The notes under the pieces are model-generated. The model had not been told where the DNA came from and ran no database searches. It saw nothing but the letters and a program-made list of their open reading frames with translations. Shown here in pieces: positions 1 through 64,000 of a stretch of DNA of 64,000 nt; position 1 is the first letter of the stretch; every line of letters starts with the position of its first letter. The DNA comes from Jannaschia maritima. GTDB taxonomy: Bacteria > Pseudomonadota > Alphaproteobacteria > Rhodobacterales > Rhodobacteraceae. The stretch covers positions 1 through 64,000 of the forward strand of contig NZ_JARGZA010000009.1 in the NCBI RefSeq assembly GCF_030973515.1, in the 5' to 3' direction. Both the position numbers and the translations under genes were made by a program.

Positions 1-9
1 GTCACCTCC

Positions 10-1419
10 GTGATCCATGTCGACTTCGGCGCGGCGGATCGACCCAAATACGTCGTGCTGGAGGGCGCCGTCCGGCAGGCGGTCGTGGACGGGACCCTTC
101 CCGTCGGCACGAAGCTGCCGCCCGTGCGCGAACTGGCCTGGACGGTCGGCGTCACCCCGGGCACCGTGGCCCGCGTTTACCGCGCCCTGACCGATGCGGG
201 CCTTCTGGAAGCGTCCGTGGGTCGGGGCACCTTCGTGGCGGATCGCGCGCCCCCGCCCCCCATCTACGAGGAATTCCAGCCCCTCGCGGTCGACTCGACG
301 CCCCACCGGACCGGGGGCGACGTCGATCGCGTGGACATGCTGTCCCCCCATCTGCCCGCCGTCGGGCAGACCGGCCTGATCCGTAGCCTGCTGGCCGAGA
401 TCGCGGCGGACCCCCCGTCCGGGCTGATGCACTACCCGGTCTTCGCAGCGGAGCGTCCGACCCGAGAGGCGGCGGCGGCCTTCCTGCGCAACGACGCGCT
501 GGGACCGTTGGAGCCCGACGACATCACCCTGACGCATGGCGGGCAGCACGGCATCGCGCTGGTCCTCCAGACCGTGCTGCGCACCAACCGCCCGACCGTC
601 CTGGTGGAGGAGCTGTCCTATCCCGGGTTCCGACGCCTGGCGGAACTGCTGCGCGCCTCCGTCGGGACCGTGCCGGCGGACGAGCACGGCATCCTGCCCG
701 ACGCTTTGGACGACGTGGCGACGCGGACCGGTGCCCGCGTCCTGTGCACGTCGCCCGACCTGCAGAATCCCACCCTGGCCGTGATGCCCCTGGAGCGGCG
801 GCGCCGGATCGTGGAGGTCGCGCGCCGTCACGACCTGCAGATCCTGGAGGACGACTGCTATCTCATGACGCCCTCGGGCATCGACTCCTTCCGCAAGCTG
901 GCGCCCGAACGGACCTGGCACGTGTCGTCGGTGGCCAAGACGATCAGCCCCGCCCTGCGCTTGGGCTTCGCCATGGCGCCGCCCTCGGCGCAGATGGCGT
1001 TGCGCCGGTCCGCCGAGTACAACGCCTTCGGGTTGGCGACGCCGATGTCGGACCTGGCGGCGAAGCTGCTTGTCCACCCGGACCTCCGCGCGATCATGGA
1101 CGCCGTGCGCGACGAGGTCGGACGCTACGTGGCCATCGCCCGCGACGGCCTGCGGGGGCACGACCTGCGGTGCCGCGACGACGCGTCGTTCCTGTGGCTG
1201 ACGCTGCCCCCGGGCTGGCGGGCCTCGGCCTTCTGCCGGGCGGCCGAAGGGGCGGGCGTCAAGCTGCGCGCGGCGGAGGAATACGCCGCCCGCGACGCCA
1301 ACGCGCCCCATGCCGTGCGCTTCGCCGTGAACGGCGGCGTCACGCATGCCAGCTATGCCCGCGCGATCGCCCGGCTGCGCGCGCTCCTGGATGACCCGAT
1401 GGAGGGGCCTGACGTCTGA
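10..1419 (+). CDS. MocR-type regulator (GntR HTH fused to aminotransferase fold)
   Basis: A DNA-binding regulator of the MocR/GabR subfamily. An N-terminal GntR winged helix (about residues 14-77, with LPPVRELAWTVGVTPGTVAR) is fused to a fold-type I aminotransferase domain (about 110-465). The PLP-binding lysine is probably Lys310 in SSVAKTISPALRLG, and LQNPTLAVMP is the usual substrate-pocket stretch. Family members use bound PLP to sense an amino acid or vitamin B6 compound and control a neighbouring gene. That target is not visible, because the reading frame is open to the left edge: the GTG at position 10 is the first start inside the window and an earlier one may lie outside. The effector is unknown. 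Length is normal for the family. Confidence 0.85.
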   Translation: MIHVDFGAADRPKYVVLEGAVRQAVVDGTLPVGTKLPPVRELAWTVGVTPGTVARVYRALTDAGLLEASVGRGTFVADRAPPPPIYEEFQPLAVDSTPHRTGGDVDRVDMLSPHLPAVGQTGLIRSLLAEIAADPPSGLMHYPVFAAERPTREAAAAFLRNDALGPLEPDDITLTHGGQHGIALVLQTVLRTNRPTVLVEELSYPGFRRLAELLRASVGTVPADEHGILPDALDDVATRTGARVLCTSPDLQNPTLAVMPLERRRRIVEVARRHDLQILEDDCYLMTPSGIDSFRKLAPERTWHVSSVAKTISPALRLGFAMAPPSAQMALRRSAEYNAFGLATPMSDLAAKLLVHPDLRAIMDAVRDEVGRYVAIARDGLRGHDLRCRDDASFLWLTLPPGWRASAFCRAAEGAGVKLRAAEEYAARDANAPHAVRFAVNGGVTHASYARAIARLRALLDDPMEGPDV

Positions 1420-1489
1420 TCTCGTGGGGTAATTTGATACCTTTCTCGTAAGGCATTGTTTATGTGCATCTTTGCCGGGATCGCCCGGC

Positions 1490-1517
1490 TTGACACCCCC
1501 CGCCGCATGCTTAGAAC
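1490..1517 (+). promoter_or_regulatory. Probable housekeeping promoter of rplM-rpsI
   Basis: A perfect -35 hexamer TTGACA (1490-1495) is followed after 16 bp by TAGAAC (1512-1517), giving a leader of about 45 bases before rplM. It is the only good promoter-like pair in the gap after the MocR gene. Confidence 0.55.
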
Positions 1518-1571
1518 CCGCCCATCCGCAGCCGGGGCGCGCCCGGCCTCTCGCAACAGGGACGGGCTCTT

Positions 1572-2030
1572 ATGAAGACCTTCACCATGACCCCCGACGC
1601 GATCGACAAGAAGTGGATCCTGATCGACGCCGAAGGCGTGGTCCTGGGTCGGCTCGCGTCCATCGTGGCCACGCGCCTGCGCGGCAAGCACAAGGCGACG
1701 TTCACGCCGCACATGGACATGGGCGACAACGTCATCGTCATCAACGCCGACAAGGTGCAGCTGACCGGCAAGCACCGCGACCGCCCGGTCCATTGGCACA
1801 CCCGCTATCCCGGCGGGATCAAGTCGCGCACCGTGGGGCAGATCCTGGAGGGCAAGCACCCCGAACGCGTGGTCATGCAGGCCGTCAAGCGGATGCTGCC
1901 CGGCAACAAGCTGGCGCGTCAACAGATGACCAACCTGCGCGTCTATGCCGGCACCGAACATCCCCACGACGCCCAGGCCCCCGAGGTGCTGGACGTGGCC
2001 TCCATGAACCCGAAGAACACGCGGAGCTGA
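1572..2030 (+). CDS. rplM: 50S ribosomal protein L13
   Basis: 152-residue L13, an early-assembly protein of the large ribosomal subunit that binds 23S rRNA. The conserved core is present: [16 protein letters not shown] near the N-terminus, [13 protein letters not shown], and the [15 protein letters not shown] block. The ATG follows a GGGACGGG purine tract. rpsI begins 4 nt after its stop, the usual L13-S9 operon, and both probably share the promoter at 1490 and the terminator at 2562. Nothing unusual. Confidence 0.97.
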
Positions 2031-2034
2031 CACG

Positions 2035-2538
2035 ATGGCCGATCAGATCAATTCCCTGGAAGAACTCCGCGGCGCCGTCGACACCGCGGATGCGGGCGTC
2101 GACACCACCGCCCTCGAGAACCAGATCGAGCGGGAGCCGGTGCGCGACGAGCACGGCCGCGCCTATGCCACGGGCAAGCGCAAGGACGCGGTCGCCCGCG
2201 TCTGGATCAAGCCCGGCTCCGGCAAGGTTACGGTGAACGGCAAGGACATCGACGCCTACTTCGCGCGACCCGTGCTGCAGATGATCCTGCGCCAGCCGTT
2301 CCAGATCACGGACCGCGAGGGTCAGTTCGACGTCACCGCGACCGTCAAGGGCGGCGGCCTGTCCGGCCAGGCGGGCGCCGTGAAGCATGGCGTGTCGAAG
2401 GCCCTGCAACTCTACGAACCCGCCCTGCGCCCGGCCCTGAAAGCCGCGGGCTTCCTCACCCGCGACAGCCGCGTGGTGGAGCGCAAGAAGTACGGCCGCG
2501 CGAAGGCCCGCAAGAGCTTCCAGTTCTCGAAGCGCTGA
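2035..2538 (+). CDS. rpsI: 30S ribosomal protein S9
   Basis: 167-residue S9 whose basic C-terminal tail ([11 protein letters not shown]) reaches the ribosomal P site and contacts tRNA. The first ~35 residues form an acidic extension ([13 protein letters not shown]) not found in E. coli S9, as is common in alphaproteobacteria. The S9 fold starts at [14 protein letters not shown] and includes the G-rich [16 protein letters not shown] segment. It is the second gene of the rplM-rpsI operon and is closed by a strong terminator 24 nt downstream. Confidence 0.97.
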
Positions 2539-2561
2539 TCGCGTCGCGCCAATCATCGTAA

Positions 2562-2585
2562 GGCCCGCCCCCCGGCGGGCCTTTT
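2562..2585 (+). terminator. Rho-independent terminator of rplM-rpsI
   Basis: An 8-bp perfect GC stem (GGCCCGCC / GGCGGGCC) with a CCCC loop is followed directly by TTTT, 24 nt after the rpsI stop. Confidence 0.85.
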
Positions 2586-2671
2586 GGGTTCCGGGATGCC
2601 GGTTCGCCGCCCACCAACGGGTGGGGCGGCATGGGGGACCGGACGACGACCGGCCGAACGGATTTCGGTCA

Positions 2672-2711
2672 TCGAAACTTTATCCCCGATCTCGAAACTA
2701 TCGCCCGATCT
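2672..2711 (+). repeat. Imperfect 20-bp direct repeat upstream of the CHRD gene
   Basis: Two tandem near-copies (TCGAAACTTTATCCCCGATC at 2672 and TCGAAACTATCGCCCGATC from 2692) start exactly 20 bp apart, about two helical turns, some 70-110 bp before the CHRD start codon. They could be a pair of regulator half-sites. The regulator is unknown. Confidence 0.35.
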
Positions 2712-2782
2712 CCGACGTGACTGTTTCCTCGGGGTCGCGGTGGCATTCCGTCATTCGGTCGGTCCCGATGAGGGAGAACGAG

Positions 2783-3400
2783 ATGACCATCCACATGAAA
2801 CTTCTCGCGGGCGCGATGCTCGTTGGCATCACCGCCATGCCGCTTTCGGCGGCGTCCTTTCGATACGACGCCGTGCTGAACGGCGCCCAGGCGGTGCCCT
2901 CCAGCCCAAGCAAGGCGACCGGCAACGCGACGCTCGTTGTGGACGATGCGGACGAGACGCTGGACTTCACCCTGGCCGTCGACGGGATCTCGATCCCCGA
3001 TTTCGCGCCCAGCTTCGATGAAGGGCCGCTCGGTCCGCTGCACATCCACTTCGGCGGGGTGGGCCAGACCGGACCGGTCGTCATCCCGTTCCCGCGGCCT
3101 TCGACCCTCGCCGGCGCCGGCTATGTCGCGACCGCGACGGGCTTCACGTTGGAGGCGCTCGACTACGCCTATTCCGATGCGGTCGCGCTATCCGAATCGA
3201 CGCAGGCCAACTTCACGGCCGCCAGCTTCGACGACTTCCTCGCCGCCCTAGATGCCAGCGACTACTACGTCAACATCCACACGACGACCGTCGTGTCAGG
3301 CGAGATCCGCGGCCAGGTGTCCCCCGTTCCGCTGCCGGCGGGCGCGTTCCTGCTGCTGGCCGGCCTGGGTGGCCTCGCGGCCCTGCGCCGCCGCGGCTAG
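2783..3400 (+). CDS. Secreted CHRD-domain protein with VPLPA-CTERM sorting tail
   Basis: 205-residue exported protein. The start at ATG 2783 is chosen because AGGGAG precedes it and the product opens with a signal peptide (MTIHMKLLAGAMLVGITAM...LSAA). The body is a single CHRD (chordin-like) beta domain of about residues 25-175: FRYDAVLNGAQAVP, the HIHFGG motif, and VNIHTTTVVSGEIRGQ. The C-terminus is PVPLPAGAFLLLAGLGGLAA followed by RRR, the VPLPA motif plus membrane helix plus basic tail recognised by exosortase-type enzymes. So it is probably exported, sorted and released or anchored at the surface. CHRD proteins have no established bacterial role. No exosortase is in this window. A two-copy repeat lies upstream. 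Confidence 0.85.
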   Translation: MTIHMKLLAGAMLVGITAMPLSAASFRYDAVLNGAQAVPSSPSKATGNATLVVDDADETLDFTLAVDGISIPDFAPSFDEGPLGPLHIHFGGVGQTGPVVIPFPRPSTLAGAGYVATATGFTLEALDYAYSDAVALSESTQANFTAASFDDFLAALDASDYYVNIHTTTVVSGEIRGQVSPVPLPAGAFLLLAGLGGLAALRRRG

Positions 3401-3460
3401 CCCGCGCTTGCGCCTCCGGCCCGTTCGCCGCAAAGCTGGCGCACCGGGCCGGAGGATGCA

Positions 3461-4321
3461 GTGAATCAGGAAACGACCCGCGGTCTGACCCTGATCGCAC
3501 CCCCGTTCGGATACGCCTTCGCGCTGCTGGCGCTTCCGCTGGTGGCCGTCCTCGTCCTCAGCTTCTGGTCGCAGGACTACCTGACGATCGACCGCGGCTT
3601 CACGGTCGCCAACTACGTCGAGGCGGTGAGCGACCCGATCTATCGCACGCTGATGGGCCGCAGCCTCCTGATCGCGGGGGCCGTCACGCTGGTTACGGTG
3701 GTCCTGGCCTTCCCCGTCGCCTATTATGTCAGCTTCCGGGTCGCGCCCCGGCACAAGTCGCTGTGGCTGTTCCTGATCACCATTCCGTTCTGGACCAGCT
3801 ATCTGCTGCGAATCTTCCTGTGGAAGGTGATGCTGGGCTTCAACGGCGTCATCAATTCGGCCCTGACGGGCATCGGCCTGATCGACGAGCCGCTGACCTT
3901 CATCCTTTACAACGCGAACGCGGTGGTCATCACGCTCAGCCACGCCTTCGCGCCTTTCGCCATCCTGCCCATCTTCGTGGCGCTCGAGAAGATCGACCGC
4001 TCGCTGCTCGAAGCCTCGCGCGACCTGGGCGAGACGGCGTTCACGACCTTCTTCCGCGTGACCCTGCCGCTCGCCGCGCCGGGCGTGGTGGCGGCGCTGC
4101 TGATCGTGTTCATCCCGACCGTGGGCGATTACGTCACGCCGGCGCAGGTGGGCGGCCCCGGGGGCCTGATGATCGCCAACATGATCCAGACGCAGTTCCT
4201 GGCCCTGAACAACGCCCCCATGGGCGCGACGCTGGCGATCCTGGCGATGCTGTGCGTGACGGTGGTTGCCCTGGCGGTGGTCTGGCTGTCGCGGCGCCTG
4301 GCGGGCGGGGGCGCGCGCTGA
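3461..4321 (+). CDS. ABC transporter permease, PotB-type (spermidine/putrescine family)
   Basis: 286-residue inner-membrane permease with about six membrane helices and the BPD-type EAA loop (LEASRDLGETAFTTFFRVTLP) that docks on the ATPase. The GTG start follows GGAGG by five bases. It is the first gene of a three-gene operon in which each stop overlaps the next start, so the permeases and ATPase are translationally coupled. The family imports polyamines or related cations and short peptides (PotABC/YdcSTUV). The substrate cannot be told from sequence, because no periplasmic binding protein is encoded nearby. Confidence 0.88.
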   Translation: MNQETTRGLTLIAPPFGYAFALLALPLVAVLVLSFWSQDYLTIDRGFTVANYVEAVSDPIYRTLMGRSLLIAGAVTLVTVVLAFPVAYYVSFRVAPRHKSLWLFLITIPFWTSYLLRIFLWKVMLGFNGVINSALTGIGLIDEPLTFILYNANAVVITLSHAFAPFAILPIFVALEKIDRSLLEASRDLGETAFTTFFRVTLPLAAPGVVAALLIVFIPTVGDYVTPAQVGGPGGLMIANMIQTQFLALNNAPMGATLAILAMLCVTVVALAVVWLSRRLAGGGAR

Positions 4322-5118
4322 TGCTGCGGGCCTATGTCTGGCTGTTCCTGGCCTTCCTTTATGCGCCGATCCTGCTGCTGCCTGTCTTCGCGTTCAACGA
4401 CGGCACCGTGATCGCCTTCCCCCTCGACGGGTTCACGACCCGCTGGTTCGGACGCCTCACCACGAACACCGAGCTGCACGCGGCCCTGGGCAACAGCGTG
4501 GTCGTCGCCGCGTCGTCGGCGGTGCTGGCCGTGCTCCTGGGCCTCGCCGCCGCGCGGGCGCAGGTCCGCTATCGCTGGCCGGGCAAGGCGGGGATGATGG
4601 GCCTCATCATGCTGCCCCTCGTCCTGCCGGAGATCATCGTCGCCGTGTCCCTGCTGGTCGTGGCCGTCCAGGTCTTCGGCCTGCGCCTGTCGTTGCTCAC
4701 GCTCGTGGCGGCGCACACGCTGATCTGCGTGCCCTTCGCCGTGGCCATCCTGAACGCCAGCTTCGCCGCCCTCGACCCGTCGCTGGAGGAGGCCGCCATC
4801 GACCTGGGCGAGACGCGCGCCAGCACGTTCCGACTGGTCACCCTGCCCCTGGTCATGCCGGGCATCGTGGCGGCCCTGCTGATCTCCTTCACCATCAGCC
4901 TGGACGAGTTCATCATCGCCTTCTTCCTGACGGGATCGGACGTGACCCTGCCCGTCTACATCTGGTCGCTCCTGCGGTTCCCGCGCGAGCTGCCGGTCAT
5001 CATGGCGCTAGGGACGATCCTGGTGATCCTGTCCATCGGCATCCTGACCCTGGCCGAATGGAACCGCCGCCGCGGGCTGAAGCGCGCCGGCATGGACGAC
5101 AAGGGGGGGTTCCTGTGA
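4321..5118 (+). CDS. ABC transporter permease, PotC-type
   Basis: 265-residue partner permease. The ATG overlaps the previous stop (ATGA), which sets the start; a longer in-frame reading from 3763 would run through the first permease and is discarded. It has six predicted membrane helices, the PotC-like N-terminus with FNDGTVIAFPLDGFTTRWF, the EAA loop (LEEAAIDLGETRASTFRLVT) and SFTISLDEFIIAFFLTG. Together with the preceding protein it forms the heterodimeric membrane channel of the importer. Confidence 0.88.
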   Translation: MLRAYVWLFLAFLYAPILLLPVFAFNDGTVIAFPLDGFTTRWFGRLTTNTELHAALGNSVVVAASSAVLAVLLGLAAARAQVRYRWPGKAGMMGLIMLPLVLPEIIVAVSLLVVAVQVFGLRLSLLTLVAAHTLICVPFAVAILNASFAALDPSLEEAAIDLGETRASTFRLVTLPLVMPGIVAALLISFTISLDEFIIAFFLTGSDVTLPVYIWSLLRFPRELPVIMALGTILVILSIGILTLAEWNRRRGLKRAGMDDKGGFL

Positions 5119-6188
5119 CCGACCCGCTGATCCGCCTTCGGGGCGTGAACAAGTACTACGGCGACTACCACGCGCTGCGCGACGTCGATTTGGACATCGC
5201 GGCGGGCGAGTTCTTCAGCCTGCTCGGCCCGTCGGGCTGCGGCAAGACCACGCTGCTGCGCACCATCGCGGGGTTCGAGGGCGTCAGCGGGGGCAGCGTC
5301 GCGATCGGGGGCCGGGACATGACGCGCGTGCCGCCGAACAAGCGACCCACCAACATGGTGTTCCAGTCCTACGCGATCTTCCCGCATCTGTCCGTGGCGC
5401 AGAACGTGGGGTTCGGTTTGCGCAAGCGGTCGGATCTGAACGACGACGCCCGCCGCGCGATGGTGGCGGACGCCTTGGACATGGTCGGTCTGGAAGGCTA
5501 CGGCGGCCGCGCCGCCACCGCCCTGTCGGGGGGGCAGCGCCAGCGGGTCGCGCTGGCCCGCGCGCTCGTGTTGCAGCCGAAGGTCCTGCTGCTGGACGAG
5601 CCCCTGTCCGCGCTCGACCGCAAGATGCGCGAGCAGATGCAGGAGGAGCTGATCCGCCTGCAGCGCCACATCGGCATCACCTTCATCCTCGTCACCCACG
5701 ACCAGGAGGAGGCCCTGGTCATGTCCGACCGCATCGCGGTCATGTTCGACGGCGCCATCGCGCAGCTGGCGGAGGCGGAGGACCTGTACCGCCGTCCCGT
5801 GGACCAGCGGGTCGCGCAGTTCATCGGGGTCATGAACTTCCTGCCCGCCGCCGTGGCCGCGGACTCCGTCGACGCGCCGGGCCTCGGCCGCATCCCGCTG
5901 GACGCGGTGGGGGTCCGGGCACGCGCCAACGACGCCCCGACGATCGGCTTCCGGCCGGAAGCGGTCACGCTGCTGTTCCCCGGCCAGGACGCCCCCGACC
6001 GCGTCACCGACGCCACCGTCGCTGAGGTCGTGTATTACGGCGACATGACCTATTACGACGTCTGCCTGGACGGCACGGACGCCAAGCTGCGCGTGTCCAT
6101 GCGCAACGTCTATGGCCGCGAGGTGATGGAGATCGGACAGCGCACCCGCCTGGCCTGGTCGCCCGGCGCGATGGTCCTGTTCACCTGA
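5115..6188 (+). CDS. ABC transporter ATP-binding protein, PotA-type
   Basis: 357-residue ATPase of the importer. Visible motifs are Walker A GPSGCGKTT (Lys44), Q-loop VFQSYAIFP, signature LSGGQRQR (137-144), Walker B VLLLDEP (Asp161, Glu162) and switch His in LVTHDQEEA. A TOBE-type domain follows from about residue 270 (IGFRPEAV). The GTG start overlaps the upstream stop (GTGA). PotA-type ATPases energise uptake of polyamine-like solutes and may be inhibited through the C-terminal domain. The substrate is inferred only from family resemblance. Confidence 0.9.
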   Translation: MTDPLIRLRGVNKYYGDYHALRDVDLDIAAGEFFSLLGPSGCGKTTLLRTIAGFEGVSGGSVAIGGRDMTRVPPNKRPTNMVFQSYAIFPHLSVAQNVGFGLRKRSDLNDDARRAMVADALDMVGLEGYGGRAATALSGGQRQRVALARALVLQPKVLLLDEPLSALDRKMREQMQEELIRLQRHIGITFILVTHDQEEALVMSDRIAVMFDGAIAQLAEAEDLYRRPVDQRVAQFIGVMNFLPAAVAADSVDAPGLGRIPLDAVGVRARANDAPTIGFRPEAVTLLFPGQDAPDRVTDATVAEVVYYGDMTYYDVCLDGTDAKLRVSMRNVYGREVMEIGQRTRLAWSPGAMVLFT

Positions 6189-6217
6189 CGGACGCGCCGC
6201 GCGGCGGTGGTTCGGGC

Positions 6218-6526
6218 CTACTCCACCTCCGCCCGGCGAAGCGCATCGGCCCGCCGCCGCAGCGCGGCGCCGCGGGCGTCCAGGTCGGCATCCCCCGGCA
6301 CGCCGATCCGCGCCCCCCGCAGGACGTCGCCCTGGCGGTCCAGCGACGCGCCCGCCGCCTGTGCCCGCACGGGAGCGTCCAGCGCGCCCAGGAGGGGGTC
6401 GAGCGGCGCCAAGCGCGGCGGCGGCGCGTCCAGCGCCGCCCGGGACACGGATCCCTCCGCAGGCGGCAGATCGGCCGCGCAGGCCGCCAGGCCGATCGCC
6501 AGCAAGGGAACCGCCCCCCGCCTCAC
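6218..6526 (-). CDS. Small lipoprotein, function unknown
   Basis: 102-residue predicted lipoprotein: a short basic start (MRRGAVP), a hydrophobic segment and the lipobox LAAC, after which a mature chain rich in Ala, Arg and Leu follows ([20 protein letters not shown]). The GTG start overlaps the glyA stop (GTGA), so it is coupled to glyA and probably co-transcribed. I do not recognise a family. Coupling to serine hydroxymethyltransferase gives no clear functional hint. It converges on the ABC transporter operon with 29 bp between stops. Confidence 0.65.
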
Positions 6527-7827
6527 AGGTCGGGATAGACCGGGAACCGGGCGGTCAGCCCGGCGACCTTTGCGCGCACCGCGTCCTCCACCGCGCCGTT
6601 GCCGTCCGCCCCGTTCGCCGCCAAACCGTCCACGACCTCCACGATCAGGTCGCCGACCTCCCGGAACTCCGGCTCGCCGAAGCCACGGGTGGTGCCCGCC
6701 GGCGTGCCCAGCCGGATGCCCGACGTGACGGTCGGCTTCTCGTCGTCGAAGGGGATGCCGTTCTTGTTGCAGGTGATGTGTGCCCGGCCCAGCGCGGCCT
6801 CCGTGTCGTTGCCCTTCACGCCCTTGGGGCGCAGGTCGACCAGCATCAGGTGCGTGTCCGTGCCGCCGGTGACGATGTCCAGCCCGCCCCGCTGCAACTG
6901 GTCCGCCAGGGCCCGCGCGTTGGCGATCACCTGCGCCTGGTAGTCCTTGAACGACGGATCCAGCGCCTCGCCGAACGCCACGGCCTTCGCGGCGATGACG
7001 TGCATCAGCGGCCCGCCTTGGATGCCCGGGAAGATGGCGGAGTTCACCTTCTTCGCGATGTCGGGGTCGTCCGTCAGGATTATCCCGCCGCGCGGGCCGC
7101 GCAGGGTCTTGTGCGTCGTGCTGGTCGCGACGTGGGCATGCGGGAACGGGCTTGGATAATGGCCCGACGCCACCAGCCCCGCGAAATGCGCCATGTCCAC
7201 CAGCAGGTACGCACCCACCGAATCCGCGATCTCGCGCATCCGGGCGAAGTCGATGACCCGCGGGATGGCCGAGCCGCCCGCGATCAGCAGCTTGGGCCGA
7301 TGCTCCTCTGCCAGCGCCTGCACCGCGTCGTAGTCCAGCAGCATGTCCTGCCGCCGCACGCCGTACTGCACCGCGTCGAACCACTTGCCCGACTGGTTCG
7401 GCCTGGCCCCGTGCGTCAGGTGCCCGCCCGCGTCCAGCGACATGCCCAGGATCGTGTCGCCGGGCGTCAGCAGCGCGGTGAACACGCCCTGGTTGGCCTG
7501 GCTGCCCGAATTGGGCTGCACGTTGGCATAACCGCAACCGAACAGCTGCTTCGCCCGGTCGCGGGCCAGATCCTCGGCGATGTCGACGTACTGGCAGCCG
7601 CCATAGTACCGGCGCCCCGGATACCCTTCGGCGTACTTGTTCGTCATCACGCCGCCCTGCGCCTCCATCACGGCGCGGGACACGATGTTCTCGGACGCGA
7701 TCAGCTCGATCTCGTCGCGCTGGCGGCCCAGCTCCTGGCGGGTGGCGTGGGCGATGGCGGGATCGACCTCCGCCAGGGTGCGGGTGAAGAAGCCGTCGGC
7801 CAGGCCGTCGCGGTGGGGTGCGTTCAT
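6523..7827 (-). CDS. glyA: Serine hydroxymethyltransferase
   Basis: 434-residue PLP enzyme interconverting serine plus tetrahydrofolate with glycine plus 5,10-methylene-tetrahydrofolate in the cytoplasm, the main source of one-carbon units. Signature features are [35 protein letters not shown] and the Schiff-base lysine in [16 protein letters not shown] (Lys240). The start at ATG 7827 has GGGAGAGGA eight bases upstream. The gene is divergent from NAD kinase (160 bp apart) and is followed by an overlapping lipoprotein gene. No riboswitch could be recognised in its leader. Confidence 0.97.
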
Positions 7828-7987
7828 GTCGTCCTCTCCCGTGGGTCGCAAGGCGGTTCCGCCCCCCATACGCCGCCCCGGGCCCGTGGGGAAGCCGGGT
7901 GCGACCACGCCGCGCTCGGCGGCGACGCACTGGACAACCCCGTCCCGCCCCGCCAACCCTGCCGCCCACGCCACCACCGGACCGCCC

Positions 7988-8752
7988 ATGCCGAAGCCCG
8001 CCATCGCCTTCACCGCCGCCCCCACCCCGGAGGCGCAGGCCGCGCTGACCCGGCTGACGGGCGCCTACGGCCAGGCCGCGGCCCGGGACGCCGACATCGT
8101 CGTGGCGTTGGGCGGCGACGGCTTCATGCTCCAGACCCTCCACGACACGCGCGGGCTGGACGTTCCGACCTATGGGATGAACCGCGGCACGGTGGGCTTC
8201 CTGATGAACGACTACGACGAGGACGGCCTCGTCGCGCGCCTCCAGGCGGCGGAGGAGGCCGTCATAAACCCCCTGCGCATGACCGCCACCGACACCGACG
8301 GCACCGTGGTCGAGGCCCTGGCCATCAACGAGGTGTCGCTCCTGCGCGCGGGACCGCAGGCCGCGCGCCTGCGCATCCTGATCGACGGGCGCGAGCGGAT
8401 GGACGAGCTTGTCGCCGACGGCGCGCTGGTCGCCACGCCCGCGGGCAGCACCGCCTACAACTATTCCGCCCACGGCCCCATCCTTCCCATCGGGGCGGGC
8501 GTCCTGGCCCTGACCGCCGTGGCCGCGTTCCGCCCCCGCCGCTGGCGCGGCGCGCTGCTGCCGCAGGCCGCCCGGGTCCGGTTCGAGGTCGTGAACCCTC
8601 AGAAGCGCCCGATGATGGCCGAAGCCGACGGCACGTCCGTCCGCGACGTCACCTGCGTCGAGATCGCGTCCGCCGGCGATATCCGTCACCGCCTCCTGTT
8701 CGACCCCGGCCACGGGCTGGAGGAACGCCTGCTGCGCGAGCAGTTCACCTGA
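7988..8752 (+). CDS. nadK: NAD kinase
   Basis: 254-residue NAD kinase making NADP from NAD and ATP. The phosphate-binding GGDG motif (42-45, [15 protein letters not shown]) and the second conserved block [18 protein letters not shown] are intact. It starts at ATG 7988 with [17 protein letters not shown]. The size matches the short form usual in Rhodobacterales. It is divergently transcribed from glyA. Confidence 0.93.
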
Positions 8753-8799
8753 CCGCCGCCTTAGCCTGCGGTTAACGTCCGACCCCTAGGCAGGCGGGC

Positions 8800-9528
8800 G
8801 TGGACGATACGAAGATCACCGCCCTGATGCGCCTGGCCGACGCGCTGTCCCCCGAAAGCGGGCGGGCGGAAGCGTTGCGCGCGGTCGCGACCGTCCCCGA
8901 AGCGACCCGCGCGCAAGGGGCCCGGGCCTGCATGTGGATCGGGGCGATCCTTCTGGCCGACTCGCCGGCGGACATGGCGCGCGCCGGGGACGGATTGCGC
9001 CGTGCCGTCGATGGGTTGGCGACCCTGCGCGGGATGCTGGACGCGCACGCCGAAGGCCGGCACGACGTCGTCCGAAGCGTGGTGGCCCGGGTCGTGGCCG
9101 CGGAACCGGACCTCCTCCCTTGCCTGGATCGGTTCAACGAACGATGCGTCCCCCCCGCGGACACGGCGGATCGATCCGCGTTCAATCGCCTGATGGATTA
9201 CTCGTTCGAAACCTACCTGCCGGCGATCGATCGTCTGCGCGCCGCGATGGACGGGGCGGTGGAAGCGGAGCGCGTGATGCAGGCGGAGCGGGCCGAGGCG
9301 GCGCACGTGGAGGCGCAGGCCGCCCGGACCCGTATCGCCCGGCTGACGCGCATCGTGCGGATGATCTCGGTCAATGCCCGGATCGAAGCCGCCCGCGCGG
9401 GCGAGGCGGGCATGGCGTTCAAGGTCATCGCGGACGAGGTCACGGATCTCGCGGGCCAGGTGGAGGTCGCGAATACCGACGTCCAGACCGGCATCGACGG
9501 GATCCTGCGAAGCTATCGCGAGGTCTGA
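8800..9528 (+). CDS. Short cytoplasmic chemoreceptor-like protein (MCP tip only)
   Basis: 242-residue soluble protein with no signal peptide or membrane helix. The C-terminal third carries the conserved hairpin-tip sequence of methyl-accepting chemotaxis proteins, in the form [20 protein letters not shown] followed by [10 protein letters not shown]. In full receptors this tip binds CheA and CheW. Here only about 25 residues follow the tip, so the descending helix is almost missing. The N-terminal ~150 residues are helical and I do not recognise them. A GTG start at 8800 gives [12 protein letters not shown]. It may modulate a chemosensory array or be a decayed receptor fragment. It lies just before the partial metG copy. 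Confidence 0.6.
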
Positions 9529-9560
9529 GGCAGGCGCCACTTCCCCCCCGCCATCCCAAC

Positions 9561-9887
9561 CGCTATCCCCGCCGGGTCACCACCGACAGGCCCGCGCCCA
9601 TGCCCCGCACGCTCATCACCTCCGCGATCCCCTACATCAACGGGATCAAGCATCTGGGGAACCTGATCGGCAGCCAGCTTCCCGCCGACCTCTACGCCCG
9701 CTACCGCCGCGCGCGGGGGGACGAGGTGCTGTTCCTGTGCGCGACCGACGAACACGGCACCCCAGCCGAGCTGGCCGCCGCCAAGGCGGGCGAGCCGGTG
9801 GCCGACTATTGCGCGCGCATGTGGGCCGTCCAGAAGGACCTCGTGGACGGCTCACGCGCGTCCTTCGATCATTTCGGGCGCTCCTCC
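9561..9887 (+). repeat. Partial duplication, copy 1 (metG 5' end and upstream)
   Basis: About 327 bp nearly identical (about 95%) to 11749-12075, in the same orientation and offset by exactly 2188 bp. It covers 39 bp of upstream sequence plus the first 288 bp of metG. Most mismatches cluster in the last 50 bp, after which similarity ends abruptly. The two copies bracket the three-gene minus-strand islet. Confidence 0.9.
9600..9887 (+). pseudogene. Truncated 5' fragment of metG
   Basis: It codes the first ~96 residues of methionyl-tRNA synthetase ([20 protein letters not shown] ... FDHFGRSSS), including the HLGN nucleotide-binding signature. It then runs into unrelated sequence and stops at 10016 after about 43 residues of junk. 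It lacks the zinc domain, the KMSKS-like loop and the anticodon-binding domain, so it cannot be a synthetase. Substitutions relative to the intact gene include Arg-for-Gln in RRARGDE and a run of changes near the breakpoint. The intact gene is at 11788. Confidence 0.88.
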
Positions 9888-9935
9888 AGCCCGGGGGCAG
9901 CGACCCCGGACAAAGCGTGCCCCGCGCGACGGACC

Positions 9936-10295
9936 CTAGTTCGGACGGCCGAAGGCCTTTGGCCATTCCAGGTCCAGAACCTGCGCGATCAGCAGCTCCC
10001 GATCCTCCGGCTCTAGGTCCTCGTCGGGATCGTTGAGCAGGCGGGATATCCGCACGACCTGCAACCGGTGGAGGGAGCCGTCCAGGAGCGATGCGATCAG
10101 GCGATCGATCACCGCCTCGTCGTGAATTCCCCGGTCGTTCAGCCGCTCCACGAGCATTCCGACCGAATGGCGGCCGGAGCCGAGGTTCAGGAAGTCCGCC
10201 TCCGGATGGTCGGCGAACCGTTCGGTCAACTGCCGCCGCGCCTCCGCCTCCCGCCGCGCGGCGCCACGTTCCATCTGAGCAAGGGTCAGCTTCAT
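9936..10295 (-). CDS. Unknown 119-residue protein, third gene of the metG islet
   Basis: A soluble, mostly helical, charged protein ([20 protein letters not shown] at the start; [20 protein letters not shown] near the end). No signal peptide or membrane segment and no family that I recognise. The start at ATG 10295 overlaps the stop of the preceding gene (ATGA), so it is translationally coupled to it. Being last in an operon behind an effector-like gene fits an immunity or adaptor protein, but this is inference from position only. It ends just short of the metG fragment. Confidence 0.55.
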
Positions 10296-11080
10296 GCCTC
10301 CGGCTCCCGGAAGGTGTTCGACCACAGTCGGTCGTATCGGAACGCCGCACGGTCCGCGACGTAGCCGGTCAGCCATTCCGAAGTGACCCGAGCATCGGCA
10401 TAGCGCATGACTGTGTCCTCGAGGATCGCGACGTCGCCCCCCTCGGCGATGAACCGCTCCGTTTCCTGGCGCAGAATATGGACCCGGCGCATCCAGTTGA
10501 GCCCGATAAGGTGTTGGGAGACGATGGCCCCTGGGATGACGTTGATGTGGAACTTCGTTTTCTGAAACGTATCGAAGAAGCTGTCCGGACCTTCGGCGAA
10601 GGCCTCCTTGGCGGCGCTGTAGCTAGAATCTTTTAGGCGAGCTTCGACTGACTCGGCAAAGGCTCGAACAATGGGAAATGTGGAAGCGTCGAGGCTTTCG
10701 ACGGCGCTGTGATCGTGCAGGACCCAAGCGATCGACTTGTGCCAAAGATTTCGATGAGGGAAGGAATGCATGGTGGCGACGGTTCCGTTCTCAAGCCAGA
10801 ACAGAAAGCGTCGTCGGTCAGCGGGAAGCAGAGCCTCCATATCGGTTCGCAACAGAAGTCCCGCAATTTCATGATAGCGCCGGTACCATCCGATTGAATC
10901 TTCATCCCAGACGGCTTCATCGACGGCGAATGTCAACTCAGCACAAAAGGACTGCAACGTATCGAACCGATCCAGCGTAAGTTCGGCATACTGCAATAGC
11001 GGAATGTAGCCGTCCAGAGACATCATGATCACCATCTCGCCGAGTGCGGTCCGCGAGTACTGCTTGATAAGGGGCGTCAT
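10292..11080 (-). CDS. Unknown 262-residue protein, second gene of the metG islet
   Basis: A soluble protein with many aromatic and helical segments ([56 protein letters not shown]). I do not recognise a family and see no catalytic signature. The chosen start, ATG 11080, shares its A with the upstream stop (TGATG), giving tight coupling to the preceding gene. Its base composition is visibly lower in GC than the chromosome around it (for example 10621-10700 is near 47%), which suggests recent acquisition. By position it could be the immunity partner of the upstream protein, but no sequence evidence proves that. Confidence 0.55.
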
Positions 11081-11676
11081 CAGAATGGGATCAAATTGCG
11101 GGGCGGATAAACCCGGGCAAGTTGCCAAAGCAGGTATGCGGCCCCTGCGATCGTGATGCCGGCTGCCGCTTCATCGGCGTAATCTGCCGCGTCGAAATTG
11201 CTTCCGTTCCCCGGCTGATAGTCGCCCTCCGGCTGGGGGCGGCCATGCTCCGTTTCCCAATCTTCGACGGTCGGTATCGGCCGGACCATGTTCCTCAATG
11301 CCCGTTCCGGGATCAGCGCATGCTCCGGGGCATTCGGACCGCGGCAGTGATCATCATAGACCTCCATCGCCTCTTCCATAGCTTGTTGGCGCCCTTCAAT
11401 CTGCTCTATATGCGTCGGGCGACCCGATTGCACCGCGTCCGGTCCCATCATCCGGTCGAACCTCGCATCCAGCCCGCTGCCACCCCCATCCTGTGCCTGC
11501 ATGAACGTCGACAGGCACTCACAGATGTTCTGGCGGCAATGGCGCAACGAACGGGCCAGAGCGCTGCTGCGCACTGCGTCCGGCGTTCGCCGCGTCTGCC
11601 TGATGTAGTCGATTCCGCGCAATGCCGCCGCCCCCGCAAGTCGCGCCCGAAGGTAGGGCCAGGCTGCCCTCCTCAT
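11080..11676 (-). CDS. Possible polymorphic-effector/toxin-type protein, first gene of the metG islet
   Basis: 198-residue protein. Blocks are: a basic N-terminus; a Cys cluster (CRQNICECL); a middle region with [19 protein letters not shown] and [10 protein letters not shown]; then [19 protein letters not shown]; and a single hydrophobic segment near the C-terminus ([19 protein letters not shown]) ending in RNLIPF. The IEQ-GRQQ/Cys/RPxPT-EW pattern with a terminal PPRNL(I/V)P tail recalls, in my judgement, C-terminal regions of Rhs/T6SS-associated effectors. That is a weak family hint, not proof. The start (ATG 11676) is the most upstream sensible one; a shorter protein from an internal Met is possible. 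It leads a three-gene coupled operon. Confidence 0.45.
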
Positions 11677-11748
11677 CAAGGCACGATGCGCCGCGCCCGA
11701 CACCCGGGCCGGAACGCGCCGTCGGACCTTCCCCCGCACCGCCGCACT

Positions 11749-12075
11749 CGCTATCCCCCCAGGGCCACCACCGACAGGCCCGCGCCCATGCCCCGCACGC
11801 TCATCACCTCCGCGATCCCCTACATCAACGGGATCAAGCATCTGGGGAACCTGATCGGCAGCCAGCTTCCCGCGGACCTCTACGCCCGCTACCGCCGCGC
11901 GCAGGGGGACGAGGTGCTGTTCCTGTGCGCGACCGACGAGCACGGCACCCCCGCCGAGCTGGCCGCCGCCAAGGCGGGGGAGCCGGTGGCCGACTATTGC
12001 GCGCGCATGTGGGCCGTCCAGAAGGACCTGGCCGACGGCTTCCGCCTGTCCTTCGACCATTTCGGGCGGTCCTCC
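11749..12075 (+). repeat. Partial duplication, copy 2 (start of intact metG)
   Basis: Counterpart of 9561-9887. It contains the last 39 bp before the metG start and the first 288 bp of the gene. Identity begins at CGCTATCCCC in both copies. Confidence 0.9.
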
Positions 12076-13506
12076 TCGCCTCAGAACCACGCCCTGACGC
12101 AGCACTTCGCCGGCCGCCTGGACGCCAACGGCTACATCGAGGAACGCACGGAGCGTCAGGTCTATTCCCGTGCCGACGGCCGCTTCCTGCCCGACCGCTA
12201 CGTCGAAGGGACCTGCCCCAATTGCGGGTACGACCGCGCCCGCGGCGACCAGTGCGAGAACTGCACCAAGCAGCTGGACCCCACGGACCTGATCGACCCC
12301 CGCTCCGCCATCTCGGGCAGCACGGACCTCCAGGTGCGCGACACCAAGCACCTCCACCTGCTCCAGTCGAAGCTGCGCGGCGAGCTGGGCGACTGGATCG
12401 ACGCGCAGGATCAATGGCCCGTGCTGACCACGTCGATCGCGAAGAAGTGGCTTCACGACGGCGACGGGTTGCAGGACCGGGGCATCACCCGCGACCTCGA
12501 TTGGGGCATCCCCGTGCGTCGCGGCCCCGACCCTTGGCCGGGGATGGAGGGCAAGGTCTTCTACGTCTGGTTCGACGCGCCGATCGAGTACATCGCCTGC
12601 GCCGGCGAATGGGCGGAGGCCAACGGCTTGGGCGAGGCCAACTGGCGCCGCTGGTGGCGCACGGACGAGGGCGCGGACGACGTCCGCTACGTGCAGTTCA
12701 TGGGCAAGGACAACGTGCCGTTCCACACGCTGTCGTTTCCGGCCACCTTGATCGGGTCGGGCGAGCCGTGGAAGCGCGTCGACTACCTCAAGTCGTTCAA
12801 CTACCTCAACTACGACGGGGGCCAGTTCTCGACGTCGCAGGGCCGCGGCGTCTTCATGGACCAGGCCCTGTCGATCCTGCCCGCCGATTATTGGCGCTGG
12901 TGGCTGCTGTCGCACTGCCCCGAATCCGGCGATGCGGAGTTCACGTGGGACGGGTTCCAGGCCGGCGTGAACAAGGACCTGGCCGACGTGCTGGGCAACT
13001 TCGTGTCGCGCGTCACGAAGTTCTGCCGCGCCAAGTTCGGCGAGTCCGTGCCGGAGGGCGGCGAATGGGGCGATGCCGAACGCGCCCTGGTCGATCGCCT
13101 GCAGGGGGCCACCGCGGCTTACGTCCGCCACATGGACGCGATCGAGATCCGCAAGGCGGCGGCCGAGCTTCGCGCCATCTGGGTCGCGGGCAACGAGTAC
13201 CTGCAGGCCGCCGCCCCCTGGACGACGTTCAAGACCGACCCGCAGGCGGCGGCCATGCAGATCCGCCTGGCCCTGAACCTCGTGCCCTTCTACGCGGCGC
13301 TGTCCGCGCCGTTCGTCCCCGACGCGGCGCGCGCCATGGCGGGCGCGATGCGCCTGGACGCGACCCCCTGGCCCGACGACGTGGCGGGCGCGTTGACCGC
13401 CCTGCCCCCCGGCCACGCCTTCGACGTCCCCGACGTGCTGTTCGCCAAGATCACGGATGACCAGCGCGCCGAATGGCAGGACCGGTTTGCCGGCACTCGC
13501 AGCTGA
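11788..13506 (+). CDS. metG: Methionyl-tRNA synthetase
   Basis: 572-residue class I synthetase charging tRNA-Met. Present are the HIGH-type signature in INGIKHLGN, the zinc-binding knuckle with four cysteines ([17 protein letters not shown]), the tRNA-acceptor region, and the KMSKS-equivalent loop FSTSQGRG followed by the anticodon-binding helical domain. The C-terminal EMAP-II-like tRNA-binding domain is absent, which is normal for this size class. It is the only complete copy here, so it must be functional. Its first 288 bp and 39 bp upstream are duplicated at 9561. Confidence 0.96.
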
Positions 13507-13517
13507 CACCATCCGGA

Positions 13518-13552
13518 CCGGGCCCGGCGACGTCCATCGTCGCAGGGCCCGG
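13518..13552. terminator. Hairpin between convergent metG and lrp-type gene
   Basis: A long imperfect stem (CCGGGCCC ... GGGCCCGG with an inner CGACG / CGTCG helix) sits in the convergent gap just after metG. It has no T-tract, so bidirectional termination is only plausible. Confidence 0.35.
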
Positions 13553-13602
13553 CCACAGGCCCTGCCCGCCTCCGACCCGACCCACCGCATCGCGCGTCCC
13601 CG

Positions 13603-14058
13603 TCACAACGGCCCAGGCAGCCGCCGTTCCGACAGCATGACGTTCGCCTCCACCTCGCCCATGCCGGGCAGGGCGAGGATCCGGCGTCGGAACACCCGCT
13701 CGAAATCCGCGATGTCGCGCGCCACCACCCGCAGGCGATAGTCATAGCGCCCTAGCACGTGATCCACGCGCCGCACCTCCGGGATGGCGGAAACCGCACG
13801 CTCGAAGTCCTCCAGGCTGACCCGCGCCTTCGCGGCCAGCTTCACGCCCAGGAAGACCGTGACACCGAAGCCCAGCGCTTCCAGGTCCAACGCAAGCTCC
13901 CGCCCCGCGAGGATGCCGGCCTTGCGCAGCCGGTCCAGCCGCCGCCACGTCGCGGCCTGGCTCAACCCCACGGCCCGGCCCACCGCCGCCGTCGACAGCG
14001 CCGCGTTCGCCCGCACCACCCGCAGGATCGCCAGGTCCGTGTCGTCGGGATCAGGCAC
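13603..14058 (-). CDS. Lrp/AsnC family transcriptional regulator
   Basis: 151-residue regulator: N-terminal helix-turn-helix (LSTAAVGRAVGLSQAATWRR, about residues 20-45) and a C-terminal RAM/AsnC effector and oligomer domain (about 65-145, with GRYDYRLRVVARDIADFERV). The GTG start at 14058 follows no strong ribosome site but fits the family N-terminus; a longer frame upstream is Pro/Arg-rich and unlikely. Lrp-type proteins assemble as octamers and respond to amino acids. It is adjacent to a second family member on the same strand; the two probably descend from different subgroups, since only the domain plan is shared. Confidence 0.88.
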   Translation of the reverse strand: MPDPDDTDLAILRVVRANAALSTAAVGRAVGLSQAATWRRLDRLRKAGILAGRELALDLEALGFGVTVFLGVKLAAKARVSLEDFERAVSAIPEVRRVDHVLGRYDYRLRVVARDIADFERVFRRRILALPGMGEVEANVMLSERRLPGPL

Positions 14059-14280
14059 GCGGCAGCGCCTCTGGCCCAAGGGCCGCGGCCCCGTGCGACG
14101 TCGACGGGGCGGCGGTCGAGGCCGAACGTGAGACACGGCCGCGCCCGCGCGTGCGGCTGGCGCGGGGAATGGGAAATGCAGGGGGGGTCCCGCATGGATC
14201 GGCCGATCCGGGGGACCGATCCGAAGCCCGGAGCGACCGCGCATCGCGCGCCTCCGACGCCGGGGGGCGGTTCCGCGTAT

Positions 14281-14317
14281 GCACGGGGGGTGTACGGGGG
14301 GTGTACGGGGGGTGCAT
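14281..14317 (+). repeat. Three-copy 11-bp G-tract repeat array (site A)
   Basis: Three consecutive 11-bp units, GCACGGGGGGT then GTACGGGGGGT twice, end in GCAT. The same array in opposite orientation is at 23870-23908. It sits in the 278-bp gap between the two lrp-type genes; the rest of that gap shows nothing recognisable. Confidence 0.85.
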
Positions 14318-14336
14318 CCCCCCCCCTATGCGCGTC

Positions 14337-14792
14337 TCAAACCGGCAGAACGGCATCTGTCTTCACCCGCGCGACCTGCATCAGCGCCTCGATGTCCGCG
14401 ATGTGCGGCAGCGTCAGGATGCGATCGCGATAGAGGGTCTGCCAATGTCCCAGATCACGAGCGACCACCGCCAGGCGCACGTCGACCCGCCCCAGGAAGG
14501 TCTGCATCTCAACGACTTCCGGGATGCCCTCCGCCGCCGCGAGGAACCGGTCCAGGGCGCGGGGGGAGGACTTCTCCAACGTGAACCGAAGGGACACCTC
14601 CACCGCGTAGCCCAGCGCCTTCCAGTCGATCACCCCGTGAACCCCGCGCAGGACGCCCGCTTCGCGCAGCCGGTCGATCCGCCGCGTGGCGACCGACTGG
14701 TGGATGCCGATTTCCGCAGCCAGTTCCGTCACATGCAGGTCCGGGTCCGCCTGCCACCGCCGCAGCAATCGCCTGTCCAGATCGTCGAGCAT
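14337..14792 (-). CDS. Lrp/AsnC family transcriptional regulator, divergent from ilvC
   Basis: 151-residue regulator with helix-turn-helix (VTELAAEIGIHQSVATRRI, about residues 20-40) and RAM domain (LGRVDVRLAVVARDLGHWQT, up to the LTLPHIADIEALMQ end). It starts at ATG 14792, back-to-back with ilvC; the 128-bp gap between them must hold both promoters. Lrp-type regulators often control a divergent amino acid gene, so ilvC (branched-chain synthesis) is a natural target, but this is inference. Downstream of it lies the 11-bp repeat array. Confidence 0.9.
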   Translation of the reverse strand: MLDDLDRRLLRRWQADPDLHVTELAAEIGIHQSVATRRIDRLREAGVLRGVHGVIDWKALGYAVEVSLRFTLEKSSPRALDRFLAAAEGIPEVVEMQTFLGRVDVRLAVVARDLGHWQTLYRDRILTLPHIADIEALMQVARVKTDAVLPV

Positions 14793-14794
14793 GA

Positions 14795-15943
<1,149 letters not shown>

Positions 15944-15975
15944 TTAAAGGTCGATACTTATTCTATCGGCTGCCG

Positions 15976-16012
15976 AAGGGCCGTCCCAGCAACGTGCCGG
16001 GACAGCCCTTCC
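15976..16012. terminator. Bidirectional terminator between ilvC and a small membrane gene
   Basis: A 12-bp stem (AAGGGCCGTCCC / GGGACAGCCCTT, one mismatch) with an 11-base loop has A's on the left and T's on the right, so it can act on both strands. It lies 33 bp after ilvC and 13 bp after the minus-strand 48-residue gene. Confidence 0.7.
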
Positions 16013-16024
16013 GTTCGGTAACGG

Positions 16025-16171
16025 TCAGCTCGTGGCGGATTCCGTGGAACGGTTCTCCGTCTGGTTGAAGCGGGCACCGCTGGCGCGATGGCGCTTCTCC
16101 TGCTTGAACAGGCCGAAGACGACGATGGCCAGGAGCAGGCCCAGCGCTATGACGGCGAGGATGATATCCAT
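16025..16171 (-). CDS. 48-residue single-helix membrane protein
   Basis: It reads MDIILAVIALGLLLAIVVF, then GLFKQEKRHRASG and a polar tail ending ESATS. There is one membrane helix (residues 2-20) followed by a basic cytoplasmic or periplasmic segment. It is supported by a clean start and stop, alphaproteobacterial codon use and a terminator immediately downstream. I do not recognise the family. Such small helices often bind and tune larger membrane proteins, but no partner is indicated. Confidence 0.6.
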   Translation of the reverse strand: MDIILAVIALGLLLAIVVFGLFKQEKRHRASGARFNQTENRSTESATS

Positions 16172-16274
16172 GGTGCAACCCTTTGGCTTTGCGTGACCTA
16201 GCCGAACCGCCTAACCGGCCGGCGGTTCCGATCCCCCTTCCCCGGCGAATGTCGGCACGACGGAACACGGGTCC

Positions 16275-17207
16275 GTGACCGCCACCACCGACGCCCCCGT
16301 CGCCGCCCCCACGTCGCGCAACTATGCCAGCATCGCGGCCCTCGGACTGATCTGGGGTGGGACGTTCATGGTCGTGTCCATCGCCTTGCAGGGGTACGGG
16401 CCCGTCACGGTCGCCGCAGCGCGCACGGCGCTTGGCGCGCTTGCCCTGCTTACGCTGGCGGCCGCGCTGGGTCGGCCCCGCCCCGCCTGGTCGGGATCGC
16501 TGGCCATGTTCGTGGTCGCCATAGGTCTGACCACCGCCGCCGCGCCCTTCTTCCTCTTGTCCTGGGGGCAGCAGCACGTGCCGTCTGCCTTCGCCGGACT
16601 GACGATGGCGGTCCTGCCCCTGTTCGTCCTGCCGCTGTCGCATTGGCTGGTGCCGGGTGATCGGTTGTCCTGGCGCAAGGGCGGCGGCTTCGCATTGGGC
16701 CTGCTGGGGGCGGTCGTGCTGTTGGGTCCCGGAACGCTCGCCGCCGCCGGTGGCGACCTGGAGGCGCTGGGCCGCTTGTCCTGCATCGCGGCGACGCTCT
16801 GCTATGCGACCGGTTCGATCCTGACGCGGCGATGTCCACCCGTCGACGGCACTTGGCTGTCGGCCGGAAGCCTCGTGGTCGGTGCGATCGTGCTGGTGCC
16901 CGCGATGCTGGCGACCGAAGGCCTGCCCATCAAGGCACCTGCAGGCCCCATGGCCGCGATCGTGTTCCTGGGCCTCGTCCCCACCGCCTTCGCCGCCCTC
17001 CTGCGCGTGCAGGTCATCCGCACGGCGGGGCCGAGCTTCATGACGTTGGTGAACTATCAGGTGCCCGTCTGGGCCATGACGTTCGGTTGGCTGGTCCTTG
17101 GAGAGGCTCTGCCCGGGCGTTTCTTCTTCGCGCTCGGATTGATCCTGACGGGTCTTCTCGTGAGCCAATGGACGACGCTGAAAACCCTGTTTACCGTTCG
17201 TCGTTAG
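16275..17207 (+). CDS. EamA-family (DMT superfamily) exporter
   Basis: 310-residue inner-membrane protein with about ten helices in two EamA repeats: the first begins ASIAALGLIWGGTFMVVSIA, the second around FLGLVPTAFAALLRVQ. It has the typical internal PVWAMTFGWLVLGE motif near the last helices. Members export amino acids, metabolites or nucleosides; the substrate is not predictable. The start is GTG 16275. It is convergent with glmM. Confidence 0.85.
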   Translation: MTATTDAPVAAPTSRNYASIAALGLIWGGTFMVVSIALQGYGPVTVAAARTALGALALLTLAAALGRPRPAWSGSLAMFVVAIGLTTAAAPFFLLSWGQQHVPSAFAGLTMAVLPLFVLPLSHWLVPGDRLSWRKGGGFALGLLGAVVLLGPGTLAAAGGDLEALGRLSCIAATLCYATGSILTRRCPPVDGTWLSAGSLVVGAIVLVPAMLATEGLPIKAPAGPMAAIVFLGLVPTAFAALLRVQVIRTAGPSFMTLVNYQVPVWAMTFGWLVLGEALPGRFFFALGLILTGLLVSQWTTLKTLFTVRR

Positions 17208-17304
17208 CTCGATTGAGAGCCGGATCGAATACGCGGCGGCATCGCATGGATCATGCTCCGCCTCGCCCGGCACGTCGATCGCGCCCGCGGACCTCCACGA
17301 GACG

Positions 17305-18648
17305 TCAACCCGCCGCACCCCGCACCGCGTCCGCGACCCCGTCCACGACCTCGTTCAGAAGCACCGGATCCTCCGCCTCCGCCATGACGCGGATCAGGGG
17401 TTCCGTCCCGGAGGCCCGGATCAGCAACCGCCCCTGCCCGCCCAGCCGGGCCGCCGCATCGGCCATCGCGGCCTTCACCTGCGCGTCGTCGAGGGGCGCG
17501 CTGCCGGCGGCGAAGCGCACGTTCTCCAACCGCTGGGGCACGGGCTCGAAGCGGCGCATCAGATCCGCGGCGGGGCGCCCGGTCCGCACCATCTCGGCGG
17601 CGAACTGCAACCCCGCGATCAGCCCGTCGCCCGTGGTGGCGTAATCGGTCATCACGATATGACCCGACTGCTCGCCGCCCAGGTTGAACCCGCCGCCGCG
17701 CATCGCCTCGACCACGTGGCGGTCGCCGACCTTGGTGCGGTGCAGGACGATGCCATGACCCTGCAGGAACCGCTCCAGCCCCAGGTTGGACATGACGGTC
17801 GCGACCAGGGTACCACCCGACAGCCGCCCTTCGGCGGCCCAGCGGGCGGCAAACAGCGCCATGATCTGATCGCCGTCCGCGACCTGGCCATCGGCATCGA
17901 GCAGCATGACCCGGTCCGCGTCCCCGTCGAGCGAGATGCCCAGATCCGCGCCATGCGCGACCACCGCCGCCGCCGCCGCAGCGGTGTCCGTGGACCCGCA
18001 GCGATCGTTGATGTTGCGCCCGTTGGGCGTGACGCCGATCGGGATGACCGTGGCCCCGAGCTCCGACAGAACGTCGGGCGCCGCGCGATAGGCCGCGCCG
18101 TTGGCGCAATCCACCACCACGCGCAGCCCTTCCAGCGACATGCCCGACGGGATCGTCGTCTTGACGTACTCGACGTACCGCCCGCGCCCATCGTCCACCC
18201 GGGCAGCCTGTCCGATCTCGGTGGCGTCGACCGGTTCCGCGCCGTCCCGGACCAATGCCTCGATCGCGTCCTCCGCCGCGTCGGACAGCTTGAAGCCGTC
18301 CGGGCCGAAGAACTTGATCCCGTTGTCGTCCGCCGGGTTGTGACTGGCCGAGATCATGACCCCCAGATCGGCGCGCATCGACCGCGCGAGGAGGCCGACC
18401 GCAGGGGTCGGCACGGGCCCCAGAAGCAGCACGTTCATGCCGGTCGAGGTCAAGCCGGCCGTCAGGGCCGTTTCCAGCATATAGCCCGACTGCCGCGTAT
18501 CCTTGCCGATCACCACGCGATGCGCGGCGCTGTCGCCCACCCGCCGGAAGTAGCGGCCCGCCGCGGCCCCCAGCCGCAGCGCCATGGCGGCGGTCATGTT
18601 GCCCGCGTTGGCACGACCCCGCACCCCGTCGGTCCCGAACAGCTTCAT
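17305..18648 (-). CDS. glmM: Phosphoglucosamine mutase
   Basis: 447-residue alpha-D-phosphohexomutase turning glucosamine-6-phosphate into glucosamine-1-phosphate for UDP-GlcNAc (peptidoglycan, LPS). Start [14 protein letters not shown]; catalytic phosphoserine Ser102 in [13 protein letters not shown]; metal loop DGDADRV; sugar-binding GGEQSGHI; phosphate loop [15 protein letters not shown] 18648 overlaps the folP stop (ATGA), so folB-folP-glmM form one coupled operon, an arrangement common in this group. Confidence 0.96.
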
Positions 18649-19628
18649 CCCTCTGCCTCCGTCTGCCCATGCACCGCGCGCCACAGGTCCAAGCCCTGCG
18701 CGATCTGCGTCACGTCGTGGACGCGGTGCCATTGCACGCCTCCTGCCACGGCAGCCAGGGTCAAGGCCAGCGTCCCGGGCATCCGGTCGCCGGCGAGGGG
18801 CGCGCCGCCCAGCGTCCCGATCATGCCCTTGCGCGACACGCCCAGCATCAGCGGCACGCCCAGCGCGTGGAACAGGGGCAACGCCCGAAGGAGGGCGAGG
18901 TTGTGTTCCAGCGTCTTGCCGAAGCCGATGCCCGGGTCGGCCACGATGCGGTCGCGCGGAATGCCGCCCTCCTGCGCCGCGGCAATCCGGTGGGCGAGGA
19001 AGTCGAACACGTCCGGCACCACGTCATCGTAGCGGGGCGCATCCTGCATCGTCGCGGGATCGAACGGTCCGTGCATCACGAAGACCGGTGCGCCCGCATC
19101 GGCGACGACGTCGATCATGGCGGGATCGAAGGTCAGACCGCTGACGTCGTTCACGGCACCGGCCCCTGCCCGCAGTGCGGCCCGCGCGACATCGGCCTTG
19201 CGCGTGTCCACGCTGATGCGCCGCCCCGCGGCGGCGTGGATGGCGGGGAGGATGCGGGCGACCTCCTCCCCCGGTTCGACAGGGGTCGCACCGGGGCGGG
19301 TGCTTTCGCCGCCAATGTCGACGATGTCCGCACGACCCATCATGTCCAACCCACTCCGCATCGCCCGGTCTTCCGCGAACTGCCCCCCGTCGGAGAAGCT
19401 GTCGGGCGTCACGTTGAGGATGCCCATCAGCCGGGGCCGGTCATGGGACAGGCCGAGGATCGGTCCACGCGGTCGGGTCAGTCGGTCCAGCACCTCCCCC
19501 GGAAGAATGTCGGCGGCGACGACCTCGTCCCGTCCATCCCGGTCGCGGAGCCGAACGTCTCGGAACCGCGCCCAGCCCCCGGCCAAGGGCAGGCCGTCGG
19601 CGGCGGAAATGGGCTGTGGATAGATCAC
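18645..19628 (-). CDS. folP: Dihydropteroate synthase
   Basis: 327-residue folate enzyme joining p-aminobenzoate to 6-hydroxymethyl-dihydropterin diphosphate. Conserved loops are [53 protein letters not shown] and [12 protein letters not shown]; these are the pterin- and sulfonamide-binding parts. I chose GTG 19628 (MIYPQPIS) because it overlaps the folB stop as GTGA, the habit of this genome; an ATG nine codons upstream is the alternative. An N-terminal extension of about 75 residues precedes the barrel. Confidence 0.93.
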
Positions 19629-20434
19629 GACGCGCCGAGCCGGTCGGACAGCCATGCGGCGAGGGATCGCGGGTCGACCGCGGCCGGCGGATCGACCGCA
19701 TCCAGGACCAGCCGCGACGGGGCCCAGACGGCCAATCCCGCGCCACGCAGCAGATGGACCAGTTCCGTCCGGGTGTCGGCGACGATGCACCGCGGATCCT
19801 GCGCGGCCAGGCGCCAAGCCGCGATCTCGGTCGCCAGAAGGTCGATGCGGCGCTGAGCCTGCGCAATGCCGGTGCGGGGCCGGGCATCCCCGGGCGCGGC
19901 CAGGATGACCGTGGGCCCATGCGTCGTCGCATCGTCGAGCCAGGCGGACAGGTCCGCCACGGCGTCGTCGTGCACCACCACCCGCAGGCCGTCGATCCGT
20001 TCGCCGTCGTCTGGCCCCGCCGTGCCGGACCGGCGCACGATCTCGACCCCCAATGCGTGGGGGCCGCGATCCAACTTCTCGATGCGCACGAAGACCAAGG
20101 CGGCCCGGCCGTGTCGCAGGATGCGGGCGGCGATGCGTTCGGCCAGAGCTTCGAGCAGGTTCAAGCGGCCGGCCGCAAGCTCGGCGTCGATGGCATCGAC
20201 CAGCGCGTCGTAGGACAGGATCCCGTCCACGTCGTCCGAGGCGGCCGCGCCGGGATCGGGCGTCACCTCCGCTGCGATGTCGAAGCGCAGGCGCTGCCGT
20301 CGGCCGCGTTCCTCCTGGAAAGCGCCGATCTCGACCTCGCGCACGTGGTCCCGCAGGGTGATGCGGTCCCGCGGCATCGCGGAGGCGCGCGCGTCACCGA
20401 AGGGCGCGCCGCGGAAGCTGTCGTCGCGGTCCAT
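19625..20434 (-). CDS. folB: Dihydroneopterin aldolase with a C-terminal extension
   Basis: 269 residues. The first ~125 form one FolB domain (ITLRDHVREVEIGAFQEERG, DDVDGILSYDALVDAI, NLLEALAERIAARIL, with the catalytic-region VRIEKLD). The remaining ~140 residues (DGLRVVVHDDAVADLSAWLD through RRIDLLATEIAAWRLAAQDP) are not part of FolB and I cannot assign them. The protein makes 6-hydroxymethyl-dihydropterin for FolP, encoded next. GAAGGGA precedes the ATG. Confidence 0.85.
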   Translation of the reverse strand: MDRDDSFRGAPFGDARASAMPRDRITLRDHVREVEIGAFQEERGRRQRLRFDIAAEVTPDPGAAASDDVDGILSYDALVDAIDAELAAGRLNLLEALAERIAARILRHGRAALVFVRIEKLDRGPHALGVEIVRRSGTAGPDDGERIDGLRVVVHDDAVADLSAWLDDATTHGPTVILAAPGDARPRTGIAQAQRRIDLLATEIAAWRLAAQDPRCIVADTRTELVHLLRGAGLAVWAPSRLVLDAVDPPAAVDPRSLAAWLSDRLGAS

Positions 20435-20487
20435 GGCGTCCCTTCACCACGGGCGGGGGCGAAACGCAAAGGGTCGGGCGTGCAGGA

Positions 20488-21117
20488 TCATGCATCCGGC
20501 GTGCGGCGATAGAAGACGTGACGGCCCACCTGCGCCGTGCGGGGATAGACCTGCGCCCAGTACGGATCGACGTATGTCGCGTGATAATGCGTGGCGTCAC
20601 CCGTCAAGCGGCGGGGCGCGCCGCCCAGCATGTGGGCCGCGATCCCTTCGGCGTCGCGCCAAGCGGCGGGGTCGTCCACCTCCTCCGGGATGCCGTCGCA
20701 GGTATAGCTGAACTGGCAGGCGTCGATGCGGCCGGTGCCCTCGTTCACGACGGCGCATACGGTATCAGGATACCGCGCATCGTCGACCCGGTTCAGCACG
20801 ACCTCGGCCACGGCCACCTGCCCGGAGATCGGCTCACCCCGCGCTTCGAAGTAGATCGCCTCCGCAAGGCATCCCTTCGCGTCCGCGGCATGGCGAACGG
20901 GGCCGCGGGCGGACGTATCCGGGCGGCGCGGGACGTCCGCGATATCCGGCGCAGGCTCGTCCAGGGGGCGGACGCGGATTGCCAACGGCCGGGCCCCGTT
21001 CCGGATCGGCGCGGCCCGTCCCCAGGCGGAGGGTGCGGCCGCGACGGGATCCGAACGGAACAGGGACTGCGCGGAGGCCTGGACGGTGGTCAGAAGCAGG
21101 ATCAGCAGGACGCGCAT
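20488..21117 (-). CDS. Cell-wall hydrolase, SleB/Hydrolase_2 family, exported
   Basis: 209 residues with a signal peptide (MRVLLILLLTTVQASA), a low-complexity linker, and a Hydrolase_2 domain from about residue 80. That domain contains AIYFEARGEP with the presumed catalytic Glu, QVAVAEVVLNRV and the CQFSYTCDG and YHATYVDPYW blocks. Related proteins cleave peptidoglycan glycan strands (spore-cortex enzyme fold) and in non-spore-formers act in cell-wall turnover. Location is periplasmic. It stands alone between folB and the PPDK-like gene. Confidence 0.85.
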   Translation of the reverse strand: MRVLLILLLTTVQASAQSLFRSDPVAAAPSAWGRAAPIRNGARPLAIRVRPLDEPAPDIADVPRRPDTSARGPVRHAADAKGCLAEAIYFEARGEPISGQVAVAEVVLNRVDDARYPDTVCAVVNEGTGRIDACQFSYTCDGIPEEVDDPAAWRDAEGIAAHMLGGAPRRLTGDATHYHATYVDPYWAQVYPRTAQVGRHVFYRRTPDA

Positions 21118-21191
21118 GGCGTCGTCCTAAACGGGGGACGGTTACCGCCGCGTTAGCGACGACCCGGTGCCGCGAGGGCTGGGTGCCCCCG

Positions 21192-23738
21192 TCAGGTCCG
21201 CGGTCCCGCGTGCCCCGCATCGCGGGCCATCAGGGTCGCCTGGGCGGCAGACAGCTTGGCCACCGGCACCCGGAACGGCGAGCAGGACACGTAGTCGAAC
21301 CCGGCCAACCGGCAGAACGCCACGGATTCCGGGTTGCCCCCATGCTCGCCGCACAGGGCCAGGGTCACGTCCGGCCGCGCCTCGCGCCCCCGCCTGGCGC
21401 CCATCAGAAGCAGCTCGCCCACCCCTTCGATGTCGAGCTGCTGGAAGGGGTCCTCCGGATAGACGCCCTCGTTGACGTAGGCCGACATGAACCGTCCCGC
21501 GTCGTCCCGCGACAGGCCATAGGTCATCTGGGTCAGGTCATTCGTGCCGAAGGACAGGAAGGCCGCGTTCTCGGCGATCTCGCCCGCGCGCAGGGCCGCG
21601 CGCGGCGTCTCGACCATCACGCCCAGGCGATAGTCGAAGGACGCTCCCTGCTCGGCCCGCACGGCGGCGGCCACCGCGTCGATGCGGCGGCCCACCAGCT
21701 CGACCTCCCGCGAGGCCGTGACAAGGGGGATCATGATCTCGGGGCGGACGACGGTGCCTTGCGCCGAGGCGTCCACCGTGGCCTCGAAGATCGCGCGGGC
21801 CTGCATGTCGTAGAGTTCCGGCATCGTCACGCCGAGGCGGACGCCGCGCATGCCGAGCATGGGGTTGTATTCCTGCATGGCTTCGATCTGGGCGCGGACC
21901 TCCGACTGGGGGCGGTCCAGGGCTTCGGCCAGGTCGCGCACGCCCTCCCCGCCCGAAGGCAGGAACTCGTGCAGGGGCGGGTCGAGCAGGCGGATGCAGA
22001 CCGGCAGGCCGTCCATCAGGTGGAACAGGTCGGTGAAATCGGCCCGCTGCATCGGCAGGAGGCGTTCCACCGCGGCGGCACGGTCGCGGGGGGTGGCCGC
22101 GAAGATGGTCTCGCGCATCACGGTCAGGCGGGCGGGGTCGAAGAACATGTGCTCGGTCCGGCACAGGCCGATGCCGTCGACCCCGAAGTTGCGCGCCAGT
22201 GTCGCGTCGGCGACCGTGTCGGCGTTGGCCCGCACGCCGATGTCGCGGATCTGGTCGGACCACGCCATCAGGTCGCCGAACGCCCCGTCGAGCTGAGGCT
22301 CCAGCAGCGGAACGGCGCCGTCCAGGACCTCGCCCGATCCGCCGTCGATCGTGATCTCGTCGCCTTCGCCCAGCGTGCGCCCGCCGGGCAGGACGACCAC
22401 GCGGCGCTTGCCGTCGATGCGCAGCCCCGTGGCGCCGGCGACACAGGGCACGCCCAGACCGCGCGCGATGACCGCGGCGTGGCTGGTAGTGCCACCGCGT
22501 TCGGTCAGCACTCCGTCGGCGGCGTGCATGCCCCGGACGTCGTCGGGCGCGGTTTCCCGACGGACCAGGATGCATGGCTCGTCGCGGGATAGGGACGCTT
22601 GAGCGGCCGCGGAGTCAAACACGATTCGACCGGACGCCGCGCCGGGGGACGCCGCGATGCCCGTCGCCAACACTTTGCGGGCAGCGCGGTGGTCGATCTG
22701 GCAATGCAGGAGGCGGGCCAGGGTGGCGGGGGTGACGCGGCCGATCGCGTCCTCGCGCCGGATGATCCCGTCGCGGGCCAGGGCGGCGGCGATGGCGACG
22801 GTGGCGCGCGCGTCGCGGGGGCAGCGGACCGCGTCCAGCACGAACAGGCGGCCCTGATCGACGGTGAACTCGATCTGCATCTCCTCGCGCAGGCGGGTGC
22901 GGCACAGGGCGCCGGCGGCCAGCAGCTCGTCGAACAACTCGGGCAGGCGTTCCTGCAGGGACGGGCCGCGGGGGTCGCGGGTCAGGTAGAGGGATCCGGC
23001 GCGGCGGGACAGGGCGTCGCGGCCCATGGCCTGCCCGGCATAACGGCCGGTGACCTGCGGCTCCCCCGTTTCGGGGGACACGAACTGGACCACGCCCGAG
23101 CCGGATTCGCCCGGTCCCATGCCCTGCGCCATGCGCTGCACGACGAGGCCCAAACCGGCATCCGCCGGGGCGCCCTGGGCCTGCCGCAGAAGGCGCGCGG
23201 AGGTGCCTTCCCAGGCACGTGCCATGGACCGCAGGACGGCGCCCAACTGGGCTGCGATCGCCTGGGGGAACGCTTCGTCGGCCTCCGCCTCGAAGATGTC
23301 GCGGGCCGCGGCCGGAGTGGCGGCATCGAGGAACGGGGCCTCGTCCAGGCGCATCACCTCGATCGCGTAGGAGCGGATGAAGCGGAGGTAGAGGGCGTCG
23401 GCGACGTCGTGGCCCAGGGTGTTGGACAGCAGGGCGTGGGCGGCGTCGTTCATGCCGATGTTCAGGACCGCGCCGGGGCCGCCCCAATCGGGCATCTCGG
23501 AGGACGAGCGGACCGACAGCAGCAGGGGCGCGGGACCCAGGAGGGACAGCATCGTTGGCAGGTCGGGCAAGCGTCCGTCGGCGATGCCGCGCACGGCGGT
23601 GAAGGGGATCGCGACCGTGGGCGGGACGGGCAGGTCCAGGCGCACGAGGCGTTGCAGGCACTTGGCGCGACGGCCGTGGCGGTCGGCCGCGATGTCCGCG
23701 GTCGGCGTGATCTCGGCGAAGCCTGGCGTGTCGAGCAT
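21192..23738 (-). CDS. ppdK: Pyruvate phosphate dikinase-like phosphotransferase
   Basis: 848 residues in the PPDK/PEP-synthase plan: ATP-binding domain (with LLSVRSSSEMPDWGGPGAVL), swivelling phosphohistidine domain with the catalytic His in LTERGGTTSHAAVIARG, and C-terminal PEP/pyruvate barrel (GIGLCRTEHMFFDPARL, EYNPMLGMRGVRLG, LSFGTNDLTQMTYGLSRDD, proton-donor Cys in ALCGEHGG). PPDK interconverts pyruvate, ATP and Pi with PEP, AMP and PPi; with pyruvate carboxylase at 48674 it links the PEP-pyruvate-oxaloacetate node. It is slightly shorter than the ~880-residue canonical enzyme because the N-terminus is trimmed. It has a strong promoter with a palindromic operator (see 23770). Confidence 0.88.
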   Translation of the reverse strand: MLDTPGFAEITPTADIAADRHGRRAKCLQRLVRLDLPVPPTVAIPFTAVRGIADGRLPDLPTMLSLLGPAPLLLSVRSSSEMPDWGGPGAVLNIGMNDAAHALLSNTLGHDVADALYLRFIRSYAIEVMRLDEAPFLDAATPAAARDIFEAEADEAFPQAIAAQLGAVLRSMARAWEGTSARLLRQAQGAPADAGLGLVVQRMAQGMGPGESGSGVVQFVSPETGEPQVTGRYAGQAMGRDALSRRAGSLYLTRDPRGPSLQERLPELFDELLAAGALCRTRLREEMQIEFTVDQGRLFVLDAVRCPRDARATVAIAAALARDGIIRREDAIGRVTPATLARLLHCQIDHRAARKVLATGIAASPGAASGRIVFDSAAAQASLSRDEPCILVRRETAPDDVRGMHAADGVLTERGGTTSHAAVIARGLGVPCVAGATGLRIDGKRRVVVLPGGRTLGEGDEITIDGGSGEVLDGAVPLLEPQLDGAFGDLMAWSDQIRDIGVRANADTVADATLARNFGVDGIGLCRTEHMFFDPARLTVMRETIFAATPRDRAAAVERLLPMQRADFTDLFHLMDGLPVCIRLLDPPLHEFLPSGGEGVRDLAEALDRPQSEVRAQIEAMQEYNPMLGMRGVRLGVTMPELYDMQARAIFEATVDASAQGTVVRPEIMIPLVTASREVELVGRRIDAVAAAVRAEQGASFDYRLGVMVETPRAALRAGEIAENAAFLSFGTNDLTQMTYGLSRDDAGRFMSAYVNEGVYPEDPFQQLDIEGVGELLLMGARRGREARPDVTLALCGEHGGNPESVAFCRLAGFDYVSCSPFRVPVAKLSAAQATLMARDAGHAGPRT

Positions 23739-23769
23739 GTCGAACCTTTCGCACGTGCAGCGCAGTACC

Positions 23770-23799
23770 TATGCCGCACTGCGGCATACTCAATGTCAA
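23770..23799 (-). promoter_or_regulatory. ppdK promoter with palindromic operator
   Basis: Reading on the minus strand, a perfect -35 TTGACA (+ coordinates 23794-23799) is followed by the perfect 9-1-9 palindrome TATGCCGCA-C-TGCGGCATA (23770-23788), which occupies the spacer and -10 area and ends 31 bp before the start codon. A protein bound there would block RNA polymerase. The same palindrome core, ATGCCGC-N3-GCGGCAT, is at 43990 before the DUF1127/sRNA locus. Confidence 0.7.
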
Positions 23800-23869
23800 C
23801 CACAACCGACATGACGCGACGTGGTTTCCGAATCGTTCGCGCCACCCGGCGATATCGCCGAAAATACCC

Positions 23870-23908
23870 GTACACCCCCCGTACACCCCCCGTGCACCCC
23901 CCGTGCAT
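23870..23908 (-). repeat. Three-copy 11-bp G-tract repeat array (site B)
   Basis: Written on the plus strand: GTAC, then three units of ACCCCCCGTRC, then AT. This is the reverse complement of the array at 14281. It lies 130-170 bp upstream of ppdK, in the gap after glyS. Confidence 0.85.
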
Positions 23909-23926
23909 ACGGATCCGTGCATCGCG

Positions 23927-23994
23927 CCCCCACGGCCGGAGCGGCGGGCGGCGCAAGCGCGAATGGCGCAGGCGTCGGTTTGCGGCCGTGGGGG
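23927..23994. repeat. 12-bp inverted repeat in the glyS-ppdK gap
   Basis: CCCCCACGGCCG (23927-23938) and CGGCCGTGGGGG (23983-23994) are exact reverse complements with a 44-bp spacer. They follow the terminal region of glyS on the minus strand and precede ppdK. There is no T-tract. The whole 23739-24090 gap (352 bp) otherwise holds only the ppdK promoter/operator and the 11-bp array; no gene is visible. Confidence 0.5.
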
Positions 23995-24090
23995 TGGCGC
24001 GGCGGGGGCGGTCGGGTGTGGGAGGAGGACGGCCGGGGTTCGGTGCGGGTGGCGGCGGACCCCGGGGTCGGGGCCTGGGGATGCGGGACC

Positions 24091-26196
24091 CTAGCCTTCC
24101 ACCCGCGACAGGTCGGCGATGCGTTCGGCGGTACGCACGATCTGGGACAGGAGGTTGAGGCGGTTGCGCCGGATGCTGGGGGAGTTGGCGTTGACCTGCA
24201 CGGCTTCGAAGAACGCGTCGATGGGGCCGCGCAGGGGGGCCAGGGCGGCCATGGCAGCGGCGTAGTCTTCCGCCCCCAGAGCGGCGTCGATGGCGGGGCT
24301 TGCGGCGTCCAGGGCGTCGAACAGGGCGCGTTCCTCAGCCGTCTCGGCCAGGGCGCGTTCGGCGCCGTAGGAGTATTCGACGCCGTCGCGATCCTCGGCC
24401 TGCGTCAGGATGTTCCTGGCGCGGCGGTAGAGTTGGATCAGCGTCTCGCCGTCGGGGGTGGCGAGGAAGGCGTTCAAGGCGCGGGCGCGGGACACCAGGT
24501 CGGCCAGATCGTCCGTGCGGTCGCCGGTCAGGCAGGCGTCGATGACGTCGTGGCGGATGCCTTCGTCGCGGAGGTACACCTTGAGGCGGTCGTGGAGGAA
24601 GGCCTCCAAGTTCGCCGGCTCAGCCATTCCTGAAAAGTCTTCCGGATCGTTCGGGTCCGGCTGCGCTAGTCCGTATGCACTGAACCCAGAACGCATAGGC
24701 CCCCAAAGAGGTAGTATGATGCGGTTATCGAGCACCAAACGGATGACGCCCAACGCCGCTCGTCTTAGCGCATAGGGATCTTTCGATCCGGTCGGCCTCT
24801 CGTCGATGGCCCAGAATCCGGTGAGGGTGTCGATCTTGTCGGCGAGGGCGACGGCGACCGTCACCGGGTCTGTCGGGACGGTGTCGGAGGGACCGAGGGG
24901 GGCGTAGTGGTCGCGGGCGGCGTCGGCCACCGCCTCGGGTTCGCCGGCTTCGAGGGCGTAGTAGCGGCCCATGACGCCCTGTAGCTCGGGGAATTCATAG
25001 ACCATCTCGGAGGCCAGGTCGGCCTTCGCCAGACGGGCGGCCCGTTCGGCCTGGTCGGGGTCGGCGCCGACGCCCGGGGCGATCTCGCGCGCAAGCGCCG
25101 CGATGCGCTCGATCCGATCGGCCTGGCTGCCCAGCTTGGCGTGGAAGGTGACGTTCGCCAGCTTCGCCAGCCATTCGTCCATGCCGGCCTTCGCGACGCG
25201 CAGGTCGTTCTCCCAGAAGAAGGCGGCGTCGGCCAGGCGGGCGGACAGGACGCGGCCGTTGCCCGCCAGGATCGTGGCCCCGTCGTCCGCCGTGTCGCGG
25301 TTGGCGACCGTGACGAAGTGGGTGATACGGCCCGTGCGGTCGGCGGCGGAGAAGAACTTCTGATGCTCGCGCATCGAGGTCTGAAGCACCTCCGGCGGCA
25401 GGGACAGGAAGCGATCCTCGATCCGGCCCATCAGGGGGACGGGCCATTCGACCAGTCCCGCAACTTCGGCCAGCAACCCCTTGTCTTCCTTCACTTCGAC
25501 GCCTGAGGCGAAGGCCAGGTTGGTCGCGCCCTGCCAGATCGCGTCGGCGCGTTCGTCGGCCGACAGGACGACATGGGCGCGCTTCAGCTTCCGTTCGTAA
25601 TCGCCGAAGCCTGTGACGCGGAAGGGGCCCGGCGCCATGAAGCGGTGGCCTTCGGTGACGTCGGCCGCGGCGATGCCGTCCACGTCCAGGAGCACCACCT
25701 CCACCCCGTCCTCGCGCGTCAGAATGCACAGGATGCGGCGCAGGGGGCGGACCCAGCGCAGCGGGCCGTCGCCCCAGCGCATCGACTTGGGCCAGGGGAA
25801 GTTGCGGATCGTACGTTCGAGCACCTCCGCCACGATGTCGGCCGCCGGACGGCCCGGATGGGTGACCGTGGCGAACAGCACCCGGCCCTTCTTGTCGTCG
25901 CGTTCTTCCAGCTCGTCGCGGGACAGGCCGGTGGAACGCAGGAACCCGTCGATCGCCTTCTCTGGCGCGTCGGCCTTGGGGCCGCGGCGTTCTTCGGTCC
26001 GGGTGGGGCTTTCGTCGGTCAGGCCGTCCACGCGAAGGGCCAGGCGGCGGGGCGTGGCGAAAGCCGCTGCCCCGTCATAGGTCAATCCGGCCTCAACCAG
26101 GCCGTCGGTCATCAGGCGCCGCAGGTCGGCGGCGGCGCGGGCCTGCATGCGGGCCGGGATCTCCTCGGAGAAGAGTTCGATCAGGAGGTCGGGCAT
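24091..26196 (-). CDS. glyS: Glycyl-tRNA synthetase beta subunit
   Basis: 701-residue beta chain of the alpha2-beta2 bacterial GlyRS; it recognises tRNA-Gly while the alpha chain (glyQ) activates glycine. It starts MPDLLIELFSEEIPARMQ and contains GHRFMAPGPFRVTGFGDYER, LQTSMREHQKFFS and the C-terminal anticodon-binding helices. It begins 4 nt after the small membrane gene at 26201, giving the order glyQ - small gene - glyS. A patch near 24610-24790 has visibly lower GC (about 57% over 180 bp) than the rest of the gene while the protein stays intact. Confidence 0.96.
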   Translation of the reverse strand: MPDLLIELFSEEIPARMQARAAADLRRLMTDGLVEAGLTYDGAAAFATPRRLALRVDGLTDESPTRTEERRGPKADAPEKAIDGFLRSTGLSRDELEERDDKKGRVLFATVTHPGRPAADIVAEVLERTIRNFPWPKSMRWGDGPLRWVRPLRRILCILTREDGVEVVLLDVDGIAAADVTEGHRFMAPGPFRVTGFGDYERKLKRAHVVLSADERADAIWQGATNLAFASGVEVKEDKGLLAEVAGLVEWPVPLMGRIEDRFLSLPPEVLQTSMREHQKFFSAADRTGRITHFVTVANRDTADDGATILAGNGRVLSARLADAAFFWENDLRVAKAGMDEWLAKLANVTFHAKLGSQADRIERIAALAREIAPGVGADPDQAERAARLAKADLASEMVYEFPELQGVMGRYYALEAGEPEAVADAARDHYAPLGPSDTVPTDPVTVAVALADKIDTLTGFWAIDERPTGSKDPYALRRAALGVIRLVLDNRIILPLWGPMRSGFSAYGLAQPDPNDPEDFSGMAEPANLEAFLHDRLKVYLRDEGIRHDVIDACLTGDRTDDLADLVSRARALNAFLATPDGETLIQLYRRARNILTQAEDRDGVEYSYGAERALAETAEERALFDALDAASPAIDAALGAEDYAAAMAALAPLRGPIDAFFEAVQVNANSPSIRRNRLNLLSQIVRTAERIADLSRVEG

Positions 26197-26200
26197 GGGG

Positions 26201-26719
26201 TCAGTCCTGTCCCTCGGCCAGTGGCGTGAAGGTGTCGCGATCGGGGCAGGCCTCGCCCACGACGCTGCCGTCGAAGGACTTGCGCCCGCAATCGTTCAAT
26301 TCGTGCCACGCCCATCCGCGTCCGTCGTCCGCCAGGGCCACGATGCGGTCCACGCCGTAGGCCGCGTTCTTCACCGCGACGTGCGCCGTCGCCTGGCCGG
26401 ATGCCAGCAGGTCCGCCACCGCTTCGGCATCGAAGCAGTCGAACCAGCCGGGGGCGACGGTGGGGGCCGGGTTCGCCACCGGCGCGGCATCGATCGGCGT
26501 GCCGTCGTGGCGGAAGCAGGCGCGGAAGCCCAACGGCGAGGAGGCGGAGGCGATGGCGGCGACGTCGGTGGCGTCCACCGGCAGGGTCACGGGGCCGTCC
26601 AGTTCGTCCCAATAGGCGTGGACCTGCGTGTACCACAGGCCCGCGCCGCCCAGGGCGCAGATGACGGCGATGCTCAGGATGACGGCCTTGCCGAGCGTTT
26701 GGCGGCGGGCGGGGGTCAT
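26201..26719 (-). CDS. Small membrane-anchored protein between glyQ and glyS (DUF6446-like)
   Basis: 172 residues. The start MTPARRQTLGKAVILSIAVI gives a single N-terminal membrane helix (about 11-30) and a periplasmic domain with four cysteines (FRACFRHD, FDCFDAE, NDCGRKS, GEACPDRD), probably two disulfides. The order glyQ - this gene - glyS is typical of Rhodobacterales, where I recall it as a DUF6446 protein; the name is from memory. Function is unknown; there is no evidence of a role in tRNA charging. A 4-nt gap to glyS indicates an operon. Confidence 0.7.
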   Translation of the reverse strand: MTPARRQTLGKAVILSIAVICALGGAGLWYTQVHAYWDELDGPVTLPVDATDVAAIASASSPLGFRACFRHDGTPIDAAPVANPAPTVAPGWFDCFDAEAVADLLASGQATAHVAVKNAAYGVDRIVALADDGRGWAWHELNDCGRKSFDGSVVGEACPDRDTFTPLAEGQD

Positions 26720-26764
26720 CGTGGAAGAACCAATGGCGCGACGCCCGCAGCTTGCACCAATGGC

Positions 26765-26798
26765 CCGGTGCGCGGGGTCGCAGACCCCGTCGCGCCGG
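26765..26798. repeat. REP-like imperfect palindrome after glyQ
   Basis: CCGG, then a CGGGGTC / GACCCCG core stem around a GCA loop, then CCGG, forming one long imperfect hairpin with small bulges. It sits in the 259-bp gap between glyQ and the small membrane gene, which otherwise shows nothing recognisable. There is no T-tract; it may protect or partly terminate the glyQ transcript. Confidence 0.45.
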
Positions 26799-26978
26799 AG
26801 GCGTGCATCCGCACGACGCCAGCGGCGGACCGTCCCGCAATCTGCCGCTTCGATGACGTCGCGCACCCGCCGATGGGTTCGGATGCCGGCGGCACCATAA
26901 ACGAACAGGCCACGACCGTCGGAGCGTCACCCCCCGGTCCGCCGCTGGCCCTGCTCGACCCTCCGGTCGGACCATTCC

Positions 26979-27911
26979 TCATGCCGCTTCCCACCCGCCC
27001 GCGGGCGTTTTCAGGAACGCATCCGCGCATGCCTTCGTCAGCGCGCGGACCCGGCCGATATAGGCCTGGCGTTCGGTCACGGAGATCACGCCGCGCGCGT
27101 CGAGCAGGTTGAACAGGTGGCTGGCCTTGATCGCCTGGTCGTATGCCGGCTGCGCCATGACGATGCGGCGACCGGTGCGGGGATCGTCCGCGGGCTGGTC
27201 CAGGATGCGGCGGCATTCGGCTTCGGCGTCCCGGAAGTGCCCTTCCAACATCGCGGTGTCGGCGGTGTCGAAGTTCCATCGGGCGTACTGCGCCTCCGCC
27301 TCGCGGAACACGTCGCCATAGGTCAGGGGGATGGGGGCATCGGGGGCGTTGAACGGCATGGCGTTGCCGTCGTCCCGGCCCAGCACGTACATCGCCAGGC
27401 GTTCCAGGCCATAGGTCAGCTCGCCCGACACGGGGCGGCAATCGTGGCCGCCGACCTGCTGGAAGTAGGTGAACTGCGACACCTCCATCCCGTCGCACCA
27501 CACCTCCCACCCCAGGCCCCAGGCGCCGAGCGTGGGGGATTCCCAGTCGTCCTCCACGAAGCGGATGTCGTGGAGCGCCATGTCGATGCCGATGGCTTGG
27601 AGGCTGCCGAGGTAGAGCTCCTGCAGGTCGGGCGGGCTGGGCTTTATGATGACCTGGTACTGGTAGTAGTGCTGCCAGCGGTTCGGGCTGTCGCCGTAGC
27701 GGCCGTCGGTGGGGCGGCGCGAGGGCTGCACGTAGGCCGCGGTCCACGGCACCGGGCCCAGCGCGCGCAGGGTCGTGGCCGGGTGGAAGGTGCCGGCGCC
27801 CACCTCCATGTCGTAGGGTTGCAGGATCGCGCAGCCCCGTTCCGCCCAGTACGCCTGCAGGCGCAGGATGATGTCCTGGAACGAACGGGGCGCGTCTGGG
27901 GCGTCGGGCAT
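26979..27911 (-). CDS. glyQ: Glycyl-tRNA synthetase alpha subunit
   Basis: 310-residue class II catalytic subunit that activates glycine. Motifs seen: [50 protein letters not shown] and the [13 protein letters not shown] active-site region. ATG 27911 ([11 protein letters not shown]) is preferred over a longer frame that begins with a Pro/Arg-rich stretch. It is first in the glyQ - small gene - glyS block. Confidence 0.96.
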
Positions 27912-28048
27912 GGCACTCGGGGGGTGGGGCTGGCGGGTCCGGGCGCGTCTATGCGGCAACAGGCAAGGCGTCAACGCGGGCGGGCGGGTTTCGCGCGGGC
28001 AAGCGTTGCGCCACGGTACCGCGGTTCCGAGCGGAGGGGTGTTGGGCG

Positions 28049-29761
28049 ATGCGCGTGGTGGTGATCTGTTTGGCGGTCCTGTGGGGCGGCGTGGCCTGGG
28101 CGCAGGACGCCTTCGTCCAGATCGAAGCGCATCCCAGCCGCGCGGAGGCGGTGGACCGGGCCCAGGCCTATGCGAACCTGTTCGACGACGTGGCGGCGTT
28201 CCGCCAGGGATCGCGCTGGCACGTGGTGGCGCTGGGCCCCTATCCCGACCCGCCGCTGGCGCGGGCCCGCCTGCGCGCCCTGCGGGGCCAGGGGCTGATC
28301 CCGCGGGATTCCTTCGTCAGCGACGTCTCGGATTACGGCGAGCGGGTCTGGCCCGAGGGCGGGGGCCCCTTGTTCGCGCCCGCCCCGTCCCCCGGCCCGG
28401 AGGTCGCGTCGGCCCCCGCCCCCGAGGTCGCCGCCCCGGAGGAGACCTTGCGCCAGGCCCAGCGGTCGGAGCGCGCGCTGAGCCGCCCGGAGAAGCAGGA
28501 TCTGCAGCGCGCACTGCGCTGGTTCGGGCATTACGCGGCGGCCATCGACGGCAGCTTCGGGCGCGGGACGCGGGGGGCCATGATCGGCTGGCAGGCGTCG
28601 CAGGGCCTGCCGCAGACGGGCGTGCTGACCACGCGGCAGCGCGCGGCGCTGCTGGGGGCGTGGCGCGCCGAGCGGGCCGCCCTGGGGCTGGCGCCCGTCA
28701 CGGTGGCGGAGGCCGGGCTGACCCTGACGCTGCCCGAGGGGCTGGTCGCGTTCGACCGGATCGCGGCCCCGTTCGTCCATTACGGGGAACGCGACGGGTC
28801 GGGGGTGACGCTGTCGTTGATCTCGCAGGCCGGGGGGCGGGACGCCCTGGCGGGGCTGTACCAGATCATCCAGACGCTCGACGCGATGCCGCCCGCCGGG
28901 CCGCGCGACCGGTCGCCCGCCGAGTTCCGCATCCGCGGCGAGGGCGCGCGCACGGCGCACGCCTTCGCGCGGGCGGACGGGGACCACGTGGTCGGGTTCC
29001 TGTTGTCCTGGGGCCCGGACGCGGCCCGCGCGGCGGAACGGGCGGTCGCGGCGATGGAGGAGACGATCGCCTCCACCGGTGCGCCCCTGCCGTCGGATGC
29101 GGGGTTCGACGCGGACGCGCAGGCCATCGACCGGGTGTCGGGGCTGGAGGTGCGCCAGCCCCTGCGCAGCGGAACGGGGTTCTGGATCACGGCGGACGGG
29201 CGGATCCTGACGTCGTCCGCCCTGGCGGGGTTCTGCACGCGCCTGACGATCGGCGACGGCATCGAGGCGCGGTCGATCATGGAGGGCGACGGCATCGCCG
29301 TGCTGGAGCCCCGGGCGATCATAGCACCCCGCGCGGTCGCGGCGATCGGCGACCGGCCCCCGCGGCTGGGCGACCGGCTGGCGGTGGCGGGCTTTCCCTT
29401 CGACGGGCTCCTGGGGCAGGCCACGCTGACCTTCGGCACCCTGGAGGACATCCGCGCGCTGGACGGCACCGACGGCACGCTGCGCCTGTCGCTGGAGGCG
29501 CGGGACGGCGACCGGGGCGGTCCCGTCCTCGACCGGGCGGGCCGGGTGGTGGGCATGCTGGCCCCCGACACGGGCGACCGGGGCCAGGTGCTGCCGTTCG
29601 ACGCCGCCTTCGCCATCGATGGCCGCCGCCTTCTGCGCGCGGTCGAGACGTTCGGCCGCGACGCCGTCCCCGCGGACCGGGACCTGGCCCCCCTGCCCCC
29701 CGAGCGCCTGGTCGACCGCGCCGCCGACCTGGCCGTTCTGGTGCAGTGCTGGGAGGAGTGA
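28049..29761 (+). CDS. Exported SPOR + peptidoglycan-binding + degenerate trypsin-like protein
   Basis: 570 residues. Order: signal peptide ([19 protein letters not shown]); SPOR-like domain (about 22-90, [20 protein letters not shown]); Pro/Ala linker; peptidoglycan-binding domain (about 155-207, [20 protein letters not shown]); a beta region; and a trypsin-fold domain (about 370-530). The protease triad looks lost: the histidine site reads [11 protein letters not shown] instead of TNAHV-GC, and the serine site reads GDRGGPVLD instead of GDSGGPV. It is therefore probably a periplasmic, wall-bound pseudoprotease. It is convergent with trkH. Confidence 0.75.
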
Positions 29762-29773
29762 GGGGCGGCCCCA

Positions 29774-31222
29774 TCAGGCCAGCCAGAACCGGCGGGTGAA
29801 CAGCACAAACACGGCCATCAGCTCCAACCGCCCGATCAGCATGGCGGCGATCAGCAGCCACTTGGCCGCGTCGTTCAGGGGGGCGAAGTTGCCCGCGGGC
29901 CCGATGATGGGCCCCAGGCCGGGGCCGACGTTCGCCAGGGCGGTGGCCGCGCCCGACACGGCGGTCACGAAGTCGAGGCCGGTCATCGCCAGCGCCACGG
30001 CGAACACGCCCAGCGACACCGCGAACATCGTGAAGAACGCCATCACGGAGTTCAGGACGTCGGCGCCCACGGGGCGGTGGCCGTAGCGCGGCTCGAACAC
30101 GCCGTGGGGGGAATGGATCGCGCGCACCTGCGCCTTCACCGCGGCGAAGAGGATCTGATAGCGGAACACCTTGACCGAGCACGAGGTCGAGCCCGCGCAG
30201 CCGCCGATCAGGCCGATGAAGAAGAACAGCGCGACGAGGAAGCCGCCCCACCCCATGTAGTCCACGCTGGCATAGCCCGTGCCGGTGATGATGCTGGCCA
30301 CGTTGAACAGCGCCTCGCGCAGGGCCGTCTCCACCCCGTATTGGTGGCGGGCCAGCAGCATCGACACGACCATCGCCACGAGGACGCCGTAGGTCGCAAG
30401 GAAGGCCCGCACCTGGGGGTCGCGCCAGAGCGGCCATGCCTTGCCGTTCACGGCCTGGACGAACAGGACGTAGGGCAGCGCGGAGGCCAGCATGAACAGC
30501 GTGGCGATGTATTCGTGCGCGCCCTTGAACGCGCCGAAGCTGCTGTCCGTGTTGGCGAACCCGCCCGTGGAGACGGTGGTCATCGCGTGGACCACGGCGT
30601 CGAACGCCTGCATCCCGGCGGCGCCGTAGGCCACCGCGCAGGCCATCGTGATGCCCAGGTAGATGGTGCTGATCTGGCTGGAGATCTGGGCCGCCCGCGG
30701 CAGGACCTTGCCCATCGTGTCGAACGCCTCCGACCGGAAGATCTGCATGCCGCCCACGCGCAGTTCCGGCAGGAAGACCATCGCCATGACGATGACCCCA
30801 ATGCCGCCGAACCATTGCAGCAGCCCCCGCCACAACAACAGGCCCGCGGGCAGGTCCTCCAGCCCCGTCAGGACGGTGGAGCCCGTGGTGGTCAGTCCCG
30901 ACATGGCCTCGAACATCGCGTCGGTCGGGTCGGCGGCGGTCGCGCCCAGGACGAAGGGGATGGCCGCGAAGACCGGCAGCGCGACCCAGACGGCCACGGT
31001 CAGGAGGAACGTCTGCTGCAACGACAGGCGGTCGCGCACCGCGTTCGCGCAGGCCAGCGCCGTCGCCAACCCCACGAGGCCGGTCAGGATCGCGCCCTCG
31101 AAGAAGGCGGGCCAATGGTCGTTGCCGTCGGCGATGTCGGCGGCCATCGGGATCAGCATGGACACCGCGAGGACCAGCAGGAGCAGGCCGATCACGTATC
31201 CGACGGGACGGACGTCGATCAT
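29774..31222 (-). CDS. trkH: TrkH-family potassium uptake membrane subunit
   Basis: 482 residues with about ten helices in four pore repeats. The filter-like turns TTTGSTVLT, STGGFANTD, GTGYASVD and NVGPGLGPI each carry the glycine that lines the K+ pathway. The protein needs a cytoplasmic TrkA-type NAD-binding regulator; none is in the window. The start at ATG 31222 (MIDVRPVGYVIG) is chosen over a 31-residue Pro-rich extension. It imports K+ using the proton or sodium gradient. The 280 bp upstream (31223-31502) hold no gene that I can see and are lower in GC. Confidence 0.93.
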   Translation of the reverse strand: MIDVRPVGYVIGLLLLVLAVSMLIPMAADIADGNDHWPAFFEGAILTGLVGLATALACANAVRDRLSLQQTFLLTVAVWVALPVFAAIPFVLGATAADPTDAMFEAMSGLTTTGSTVLTGLEDLPAGLLLWRGLLQWFGGIGVIVMAMVFLPELRVGGMQIFRSEAFDTMGKVLPRAAQISSQISTIYLGITMACAVAYGAAGMQAFDAVVHAMTTVSTGGFANTDSSFGAFKGAHEYIATLFMLASALPYVLFVQAVNGKAWPLWRDPQVRAFLATYGVLVAMVVSMLLARHQYGVETALREALFNVASIITGTGYASVDYMGWGGFLVALFFFIGLIGGCAGSTSCSVKVFRYQILFAAVKAQVRAIHSPHGVFEPRYGHRPVGADVLNSVMAFFTMFAVSLGVFAVALAMTGLDFVTAVSGAATALANVGPGLGPIIGPAGNFAPLNDAAKWLLIAAMLIGRLELMAVFVLFTRRFWLA

Positions 31223-31502
31223 GGGGGAGGGTTGGGGGAGAGCGCGCGGGGGGTCAAGGCGTGGGGGTTTTGGGGTAAGTCCAGCGTACGGACAGGGTGC
31301 GCTTTCGCTGCACACGTGCCAATGTTCTGCTCAAGCAGGTTATAGACGTAAACTGCGGACATCGATGGTTGACTGCGAGGGTTCGTAAAGGTGCGCTTCA
31401 ACCCACCGATGCGAGGCGAATGGTGGATAGGAGCTACGCTTTCCGAGGCACACGGGATACCCGCGTCTTGATGCGATGATGCCGGAACAGTAAGGTTGCG
31501 GC

Positions 31503-32024
31503 ATGCTCAGATACTTCCTCTCCGGCCCGGTCATTTGTCTTGCCGGGTGCGTCTCGCCGATGGACGCACTTGACCCGAGCCTTCGTCTTTCGAACCCCGG
31601 CTTAACCGGTACAATCGATGGGGGCGTCGCATGCCCGGCAACGCGCCGCGCGGCAAAGCAGACCGGCGAATCCCTAAGCCGCTTCGACTATCGCGCTTCG
31701 GTGGTCCCTGCGGAACTTGGCACCGCGTTCGGTGTGCGGATCGACCACACCGTCGGCTCCGTCTCGTCCCGGCGTACCGTTAATGTGAGCATCGACGGAC
31801 CCTCGGGGCGCGAGGTCCTGAGCACGAGCATCGGGGCTTCGGCCGGTGCAGGAAGTTCGAACACGCTGATTACGCAAACGCTGGGAACAGATAATCGGCC
31901 CCATCGCGGTCGGTGGACCCTGACCGTGCAGGACGGCGAGGAAGTCCTGCTATCGGCCAGCTTCGACGTCGTAGCACCGGACGTCGCCGCGCGGGCAGGT
32001 ATCGACTGCGCCGACCGCCTCTAG
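31503..32024 (+). CDS. Unknown lipoprotein in a lower-GC patch
   Basis: 173 residues starting MLRYFLSGPVICLAGC, a lipoprotein signal with lipobox LAGC (Cys16). The mature part is beta-rich with two or three cysteines (ACPATRR, GIDCADRL); its middle (GTAFGVRIDHTVGSVSSRRT ... GRWTLTVQDG) looks like a small Ig-like or lectin-like beta domain, but I do not recognise a family. Base composition and codon choice are plainly less GC-rich than neighbours, suggesting transfer. It stands alone between trkH and murD. Confidence 0.6.
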   Translation: MLRYFLSGPVICLAGCVSPMDALDPSLRLSNPGLTGTIDGGVACPATRRAAKQTGESLSRFDYRASVVPAELGTAFGVRIDHTVGSVSSRRTVNVSIDGPSGREVLSTSIGASAGAGSSNTLITQTLGTDNRPHRGRWTLTVQDGEEVLLSASFDVVAPDVAARAGIDCADRL

Positions 32025-32421
32025 GCACGTGGTCCTGCGAGGCGGCCGAGCATGACCGCGCTCTCACCACGGTGGGATGTAGGGCCGTTCCCGGAGCGGT
32101 AAGGTGGCATCCAATCACGCTTGCCGCAGTCGTCGAACCGGCTCGGCGTAGGGTTGGTTTCCAACCCACCACGCCGACATTATGGTTCGCGCACAAGTCT
32201 CAGCTCCCATTCTGCCGCGTATCGCAGGGCCGGGGATCGACGACCCGACGTTCGCGCCTGCCCCTTTATGCTAGCCAAGTCCGTCGAACGTCAGGACCGG
32301 AGGTGCCTGCCCTAGCCAAATCGCCGAGCCGCGTGACGGCCCGGCGATGCGCGGCGACCGGCGTCGTCGGACGCTATTAACGCGCGGGGCGGTTCCTAAC
32401 GATGTTGGACCAGTCCTCTCG
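32025..32421. other. 397-bp gene-free stretch with a REP-like hairpin
   Basis: No reading frame with coding character is visible between the lipoprotein gene and the murD stop. The stretch is of mixed composition and contains the palindrome described at 32144. This is where the usual continuation of the division cluster (ftsW, murG, murC, murB) would be expected. Confidence 0.6.
32144..32176. repeat. REP-like palindrome
   Basis: CGGCGT + GGGTTGG, loop TTT, CCAACCC + ACGCCG: a 7-bp perfect inner stem and a 6-bp perfect outer stem separated by small bulges (A on one side, ACC on the other). The core GGGTTGG-TTT-CCAACCC resembles bacterial REP elements. No REP-associated transposase is in the window. 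Confidence 0.6.
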
Positions 32422-33822
32422 CTAGCTTTCGCTTTGCGGTGAACGAAGCGCCCTCACCCGCCCCACGAAATCCTCCCCCCGCCGCTCGAAGCTGTCGTAC
32501 TGATCGAAGCTTGCCGCCGCGGGGGCCAGCAGGACCGTGTCGCCCGGCTCCGCCTCCGCCGCCGCCTGCGCGACGGCCGTCGCCATGTCGCCGCAGACGA
32601 CCGCGTCCACGCCCGGTCCCAGGACCACGGCGAAGGCCGCCGCCTCCCGTCCGATGACGTAGGCGCGGGCGACGTTGGCATAGTGAGGGCGCAGGGCGTC
32701 GAGCCCGCCCTCCTTCATCAGGCCGCCCACGATCCAGCGGATGCGCGGGAAGGCCTGCAACGCCTGGGCGGCGGCATCGACGTTGGTGGCCTTGCTGTCG
32801 TTCACGAAAGCGACGCCGCCCACCTCCGCCACGCGCTGCGACCGGTGCGGCAGGCCGGGGAAGTCGTGCAAGCCCGGTTCCAGCTCCCGCGGCCCCAGGC
32901 CCAGCGCGCGGGCAGCGGCCCAGGCACAGGCGGCGTTCAGGTGATTGTGCCGCCCGGGCAGGCCGGGAACGCCGCGCAGATCCACGGAGGCGACCTGCCG
33001 TCCCTTGCGGTGTTCGGTCAGCCAGCCCTTGCGGGCGGACAGGGTCCAGCCGGGTCCGGTGGGCTTGGCCCCCGTCACGCGCAGGATGCGGTCGTCGCCG
33101 GGCGCCTGCGCCATCTGGTTGGCCAGGAACGCGCCCACGTCCTCGTCCACGCCGATCACGGCGCGGTCGGGGCCCCCTTCGGCGAACAGGCGCCGCTTGG
33201 CCGCGGCATAGCCGCCGAACCCCCCGTGCCGGTCCAGGTGGTCGGGCGACAGGTTGGTCCACACGGCCACGTCGGGCGTCAGGCTGCGCGCGAGCTCGGT
33301 CTGGTAGGACGACAGTTCCAGCACCACGACGTCGTCCGCCCCGGGGGGGTCCAGGTCCAGGACGCCGCGCCCGATGTTGCCCGCCAGGTGCGCGGTCCGC
33401 CCCGCGCGGGTCAACAGGTGGTGCAGCAGGGCGGCGGTGGTGGACTTGCCGTTCGACCCGGTGACGGCGACGACGCGGGGGGGTTCGTCCGTCCAGCCCA
33501 GGGAGCGGAAGAACAAGCCGATGTCGTTGTCCACCGCCACGCCCGCCGCCCAGGCGGCGCGGATGGCGGGGTGCGGGGCCGGGAACAGGTGCGGGATGCC
33601 CGGCGACGTGACCAGGATCGACACGCCATCCAGCGCGCCGGGCCGGGTGGGATCTGCGACGTCGAACCCTTCGGCGGCGGCGGCGTCGCGACCCCCGGGG
33701 CCGTCGTCCCAGGCCAGCACGTGCGCGCCGCCCGCCCGAAGGGCGCGGGCGGCGGACAGGCCGGTCCGGCCCAGCCCCAGGACCGCGACCATCGCGCCGT
33801 CGTATCCGGGGACCGGGATCAT
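32422..33822 (-). CDS. murD: UDP-N-acetylmuramoylalanine-D-glutamate ligase
   Basis: 466-residue cytoplasmic Mur ligase adding D-Glu to UDP-MurNAc-L-Ala. N-terminal Rossmann start [20 protein letters not shown] loop [46 protein letters not shown]; and [11 protein letters not shown] 33822 overlaps the stop of the 87-residue gene (ATGA). It is the last recognisable member of the dcw block here; the cluster is cut off after it. Confidence 0.95.
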
Positions 33823-34082
33823 CGGCCCACGGCCATCATCGCACCTAAACGACGCAGGGCTTCGACGCCCTCGGCCCCGTCCCAGGTCACGGTGAACGGT
33901 TCGCCCGCCGCCTTCGCGCGGGCCTGTCCGTCCCGAGCGTCGCGCCAGCCTTCCGCCACGGGGAAGGCCGCGATGACGATCCCGGCGAGGCACGCGACCG
34001 CGCCCCAGCGCGCGGCGCGAAGGCCCAGCGCGACAGGCGGGCGGGCCTTGCGCAGCCGCCATTCCAAATAGCGACCGATCAA
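33819..34082 (-). CDS. 87-residue membrane protein between the ACT gene and murD
   Basis: It reads [19 protein letters not shown], then a membrane helix (about 25-43, [20 protein letters not shown]), then a short soluble tail. Both ends overlap neighbours by ATGA, so it is translated in step with the ACT-domain gene and murD. I do not recognise a family. By position it may assist cell-wall synthesis or division, but nothing in the sequence proves that. Confidence 0.7.
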
Positions 34083-34459
34083 GGCGTCCCCCCGCCTCCG
34101 GCCGCCGCCCGCGCGTGCAGGACGGCCAGGGCGCGGTCGGCGTCGCGGGACGGGACGAAGGCGTGGTCGTGGTGATGGCCCGCGACCATGTTGCAGGCGA
34201 TGCCGGCGTCCGTCAGCGCGGTGGCGACGGCGGCGGTCAGGCCCACGCCTTCCAGGTCGCTGGCGACGCGCAGGGTGATGCGGCGCATCGGCACGCCCGA
34301 ACCGGCGAAGGGGACAATGGCGGACAGGCCCTCGTCCTCCCGGATCGTGGCGATGGCGGCGTCAAGATCGGGCGGGTCGGTCGTGAATACGTATTCGCGC
34401 AGGTCGAGGACGGGGTCCATGCCCGCGATCATGGCCCCCGTGTCCCGCACCGTCGCCAT
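34079..34459 (-). CDS. ACT-domain protein inside the dcw cluster
   Basis: 126 residues with a tandem ACT-like fold: [20 protein letters not shown] in the first half, [20 protein letters not shown] and [18 protein letters not shown] in the second. The HHHDHAFV motif and size match the stand-alone ACT proteins often annotated as DUF2241-like (name from memory). ACT domains usually bind amino acids and regulate. ATG 34459 shares a base with the mraY stop (TGATG). It could sense an amino acid used for the wall peptide; this is inference. Confidence 0.75.
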
Positions 34460-35541
34460 CAGCGAACCTTCAATGTCGCTAGCCCGATCAGGGCCAGGAT
34501 CAGGGCGATGATCCAGAAGCGGATGACGACCTGCGGTTCGGCCCAGCCCTTCTTCTCGAAATGGTGGTGGATGGGGGCCATCAGGAAGACGCGGCGCCCG
34601 GTCGTCTTGAAGTAGGCGACCTGAACGATGACGCTGAGCGCTTCCACCACGAACAGGCCGCCGATCACGGCCCAGACCAGTTCGTGCTTCGTGACCACCG
34701 CGATGGCGCCCAGGGCGCCGCCCAGGGCCAGCGAGCCGGTGTCGCCCATGAAGACGGCCGCGGGCGGCGCGTTGTACCACAGGAAGCCCAGGCCCCCGCC
34801 GATCAGGCCCGCGCAGAAGATCAGCAACTCGCCCGTGCCGGGGACGTAGTGGACGTCGAGATAGTCGGTGAAGTCCACGCGGCCGACCGCATAGGCGATG
34901 ACGCCGAGGGTGAAGGCCGCGATCATCACGGGCATGATCGCCAGGCCGTCCAGCCCGTCGGTCAGGTTCACCGCGTTGGCCGATCCCACCACCACTAGCA
35001 TCACGAAGGGGACGTAGATCCACGCCATGTCCAGCAGCACGTCCTTGAAGACGGGGAAGGCCAGTTGCGCGGACAGTTCCGCCGGGTGCGCCCACAGCGC
35101 GACCATGGCCGCCACGGCCGCGATCAGGAAGCCCAGCGCGAGGCGGACGCGGCCGGGCACGCCCTTGGTGTCGCCCGCGCTGACCTTCGCGAAGTCGTCC
35201 ACGAAGCCGATGGCCCCGAAGCTGATGGTCACGCCCAGGACCAGCCAGACATAGGGGTTGTCGAGGCGCGCGAAGAGGAGCGTCGCCACCGTGACCGCGC
35301 CCAGGATCAGGACGCCGCCCATCGTGGGGGTCCCCGCCTTCGCGCGGTGGCTTTCGGGGCCGTCGCTGCGGATCGGCTGGCCCCGCCCCTGCCGCTTGCG
35401 CAGGAGGTCGATCAGAGGGCGCCCGAACAGAAAGCCGAAGACGAGCGCGGTGAAGAAGGCCAGTCCTGCCCGCACGGTGATGTACCGCAGCAGGTTGAAG
35501 GGGCCGCCCCCGTCCGAAAGCTCTGCCAGCCAAAACAGCAT
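34459..35541 (-). CDS. mraY: Phospho-N-acetylmuramoyl-pentapeptide transferase
   Basis: 360-residue integral enzyme with ten helices that transfers phospho-MurNAc-pentapeptide from UDP to undecaprenyl phosphate, making lipid I. Conserved: [13 protein letters not shown], the DDFAKV Asp pair, [25 protein letters not shown] and [14 protein letters not shown]. It starts 7 nt after the murF stop and is coupled to the following ACT gene. Confidence 0.97.
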
Positions 35542-35548
35542 GCGTCGT

Positions 35549-36925
35549 CTATCCCCGTTCCAGGCCGCGGATGGTCCCGACCAGCGCCTGCATTCCCATC
35601 GACAGCGACCCCTTCACCAGCACCGCGTCGCCCGGGCGCAGCATGTCGCGCATCTGGCGTCCCAGCGCTTCGGCCCGGGCGCAGACGTGCCCCCTCTGCC
35701 CCGGGGGGAGGGCGTCGTACAGGGACCGCATCAGCGGCCCCACGCAATGGACCACGTCGATCGACGCCATGGCGTCGTGATCGGCCAGCGCCGCGTGCAG
35801 GGCCGGCCCCGTCGGCCCGAGCTCCTTCATGTCGCCCAGGATGGCGATGCGCCGGCCCCGCCGCGCCACGGGCGTCGCGGCCAGCAGGTCGAGCGCCGCG
35901 CCCACGGAGGCCGGGTTCGCGTTGTACGCGTCGTCGATCAGGTCCACCGGCGGGGTGTCGGGCGACAGCCGCACGGCATGGCGCTGCCCCCGTCCCGCGG
36001 GCGGGGCCCAACCGGACAGCGCCAGGGCCGCGATCGCGACGTCGCCGCCCAGCGCGTGCACGACCGCGAGGGCGCCCAGCGCGTTTAGCGCGAAATGCGC
36101 GCCCGGCGCCCCGATGCGGAACGCGACCTCGCCCACGGGCGTGTCCGCCGCGCAGGTCACGGAATCGGCGCCGGCCGCGACCTCGCGCAGGCGCCAGTCC
36201 GCCCGGGATGTCCCGAAGCCGACGGTGCCGCCCGCGTCGCGCAGGATGGGCGACACGTCGAGGTCGGCGTTCCAGACCGCCGCGCCGCCCGGGACGAGGC
36301 CCCCGAATATCGACGCCTTCTCGCGCGCGATGCCCTCGATCCCGTCGGCGAAGGCTTCCAAGTGGACGGGGGCCACGTTCGTGACGAGGGCGGCGTGGGG
36401 GGCAGCGAGGCGGGCCAGGGGCGCGATCTCGCCCGGGTGGTTCATGCCGATCTCGACCACGGCGAAGTCGGCGTCGGGCGGGATCGCCGACAGGGTCAGC
36501 GGGACGCCCCAATGGTTGTTGAAGGACCGGGCGGCGGCATGGGTCCGGCCCTGCCCCGTCAGCATGTGGGCGAGCATGTCCTTCGTGGACGTCTTGCCGA
36601 CGCTGCCCGTGACGGCGGCCACCTTCGCCCGCGTGCGCGCGCGGCCCGCGCAGCCCATCGCCTCCAACGCGGACTGGACGTCGGGAACGACCAGGAGGCG
36701 CCGGGGGTCGATGCCGTCGGGCACGCGCGACACCATCGCGGCGGGCGCCCCCGCATCGAGGGCGGCGCCGACGAAGTCGTGCCCGTCGCGCGCGTCGGTC
36801 AGGGCCACGAACAGCTCGCCCGGCCCGATCGTCCGGCTGTCGATCGACAGGCCCGTCGCGGTCCACTCGCCCGCCGCCCGGCCGCCCGTCGCGGCCGCCG
36901 CATCTTGGGCGGTCCACAGCGTCAT
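35549..36925 (-). CDS. murF: UDP-MurNAc-tripeptide:D-alanyl-D-alanine ligase
   Basis: 458 residues. Mur ligase layout: N-terminal UDP-substrate domain ([20 protein letters not shown]), ATP domain with [19 protein letters not shown] and [11 protein letters not shown]-type core ([10 protein letters not shown]), C-terminal domain with [11 protein letters not shown] and ILGDMKELG. It completes the UDP-MurNAc-pentapeptide. ATG 36925 overlaps the murE stop (ATGA). Confidence 0.96.
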
Positions 36926-38373
36926 GCGACCCGTCCGTCCAAGGCGGCCACGGCGATCGACGCCTGCTCGACGTCGTCGAAGGGCAGGACCATGTCGCCG
37001 ACGATCTGCCCGCTCTCGTGGCCCTTGCCCATCACCAGCAGGGCATCGCCCGGCTCCAACAGGCCCGCGCCGCGCAGGATGGCCTCCGCCCGGTCGCCGC
37101 ATTCGACGGCCCCGGGGGCGCCCCCCCGCACGGCGGCGCGGATGGCGGCTGGGTCCTCGGACCGGGGGTTGTCGTCCGTGACGATCACGACGTCGGCGTG
37201 TTCGGCGGCGGCTGCGCCCATCAGGGGGCGCTTGCCCGTGTCGCGGTCGCCGCCCGCCCCCACCACGGCGACGATCCGGCCCATGACGTGGGGCCGCAGC
37301 GCCCGCAGCGCGGTGGCGACGGCGTCGGGCGTGTGGGCGTAGTCGACGAACACCGTGGCCCCGTTGCCGCGCGTGGCGGCAAGCTGCATCCGGCCCCGCA
37401 CGCCCGTCAGCTTCGGCAGGACGGCGAAGACCTGGACCGGATCCTCGCCCGCGGCGATGGCCAGGCCCGCGGCGCACAGGACGTTGGTGGCCTGGAACCC
37501 GCCGATCAGGTCGAGGCGGGCGGCGTGCGCCCGGCCCTGCCACCGGAACACGACGTCCTGGCCGGTCGCGTCGAACCGCTGTCCGGTCAATTGGAGGCGG
37601 GATTCAGGCGCGCGCCCGTAGCCGATCACCTCCTGCCCGCGGGCGTTGCAACCGGTTGCAAGCGCCGGCCCGGCGGGGTCGTCCAGATCGATCACCGCGA
37701 CCGCGTCGGCGGGCAGGATCCGCTCGAACAGGCCAGCCTTCGCCGCCAGATAGGCGTCCATGTCGCCGTGGTAGTCGAGGTGGTCCTGCGTCAGGTTGGT
37801 GAAGGCCGCGGCGGCCAGGCGGACCGCTTCCAGGCGGCGCTGGTCGAGGCCGTGGCTCGACGCCTCCATCGCGGCATGGGTGACGCCGGCGCGGGCCATG
37901 TCGGCCAGCAGGCGGTGCAGGGTGATGGGTTCGGGCGTCGTGTGGACGCTCGGCGCGTGGTAGCCCCCCTCGACCCCCGTGGTGCCCAGGTTCACGGCGC
38001 GGTGGCCCAGGGCTTCCCAAATCTGGCGGGTGAAGGCCGCGACGCTCGTCTTGCCGTTGGTGCCCGTGACCGCGACCATCGTGTCGGGCTGGTCGCCCGC
38101 CATCAGGGCGGCGGCGAAGGCCAGGGCAGCGCGCGGATCCTCCACCGCGATCACGGGGACGTCCACGGCCGCGATGTCGGTGCCGGCGGGGTCGGTTAGC
38201 ACCGCGACGGCGCCGTTCGCCACAGCCGCACCGGCGAAGCGGGCGCCATGGGCGTTCGTGCCCGGCAGGGCCGCGAACAGGTGGCCCGGGCGCGCGTCGC
38301 GGTCCGAGACCGATAGCCCGGTCACGGTCACGTCCGGCCCCGTCAGCCCAAGCTCGCCTAGCGTCCACCCCAT
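36922..38373 (-). CDS. murE: UDP-MurNAc-L-Ala-D-Glu:meso-diaminopimelate ligase
   Basis: 483 residues. ATP loop VTGTNGKTSVAAFTRQ, the Lys-bearing active-site region NLTQDHLDYHGDMDAYLAAK, and DDNPRSEDP, where DNPR is the signature for meso-diaminopimelate (Gram-negative) specificity. So the organism has DAP-type peptidoglycan. It starts at ATG 38373; 48 bp separate it from ftsI, the loosest join in this block. Confidence 0.96.
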   Translation of the reverse strand: MGWTLGELGLTGPDVTVTGLSVSDRDARPGHLFAALPGTNAHGARFAGAAVANGAVAVLTDPAGTDIAAVDVPVIAVEDPRAALAFAAALMAGDQPDTMVAVTGTNGKTSVAAFTRQIWEALGHRAVNLGTTGVEGGYHAPSVHTTPEPITLHRLLADMARAGVTHAAMEASSHGLDQRRLEAVRLAAAAFTNLTQDHLDYHGDMDAYLAAKAGLFERILPADAVAVIDLDDPAGPALATGCNARGQEVIGYGRAPESRLQLTGQRFDATGQDVVFRWQGRAHAARLDLIGGFQATNVLCAAGLAIAAGEDPVQVFAVLPKLTGVRGRMQLAATRGNGATVFVDYAHTPDAVATALRALRPHVMGRIVAVVGAGGDRDTGKRPLMGAAAAEHADVVIVTDDNPRSEDPAAIRAAVRGGAPGAVECGDRAEAILRGAGLLEPGDALLVMGKGHESGQIVGDMVLPFDDVEQASIAVAALDGRVA

Positions 38374-38421
38374 GCGCGGCTGCCTATCCCAGCGGTCCGG
38401 CGGCGTCCATGCGCCACCCCC

Positions 38422-40182
38422 TCAGCGAGCCGCCACGTCCCGTTCGGGACGCAGGCCCATCAGGGGCGCGACGCGGCGCACGATCTCGGCGGCCACGGGC
38501 ACGGCGGTCCAGCCTGCCGTGCGGCGGCGCTCGCCCGCGGCGTCGATCTCGGGCTCGTCCAGGGTAACGACGATCACGTATTCCGGCTCCTCCGCGGGGA
38601 AGGCGCCGGCGAAGGTCGCGATGACGCGGTCGTCCCAATAGCCCCCCGTGTGCTTGGGCTTGTCCGCCGTGCCGGTCTTGCCGCCGAGCGCATAGCCGTC
38701 GATCTGCGCCAGCGAGGCCGTGCCCCGCGTCACGACCTGCCGCAGCATGTCGCGCGCCGCCCGGGAGGCGCGTTCGGACAGCACCCGCTCGCCCGGGCCG
38801 CCCCCGTCCGCCACCAGCGTCGGCGCGACCCGCAGCCCGCCGTTCAGGATGCTGGCGTACCCGGCGGCCAGGTGCAGCGGCGACGCCGACAGGCCGTGCC
38901 CGTAGCTGACCGTCATCGTCGTGATGTCGGGCCAGCGGGAAGGGACGAGCGGCTTGGCGCGCCGCGCCTCCAGCAGCTCGACGGGAAGGGGGTCGAAGAA
39001 GCCCAGACCGCGCAGGAAGTCCTGCTGCCGCGACGCCCCGATGTCGAGCGCCATGCGCGCGGTGCCGACGTTGGACGACTTGACGATCACGTCCGTCACC
39101 GACAGGCGCGGGCCGTAGTTGCGGAAGTCGCGGATCGTGTGCCGCCCCTGCCGCATCGGGCCCTTCGTGTCGATCATCGTGGACGGGTTCGTCAGACCCA
39201 GATCGACGCTCTGCGCGGCGGTGAAGATCTTGAAGGTGGACCCCAGCTCGTAGAGGCCCTGCACCGCGCGATTGAACAGCGGCGAATCCGCCGGGTCCCC
39301 TTCCGTCGCGGGGGCGGGTCGCGCGTTGGGGTCGAAGTCCGGCAGGCTGGCGAGGGACACGATCTCGCCGGTATCGACGTCCATCAGGATGGCAGTCGCA
39401 CCCTTCGCCCCCATCAGGTCCATGCCGGAGGCGAGGACGCGTTCGACCGCGGCCTGCACCCCCAGATCGAGCGACAGGCGAAGCGGCGCCGCCCCCGGCC
39501 CCGTGGCGGCCAGGGTGGAGTCGAACGCGCCTTCCACGCCGGCGATGCCCACGATCTCGGCCGCACGGACGTCCTGCTCGCCGTAGCGGGCACCGCCCAG
39601 CACGTGCGCGGCCAGCGCGCCGCCCGGATAGACGCGCATCTGACGGCGCGCGAACAGCAGACCGGGTTCGCCCAGGTCGTGGACGGCCTGCCGCTGCTCC
39701 GGCGAGATGGTGGGCTTGATCCAGAGGAAGCGCCGCCCGTCCGTGAAGCGGCGTTCCCACGTCGCCGCGTCCAGGTCGGGGAAGATCCGCGCCAGTCCCA
39801 GTGCCGCGGCGGCCGGATCGACCATGTCGTCCACCTGGGCATAGAGGGCGGTGGCATGCACGTTCGTCGCGAGCACCCGCCCGGCCCGATCGGTGATGTC
39901 GGCCCGATATCCGGCGATGCCCGGCCCCGTGCCGAAGGCGCCGCCCTCGTCCGGCCCGACCGCGGCGATGGAGGCCATCTTCAGACCGATCGTCAGGAAG
40001 CCCACCAGGAAGCAGCCTGCGGTGACGCGGAGACGACGTTCCGCCCGCACCCGGACCGCATCGGCGTCGAGCCGAGCGGATCGGCGGGGCGCCGCATCGA
40101 CCGAAGGTCGACGGTCGCGGGCCGGCACGGGCGCGAACGGATCGGTCGGAAGATAGGCATGCCTCCGGCGACGGAAGATCAT
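38422..40182 (-). CDS. ftsI: Septal peptidoglycan transpeptidase PBP3 (FtsI)
   Basis: 586-residue class B penicillin-binding protein. Basic cytoplasmic tail, membrane helix (about 55-75, AGCFLVGFLTIGLKMASIAA), dimerisation domain, and transpeptidase domain with the active serine in GSTFKIF (SxxK), SSN in VKSSNVGTARM and the GKTGTADK box. It crosslinks septal peptidoglycan with FtsW and FtsL. ATG 40182 overlaps the ftsL stop. A longer open frame upstream to 41379 is antisense noise across rsmH. Confidence 0.95.
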   Translation of the reverse strand: MIFRRRRHAYLPTDPFAPVPARDRRPSVDAAPRRSARLDADAVRVRAERRLRVTAGCFLVGFLTIGLKMASIAAVGPDEGGAFGTGPGIAGYRADITDRAGRVLATNVHATALYAQVDDMVDPAAAALGLARIFPDLDAATWERRFTDGRRFLWIKPTISPEQRQAVHDLGEPGLLFARRQMRVYPGGALAAHVLGGARYGEQDVRAAEIVGIAGVEGAFDSTLAATGPGAAPLRLSLDLGVQAAVERVLASGMDLMGAKGATAILMDVDTGEIVSLASLPDFDPNARPAPATEGDPADSPLFNRAVQGLYELGSTFKIFTAAQSVDLGLTNPSTMIDTKGPMRQGRHTIRDFRNYGPRLSVTDVIVKSSNVGTARMALDIGASRQQDFLRGLGFFDPLPVELLEARRAKPLVPSRWPDITTMTVSYGHGLSASPLHLAAGYASILNGGLRVAPTLVADGGGPGERVLSERASRAARDMLRQVVTRGTASLAQIDGYALGGKTGTADKPKHTGGYWDDRVIATFAGAFPAEEPEYVIVVTLDEPEIDAAGERRRTAGWTAVPVAAEIVRRVAPLMGLRPERDVAAR

Positions 40183-40595
40183 GGCAACTGCTCCCCGTCG
40201 CCGGCCAGGGGCGGCAGGGGGGCTGGGCCATGGGACAAGGTCGCGACGTCGCCCAGCGCGGCGTCCAGATCGGTGGCCCAGGCCGTGCCGTCCGATGCGG
40301 CCTGCGGTTCGGGCGGATAGGCGACCTGGTCGATCATCGCGTAATGCGTGGCCGCCAGGGGCATCAGGCCCAACCGCTCGAAGTTCATCTCCGCCAGGAT
40401 GCGGAGTCGCTCCGGGCGGTTCAGATAGGCCCATTCGGCGTTGAGCATCGCCAACTCCGCCTCCGCCTGCGCGATCTGACGGTGAAGGTCGCGGACCTGC
40501 CGTTCGGTAGCCCGCGTCGCATAGCCTTCGCGGTACGCCCAGAAGGCCAGGAGGACCACGGACAGGATCGAGACGGTGTAAAGGAGGACGCGCAT
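40179..40595 (-). CDS. ftsL: Cell division protein FtsL-like
   Basis: 138 residues: an N-terminal membrane helix (about 3-20, VLLYTVSILSVVLLAFWAY), a coiled-coil (RATERQVRDLHRQIAQAEAE, LAMLNAEWAYL), then a variable tail. FtsL bridges FtsI/FtsW with FtsB/FtsQ; sequences vary, so identity rests on topology, size and position between rsmH and ftsI. It overlaps ftsI (ATGA) and starts 3 nt after the rsmH stop. Confidence 0.85.
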   Translation of the reverse strand: MRVLLYTVSILSVVLLAFWAYREGYATRATERQVRDLHRQIAQAEAELAMLNAEWAYLNRPERLRILAEMNFERLGLMPLAATHYAMIDQVAYPPEPQAASDGTAWATDLDAALGDVATLSHGPAPLPPLAGDGEQLP

Positions 40596-40598
40596 GAA

Positions 40599-41573
40599 CT
40601 AGCCCTGTCCGATGGCGACGGGATCGGGAAGGCCCATCGCGGCGCGCGTGGTGCGACCGGCCGGCGCCTGAGTCCGCCGCGCCACACGCAGGCGCGCCGA
40701 TCGGGCGCGGGGGTTGGCCGCGACCTCCGCCTCCGCCGCGGCGATCGGCTTGGCGACGTCCGCGAAGGCGGGATCGCGGACCGCGCGTGCCGGGGCATGA
40801 CGCGACCCGCCGCCGCCCGGGTCGGACCGGTCCGCCAGGAACCGCTTCACGGCGCGATCCTCGATCGAATGGAAGGTCACGACGGCCAGCCAGCCGCCCG
40901 GGGACAAAGCGCGTTCCGCGGCTTCCAGCCCCTGCGCCAATTGACCCAACTCGTCGTTCACGGCGATGCGGAGGGCCTGGAAGCTGCGGGTGGCCGGATG
41001 GCTCTGACCCGGCTTGGCGCGAGGCAGGCATCCGGCCACAATGTCGGCGAGGTCGAGCGTCGTGGCGATGGGGGCGGCCGTGCGGCGGCGCACGATCGCG
41101 CGGGCGATGCGGCGCGCCATGCGTTCCTCGCCGTAGCGGTGCAGGATGTCGGCCAGCCGGGCTTCGGGCAGGTCGTTGACGAGGTCGGCGGCGGTCGGCC
41201 CCGTGGCGCCCATGCGCATGTCCAGCGGGCCGTCGCGCAGGAAGCTGAAACCACGTTCCGCACGGTCGAGCTGGATCGACGACACGCCCAGGTCCAGCGT
41301 CACGCCGTCGACGTCCATGGCGGCTTCGTCCAGTTCCGCGAAGGTGCCCTGCCACGAGGTCACGCGATCGTCCTTCCACGCCTCCGCCATGGCGATGGCC
41401 GTCGGGTCGCGGTCGATGCCCACGATGCGGTCGGCCCCCGCCTGCAGGAGCGCGCGGGCATAGCCCCCCGCCCCAAGCGTGCCGTCGATCCAGGTGCCGC
41501 GGATGGGCGCGCAGGCCGCCAGGATGGCGTCGATCAGGACCGGGACGTGCGGCGCGGCCGCGCCGTCGGTCAC
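40599..41573 (-). CDS. rsmH: 16S rRNA (cytosine-1402-N4)-methyltransferase
   Basis: 324-residue SAM-dependent methylase modifying C1402 in the ribosomal P site. Signature blocks: [82 protein letters not shown] and [14 protein letters not shown]. The GTG start overlaps the mraZ stop (GTGA). The longer open frame to 42206 is out of register with mraZ and is not real. Confidence 0.95.
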
Positions 41574-42076
41574 GCGCCGTCCGCCTTCTTCTGGGACAGG
41601 AGCGCGGTGATCGGAACGTCGTCGGGCATCTGCGCCAGTCGTGCGCGCAACCGCTCGGCCGCCGCGTCGGAGGCGTCGGGCGCCATAATGCGGAACGTCT
41701 TGCCGCGTGCCTGGAACACGGCCTCGTCGGCGATGCCGATGCGGTCGCGCAGGGCCTTCGACAGGATCAGGCGGCCGGAATCGTCGATCTTCAACGTCAC
41801 CGCGGTGGAATAGAAGTACGATAGCAACTCGTACCGGTCGGGGTCGCTGTCCTCCAGGTCGTCTAGCTTGGCGTCCATCTCCTCCATGGAAGAGACGGAA
41901 TAGCATTCGTACCAGGGGTGGCGGTCGTCGCCGTGCAGCAGGATGACCGTCGGGTTCGTGCCGGGGTCGCGGTCGGGGTCCTGCACGTCCAGCACGCGGC
42001 GGAAGTCTGCGGGGATGGAGACGCGCCCCTTCCCGTCGACCTTGTGCCTGCTGGTGCCGCGGAACCGCTGTGCCAC
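41570..42076 (-). CDS. mraZ: Transcriptional regulator MraZ
   Basis: 168 residues with two SpoVT/AbrB-like halves, each with the DxxxR type core: [18 protein letters not shown] and [19 protein letters not shown]. MraZ binds repeats upstream of its own gene and represses the dcw cluster. GTG 42076 is preferred because GGAGGG precedes it by a few bases and the family N-terminus is [11 protein letters not shown]; upstream in-frame codons give an Arg/Pro-rich extension. It is the first gene of the cluster; no convincing MraZ box series was seen. Confidence 0.93.
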
Positions 42077-42775
42077 CGTGCCCTCCGCCCCGTCTGCGCG
42101 GGGGTGTGATCGTTGGACCCTCGAACGGAAGGCGGCGGCCGGGTTTCTGCCAAAACCCGTCCGCCGCTCCACCCGTGAGGGCGTGTCCGTCGCGCGCAGT
42201 CACCATGGGGATTACTGCTCGAATGCGCGCTCCGGCTCGTCGTCATCGGAGACGTCGTGGGGGGTGCCTGTTTTACCCTGCCTCTCGTGCTTTGGGGATG
42301 CGATCTTTGCCGCGTTCCGCCCCGTTTCTCCGTGCACCTTTAGTGACATGCGGGCGGCGGGTTGGAAAGCCTTTTTATGCCCCTTCATGCCACCGAGCGG
42401 ATTCACAACATGTGGATGGGCTGGGGATAGAACGCGGCTAGCCACGATATATTGTGTTATCCAACGGTTATCCTCTCCCGATCTGGTGCGTGGCCATTGT
42501 GCACTGTTCGGGCGGATTTTTCGCCGACACGGGCGGCCAACGGGTGGCGATCACCGGTCCCACACGCATGTCTCCGAACCCTGCTTCCTTGTTATCAAGG
42601 GTTTAGTCGAGCGCCTTCCCGATTCGCGATATCGGGTGGGACGAACGATTCCCGTCGGGGGCGTCCGAGGGCATCGGGTGGCGTGCGAATCCGTGCGGTC
42701 CCGGCAGTGGATCCGGTTGGACCCGTGACGAAGACGGGGCGGTGCGCCCGCGGTGTCGGACGGCACCCGGCTGGC
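42077..42775 (-). other. 699-bp leader/intergenic region upstream of the dcw cluster
   Basis: An unusually long and comparatively AT-rich gap between mrp and mraZ. It contains the stem-loop at 42134, a stretch with ATATATTGTGTTATCC near 42446, several short inverted repeats (CCTTG-N4-CAAGG near 42589; CCCGAT-N7-ATCGGG near 42626) and several GANTC sites. In Rhodobacter sphaeroides the dcw cluster is preceded by a long leader that yields the abundant small RNA UpsM (established knowledge); this region is the positional equivalent, but I cannot delimit an RNA here. A 77-codon frame on the same strand (42212-42445) is open but unproven. Confidence 0.5.
42134..42165 (-). promoter_or_regulatory. 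Strong stem-loop in the mraZ leader
   Basis: GGCGG, one mismatch, then CGGGTTT, a 6-base loop and AAACCCG, one mismatch, CCGCC: twelve paired bases, about 60-90 nt before the mraZ start. The 3' side is followed by only a weak pyrimidine stretch, so it could be an attenuator or the 3' end of a leader-derived small RNA rather than a full terminator. Confidence 0.5.
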
Positions 42776-43849
42776 TTAGACGATGCCGCCCTCGACGAGG
42801 CGCATCGCCAGCCCGGCGAACACGTCCGCCACGGGCCCCTCCCCCGCGGCGACCGGCATGCCCGCGTCGCCCCCCTCGCGGGTCGCGAGGTCGATGGGCA
42901 AGGCGCCCAGGAACGGCAGGCCCAGCTTCGACGCTTCCGCGGCGACCCCGCCGTGACCGAAGACGTGGCTTTCGTGCCCGCAATTGGGGCAGTGGAACAG
43001 CGACATGTTCTCGATCAGGCCGAGCACGGGCGTCTTGAGGGTGGCGAACATGTCGAGCGCGCGGCGGGCGTCGATCAGTGCCACGTCCTGGGGCGTGCAG
43101 ACGACGATGGCGCCTGCGACGACGGCCTTGGTGCACAGGGTCAACTGCACGTCGCCCGTGCCCGGCGGCAGGTCGACGAGCAGGACGTCGAGCGGTCCGT
43201 CGTGCATGTCCCACGCCACCTGCCCCATCATCTGCTGCAGCGCGCCCATCAGCATGGGGCCCCGCCAAACGACGGCCTTGTCCTCCGCCAGCATCAGGCC
43301 GATTGACATCATCGTGACGCCATGCGCCCTGAGTGGGTGGATGATCTTGCCGTCCGGACTTTGGGGGCGTTCGGAAACGCCCATCATCCGCGGCTGCGAC
43401 GGGCCGTATATGTCGGCATCCAGCAATCCGACCTTCTTGCCCCGCCGGGCCAGGGCGACGGCCAGGTTCGCGGCCACGGTGGACTTGCCCACGCCCCCCT
43501 TGCCCGAGGCGATGGCGATGACCCGCGCCACGCCGGGCACGGCCTTCGGGCCGTCCTGGGGTTTGGGATGCCCGCCCACCTTCAAGCTGGGCGGGGCCTT
43601 CTGCTGGGTGGGCGCGGTGAGCACCGCGTTGACCTGCGCGACCCCGGGCAGGCGCGCGACGGCGTCCTGAGCCGCGTCGCGGATCGGCGCCCATCGCGCG
43701 GCGACGTCAGGGTCGGGCGCCTCGATCACGAAGGAGGCCCGGCCGTCCGTCAGGTCGAGCGCGCGCACGACGTCGCGCGAGATCAGGTCCCCACCGCCGG
43801 GAAGGGCTATGCGCGACAGCGCCGCGCGGATGTCGTCGATGCTGGCCAT
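42776..43849 (-). CDS. mrp: Mrp/ApbC-type iron-sulfur cluster carrier P-loop ATPase
   Basis: 357 residues: N-terminal DUF59/MIP18-like domain (about 1-85, [20 protein letters not shown]), deviant Walker A in [18 protein letters not shown], Walker B-like [12 protein letters not shown], and the Fe-S ligand pair CPNC in [12 protein letters not shown]. It assembles and transfers [4Fe-4S] clusters in the cytoplasm. [11 protein letters not shown] (ATG 43849) is the family start. It is separated from mraZ by the long leader region. Confidence 0.93.
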
Positions 43850-43989
43850 GGCGGTCCCCCGTTCGCTGCCGCGCACAGGTGGGGCGGCGGCCCGGGGAAG
43901 GCAAGCGGACGGACCGACGCGCCGGGGAAACGGGGCATAATCCCGTGACCACGGGGAGGGTTCCGACTGACCCAGCGCGACCCATGCGC

Positions 43990-44006
43990 ATGCCGCATAG
44001 CGGCAT
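43990..44006 (+). promoter_or_regulatory. Palindromic operator upstream of the DUF1127/sRNA locus
   Basis: A perfect 7-3-7 palindrome, ATGCCGC-ATA-GCGGCAT, lies directly before the presumed -35 region of the DUF1127 gene. It is the same motif as the ppdK operator at 23770. Confidence 0.65.
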
Positions 44007-44012
44007 TGAAGT

Positions 44013-44039
44013 CTTGGAGATTGTGCGGGTGCAGCATTC
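44013..44039 (+). promoter_or_regulatory. Possible RpoH-type promoter of the DUF1127/sRNA operon
   Basis: CTTGGAG (44013-44019) and CAGCATTC (44032-44039), 12 bp apart, loosely resemble the CTTGAA ... CCCCAT heat-shock sigma pattern. The homologous R. sphaeroides locus is transcribed by RpoHI/RpoHII. The match here is weak. Confidence 0.35.
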
Positions 44040-44130
44040 GACCCATCTTCCAGTCAACGAAACGCGGCACCGACAATCCGGTCGGACGCAGAGCGGGGCG
44101 GAACGGGCCCCCAACACGGAAGGGTCAACC

Positions 44131-44340
44131 ATGGCTTACACCACCTACGGCAATCCGGTCGTCCGCAAGAACGGCCTCGCCCGCTACGTCGATGGCATCA
44201 AGACGTCCTATGCGCAGTGGCGCGTGTATCGCAAGACGCGGGACGAGTTGTCCGCGCTGAGCGAACGGGACCTGGCGGATCTGGGGGTCGCCCCCGGCGA
44301 CGTCGAGGCGATCGCCCGTCAAGCCGCCTACGGGCACTGA
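44131..44340 (+). CDS. ccaF1: DUF1127 protein (CcaF1-like), first gene of the CcsR-type sRNA operon
   Basis: 69 residues with a C-terminal DUF1127 motif (YRKTRDELSALSERDLADLG then VAPGDVEAIARQAAYG), an Arg-rich helix-turn-helix-like small domain. The ATG follows GGAAGGG. In R. sphaeroides the DUF1127 protein CcaF1 is an RNA-binding protein encoded directly upstream of and co-transcribed with the CcsR1-4 small RNAs, whose processing it affects. The same order is present here, with CCTCCC-loop hairpins starting about 20 nt after the stop codon. The gene symbol rests on this context plus the domain, since DUF1127 proteins are numerous. Confidence 0.8.
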   Translation: MAYTTYGNPVVRKNGLARYVDGIKTSYAQWRVYRKTRDELSALSERDLADLGVAPGDVEAIARQAAYGH

Positions 44341-44357
44341 CACGGAACACGCGGGAC

Positions 44358-44668
44358 CGCCCCCTTCCTCTCTCAGGGCGCGCGGGCCCGCGACCGCGGT
44401 ACGGTTCCATCCTCCCGGGACCGTGCCGTACCGATACCGGCTCCATTCCTCCCTCGGGGCCGGGAAACCGGACCTGCGACCCCGTCGCGTCCTCCCTGCG
44501 GCGTGCGTCGAGGGTCCGGACCAAACGAAGGCGGGCCCCGCCCGCCGGACCGAACGGGTCCCGCCCCGATCCTCCCTCGGGGCGGGACCCTGACGTCGCC
44601 ACCGCTTCCTCCCAAGCGGTGACGCGACCCGAAGCGGCGGTGCCCTCCTCCCGGGTGCCGCCGTTTTC
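44358..44668 (+). ncRNA. Tandem array of CcsR/cuckoo-type small RNA hairpins
   Basis: Seven consecutive stem-loops, six exposing CCTCCC in the loop. (1) 44358-44380, 5-bp stem, degenerate loop CCTTCCTCTCTCA. (2) 44398-44427, 11 bp with wobbles, loop ATCCTCCC. (3) 44437-44463, 8 bp, loop ATTCCTCCCTC. (4) 44468-44519, outer CCGGACC/GGTCCGG, inner 6 bp, loop GTCCTCCCT. (5) 44556-44590, 13 perfect bp, loop ATCCTCCCT. (6) 44595-44628, 8 bp plus an outer GTCGC/GCGAC, loop CCTCCC. (7) 44635-44663, 11 bp, loop TCCTCCC, then TTTT. CCUCC equals the anti-Shine-Dalgarno core of 16S rRNA, and stems differ in sequence while loops are conserved, a sign of selection on the loops. It follows a DUF1127 gene exactly as in the R. 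sphaeroides CcsR operon. Individual RNA ends cannot be fixed from sequence. Confidence 0.88.
44635..44668 (+). terminator. Terminator and last CCTCCTCCC hairpin of the sRNA operon
   Basis: CGGCGGTGCCC / GGGTGCCGCCG stem (11 bp with two G-T pairs), loop TCCTCCC, followed by TTTT. It serves both as a motif-bearing hairpin and as the intrinsic terminator; this element contains the full CCTCCTCCC string. Between here and the helicase stop at 44760 nothing else is recognised. Confidence 0.8.
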
Positions 44669-44759
44669 CGTTCGGTATCAGCGGAATGCAAGGCCCGGGT
44701 CGTCGACGCGATCGTGGCCGCAAGACGATCCGTGCTGATCCGGAGTCGAGATGCCGGGC

Positions 44760-47189
44760 CTAGAACGGGGCGTCGCCCGCCATATCGGCCGCGATCAGGA
44801 ATCGCCCAACCAGCTTCTTCGCGCCGGCCTTGTCGAACTCCACCTCGACCTTGTCGCCTTCGATGGCCATCACCTCGCCGTAGCCGAACTTGGCGTGGAA
44901 CACGCGGTCGCCGATCGTGAAGGCCGACACGGCGGTGGCGTCGATGACCATGTTCTTGGCCTCCGCCGGCTGGCGGACGGGGCGGCGGCCCGCATTGTCC
45001 TGCAGCCGCCGCCATCCGGGCGAGTTGTAGACGTCGGCCTTCGCCGCCTTGTCCTGCAGATCGCTGGCCACGCCCCCCGACATCGCGTCGCGCTGCGCGC
45101 CGGCCATGCCGACCGCGCCGAAGCCGCCGCCGTACAGACCGGGCGGGGTCAGGATCTCCACGTGCTCCTCGGGCAGCTCGTCGATGAAGCGCGACGGCAG
45201 GGCCGATTGCCACTGTCCATAGACCCGGCGGTTCGCCGCGAACGATATCGTGCAGACCTCCTCCGCCCGGGTGATGCCGACATAGGCGAGACGGCGCTCC
45301 TCCTCCAATCCCTTGACGCCGGACTCGTCCATGGACCGCTGGGACGGGAACAGACCGTCCTCCCACCCCGGCAGGAAGACGGCCGGAAACTCCAGCCCCT
45401 TCGCGGCGTGCAGGGTCATCAGAGTGATCTTGGGTTCCTGCTCGCCGCCCTGCTCGTTGTCCATGATGAGGGAGACGTGCTCGAGGAACCCCTGCAGGTT
45501 CTCGAACTGCTCCAACGCCTTGACCAATTCCTTCAGGTTCTCCAGCCGTCCGGGGGCCTCGGGCGACTTCTCGTTCTGCCAGAAACCGGTGTAGCCCGAT
45601 TCGTCCAGGACCTCCTCGGCCAGGCGGATGTGGTCGCGGCCATCCAGCATCTCGGCCCGCCAGCGCGCCAAACCGTCGACCAGCTCGCCCAGCGCCTTGC
45701 CGCCCTTGCCGCCGATCGTCTGGGTGCGGACGCACAGCCTCGCGCCTTCGACGAGGGACACGCCGTTGGACCGCGCCATGCGCTGGATCGTTTGCTGCGC
45801 CTTGTCGCCGAGGCCGCGCTTGGGGGTGTTGACGATACGTTCGAAGGCCAGGTCGTCGTCGGGGCTGACCACGAGGCGGAAGTAGGCCATGGCGTCCCGG
45901 ATCTCCAACCGCTCGTAGAAGCGCGGGCCGCCGATGACGCGATACGGCAGGCCTATGGTCAGGAACCGATCCTCGAAGGCGCGCATCTGGTGGGCGGCCC
46001 GGACGAGGATGGCCATGTCGTCCAGACTGAAGGGGCGCATCCCGCGGGTACCACCCTGCATCGCCTCCGCCTCCTCGCCGATCCAGCGCGCCTCCTCCTC
46101 CCCGTCCCAATGGCCGATCAGGCGGACCTTCTCGCCGTCCGCGACCTCGGTCCACAAGGTCTTGCCCAGACGACTCTCGTTGCCAGCGATCACCCCGGAG
46201 GCCGCGGCCAGGATGTGGGGGGTAGAGCGGTAGTTCTGCTCCAGCCGGATGACGGTCGCGCCGTCGAAGTCCTTCTCGAACCGCAAGATGTTGCCGATTT
46301 CGGCGCCGCGCCAGCCATAGATCGACTGGTCATCGTCGCCCACGCAGCAGATGTTCCGATGCCCGCCCGCCAGAAGGCGCAGCCAAAGGTACTGCGCGAC
46401 GTTCGTGTCCTGATACTCGTCCACCAGGATGTAGCGGAACCAGCGCCGGTACTGGGCTAGCACGTCGTCATGCGTCCGGAAGATGTGGATGACGTGCATC
46501 AGCAGGTCGCCGAAATCGACCGCGTTCAGGTCCAGCAACCGGTCCTGATAGGCGCGGTAGAGGTCGACACCCTTGCCGTCGAAGGCCTGCGCCTCGTGCG
46601 CGGGGACCTTGTCCGGGGTCCAGGCGCGGTTCTTCCAGCCGTCGATGATCCCCGACAGCATGCGAGCGGGCCAACGCTTCTCGTCGATGTCGGCGGCGAC
46701 GATCAACTGCTTCAGCAGGCGTATCTGATCGTCGGTGTCCAGGATCGTGAAGTTCGACTTCAGGTGAACGTCGCGGGTGGCCCCCTCCAGCAGGGGGTCC
46801 ACACGTTCGGTGCCGATCAGTTCGGCATGGCGGCGCAGGAGGCGGACGCAGATCGCGTGGAACGTGCCCAGCCAGGGCATGCCTTCGACCACCTCGCCCA
46901 TCATGCGGCCCAGACGATCGCGCATCTCGCGGGCGGCCTTGTTGGTAAAGGTGACGGCCAGCACCTCGTTCGGGCGGGCCTTTCCCTGAGCCAGAAGGTG
47001 CGCGATGCGCGCCGTCAACGCCCGCGTCTTGCCCGTCCCCGCGCCCGCGAGCATCAGGACGGGACCGTCGAGCGTCCGCACCGCCTGCAACTGCACATCG
47101 TTCAGGCCATCCAGATAGGGCGCGGGCCGTGCCGCCGCGGCGCGCGCGGACAGGCCGACAGCTTCCACGATCTCGGTGTGTTCGGTCAT
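44760..47189 (-). CDS. uvrD: UvrD/PcrA-type DNA helicase
   Basis: 809-residue superfamily 1A 3'-5' helicase for nucleotide-excision and mismatch repair and for clearing replication obstacles. Motifs in order: Q-motif (LNDVQLQAVRT), I (AGAGTGKTRALTARIA), Ia (FTNKAAREMR), II (LVDEYQDTN), III (GDDDQSIYGWRGAE), IV (RLEQNYRST), V (LMTLHAAKGLEFPAVFL), VI (EERRLAYVGITRA). A C-terminal Tudor-like domain (FTIGDRVFHAKFGYGEVMAI) for RNA polymerase contact is present. ATG 47189 follows the convention; a longer upstream frame overlaps the divergent DUF2254 region. It converges on the sRNA operon. Confidence 0.95.
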   Translation of the reverse strand: MTEHTEIVEAVGLSARAAAARPAPYLDGLNDVQLQAVRTLDGPVLMLAGAGTGKTRALTARIAHLLAQGKARPNEVLAVTFTNKAAREMRDRLGRMMGEVVEGMPWLGTFHAICVRLLRRHAELIGTERVDPLLEGATRDVHLKSNFTILDTDDQIRLLKQLIVAADIDEKRWPARMLSGIIDGWKNRAWTPDKVPAHEAQAFDGKGVDLYRAYQDRLLDLNAVDFGDLLMHVIHIFRTHDDVLAQYRRWFRYILVDEYQDTNVAQYLWLRLLAGGHRNICCVGDDDQSIYGWRGAEIGNILRFEKDFDGATVIRLEQNYRSTPHILAAASGVIAGNESRLGKTLWTEVADGEKVRLIGHWDGEEEARWIGEEAEAMQGGTRGMRPFSLDDMAILVRAAHQMRAFEDRFLTIGLPYRVIGGPRFYERLEIRDAMAYFRLVVSPDDDLAFERIVNTPKRGLGDKAQQTIQRMARSNGVSLVEGARLCVRTQTIGGKGGKALGELVDGLARWRAEMLDGRDHIRLAEEVLDESGYTGFWQNEKSPEAPGRLENLKELVKALEQFENLQGFLEHVSLIMDNEQGGEQEPKITLMTLHAAKGLEFPAVFLPGWEDGLFPSQRSMDESGVKGLEEERRLAYVGITRAEEVCTISFAANRRVYGQWQSALPSRFIDELPEEHVEILTPPGLYGGGFGAVGMAGAQRDAMSGGVASDLQDKAAKADVYNSPGWRRLQDNAGRRPVRQPAEAKNMVIDATAVSAFTIGDRVFHAKFGYGEVMAIEGDKVEVEFDKAGAKKLVGRFLIAADMAGDAPF

Positions 47190-47319
47190 GCCCCCTAGGG
47201 TAGGACGACCGCCCGGGGTTGGGAAGAGGTGTTCGCGCTGTGTTCCGCCCAGCGGAGCCGGGAACAGAATCGCCGCCGTTCCGGTTCGGTTTCTCGGGAT
47301 TACAGCTGCAAGGCCAAGC

Positions 47320-48600
47320 ATGCTTCGGGACGGGATACGCTGGACGGAGTCGTTCCTCGTCAATCGATTGCTCACGGGCATCTGGGTCCCGATGCTGGTC
47401 GCCGTGGTCCTGGCCACGCTCTTGTCGGTCGGGGCCGCGCTGCTGGATCGGTCGACCGCTGCGTGGATGGGGCGGCTGGGCTGGCCGCTCACCTTCGATG
47501 CCGAGGCGGCGGCGGGCACCCTGTCCACGATCCTGGCGGTGCAGGTGGCGGTCCTGACGCTCTACTTCTCGATCACGCTCCTGGTCCTGACGCTGGCCGC
47601 GCAATCGCTCGGCGCGCGTCTGATCGAGCGATGGATCGCCCGGATCGAGCTGCGCGCCTCGCTCGTGCAATGGGCCGCGCTCGTGTCGTTCACCCTGACC
47701 GCACATCTGTTCGCGGCGGACGTCACGCAGCCGGCGCCGCGCCTGACGGTTATCGTGGCACTCGTCTTCACGCTGCTGGCGCTGGGTTGGATGGGCTTCG
47801 GATACCACCGGCTGGCGCGGACGGCCCATGTCGACACCTCCATTGCCGATCTGGGCCACGACTTCGCCCGCCGCCGGCAGAGCTGGCCGATCGCGCCACC
47901 GCCGCCCCACACCCCGCCCGACCGGGTCATGCGTGCGCCGCGGTCGGGTTACCTCGGTGGATTCGATCGGGCCCACCTGATCGACGCCGCGCGGAAGGCC
48001 GGCGGCCGGGTCGCGTTCTGCCTGCCGGATGGCGGCTTCGTGGTGGAAGGCGACCCATTGGCGGCGCTATGGGGGCCGCCCGACCTGGAAGACGCGCTGC
48101 GTGAGACGTTCGACCTGGGGGATTACCGCAGCGACCGCCCGATGGGTCCGTTCGGCCTGGCCCTCCTGGTGGAGATCGCAACGAGGGCGCTGTCGCCCGG
48201 CATCAACGATCCTTACACCGCCGCGACCTGTGCGGACTGGATCGGCCATGGGTTGTGCCACCGCCTGGAACGCGGTCAGGGCGACGACGGCTGGTTCGCG
48301 GACGACGATGGCGTGCCCCGCCTGCTGGTCCCGGAGAGTGGCATCCTGGCCCAGGCCCGGCCGCATCTGACCGTCCTGCACCGCGCTGCTCGGTCCCAGC
48401 CCTTCGTTGCCGAACGGCTGGTGGCTGCCTATGCGGCCGCGCGGGCGCGCGTCACGGCGCCTGAGGACCATCGCACCCTGTCGGACCTGATCGCGGAAGT
48501 GATGGCCGCCCTGCCCCAAAATGCGACGCCCACGGAACGGATGCGGCTGCACCTGGCCGCCGGAACCGGAACCGCCGCGTTCCCGGACGCAGCGGAATAG
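47320..48600 (+). CDS. DUF2254 membrane protein
   Basis: 426 residues. Four predicted helices in the first 170 residues (GIWVPMLVAVVLATLLSVGA; ILAVQVAVLTLYFSITLLVL; a third near AALVSFTLTAHLFA; LTVIVALVFTLLALGWMGFG) then a soluble part with LSPGINDPYTAATC, the family signature. DUF2254 proteins have no established function. ATG 47320 is divergent from the helicase start. It is followed by the pyruvate carboxylase gene on the same strand after 73 bp. Confidence 0.8.
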   Translation: MLRDGIRWTESFLVNRLLTGIWVPMLVAVVLATLLSVGAALLDRSTAAWMGRLGWPLTFDAEAAAGTLSTILAVQVAVLTLYFSITLLVLTLAAQSLGARLIERWIARIELRASLVQWAALVSFTLTAHLFAADVTQPAPRLTVIVALVFTLLALGWMGFGYHRLARTAHVDTSIADLGHDFARRRQSWPIAPPPPHTPPDRVMRAPRSGYLGGFDRAHLIDAARKAGGRVAFCLPDGGFVVEGDPLAALWGPPDLEDALRETFDLGDYRSDRPMGPFGLALLVEIATRALSPGINDPYTAATCADWIGHGLCHRLERGQGDDGWFADDDGVPRLLVPESGILAQARPHLTVLHRAARSQPFVAERLVAAYAAARARVTAPEDHRTLSDLIAEVMAALPQNATPTERMRLHLAAGTGTAAFPDAAE

Positions 48601-48673
48601 CGACCCCCCGGATCCTGTTGCCGCAGCGCGGCGAGGTCGTTACGCAGGCGTCATCCAACGGGGAGACGATGCA

Positions 48674-51600
48674 GTGGCCGACTTCCAGAAGATCCTGATC
48701 GCGAACCGCGGCGAGATCGCGATCCGCGTCATGCGGGCGGCCAACGAGATGGGCAAGCGGACCGTCGCCGTCTTCGCGGAGGAGGACAAGCTCGGCCTGC
48801 ACCGCTTCAAGGCCGACGAGGCGTATCAGATCGGGCGCGGGCTGGGACCGGTCCAGGCGTATCTGTCGATCGACGAGATCATCCGAGTCGCGAAGGAGAG
48901 CGGGGCCGACGCGATCCACCCGGGCTATGGTCTGCTGTCGGAGAACCCGGACTTCGTCGATTCCTGCGCGGCCAACGGGATCACCTTCATCGGTCCCAAG
49001 GCGGACACCATGCGGGCGCTCGGCGACAAGGCCAGCGCGCGGCGCGTCGCGATCGAGGCGGGCGTTCCGGTCGTGCCCGCGACGGAGGTGCTGGGCGAGG
49101 ACATGGATGCGATCCGGGCCGTGGCGGAGGCCATCGGATACCCCCTGATGCTGAAGGCGTCCTGGGGCGGCGGCGGTCGCGGGATGCGACCCATCGCGGG
49201 GCCGGACGAGCTGGAGGAGAAGGTGCTGGAGGGGCGCCGTGAAGCGGAGGCCGCCTTCGGCAACGGCGAGGGCTACCTGGAAAGGATGATCACCCGGGCC
49301 CGCCACGTGGAGGTGCAGATCCTGGGCGACAGCCACGGCAACATCTATCACCTGTACGAGCGGGACTGCTCGGTCCAGCGGCGCAACCAGAAGGTCGTGG
49401 AACGCGCCCCCGCCCCGTACCTGTCCGAAACCCAGCGGGAGCGGATCTGCTCCCTGGGCAAGAAGATCTGCGAGCACGTGCATTACGAGTGCGCGGGCAC
49501 CGTCGAGTTCCTGATGGATATGGATTCGGGCGAGTTCTACTTCATCGAGGTGAACCCGCGCGTGCAGGTCGAGCACACCGTGACCGAGGAGGTGACGGGC
49601 ATCGACATCGTCCGCGCCCAGATCCTGATCGCCGAGGGCAAGTCCCTGACGGAGGCCACCGGCGTCGCCACGCAGTACGACGTCCAGTTGGACGGTCACG
49701 CGATGCAATGCCGGGTCACCACCGAGGATCCGCAGAACAACTTCATCCCCGATTATGGCCGCATCACGACCTATCGTTCAGCCACCGGCATGGGCATCCG
49801 CCTGGACGGGGGGACGGCCTATTCGGGCGCGGTCATCACGCGGTTCTACGACAGCCTGCTGACCAAGGTGACGGCCTGGGCCCGCACGCCGGAGGCCACG
49901 ATCGCGCGCATGGACCGTGCGTTGCGGGAGTTCCGGATTCGAGGTGTGGCGACGAACATCGACTTCGTCATCAACCTGCTGAAGCATCCAACTTTCCTGT
50001 CGAACGAGTATTCGACGCAGTTCATCGACACGACGCCGGACCTGTTCGACTTCAAGGTCCGCCGCGACCGGGCCACGCGGCTGTTGACCTACGTGGCCGA
50101 CGTCACTGTGAACGGCCATCCAGAAACCGAGGGACGCCCCCGCCCCGCCGCCGACGTGCGTGCGCCCCGCCCCCCCGAGCGGATCGGCGGGAGCGTATCA
50201 GACGGAACGCGTCAGATCCTGGACACGCACGGGCCGAAGCGCCTGGCCGAATGGATGCTGGCGCAGGACCGCCTGCTGCTGACCGACACGACGATGCGCG
50301 ACGGGCATCAGTCGCTGCTCGCCACCCGGATGCGGACGATCGACATGGTCCGCGCGGCGCCTGCCTATGCGACGAACCTGTCCCAACTGTTCAGCGTCGA
50401 ATGCTGGGGCGGCGCGACCTTCGACGTCGCCTATCGCTTCCTGCAGGAAGATCCATGGCATCGGTTGCGCGCCCTTCGCGCCGCGATGCCGAACCTTCTG
50501 ACGCAGATGCTGCTCCGTGCGTCCAACGGGGTCGGCTATACGAACTATCCCGACAACGTCGTGGTCAGCTTCGTCCGGCAGGCCGCCGCGTCGGGCGTGG
50601 ACGTGTTCCGCGTGTTCGACAGCTTGAACTGGGTCGAGAACATGCGCGTGGCGATGGACGCCGTAATCGAGAGCGGGAAGGTCTGCGAAGGGACGGTCTG
50701 CTATACCGGCGACCTGATGGACCCGGACCGCGCGAAGTACGACCTGAAGTACTATGTCGGGATGGCCAGGGACCTCGAAGCGGCCGGCGCGCACGTCCTG
50801 GGCCTGAAGGACATGGCGGGCCTGTTGAAGCCCGCAGGGGCGCGCGCGCTGATCGGCGCGCTGAAGTCCGAGGTCGGGTTGCCCATTCACTTCCACACCC
50901 ACGACACCGCGGGCATCGCCTGTGCCACGATCCTGGCCGCCACGGAAGCCGGCGTGGATGCGGCCGACGTGGCCATGGACGCGCTGTCGGGGAACACGTC
51001 GCAGGCGACCTTCGGCACGATCCTCGAATCGCTGAAGGGCCAGCCCCGCGATCCGGGCCTGGACATCGGCGCAGTGCGGCGGATGTCCGATTACTGGGAG
51101 GCCGTGCGCGCGCAGTACCTGGCCTTCGAAAGCGGGATGCAGGCCCCGTCGTCCGAGGTGTACCTGCACGAGATGCCGGGCGGTCAGTTCACCAATCTGA
51201 AGGCCCAGGCCCGCTCGATGGGGTTGGAGGAGCGCTGGCACGAGGTCGCGCAGATGTATGCCGACGTGAACGCCATGTTCGGCGACATCGTGAAGGTCAC
51301 GCCCTCGTCCAAGGTGGTGGGCGACATGGCCTTGATGATGGTCAGCCAAGGTTTGACGGTCGAGCAAGTGCTGGACCCCGCGACCGACGTGTCGTTCCCC
51401 GACAGCGTGGTGGGCATGATGCGGGGCGATCTGGGCCAGCCCCCTGGTGGATGGCCGAAGACGTTGCAGGCGAAGGTCCTGAAGGGCGAGACGCCTTCGA
51501 CCGAACGGCCCGGCAAGCATCTGGCGCCCGTCGATCTGGACGCCGTCCGTGCGGAGGCCGCCGCGAAGGCCGGGCAGGACATCGACGACGAGGACCTGAA

Positions 51601-52114
51601 CGGATATCTGATGTATCCGAAGGTCTTCCTCGACTATGCCGCACGGCACCAGACCTATGGTCCCGTACGGGCCCTGCCGACGCCGGTCTTCCTGTACGGC
51701 ATGGATCCGGGAGACGAGATCGAGGCTGAGATCGAGAACGGAAAGACCCTGAACATCCGCTTGCAGGCCGTGGGCGAGACGCACGAGGACGGCGAGGTCC
51801 GGGTCTTCTTCGAGTTGAACGGCGCCCCCCGGGTGATCCGGGTGCCCGATCGCAAGGCCGGGGCGACGGCGACCGTCCGGCCCAAGGCGGAGGTCGGGAA
51901 CACGGACCATGTCGGCGCACCGATGCCCGGCGTCGTCGCCGGGATCGCGGTGGAGGTCGGGCGCCCCGTCAAGCAGGGCGATCTACTGCTGACGATCGAG
52001 GCTATGAAGATGGAGACCGGTCTGCACGCGGAACGCGACGCGACGATCGCCGCGATCCACGTCACCACCGGCGCGCAGATCGACGCGAAGGACCTGTTAG
52101 TCGAACTGTCGTAA
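48674..52114 (+). CDS. pyc: Pyruvate carboxylase
   Basis: 1146-residue single-chain biotin enzyme making oxaloacetate from pyruvate and bicarbonate (anaplerosis). Domains: biotin carboxylase (1-~450; KASWGGGGRGMRP, EVNPRVQVEHTVTEE), carboxyltransferase (~530-800; DTTMRDGHQSLLATRMRT, HFHTHDTAGI), PC central/allosteric region, and C-terminal biotinyl domain with the target lysine in IEAMKMET. The GTG at 48674 follows a GGGGAGA box and gives VADFQKILIANRGEIAIRVM; an upstream in-frame extension would start inside the DUF2254 gene. With PPDK (21192) it controls the PEP-pyruvate-oxaloacetate node. Confidence 0.95.
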   Translation: MADFQKILIANRGEIAIRVMRAANEMGKRTVAVFAEEDKLGLHRFKADEAYQIGRGLGPVQAYLSIDEIIRVAKESGADAIHPGYGLLSENPDFVDSCAANGITFIGPKADTMRALGDKASARRVAIEAGVPVVPATEVLGEDMDAIRAVAEAIGYPLMLKASWGGGGRGMRPIAGPDELEEKVLEGRREAEAAFGNGEGYLERMITRARHVEVQILGDSHGNIYHLYERDCSVQRRNQKVVERAPAPYLSETQRERICSLGKKICEHVHYECAGTVEFLMDMDSGEFYFIEVNPRVQVEHTVTEEVTGIDIVRAQILIAEGKSLTEATGVATQYDVQLDGHAMQCRVTTEDPQNNFIPDYGRITTYRSATGMGIRLDGGTAYSGAVITRFYDSLLTKVTAWARTPEATIARMDRALREFRIRGVATNIDFVINLLKHPTFLSNEYSTQFIDTTPDLFDFKVRRDRATRLLTYVADVTVNGHPETEGRPRPAADVRAPRPPERIGGSVSDGTRQILDTHGPKRLAEWMLAQDRLLLTDTTMRDGHQSLLATRMRTIDMVRAAPAYATNLSQLFSVECWGGATFDVAYRFLQEDPWHRLRALRAAMPNLLTQMLLRASNGVGYTNYPDNVVVSFVRQAAASGVDVFRVFDSLNWVENMRVAMDAVIESGKVCEGTVCYTGDLMDPDRAKYDLKYYVGMARDLEAAGAHVLGLKDMAGLLKPAGARALIGALKSEVGLPIHFHTHDTAGIACATILAATEAGVDAADVAMDALSGNTSQATFGTILESLKGQPRDPGLDIGAVRRMSDYWEAVRAQYLAFESGMQAPSSEVYLHEMPGGQFTNLKAQARSMGLEERWHEVAQMYADVNAMFGDIVKVTPSSKVVGDMALMMVSQGLTVEQVLDPATDVSFPDSVVGMMRGDLGQPPGGWPKTLQAKVLKGETPSTERPGKHLAPVDLDAVRAEAAAKAGQDIDDEDLNGYLMYPKVFLDYAARHQTYGPVRALPTPVFLYGMDPGDEIEAEIENGKTLNIRLQAVGETHEDGEVRVFFELNGAPRVIRVPDRKAGATATVRPKAEVGNTDHVGAPMPGVVAGIAVEVGRPVKQGDLLLTIEAMKMETGLHAERDATIAAIHVTTGAQIDAKDLLVELS

Positions 52115-52272
52115 TCCAATCGTCCGTGTCAGGTACGGACACGGACGCCCCCGATCGGCGTCATCGTCATCCAGACGGCTACGATGCCCCCCCGGGGTCA
52201 CCGATAGACCCCGACCCTGCCCCATGCGCATGCGATCCCCAAGGGCGTCGGACCATCGGAAGGACCCCTCCC

Positions 52273-52992
52273 ATGACCTGCCCGCGGCGCGCATTCAGCC
52301 GCTTCCTGCGCTGCGAACGCGGTGCCATCACGGTCGAATACGTCGTCCTGGCAGCTGGCGTCACGGCATTGGGATTGGCCGCGTTCGATTCGATCGGCGG
52401 CGGCCTGCGCGACTTCAGCAGTGGGGTGTCCACAGAGTTGACCGGCGTCGACGCGACCCGTGGGGCCGACCTGGACGCGCTGGCGGAGGATTTCAGCGAC
52501 GGCGCCGTGGACTGGACCGGTGCGATCGTGACGGACGTGCCGGGGTTCGGTCGCGTGCTGGGTCCGATCACCGGCTCCGGCGGCGTGGCGTCCGTGGTGC
52601 GGCAGTTCACGATGCGGCCCGGTCAGAGGAGGGCCGTCCTCTCCTTCGATCTGATGTCGCTTGATTCGCTCGACGGGGAGGATGCGGTCTTCTACGTCAA
52701 CGGACGCGAAGTCGGGCGCCTCACGGCCCGGGCCGGGACGGTGACCCTGTCGCCGGGAGCCGTGGCGGGCGTGACGATGTTCGGCGACGTGATCGCGCAG
52801 GAACAGCAGTTGGGGGGCTACATGACGGGCGACAAGGGGTGGGAGCGGGACGCCATCACCAGCATCACCCTGACCGTCGACGACCCGGGCGCGGTGATGA
52901 GCTTCGGCATCGGATCGACCGCGGACAGCGGCGCGTCGGACGAGAGCTTCGCGCTCGACAACGTCGTCGTGACCGGCGTGGCACGGCCTTGA
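52273..52992 (+). CDS. Flp-pilin-like N-terminus fused to a beta-sandwich domain
   Basis: 239 residues. The first ~55 look like a Flp/Tad pilin precursor: basic leader ([15 protein letters not shown]), then the type IV prepilin junction G-AITVEY and a hydrophobic helix ([20 protein letters not shown]). The rest is a secreted-looking jelly-roll or lectin-like domain ([51 protein letters not shown]). So a pilin-type membrane/processing signal appears to carry a surface domain. No tad genes are nearby. The function is unknown; the pilin reading is from the motif only. Confidence 0.65.
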
Positions 52993-53018
52993 CGTCCGCC
53001 GGACGCGCGATTTCCGGC

Positions 53019-53047
53019 TTGCGCCCGCGCGGCCGCTATCCTATCTG
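53019..53047 (+). promoter_or_regulatory. Probable tRNA-Gly promoter
   Basis: TTGCGC (53019-53024), 17-bp spacer, TATCTG (53042-53047), placing a start about 10 bp before the mature tRNA. Confidence 0.5.
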
Positions 53048-53063
53048 CGCCTCACCGAACGGG

Positions 53064-53138
53064 GCGGGCGTAGCTCAGGGGTAGAGCATAACCTTGCCAA
53101 GGTTAGGGTCGGGCGTTCGAATCGCCTCGCCCGCTCCA
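53064..53138 (+). tRNA. tRNA-Gly (anticodon GCC)
   Basis: 75 nt with encoded CCA. Acceptor GCGGGCG pairs with CGCCCGC; anticodon loop TTGCCAA gives GCC; T-arm GGGCG-TTCGAAT-CGCCT. It reads GGY glycine codons. It lies between the pilin-like gene and hisB with its own promoter and a terminator immediately after. Confidence 0.97.
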
Positions 53139-53149
53139 ATTCGGAAAAC

Positions 53150-53173
53150 GGGCGGCCGCTGGGCCGCCCTTTT
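53150..53173 (+). terminator. Terminator of tRNA-Gly
   Basis: GGGCGGCC / GGCCGCCC perfect 8-bp stem, loop GCTG, then TTTT, 11 bp after the tRNA. Confidence 0.85.
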
Positions 53174-53200
53174 CGTTTGCGCCATCGCCGGAGGGTTCGC

Positions 53201-53788
53201 ATGCGCCGCGCGCAGATCACCCGCACCACGAACGAGACCGCGATCACGGTCAATCTGGACCTCGACGGCACCGGCCGGCACGACAACCGGACCGGCATCG
53301 GCTTCTTCGATCACATGCTCGATCAGCTCGCGCGCCATGCCTTGCTGGATCTGATGGTGCGCTGCGACGGCGATACCCATATCGACGACCATCACAGCGT
53401 CGAGGACGTCGGCATCGCCATCGGTCAGGCGCTGTCCCATGCTGTGGACGACAAGCGGGGCATCCGGCGCTACGGCGAATGCCACCTGCCGATGGACGAC
53501 GCCCTGGTCCGCGCGGCGCTGGACCTGTCCGGACGGCCCTGGCTGGCCTGGAACGTCGCGATGACGGCGCCCAAGATCGGCACCTTCGACACGGAGTTGG
53601 TGCGCGAGTTCTTCCAGGCCCTGTCGACGCATGGCGGCATCACGCTTCACGTCGACGCCCTGCGTGGCGTGAACAGCCACCACATCGCCGAGGCCGCGTT
53701 CAAGGCCGTCGCGCGTGCCCTGCGGGACGCGTTGGAGGTCGACCCCCGGCAAGCCGACGCCGTGCCGTCCACGAAGGGCAGCCTGTAG
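53201..53788 (+). CDS. hisB: Imidazoleglycerol-phosphate dehydratase
   Basis: 195-residue monofunctional HisB (sixth step of histidine synthesis). Metal-binding histidine motifs: [53 protein letters not shown]. It lacks the phosphatase domain of the E. coli bifunctional protein, as expected outside enterics. CGGAGGG precedes the ATG. hisH follows after 4 nt. Confidence 0.96.
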
Positions 53789-53792
53789 CCGC

Positions 53793-54431
53793 ATGACCAC
53801 CGTCCTGATCGACTACGAGAGCGGGAACCTCCACTCCGCGCGCAAGGCGTTCGAACGCATGGCGCGCGAGGTCGGCGCGGGCGACGTCGTCGTCACGTCC
53901 GACCCCGACGTCGTGCGCCGGGCCGACCGCATCGTCCTGCCCGGCGATGGCGCGTTCCCCGCGTGTCGTCGCGGGTTGGCCGCGTTCGACGGGTTGGAAC
54001 AGGCGATGGTGGAGGCGGTGGAACGCGATGCGAAGCCGTTCCTGGGCATCTGCGTCGGCATGCAGATGCTGGCCACGCTGGGACGCGAGTACGAAGCCGT
54101 CCCCGGCTTTGACTGGGTTCCGGGAACTGTCGACCGCATCGCCCCGTCGGACCCTGCCTTGAAGATCCCGCATATGGGCTGGAACGACCTCGTCGTCGAA
54201 CGGCCCCATCCGGTGCTGGACGGCGTAGCCACTGGGGATCACGCTTACTTCGTCCATTCCTATGCGATGACGGTCCTCGAACCGTCGCATCGCCTGGCAC
54301 ATGCCGACTATGGCGCCGACGTCACGGCCATCGTGGCGAAGGACACCGTCGTCGGGACGCAGTTCCATCCGGAAAAGAGCCAGCGCACCGGGCTGCGCGT
54401 GATCGCGAACTTCCTGCGCTGGCGTCCCTGA
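53793..54431 (+). CDS. hisH: Imidazole glycerol phosphate synthase, glutaminase subunit
   Basis: 212-residue class I glutaminase that supplies ammonia to HisF. Catalytic Cys in [11 protein letters not shown], His-Glu pair in [10 protein letters not shown], and the PGDGAF and PHMGWN elements. It sits 4 nt after hisB; HisF, its partner, is encoded 1.8 kb on, with two unrelated minus-strand genes interposed. ATG 53793 gives [15 protein letters not shown]. Confidence 0.95.
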
Positions 54432-54434
54432 CGG

Positions 54435-54818
54435 TCAGTTCAGGCGCGCCCAGGTCTGGCCTCGGCAGAAGACGGCGATGCAGCCTTCGACCTTCAGCAT
54501 GTTCCCGTTCAGCGTCATCTTCGAATTGTACGTCTTGTCCTGGTCGGGCGCCCAGATTTTGCCATTCCGGTAACCGCCCTGCCCGTCCGGCTGCATGTCC
54601 CAGATGATCCGACGACCGACCACGGACGGGTCGCCTGCGCCGTTCAGCCGCGCGATGGTACCACACAGCTTCGATCCGCATTGCGCGATGCGGACGTCGA
54701 TGGTCGATCCCGTCTCGCCCGGCTGGGACCGCCACATGCCTTCCACCGGATCGGCCGCGAAGGCGGCCCCCGCGGCCAGGCACAGAGCTGCAATGGTCGT
54801 GGTGAATGTCGTCTTCAT
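54435..54818 (-). CDS. Secreted DUF2147-family protein
   Basis: 127 residues with a signal peptide ([20 protein letters not shown] ending AA) and a compact beta domain with [19 protein letters not shown] and [14 protein letters not shown], matching DUF2147. Four cysteines probably form periplasmic disulfides. ATG 54818 is preferred over one five codons upstream because GGAGA lies eight bases before it. It is on the strand opposite to the his genes; its function is unknown. Confidence 0.8.
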
Positions 54819-54953
54819 GGTTCGGTTCTCCATCCCTTCGGGCAGGTAAGCGCGCCGCCCCGGGCGGAGGCAAGCGCGACGTCGCGGCGTGGGCTTCCAC
54901 TTCACGCGCGGACCGTTAAGGGGGCGTTGCCGCCCAAGCCTCGGAGCCTGCCG

Positions 54954-55673
54954 ATGATCCTCTATCCCGCGATCGACCTGAAGGACGGACAAGCCGTCCG
55001 CCTCCTCCGGGGCGAGATGGAGGCGGCCACCGTCTTCAACGACGACCCGGGCGCGCAGGCGGCCGCCTTCGCCGACGCGGGTGCCGAGTGGATCCATCTG
55101 GTCGATCTGAACGGGGCCTTCGCGGGGCGACCCGTGAACGCCGCCGCGGTGCGATCGATCCTGGCCGCCGTCGCCGTGCCGTTGCAACTGGGCGGCGGCA
55201 TCCGGTCCATGGACACGGTGGACGCCTGGATCGACGCCGGCATCGCACGCGTCATCCTGGGCACCGCAGCGGTCGAGGATCCCGGTTTCGTCCGCGATGC
55301 GGCCCGCGCCCATCCCGGCCGCGTCGCGGTGGGCATCGACGCCCGCGGCGGCAAGGTCGCGACGAAGGGCTGGGCGGAAACGACGGACGTGGATGCGACG
55401 GACCTGGCCCGGCGGTTCGAGGATGCCGGCGTCGTGGCCATCGTGTACACCGACATCGACCGCGACGGCGCGATGGGCGGCGTGAATGTCGACGCCACCG
55501 CCGCCCTGGGCCGAGCCGTGTCGATCCCCGTGATCGCGTCCGGCGGGATCGCGTCGCTGGACGATCTGCGCGCGCTGAGGGCGACCGGGGCGGTGGCCGG
55601 CGCGATCAGCGGGCGCGCGCTCTATGACGGTGCGATCGACCTGGGGGAGGCCCTGACGACGTTGCGGGACTGA
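54954..55673 (+). CDS. hisA: ProFAR isomerase (HisA)
   Basis: 239-residue TIM barrel isomerising ProFAR to PRFAR. Catalytic Asp in YPAIDLKDG and the other in [10 protein letters not shown]; phosphate loops LQLGGGIRS and [10 protein letters not shown]. It lies between hisH and hisF, with minus-strand genes on both sides. ATG 54954. Confidence 0.95.
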
Positions 55674-55687
55674 TCCCGCGGGGCGCC

Positions 55688-56128
55688 CTAATCGGCCACA
55701 GCCGAGTTCGTCAGGTTGTCCAGCGCGCCGTCGATGCGCGCCGCCGCCTCGCCCGACGGGTCGACGTCCAATCCGGCGAACAGGTCGGATGCAGTCTGGT
55801 ACGTGACGGCGGATGCCGAGCCGTCAGCCTCGTGCACCAGCACCCGCAGAGGAAGGACCAGACCCGCGCGCAGGTCTTCCTGCATGACGGGGGTCCCGAC
55901 TTGGGGGTCGCCGAAGATCAGAAGCGTCGCACCTGGGATGACCATGCCCGCCCCCTCCGCTGCGGCGGCGTGATCGACGCGGGCGACCACGGTGGCGCCC
56001 GCGTCCCCGGCCGCCGCGGCCAAACGGTCCGCCGTAACGTCCACGGTATGCGGCGAGGGTTTGGTCACCACCTCGGCGGCGGCGGGTGTGGCGCCGAGCA
56101 GGGCGGCGGCGGCGATGAGCTTCAGCAT
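55688..56128 (-). CDS. Secreted DUF302-domain protein
   Basis: 146 residues: signal peptide (MLKLIAAAALLGATPAAAEV) and a DUF302 fold (VDVTADRLAAAAGDAGATVV, then VARVDHAAAAEGAGM, LLIFGDPQVGTPVMQ, LPLRVLVHEADG). DUF302 domains occur alone or in thiol/one-electron related proteins; no role is established. Periplasmic by prediction. Confidence 0.8.
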   Translation of the reverse strand: MLKLIAAAALLGATPAAAEVVTKPSPHTVDVTADRLAAAAGDAGATVVARVDHAAAAEGAGMVIPGATLLIFGDPQVGTPVMQEDLRAGLVLPLRVLVHEADGSASAVTYQTASDLFAGLDVDPSGEAAARIDGALDNLTNSAVAD

Positions 56129-56241
56129 GGGGTTCTCCGTCGATGATCCGGCAATGGTGCGGCTCCGGCCGGGCGTGTCATCACACGACGGCGTGACGAC
56201 CGCGACTGGACGTGAAACCGCCGACGGGGCATAGGGCGGCC

Positions 56242-57003
56242 ATGCTGAAGACCCGCATCATCCCCTGCCTCGACGTCGCAGACGGACGCGTCGTGAAGGG
56301 GGTCAACTTCGTCGACCTGGTGGATGCGGGCGACCCGGTCGAAAGCGCGCGCGCCTACGACGCGGCAGGCGCGGACGAGCTGTGCTTCCTGGACATCCAC
56401 GCGACCCACGAGAATCGCGGCACGATGTACGACTTGGCCACCCGCACAGCTGAGGCCTGCTTCATGCCGCTGACCATCGGCGGCGGCGTGCGGTCCGTGG
56501 ACGACGTGCGCAACCTGCTGCTGGCGGGGGCCGACAAGGTAAGCTTCAACTCCGCCGCCGTCGCGGACCCGGACGTCTTGGCCCGGGCCGCGGACCGGTT
56601 CGGCAGCCAGTGCATCGTCTGCGCCATCGACGCGAAGTCCGTGGGCAACGGCCGGTGGGAGGTCTTCACCCATGGTGGCCGCCGTTCGACCGGCATCGAC
56701 GCGGTCACGTTCGCCCGCACGGTAGAGGCCAAGGGGGCGGGCGAGATCTTGCTGACGTCGATGGACCGTGATGGAACGAAGGCCGGGTTCAACATCCCCC
56801 TGACACGCGCCGTATCGGACGCGGTCGGCATCCCCGTGATCGCGTCGGGCGGCGTGGGCGACCTGGATCACCTGGTCGCGGGTGTCGTGGAAGGACGTGC
56901 CAGCGCGGTCCTGGCGGCCAGCATCTTCCATTTCGGCACCCACACGATCGGCGAGGCGAAGGCTCATATGCAGCGGGCTGGCGTTCCCATGAGGATGTCA
57001 TGA
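56242..57003 (+). CDS. hisF: Imidazole glycerol phosphate synthase, cyclase subunit
   Basis: 253-residue TIM barrel closing the imidazole ring using ammonia channelled from HisH. Start [20 protein letters not shown]; catalytic residues in PCLDV and [13 protein letters not shown]; phosphate loops TIGGGVRS and [10 protein letters not shown]. The stop overlaps the hisE start (ATGA). Confidence 0.96.
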
Positions 57004-57311
57004 CACACCCGCTCGATCGGCTGTGGGCCGAAATCGAGAACAGGCGCGGCGCGTCCCCCGATGCCAGCTGGACCGCGCGGTTGCTGTCCCGCGGCCCGGA
57101 GAAATGCGCCGAGAAGTTCGGCGAGGAGGCCGTGGAAGCGGTGATCGAGGCGGTCCGGGGCGATCGCGACGCCCTGGTGCGGGAGGCTGCGGACGTCCTG
57201 TATCACCTGTGCGTCATGCTGGAATCACGGGGTGCGACGCTGGCCGACGTGGGTGCGGAACTGGATCGCCGCGCCGGCCTGTCGGGGTTGGAGGAAAAGG
57301 CAAGCCGCTGA
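57000..57311 (+). CDS. hisE: Phosphoribosyl-ATP pyrophosphatase
   Basis: 103-residue all-alpha NTP pyrophosphohydrolase, second step of histidine synthesis. The MazG-type Glu cluster is in [18 protein letters not shown] with [13 protein letters not shown]. Stand-alone (not fused to hisI). Coupled to hisF by ATGA overlap. Confidence 0.95.
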
Positions 57312-57349
57312 CCCGACCCTGCCGCCGTATCGTCCGCTCCCCCGGGGGG

Positions 57350-57391
57350 GCAAGACGGCGCCACGGACGCGGAACCTTGTCGCCGTCTTGC
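57350..57391 (+). repeat. Perfect 11-bp inverted repeat after hisE
   Basis: GCAAGACGGCG (57350-57360) and CGCCGTCTTGC (57381-57391), 20-base loop, no T-tract. It may stop the his transcript or be an operator for the PRC-barrel gene that starts 60 bp later. Confidence 0.5.
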
Positions 57392-57450
57392 GTGTTCCCG
57401 CAGCGATCAACCTGCAAACCGATCACCCCAGGAACGAACCGGAGGCTACG

Positions 57451-58119
57451 ATGAAGGCCGCAATCACGTCCAGCGTCATCCTACTGGGGAGCGTCGGTCT
57501 CGCATTCGCCGATGCCCGGACGCTACGCATCGTCGATGCGCAGGCCGACCCGCGGGTCGAGAACGTGGACGACGTGAACTACGAGGGCTCCGGGTTGACG
57601 ACCGCCGATGCGGCGGGCGTCGAGGTGGCGGAGACGCCCACGTCCACCGCGGAACTGAGCGACGGCATGCCCGAAGGATCCCCGGTGGAGCAGGCGACGC
57701 TGGACGACGGCACGGTCGTGGACAACCGGAAGACCCCCGCCACGGCCCGGGTCGAGAACGGGCGTGTCGAGACGTCCGGTGGAGAAGTCGCCGGTGCGAT
57801 CGTGGATGCCGAACCGGTACGCGCACCTATCGAGCGCGAAGGCTATGCCCGGTTGGCGGCGGACGACCCTGCCACGGTCGGCGATCTGGTCGGGCTCGAC
57901 CTGTACGACGCGACCGACGAGCGCGTGGGCGAGGTCGAGGACGTGATGGATGGGGCGAACGGTCCGGTGGCGATCACCGATATCGGTGGTTTTCTCGGCC
58001 TGGGCGAGCGTCGGGTGGCCATCCTGGTTCGCGACCTGGACATCCTGCGTGGCGAGGATGAACTCCGCGTCTACGCCGACATGACGGAGGAAGAGTTGGA
58101 GGCGCTGCCCGAACTCTGA
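57451..58119 (+). CDS. Exported PRC-barrel protein
   Basis: 222 residues with a signal peptide (MKAAITSSVILLGSVGLAFA), an acidic low-complexity region (about 30-125) and a PRC-barrel (about 140-205: DLVGLDLYDATDERVGEVED, AITDIGGFLGLGERRVAI). PRC barrels bind partners or surfaces in photosynthetic reaction centres, RNA processing and stress proteins; here export and acidity suggest an envelope role. GGAGG lies five bases before ATG 57451. Confidence 0.75.
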   Translation: MKAAITSSVILLGSVGLAFADARTLRIVDAQADPRVENVDDVNYEGSGLTTADAAGVEVAETPTSTAELSDGMPEGSPVEQATLDDGTVVDNRKTPATARVENGRVETSGGEVAGAIVDAEPVRAPIEREGYARLAADDPATVGDLVGLDLYDATDERVGEVEDVMDGANGPVAITDIGGFLGLGERRVAILVRDLDILRGEDELRVYADMTEEELEALPEL

Positions 58120-58146
58120 TCCGACCGATACCGACGACGAAGCATG

Positions 58147-58172
58147 GGGCGGTCCAGTGGGCCGCCCTTTCT
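58147..58172 (+). terminator. Terminator of the PRC-barrel gene
   Basis: GGGCGGTCC / GGGCCGCCC stem (9 bp, one G-T), loop AGT, followed by TTT-CTC. Confidence 0.75.
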
Positions 58173-58204
58173 CGTTCGTCCTGCCCGGAGATATCGCTCG
58201 CAAG

Positions 58205-58235
58205 AAAAAGGCCCGCGGCAATCAAGACGCGGGCC
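58205..58235 (-). terminator. Rho-independent terminator on the minus strand
   Basis: Minus-strand stem GGCCCGCG / CGCGGGCC (8 perfect bp), 10-base loop, then TTTTT. It is 170 bp past the rlmB stop, so it ends either the rlmB message or a separate short transcript from 58236-58405. Confidence 0.8.
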
Positions 58236-58330
58236 AAGGTACGGAACGAGGGACAGTGACGAAGCGGAGGTTCCGAACTCGCGCCTCACAGACGTAAGAT
58301 GAACTCTCCTTAACCGAGTTCGTTCCGTCC
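58236..58330 (-). ncRNA. Possible small RNA between rlmB and the terminator
   Basis: On the minus strand an 8-bp perfect inverted repeat (CGAACTCG ... CGAGTTCG, + coordinates 58274-58322) encloses a 33-base loop containing TTAAGGAGAG, a Shine-Dalgarno-like tract, and is followed by the strong terminator at 58205. No reading frame is visible. It could equally be the 3' UTR of rlmB. I cannot place a promoter with confidence. Confidence 0.35.
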
Positions 58331-58405
58331 CGCCCGAATTTTTTTCGCAATTCCGGTTTCTTACGAACCACTCGCCCGATGCGTGTAGCGATCCGGGGGT
58401 GATCG

Positions 58406-59182
58406 TTAACCTCGACAATGGGTCGCGTACAACGCGACGGCTGCGGCGTTCGACACGTTCAGCGAACCGAACTCCCCGGACGCATCGATCCTCAATAGGT
58501 GGTCGCACAGCGATTTGGTTCGATCCCGCAAGCCCGGCCCCTCCGCGCCGAAGGCGAGTGCGAGGGGGACATCCTGCGGTAGATCGGCCAGGGTTGCGTC
58601 CGCGGTGCCGTCGAGGCCGACCGTCGCGTATCCCAAACCCCGCAACGCGGTCATCGTGTCGCCGAGATTGCCCACCCGCAGGTAGGGCTGCCGTTCCAGC
58701 GCGCCCGACGCGGCCTTCGCCAGGGCCCCCGTTTCGGGCGCGGAATGCCGCGAGGGCGCGATCACCGCGCGGGCTCCGAACACCTCCGCGCTGCGCAGGA
58801 TGGCGCCGACGTTGTGCGGGTCCGTGACCCGGTCCAGGAGGACGATGCGGGGCGGCGGCCCCGACCCGATGCGGGCGACATCGGGCAGCTTGCCCCAGTC
58901 CAGGGGACGGACCTCCAACGCGGCGCCCTGATGGACCGATCCGGGGTCCAGCGGCACCGGGAACCGGCGTGGGTCGGCAACCTCCACCGGCAGCCCATCG
59001 GCGGGAACCGCGTCTCCCAACCGGTCCGCCGCGTTCCGCGTCACGACCAAGCGCAGCTTGTCACGCAGGGGGTTGGCCAGGGCATCGCGGACGGCGTGCA
59101 GGCCGAACAGCCACACCGTCGCATTCGCGGCCGCACGACGGTCCCGTTCCTTCGCCACGATCCATTTCGGTTTGGACGCCAT
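58406..59182 (-). CDS. rlmB: 23S rRNA (guanosine-2251-2'-O)-methyltransferase, TrmH/RlmB family
   Basis: 258-residue SPOUT methylase. N-terminal L30e-like substrate-binding domain (about 20-100, VWLFGLHAVRDALANPLRDK) and the trefoil-knot SAM domain: LDRVTDPHNVGAILRSAEVF, LAFGAEGPGLRD and SLNVSNAAAVALY. It methylates ribose of G2251 in the P loop. A basic N-terminus (KPKWIVAKERDRRA) aids RNA binding. Confidence 0.92.
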   Translation of the reverse strand: MASKPKWIVAKERDRRAAANATVWLFGLHAVRDALANPLRDKLRLVVTRNAADRLGDAVPADGLPVEVADPRRFPVPLDPGSVHQGAALEVRPLDWGKLPDVARIGSGPPPRIVLLDRVTDPHNVGAILRSAEVFGARAVIAPSRHSAPETGALAKAASGALERQPYLRVGNLGDTMTALRGLGYATVGLDGTADATLADLPQDVPLALAFGAEGPGLRDRTKSLCDHLLRIDASGEFGSLNVSNAAAVALYATHCRG

Positions 59183-59222
59183 GCGGGCTTATGGCGTGGG
59201 TGCGGCCACGCCACAACTCCGC

Positions 59223-59251
59223 TTGACCCGGCCCGGACGCCGTCCTAGGTC
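59223..59251 (+). promoter_or_regulatory. Probable tRNA-Tyr promoter
   Basis: TTGACC (59223-59228), 17-bp spacer, TAGGTC (59246-59251); expected start about 5 bp before the tRNA. It is divergent from rlmB. Confidence 0.6.
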
Positions 59252-59261
59252 CGGCCCCGTC

Positions 59262-59345
59262 GGGCGACGTGCTGCAAGGTGCGGCAGCGGACTGTAACTC
59301 CGCCGACGAGAGTCATGCCTGGTTCGATTCCAGGGTCGCCCACCA
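59262..59345 (+). tRNA. tRNA-Tyr (anticodon GTA)
   Basis: 84 nt, class II with long variable arm. Acceptor GGGCGAC / GTCGCCC plus A-CCA encoded; D-stem GCTGC/GCAGC; anticodon arm GCGGA-CTGTAAC-TCCGC; variable arm CGACGAGAGTCATG; T-arm CCTGG-TTCGATT-CCAGG. Confidence 0.97.
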
Positions 59346-59355
59346 TCATCTCCGC

Positions 59356-59649
59356 TCAGCCGATCGCCATGCCTGCCAGTGCCGCGGCCACGCCTGCGCC
59401 GTGCATGTCGTTGTCGGCCAACGCCCCCTGCACGACGGGCCGGGGCAGGCTGATCTTCACGACGCGGAGGGACGGCAGATCGAAGCGCCGGATCGCCGCC
59501 TCGTCCATTCCCAACCTTCGGGCGAAGACCCCGGTGGGGATTGCCGCGACCGCGTCGAACGTGTCGGGTCGGCAGAACAGATCGACCGTCACCCAGAACG
59601 GACCCGCGTTCTTCGATCGCAGTCGGGCCAGGTCGGACAGATCAGACAT
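59356..59649 (-). CDS. DUF4387 protein, partner of the AtuA-like protein
   Basis: 97 residues (LARLRSKNAGPFWVTVDLFC, IPTGVFARRLGMDEAAIRRF, SLPRPVVQGALADNDMHGAG). DUF4387 proteins occur almost always downstream of, or fused to, DUF1446/AtuA proteins, probably as a small subunit. The gene overlaps atuA by 8 nt. It is last of the TTT operon and is convergent with tRNA-Tyr. Confidence 0.85.
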   Translation of the reverse strand: MSDLSDLARLRSKNAGPFWVTVDLFCRPDTFDAVAAIPTGVFARRLGMDEAAIRRFDLPSLRVVKISLPRPVVQGALADNDMHGAGVAAALAGMAIG

Positions 59650-60976
59650 CCGCCACCTCCAGCCGGAAGCCGTCCATGGGGTCGTCGAGGGGCAGGACGT
59701 GATGCATCACGAACTCGAAGGACGGGCCGGTCGCCATCTCCGGCGGCGACAGGGGGAACGAGAAGGTCGGCATCGGAACGGACGGATCGACCGAATGATG
59801 CAGCAGTAGGGGATTGACCGCGCGTGCGGCCTCGAGCGCGGCATCCTGAGTGCCCGCCCTGACCTTCAGCAGGATGCCGACTTCGTGCGGCGCCGTGGTC
59901 GAAGGCTCCGCCGCGCCGAGGACGGCGTCGTGCCCGATGCGGGCGATGGCCATGTCGACCCCCGGCCCCGTCCCCTCCCGGGCGGCGGCCAGCAACGTGT
60001 CGCACCATGCATCCAACTCGGCGATCGTGTCCGGGTCGCGGATCAGGACGAGGCTCGCGGCCCCCCACCCCATCGCCCGCGCCCCTTCCAGCTTGACCGC
60101 ATAGGGTCCAGGCACCCATCGACCGCCGGTCACGCGGACCCGGCGGTCGTCCTGCGCGTCGTATCGTGCCCCCGTCACGTCCAGATGACCGCCCGGTTCG
60201 GACAGGACCCAGGGGTCCGCGTTCTCGTAAAGCATGTGGGCCGCGACGCTGTCGGGGGTGGCGCGGGCCTCGGGTAGGCATGGCGTTACGGTGAATGCGT
60301 CCGCTTCGAAGTCCAGCAGGATGGGACCGGCCCAGGGATGGGTGCAGCACAGGCTGCCGCATTCCCCGATCTTCGCGCCGTGCCATGCCACCCCGGGATC
60401 GGTGCCGCGCCGGATCGGCAGGGCCGCCAGGATGGCGGTGTCGGTGGTCCGCCCGCAGATCACGATGTCGGCCCCCGTTGCCAACGCGGCCTGGACCTGT
60501 TCGACCCCAGCCAAGGCGACGATGTTGCTGCAACAGGTTACATCGTCCAACGCCAAAGGCGGTGCGCCGGGCAGCGGCCGCAGATCGTCGAACCGCGCGG
60601 CGACCTCCTCTTGCAACCGGTTGCAATGGAGGCGTGTCACGCGCGCCGACAGTCCCGCCTCCGCCAGGATGTCCGCCGTCATGTCGGCCAAGTGGTCGAC
60701 CATCGCATCGACGCCGCAGGTCCCCGCCGTCCCGATGATCAGCGGGCATCCCGCTTCCGCCCGCGCCCGGACCAGCTCACCCCAATCGGCGCGGATACGG
60801 GTATCCGAATATTTCGACACCCCGCGACCCAGATAGGACGGCCCCGAATCCGTCGATCCCCCATCGATCGCGATCAGGTCCGGCCCCGCCGCCACCCCGA
60901 CGGCGAGCGCGCCGGCGTTCCAGCCCAGCCCCAACGCGCCCGCGGGGACCAGGATCCTAGTCGATTGGCTTGGCAT
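59642..60976 (-). CDS. AtuA-like (DUF1446) acyl-CoA catabolism protein
   Basis: 444 residues of the AtuA/DUF1446 family: GGSTDSGPSYLGRGVSKYSD, IIGTAGTCGVD, VICGRTTDTAILA, YENADPWVLSEPGG and LEGARAMGWGAASLVLIRDP. AtuA is needed for acyclic terpene (citronellol/geranate) use in Pseudomonas; other members act in short branched acid catabolism and the reaction is unsettled. Here it is encoded behind a tripartite carboxylate importer and before DUF4387, so it probably processes the imported acid. It overlaps tctA by 20 nt (ATG 60976). Confidence 0.85.
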   Translation of the reverse strand: MPSQSTRILVPAGALGLGWNAGALAVGVAAGPDLIAIDGGSTDSGPSYLGRGVSKYSDTRIRADWGELVRARAEAGCPLIIGTAGTCGVDAMVDHLADMTADILAEAGLSARVTRLHCNRLQEEVAARFDDLRPLPGAPPLALDDVTCCSNIVALAGVEQVQAALATGADIVICGRTTDTAILAALPIRRGTDPGVAWHGAKIGECGSLCCTHPWAGPILLDFEADAFTVTPCLPEARATPDSVAAHMLYENADPWVLSEPGGHLDVTGARYDAQDDRRVRVTGGRWVPGPYAVKLEGARAMGWGAASLVLIRDPDTIAELDAWCDTLLAAAREGTGPGVDMAIARIGHDAVLGAAEPSTTAPHEVGILLKVRAGTQDAALEAARAVNPLLLHHSVDPSVPMPTFSFPLSPPEMATGPSFEFVMHHVLPLDDPMDGFRLEVADV

Positions 60977-62480
60977 GGTCGGGCACCGGGGGCTTGCGGA
61001 TGAACCGCCGCAGGAACAGGGGCGCGACGAAGCCCAGGAACGCGGCCAACAGCAAGCCGACGGCGATGGGGGACGACACCAGATAGGTCCAGTCCCCGTC
61101 GGAGAGGACCATCGCGTCGCGCAACTGCTTCTCCATCTTGCCGCCCAGCAGGATGCCGAGGATCACGGGCACGGTCGGGACGTCCAGCTTGCGCAGGACG
61201 TAGCCCAGCACGCCGAACGCCACGACGAGCAGCAGGTCGAAGTAGCTGCCCGTGAGCGCATAGATCCCCACGAAGCTGACCATCGTGACGCCCGGCATCA
61301 GCACCGCGGGCGGGAGGCGGAGGATCCGCACGAAGACCTTCACCATCGGCACGTTCATCGCCAGCAACACGAAGTTCGCAATCAGCAGCGACGCGATCAG
61401 TCCCCACACCACGTCCGGACGCTCCGTGAACAGGGTCGGTCCCGGCGTGATGTTCAGGGTGACGAGCACGGCCAGCAGGACGGCCGTCGTCCCCGACCCC
61501 GGCACGCCCAGCGTAAGCATCGGAACGAGCGCGCCCCCCGCGGCGGCGTTGTTGCCCACCTCCGGCGCGGCGATGCCCTTCGCGACCCCCGTGCCGAAAC
61601 CGCCCTTGTCGCCCGCGATGGACTTCTCGGTCATGTAGGTCAGGAACGATCCAAGCGATGCCCCCGCCCCCGGCAGGACGCCGGCGAGGAACCCCAGAAC
61701 CGAAGACCGGGCCATGGTCCAGCGGGTCGACCAGATCTCGGCCCAGGGGATCGTGACACGCCCGACCACGATGTTCAGGGCGCCCTGCTTGCCGTGCTTC
61801 TCGATGAAGAAGAACACCTCCGACACCGCGAACAGGCCCACGATCGCCACGAGGAAGTCCACCCCGTCGTAGAGGTGCAGGTTGCCCCCCGTCAGACGGG
61901 CCATGCCGCTGTTGGGGTCCAGGCCCACCATCGCGATCATGATGCCCAGACAGGACGCGAGGGCCGCCTTGGCCTGGTTGTTCGACGCCATCCCGCCCAG
62001 GGTGCAGAACGCCAGCAGGTACAGCGCGAAGTATTCCGCCGGCCCGAACTGGTACGCCACGCGCGACAGCGCGGGTGCCAGGATCATCAGGCCGATCGTT
62101 GACAGCGTCGCGCCGACGAAGGACGCGACGCCGGATATGACCAGCGCGTCCCCGGGGCGTCCGTTGCGCGCCATCGGGTGTCCGTCCAGGCAGGTCATCA
62201 TCGCGGGCTCGTCGCCCGGTATGTTCAGGAGGATCGAACTGATCCGCCCCCCGTACATCGCGCCGTAGTAGATCGCCGTCAGCAGGACGAGGGCCGCGAC
62301 GGCATCCAAGCCCAGCGTGAAGGTGATCGGGATCATGATCGCCACGCCGTTCGACGGACCGAGCCCCGGAAGGGCACCGACGATGGTGCCGATGAAGCAC
62401 CCGAGGATGGCCAGCATCAGCGTGTATGGCGACAGCGCGATGGAGAAGCCCAACCCCAGGTTGGCGACGATCTCGGCCAT
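60957..62480 (-). CDS. tctA: Tripartite tricarboxylate transporter, large membrane subunit TctA
   Basis: 507-residue TctA with about eleven helices. Conserved signature GALPGLGPSNGVAIMIPITF, LLNIPGDEPAMMTCLDGHPM, SFVGATLSTIGLMILAPALS, and GSGTTAVLLAVLVTLNITPG. It forms the channel with TctB, driven by an ion gradient. Start ATG 62480 immediately follows the tctB stop. Confidence 0.95.
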   Translation of the reverse strand: MAEIVANLGLGFSIALSPYTLMLAILGCFIGTIVGALPGLGPSNGVAIMIPITFTLGLDAVAALVLLTAIYYGAMYGGRISSILLNIPGDEPAMMTCLDGHPMARNGRPGDALVISGVASFVGATLSTIGLMILAPALSRVAYQFGPAEYFALYLLAFCTLGGMASNNQAKAALASCLGIMIAMVGLDPNSGMARLTGGNLHLYDGVDFLVAIVGLFAVSEVFFFIEKHGKQGALNIVVGRVTIPWAEIWSTRWTMARSSVLGFLAGVLPGAGASLGSFLTYMTEKSIAGDKGGFGTGVAKGIAAPEVGNNAAAGGALVPMLTLGVPGSGTTAVLLAVLVTLNITPGPTLFTERPDVVWGLIASLLIANFVLLAMNVPMVKVFVRILRLPPAVLMPGVTMVSFVGIYALTGSYFDLLLVVAFGVLGYVLRKLDVPTVPVILGILLGGKMEKQLRDAMVLSDGDWTYLVSSPIAVGLLLAAFLGFVAPLFLRRFIRKPPVPDHAKPID

Positions 62481-62921
62481 TCAGAACCACCCCCGCGGAA
62501 AGCCCAGCAGGCTCAGTCCCAGGACGTACCGGAACACGAGGAACAGGCCCGCGGAAAGTCCAACCCCCGTAAGGGCCGCGGCCTTCGGGTTCGGTGCGAT
62601 CTGCCAGGACAGGACGCCGGCGACGATGGCCGTCGGGATCAGGAAGCCCAGCGGGCGCAGCGCATAGGCATAGCCCACCAGCAGGGCCGTGGCGAGGAGG
62701 AGCGCGCCGAACGCGCGACCCGGGGGCCAGTCGGGTTCGCCGTCGGGACGCAGGATCATCATGGCGCCGCAGATGGCCGCCACCGTGCCGACCAGCATCG
62801 GAAAGGCCCGCGATCCCATGGGATCGGAGAAGAAGGGCGCCGCGATCTGGGACGCCGCGGCCACGTAGCCCAGCGAACCGACGACCACGACCGCGCCGAA
62901 GATGCGGTCGCTCACACGCAT
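62481..62921 (-). CDS. tctB: Tripartite tricarboxylate transporter, small membrane subunit TctB
   Basis: 146 residues, four helices (IFGAVVVVGSLGYVAAASQI; FPMLVGTVAAICGAMMIL; AFGALLLATALLVGYAYALR; ALTGVGLSAGLFLVFRYVLG). The SFF-DPMGSRAFPM type loop is typical. ATG 62921 is chosen because GGAGG sits at the right distance; a longer upstream frame lacks a site. Confidence 0.9.
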   Translation of the reverse strand: MRVSDRIFGAVVVVGSLGYVAAASQIAAPFFSDPMGSRAFPMLVGTVAAICGAMMILRPDGEPDWPPGRAFGALLLATALLVGYAYALRPLGFLIPTAIVAGVLSWQIAPNPKAAALTGVGLSAGLFLVFRYVLGLSLLGFPRGWF

Positions 62922-62957
62922 GGAAACCTCCGATGCGGTCTGGGACGGGAAGTGCGA

Positions 62958-62989
62958 CCGGGGCGCCACCGCATCACGGGGCGCCCCGG
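62958..62989 (-). terminator. Stem-loop between tctC and tctB (likely attenuator)
   Basis: A perfect 10-bp inverted repeat (CCGGGGCGCC / GGCGCCCCGG, 12-base spacer), no T-tract, in the 81-bp gap. Such hairpins after a binding-protein gene usually raise its mRNA level relative to the membrane subunits. Confidence 0.5.
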
Positions 62990-63002
62990 CCGGGCGCGCG
63001 CC

Positions 63003-63965
63003 CTACTGGATGACGCCGATCTCCTGCGACAGGGTGCGGACGTCCGCGATGTTCCCGTCGATGAACGACTGGAAGTCGTCGCCCGTCACCAGGAACGGGG
63101 CCAGGCCGTTGGCCTCCATCGCGGCCTTCCACTCGTCCGATTCACCGACGGCCCGCAGCTTGTCGGCCCATTCCTGGAACCGTTCGTCGCTGATGTCCTT
63201 GGGCACGTACAGCCCGCGCCAGTTCACGGCGACCACGTCGTACCCCTGCTCCCGCGCGGTGGGAATGTCCTCGAAGCCCGGGACCCGCTCCTCCGTCAGG
63301 ACGGCGAGGACCCGAACGTCGCCGGATTCGATGAAGCCCACGACCTCGGACATGTCGCCGGTCATGCCTTGCGTGAACCCGCCCACCGTCTGGGTGATCG
63401 CGTCCGCCCCGCCATCGACGCCGATGTAGCGGATGGCGCGGATGTCCTCGACGCCCGCTTCCTGCGCGAGTTGAAGCACCTTGAGATGATCGAAGCCGCC
63501 CGCGGCCGATCCGCCGGCGAAGCTGACCGACCCGGGATCCGCGGCCATGGCGTCCAGCATCTCGTTCAGCGACTGGAACTCGGAATCGGCACCCACGACG
63601 ATCACGCCCGGATCCGCGCCGATGGCACCCACGAAGCGCACCTGATCGGCCGTCGCACCGCCGAACGCATCCTGCGCCAGACGCGTCGCCGTGGCCTGGG
63701 ACGCCGCGACGATCAGGTCGGCATCGTCCGTCCGCTCGTTCGCAACGGACTGATAGGCCAGGCCGCCGCCGCCGCCCGCCATGTTCGTGACCTGCACCGG
63801 TTGGTCGACCTGACCTATGTCGTACAGGATCTTGCCGATCTGCCGGCAGGTGAAGTCCCAGCCGCCCCCGGGGTTCGCCGGTGCGATGCATTCGGTCGCG
63901 GCGCTCGCCGTTCCAGCCGTGAAGATGACAGCCCCTGCGAACAGGGCCTTCAGTCGAAGCGTCAT
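63003..63965 (-). CDS. tctC: Tripartite tricarboxylate transporter solute-binding protein TctC
   Basis: 320 residues: signal peptide (MTLRLKALFAGAVIFTAGTA, cut near TASA-A) and a Bug/TctC periplasmic fold: APANPGGGWDFTCRQIGKIL, NMAGGGGGLAYQSVAN, SFAGGSAAGGFDHLKVLQL, VLTEERVPGFEDIPTAREQG. It binds a carboxylate and delivers it to TctAB. A very strong ribosome site (GGAGGGAGGAA) precedes ATG 63965. The ligand is not predictable; AtuA downstream suggests a branched or terpenoid acid. Confidence 0.92.
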   Translation of the reverse strand: MTLRLKALFAGAVIFTAGTASAATECIAPANPGGGWDFTCRQIGKILYDIGQVDQPVQVTNMAGGGGGLAYQSVANERTDDADLIVAASQATATRLAQDAFGGATADQVRFVGAIGADPGVIVVGADSEFQSLNEMLDAMAADPGSVSFAGGSAAGGFDHLKVLQLAQEAGVEDIRAIRYIGVDGGADAITQTVGGFTQGMTGDMSEVVGFIESGDVRVLAVLTEERVPGFEDIPTAREQGYDVVAVNWRGLYVPKDISDERFQEWADKLRAVGESDEWKAAMEANGLAPFLVTGDDFQSFIDGNIADVRTLSQEIGVIQ

Positions 63966-64000
63966 GATGTTCCTCCCTCCAGCCGGGCGATTCCTCCCGC

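Follow-up and report, generated by a model that had tools for sequence, protein, structure and literature searches.

A DUF1127 gene with a CCTCCC-loop hairpin array in Jannaschia maritima, and an EcfG-promoter-like element in the arrays of many sister species

The most interesting result of our analysis is an internal element of the EcfG-promoter type, which lies within a hairpin array in sister species of Jannaschia maritima and is absent from the J. maritima DNA analysed here (a stretch of 64,000 nucleotides, hereafter the window, which is part of contig C45 of a 3.67-Mb genome). The array follows a DUF1127 gene, and the locus combines conserved hairpin structure, conserved synteny, a promoter-like layout upstream and a sub-threshold match to the Rfam families ar14 and CcsR1. 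Judged by its sequence, it is an ordinary representative of the known ccaF1-CcsR / cuckoo (CIN1) type.

Results

The DUF1127 gene occupies positions 44131..44340 of the plus strand and encodes a CcaF1-like protein of 69 aa, which matches PF06568 with 47.5 bits (cut-off 23.3). It is preceded on the same strand by GGAAGGG (44118..44124), by its sequence the likely Shine-Dalgarno of the gene. Upstream of the gene lies a Mrp/NUBPL-type ATPase gene in divergent orientation, and downstream a UvrD helicase gene in convergent orientation. A relative of the DUF1127 gene was found in all 20 Jannaschia genomes, in each of them followed by an array and with UvrD within about 2 kb of the locus. At the second DUF1127 gene of the window's genome (L003) no array was found, and there is a single weak match.

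Between the stop codon and the array end, MFE folding gave eight hairpins of at least 5 bp, all on the plus strand. Six of them expose CCTCC in their loops, another is degenerate and one is free of the motif. The initial annotation had described a DUF1127 gene with six CCTCCC-loop hairpins and a degenerate one, and this description is borne out. The degenerate hairpin comes first (44350..44392, MFE fold, loop UCCUCUCUC) and is followed by CCTCCC-loop hairpins 1 (44396..44429, 13 bp) and 2 (44437..44463, 8 bp), both from the motif-hairpin scan, and by hairpin 3 with its long interrupted stem (44468..44519 with the outer stem, core 44483-44503). The motif-free hairpin GGCGGGC-CCC-GCCCGCC (44530..44546, MFE fold) is an addition to that annotation and occupies the spacer where 12 of the 19 sister species have GGAAC...GTT. 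Hairpins 4 (44556..44590, 14 bp) and 5 (44597..44624) then lead to hairpin 6 (44631..44667), which carries CCTCCTCCC and a T run. The scan and the covariation among orthologues mark it as the terminator, in agreement with the earlier assignment, and the full nine-base CCUCCUCCC is indeed found in this last hairpin only, the other five intact loops being (T)CCTCCC. The stems are nearly unrelated in sequence and well paired, much as had been stated, but the longest Watson-Crick stem measures 14 bp (44556-44590) and not 13; the last hairpin reaches 15 bp if G-U pairs are counted.

In 1000 dinucleotide shuffles of the 350-nt sequence, six motif hairpins never occurred (mean 0.31, maximum 3). The array folds with -208.5 kcal/mol (z = -8.4), and none of 100 shuffles was equally low. 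Along the window, the maximum per 320 nt is six motif hairpins on the plus strand, which is the array, and two on the minus strand; away from the array, no 320 nt of the window hold more than two. The 16S 3' end, present at 3 places in the genome, reads GGATCACCTCCTT, which supports the earlier idea of the loop as a mimic of the 16S anti-Shine-Dalgarno (aSD).

Within the arrays, the loops are the conserved part and the stems turn over. Motif-blind folding of the 20 Jannaschia arrays (the stretches of L004, L013 and L021 ended at 460 nt, not at a terminator) gave 183 MFE hairpins, of which 153 carry CCTCC in the loop or at most 2 nt from it and 148 strictly inside the loop. When stems of one array are compared, a fraction of 0.38 of their positions is identical, while letter shuffling gives 0.33 (842 pairs), and loops of at least 6 nt, which are C-rich, share a 6-mer in 0.95 of the pairs against 0.80 when letter-shuffled (593 pairs). 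Loops drifting as fast as stems, the outcome that the initial annotation had named as speaking against its view of the loops, were not seen in the 20 arrays. The terminal hairpin was aligned in 18 of the 20 genomes (all but L012 and L021); an alignment of hairpin 3 was too ragged for counting and was not used. Among the terminal-hairpin orthologues 98.0% of cells are paired and both-sided changes occur in 9 of the 14 pairs; the covariation score is 0.422 against 0.259 in shuffles, none of 500 being as high, and it drops to 0.19 or less once the pairing partners are slid. The count of further pair types gave a weaker signal (16 of 500 shuffles). Between species, the identity of the terminal hairpin, for hairpins chosen by motif, is 0.76 in the stem and 0.90 in the loop core; the value of 0.506 for the window's loop in that comparison reflects a one-column alignment shift.

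A larger copy number than in R. sphaeroides, which had also been supposed, found no support. Counted between the stop codon and the terminal hairpin, the CCTCC loop sites number 8 in 12 Jannaschia genomes and 7 in four others, while the remaining genomes have 9, 10, 11 and 6 sites, each number being seen once; the count of L021 ends at the hairpin at +489 because its terminal hairpin is without the motif. The six loops of the window are the lowest number among the 20 genomes (7-11 in the rest), and the R. sphaeroides array would have about eight stem-loops by arithmetic, since four homologous CcsRs are reported there, one of them described with two stem-loops (PMC3927594).

Outside the genus, 80 loci were compared, 70 from the best 80 of 471 and ten further ones; Jannaschia loci, one Seohaeicola duplicate and the second DUF1127 gene of the window's genome were excluded, and the sample favours close relatives because it was drawn from the best 80 of 471 loci. 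The gene is followed by at least two chained motif hairpins in 71 of these loci and by at least four in 61; one locus has a single motif hairpin and eight have none. On the opposite strand, used as control, at least two chained hairpins were seen upstream in 0/80 and downstream in 1/80. On the sense strand upstream, at least two unchained motif hairpins are present in 11/80, L024 with a further array being among them. By automatic counting, Vannielia and Kandeliimicrobium come out highest with 15 hairpins each (in Vannielia, 14 have all nine bases), but these numbers may overrun the terminator, as automatic counts can (e.g. L004, L013, L030); only the Jannaschia arrays were recounted to the terminal hairpin.

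At L024 (G026, contig C6), three DUF1127 genes lie close together, with nine motif hairpins upstream of the examined one, and are probably repeated gene-plus-array units. The array of L031 is made of near-identical two-hairpin units in repetition, which suggests that it grew by duplication of a CcsR-like pair. Such nearly identical copies, together with a hairpin number that differs between species, are what a low-function repeat element (REP-like hairpins) multiplied after the gene might leave. However, the array stems of Jannaschia are nearly unrelated, the terminal stem covaries, the loops are kept and no cluster comparable to the array was found elsewhere in the window's genome, so that an origin of this kind is hardly credible. 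Three chained CCTCCC at C3:61298-61378 (minus strand) of that genome were considered as another array and rejected for poor folding: only two lie in hairpin loops, one of these hairpins being weak (-6.2 kcal/mol).

At gathering thresholds, Rfam returned only a tRNA in the whole window, the array being without a match. Below these thresholds, the last three hairpins (44551..44669, plus strand) match ar14 (RF02344) in full length (1-123) with 38.1 bits (gathering 58.8, E 2.2e-5), and the last two (44584..44669, plus strand) match CcsR1 (RF02791) in full length (1-83) with 30.2 bits (gathering 65.3, E 2.8e-5), the E-values being those of an 861-base search. The check by covariance model that had been recommended thus gave complete fits, but scores below gathering. 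These two families are the top Rfam matches by E-value; third comes 6C, an unrelated family of hairpins, for which 36.1 bits correspond to E 0.006. The terminal block matches ar14 in full length in 17 of the 20 Jannaschia genomes, with at best 58.0 bits (in a sister species) against the 58.8 needed, and the array reached the gathering score of ar14 in none of the 20. Among ten loci scored, two from other genera (one from Martelella) were at or above gathering, either directly behind the gene or inside the array. The locus is thus built and placed like CcsR/cuckoo, yet judged by the Rfam scores it belongs to neither model.

Upstream of the DUF1127 gene, TGCYGCATRGCRGCA is present in 20/20 Jannaschia genomes. 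In the window, comparison points to the inverted repeat TGCCGCATAGCGGCA (43991..44005, without strand), which is PhaR-operator-like (CYGC-N3-GCRG; two changes from CTGC-N3-GCAG). The published PhaR site of R. sphaeroides is CTGCNNNGCAG (PMC12542648); relative to it, the repeat is exact in 5 of the 20 genomes and carries one change in a further 13, while the window and L014 each show two. All 20 genomes encode a PhaR-type protein (PF07879). A putative RpoH-like promoter, TTGTGC-N16-CCATCT (44021..44048, plus strand), was recognised by its conservation: TTGTGC is found upstream in all 20 genomes and is followed after exactly 16 bases by [CG]CA[TA]NT in 19. We infer its sigma factor, RpoH, from this layout, which resembles the -35 TTG / -12 TAT pattern given for RpoHI/HII at another R. 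sphaeroides DUF1127 gene (PMC10673084).

The spacer before the last hairpins contains GGAAC-N-YGTT in 12 of the 19 sister species, ten with N16/17 (L004, L006, L007, L009, L010, L013, L014, L015, L017, L019) and two with N18 (L011, L016). In L012 (+433), L021 (+550) and L030 (+373, GGTT) an N16/17 element lies further down, so that 13 of the 20 Jannaschia genomes have GGAAC-N16/17-NGTT either within the array or at its end. The form published for EcfG promoters is GGAAC-N16-CGTT, and the -10 box is flexible and can be TGTT (PMC7083833, PMC3892343). NepR is encoded in all 20 genomes, and in 19 of them nepR is preceded by GGAAC-N16 (15) or N17 (4)-NGTT. A weight matrix was built from these nepR sites, the own genome being left out each time, and the 3.2-kb locus was scanned with it. 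The best sense match fell in the array region in 13 of the 20 genomes at N16/17 and in two at N18, leaving five without a counted element: the window, L005, L018, L020 and L008, whose best match falls inside a motif hairpin and was not counted. Since the best antisense matches (average 10.85) reach up to 14.8, single scores of 14-15 are not decisive; the recurring position is. Counting both strands, each genome contains 60-137 copies of the YGTT pattern, which is not generally enriched, because the reversed-pattern control is comparable (16-164, higher in some genomes); by arithmetic, a chance match in a 60-base spacer on one strand is expected in less than one case in a thousand.

Twelve genomes have both the element (N18 in two) and a terminal ar14 match. 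In 11 of them, 7-9 nt separate the -10 box from the 5' end of the ar14 match, and in one 42 nt; this model start is bound to the position of the first stem, and, the species being related, these coincidences are not independent events. In the 80 non-Jannaschia loci, GGAAC-N15..18-YGTT was not found between 350 nt upstream of the match and the array end, except in L068, where it is inside a gene. The window lacks the element: at that spacer it reads GGACCAAACGAAGG, which has no -10 box and is possibly a decayed element. In a weakly supported UvrD tree the window, L005 and L020, all without the element, branch early, which is compatible with gain or loss. With 12 rows labelled (L012 not yet included), the element takes 6 changes on this tree, and 206 of 500 shuffles are as low.

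The internal element is an inverted repeat and folds in several species, and it was therefore also considered as a mere hairpin. This was disfavoured, since its spacing and its extended -10 (GTTCGG in many) recur at nepR promoters, and the reading as a candidate EcfG promoter is preferred. In L030, in the region some 350-500 nt past the DUF1127 stop, the eighth hairpin is followed by a T-run; beyond it come the EcfG-like element and another three hairpins, so that this ar14-type block looks like a gene of its own. A published link of these RNAs with EcfG was not seen among the matches listed, in the portions of text they gave; one of them concerned another DUF1127 gene.

Matches to ar14 away from the array were obtained in 15 of the 20 Jannaschia genomes. 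In the window's genome this is a stand-alone two-hairpin RNA with CCTCCTCCC (L175; C11:127376-127464, minus strand, 45.1 bits to ar14). At least two CCTCC sites are present at 14 of these 15 matches, and all six that were folded have two hairpins. Upstream of them, the PhaR-like CYGC-N3-GCRG was found in 12 of 15 cases, against a background of 5% of 115-base window pieces. At 11 of these the repeat is at one place (73-78 of 100 bases), with a TTGA(C) -35 on one side and a TTAAT-like -10 on the other; in the twelfth, L184, it was scored elsewhere, and by eye CTGC-N3-GCAG is at the usual place too. The repeat was not found in the upstream stretch of the other 3/15, among which L204 seems to be a false match and L205 has an offset.

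Discussion

We consider it highly probable that this is the ccaF1-CcsR operon in the form it takes in Jannaschia, and its stress-induced transcript would be processed to small RNAs directed at the translation starts of mRNAs. The initial annotation had seen here the equivalent of the R. sphaeroides locus, and the gene, the CCUCC-loop array, the terminator and ar14 and CcsR1 as best, though sub-gathering, Rfam matches sustain this. As to transcription, processing, stress control and target pairing, we infer them from work on R. sphaeroides and S. meliloti. By this analogy, a stress-responsive promoter would give a joint transcript from the DUF1127 gene through the terminal hairpin, and the array would be cleaved into small RNAs that each comprise two or three hairpins, RNase E being the probable nuclease and the DUF1127 protein probably influencing the process. 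The UCCUCCC loops of these RNAs may then pair with purine-rich ribosome-binding sites and lower the translation or stability of the mRNA. Co-transcription and RNase E/CcaF1 maturation have been reported for R. sphaeroides CcsR1-4. Speaking against our reading are the Rfam scores below gathering, the restriction of the full nine-base CCUCCUCCC to the last hairpin, the reported disturbance of CcsR maturation by raised CcaF1 in R. sphaeroides (PMC8307010), and the description of other DUF1127 proteins as acting via protein contacts (PMC12501420).

RNA binding and an action on the CcsR precursor are reported for CcaF1 as well, and one could imagine that the hairpins mainly stabilise the 3' end or serve as a decoy for the DUF1127 protein, with the loop as a protein-binding site instead of an antisense seed. 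We find this unlikely, given that the aSD loops of related RNAs are reported to repress by pairing: those of NfeR1 silence ntrB in this way (PMC10746234). The array loops might also act in cis, by pairing with the Shine-Dalgarno of their own DUF1127 gene and limiting its translation. In the window, the degenerate loop CCUUCC pairs with GGAAGGG at -10.6 kcal/mol and another loop at -11.6. Across the 20 genomes, however, own loops pair with the own Shine-Dalgarno just as loops of other species do (means of -10.45 vs -10.49 kcal/mol, p = 0.76; the start codon, hence the Shine-Dalgarno, is unsure in some rows, e.g. L009, L011, L016), and we regard such an autoregulation as very unlikely.

Within the ccaF1-CcsR-like operon that we favour, the promoter-like sequences raise the idea, to which we give an even chance, that the Jannaschia array is a two-promoter, three-input device, with an RpoH-like promoter, a PhaR-type operator and an embedded EcfG promoter, the window being without the latter. 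The RpoH-like promoter with its operator would drive the gene and the first hairpins, and the embedded promoter would start a separate three-hairpin ar14-type RNA 7-9 nt past its -10 box. The window's lineage would have kept the ar14-type block, its internal promoter having been lost or never gained. As the internal promoter varies among lineages, the same small RNA would come under different stress control.

Our results extend a known stress-RNA system to Jannaschia, where loops are held while stems turn over. In R. sphaeroides, the CcsR small RNAs are tied to RpoHI/HII; from the sequences described here, the EcfG general stress response and PhaR carbon-storage regulation may feed into CcsR/ar14 small RNAs as well. 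The presence or absence of the element across 20 Jannaschia species offers a ready-made comparison.

Among known systems, the ar14 model, that of S. meliloti NfeR1, is fitted whole and in order by the last three hairpins (38.1 bits), but unlike ar14/NfeR1 the block stays below gathering and is part of a longer 3' UTR array. CcsR1 is likewise fitted whole by the last two hairpins, at 30.2 bits against a gathering score of 65.3. The cuckoo family has been described as hairpins without stem conservation and with a conserved loop motif, beside a short DUF1127 gene (PMC4504443, PMC10253847), and the present locus has both a short DUF1127 gene, immediately before the array and in its orientation, and tandem hairpins with a conserved loop motif and divergent stems. 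For cuckoo / CIN1, 2-4 hairpins per RNA are given (Reinkensmeier and Giegerich 2015, as cited in these two papers); the six-loop array here may yield one RNA or several. The layout is also close to that of R. sphaeroides ccaF1-CcsR1-4: a DUF1127 gene (71 aa there, 69 here), tandem CCUCC-loop hairpins and a terminator, with six intact loops and a degenerate one here against about eight there (by arithmetic from descriptions, not from sequence), and with a stress promoter upstream in R. sphaeroides where Jannaschia has an RpoH-like layout.
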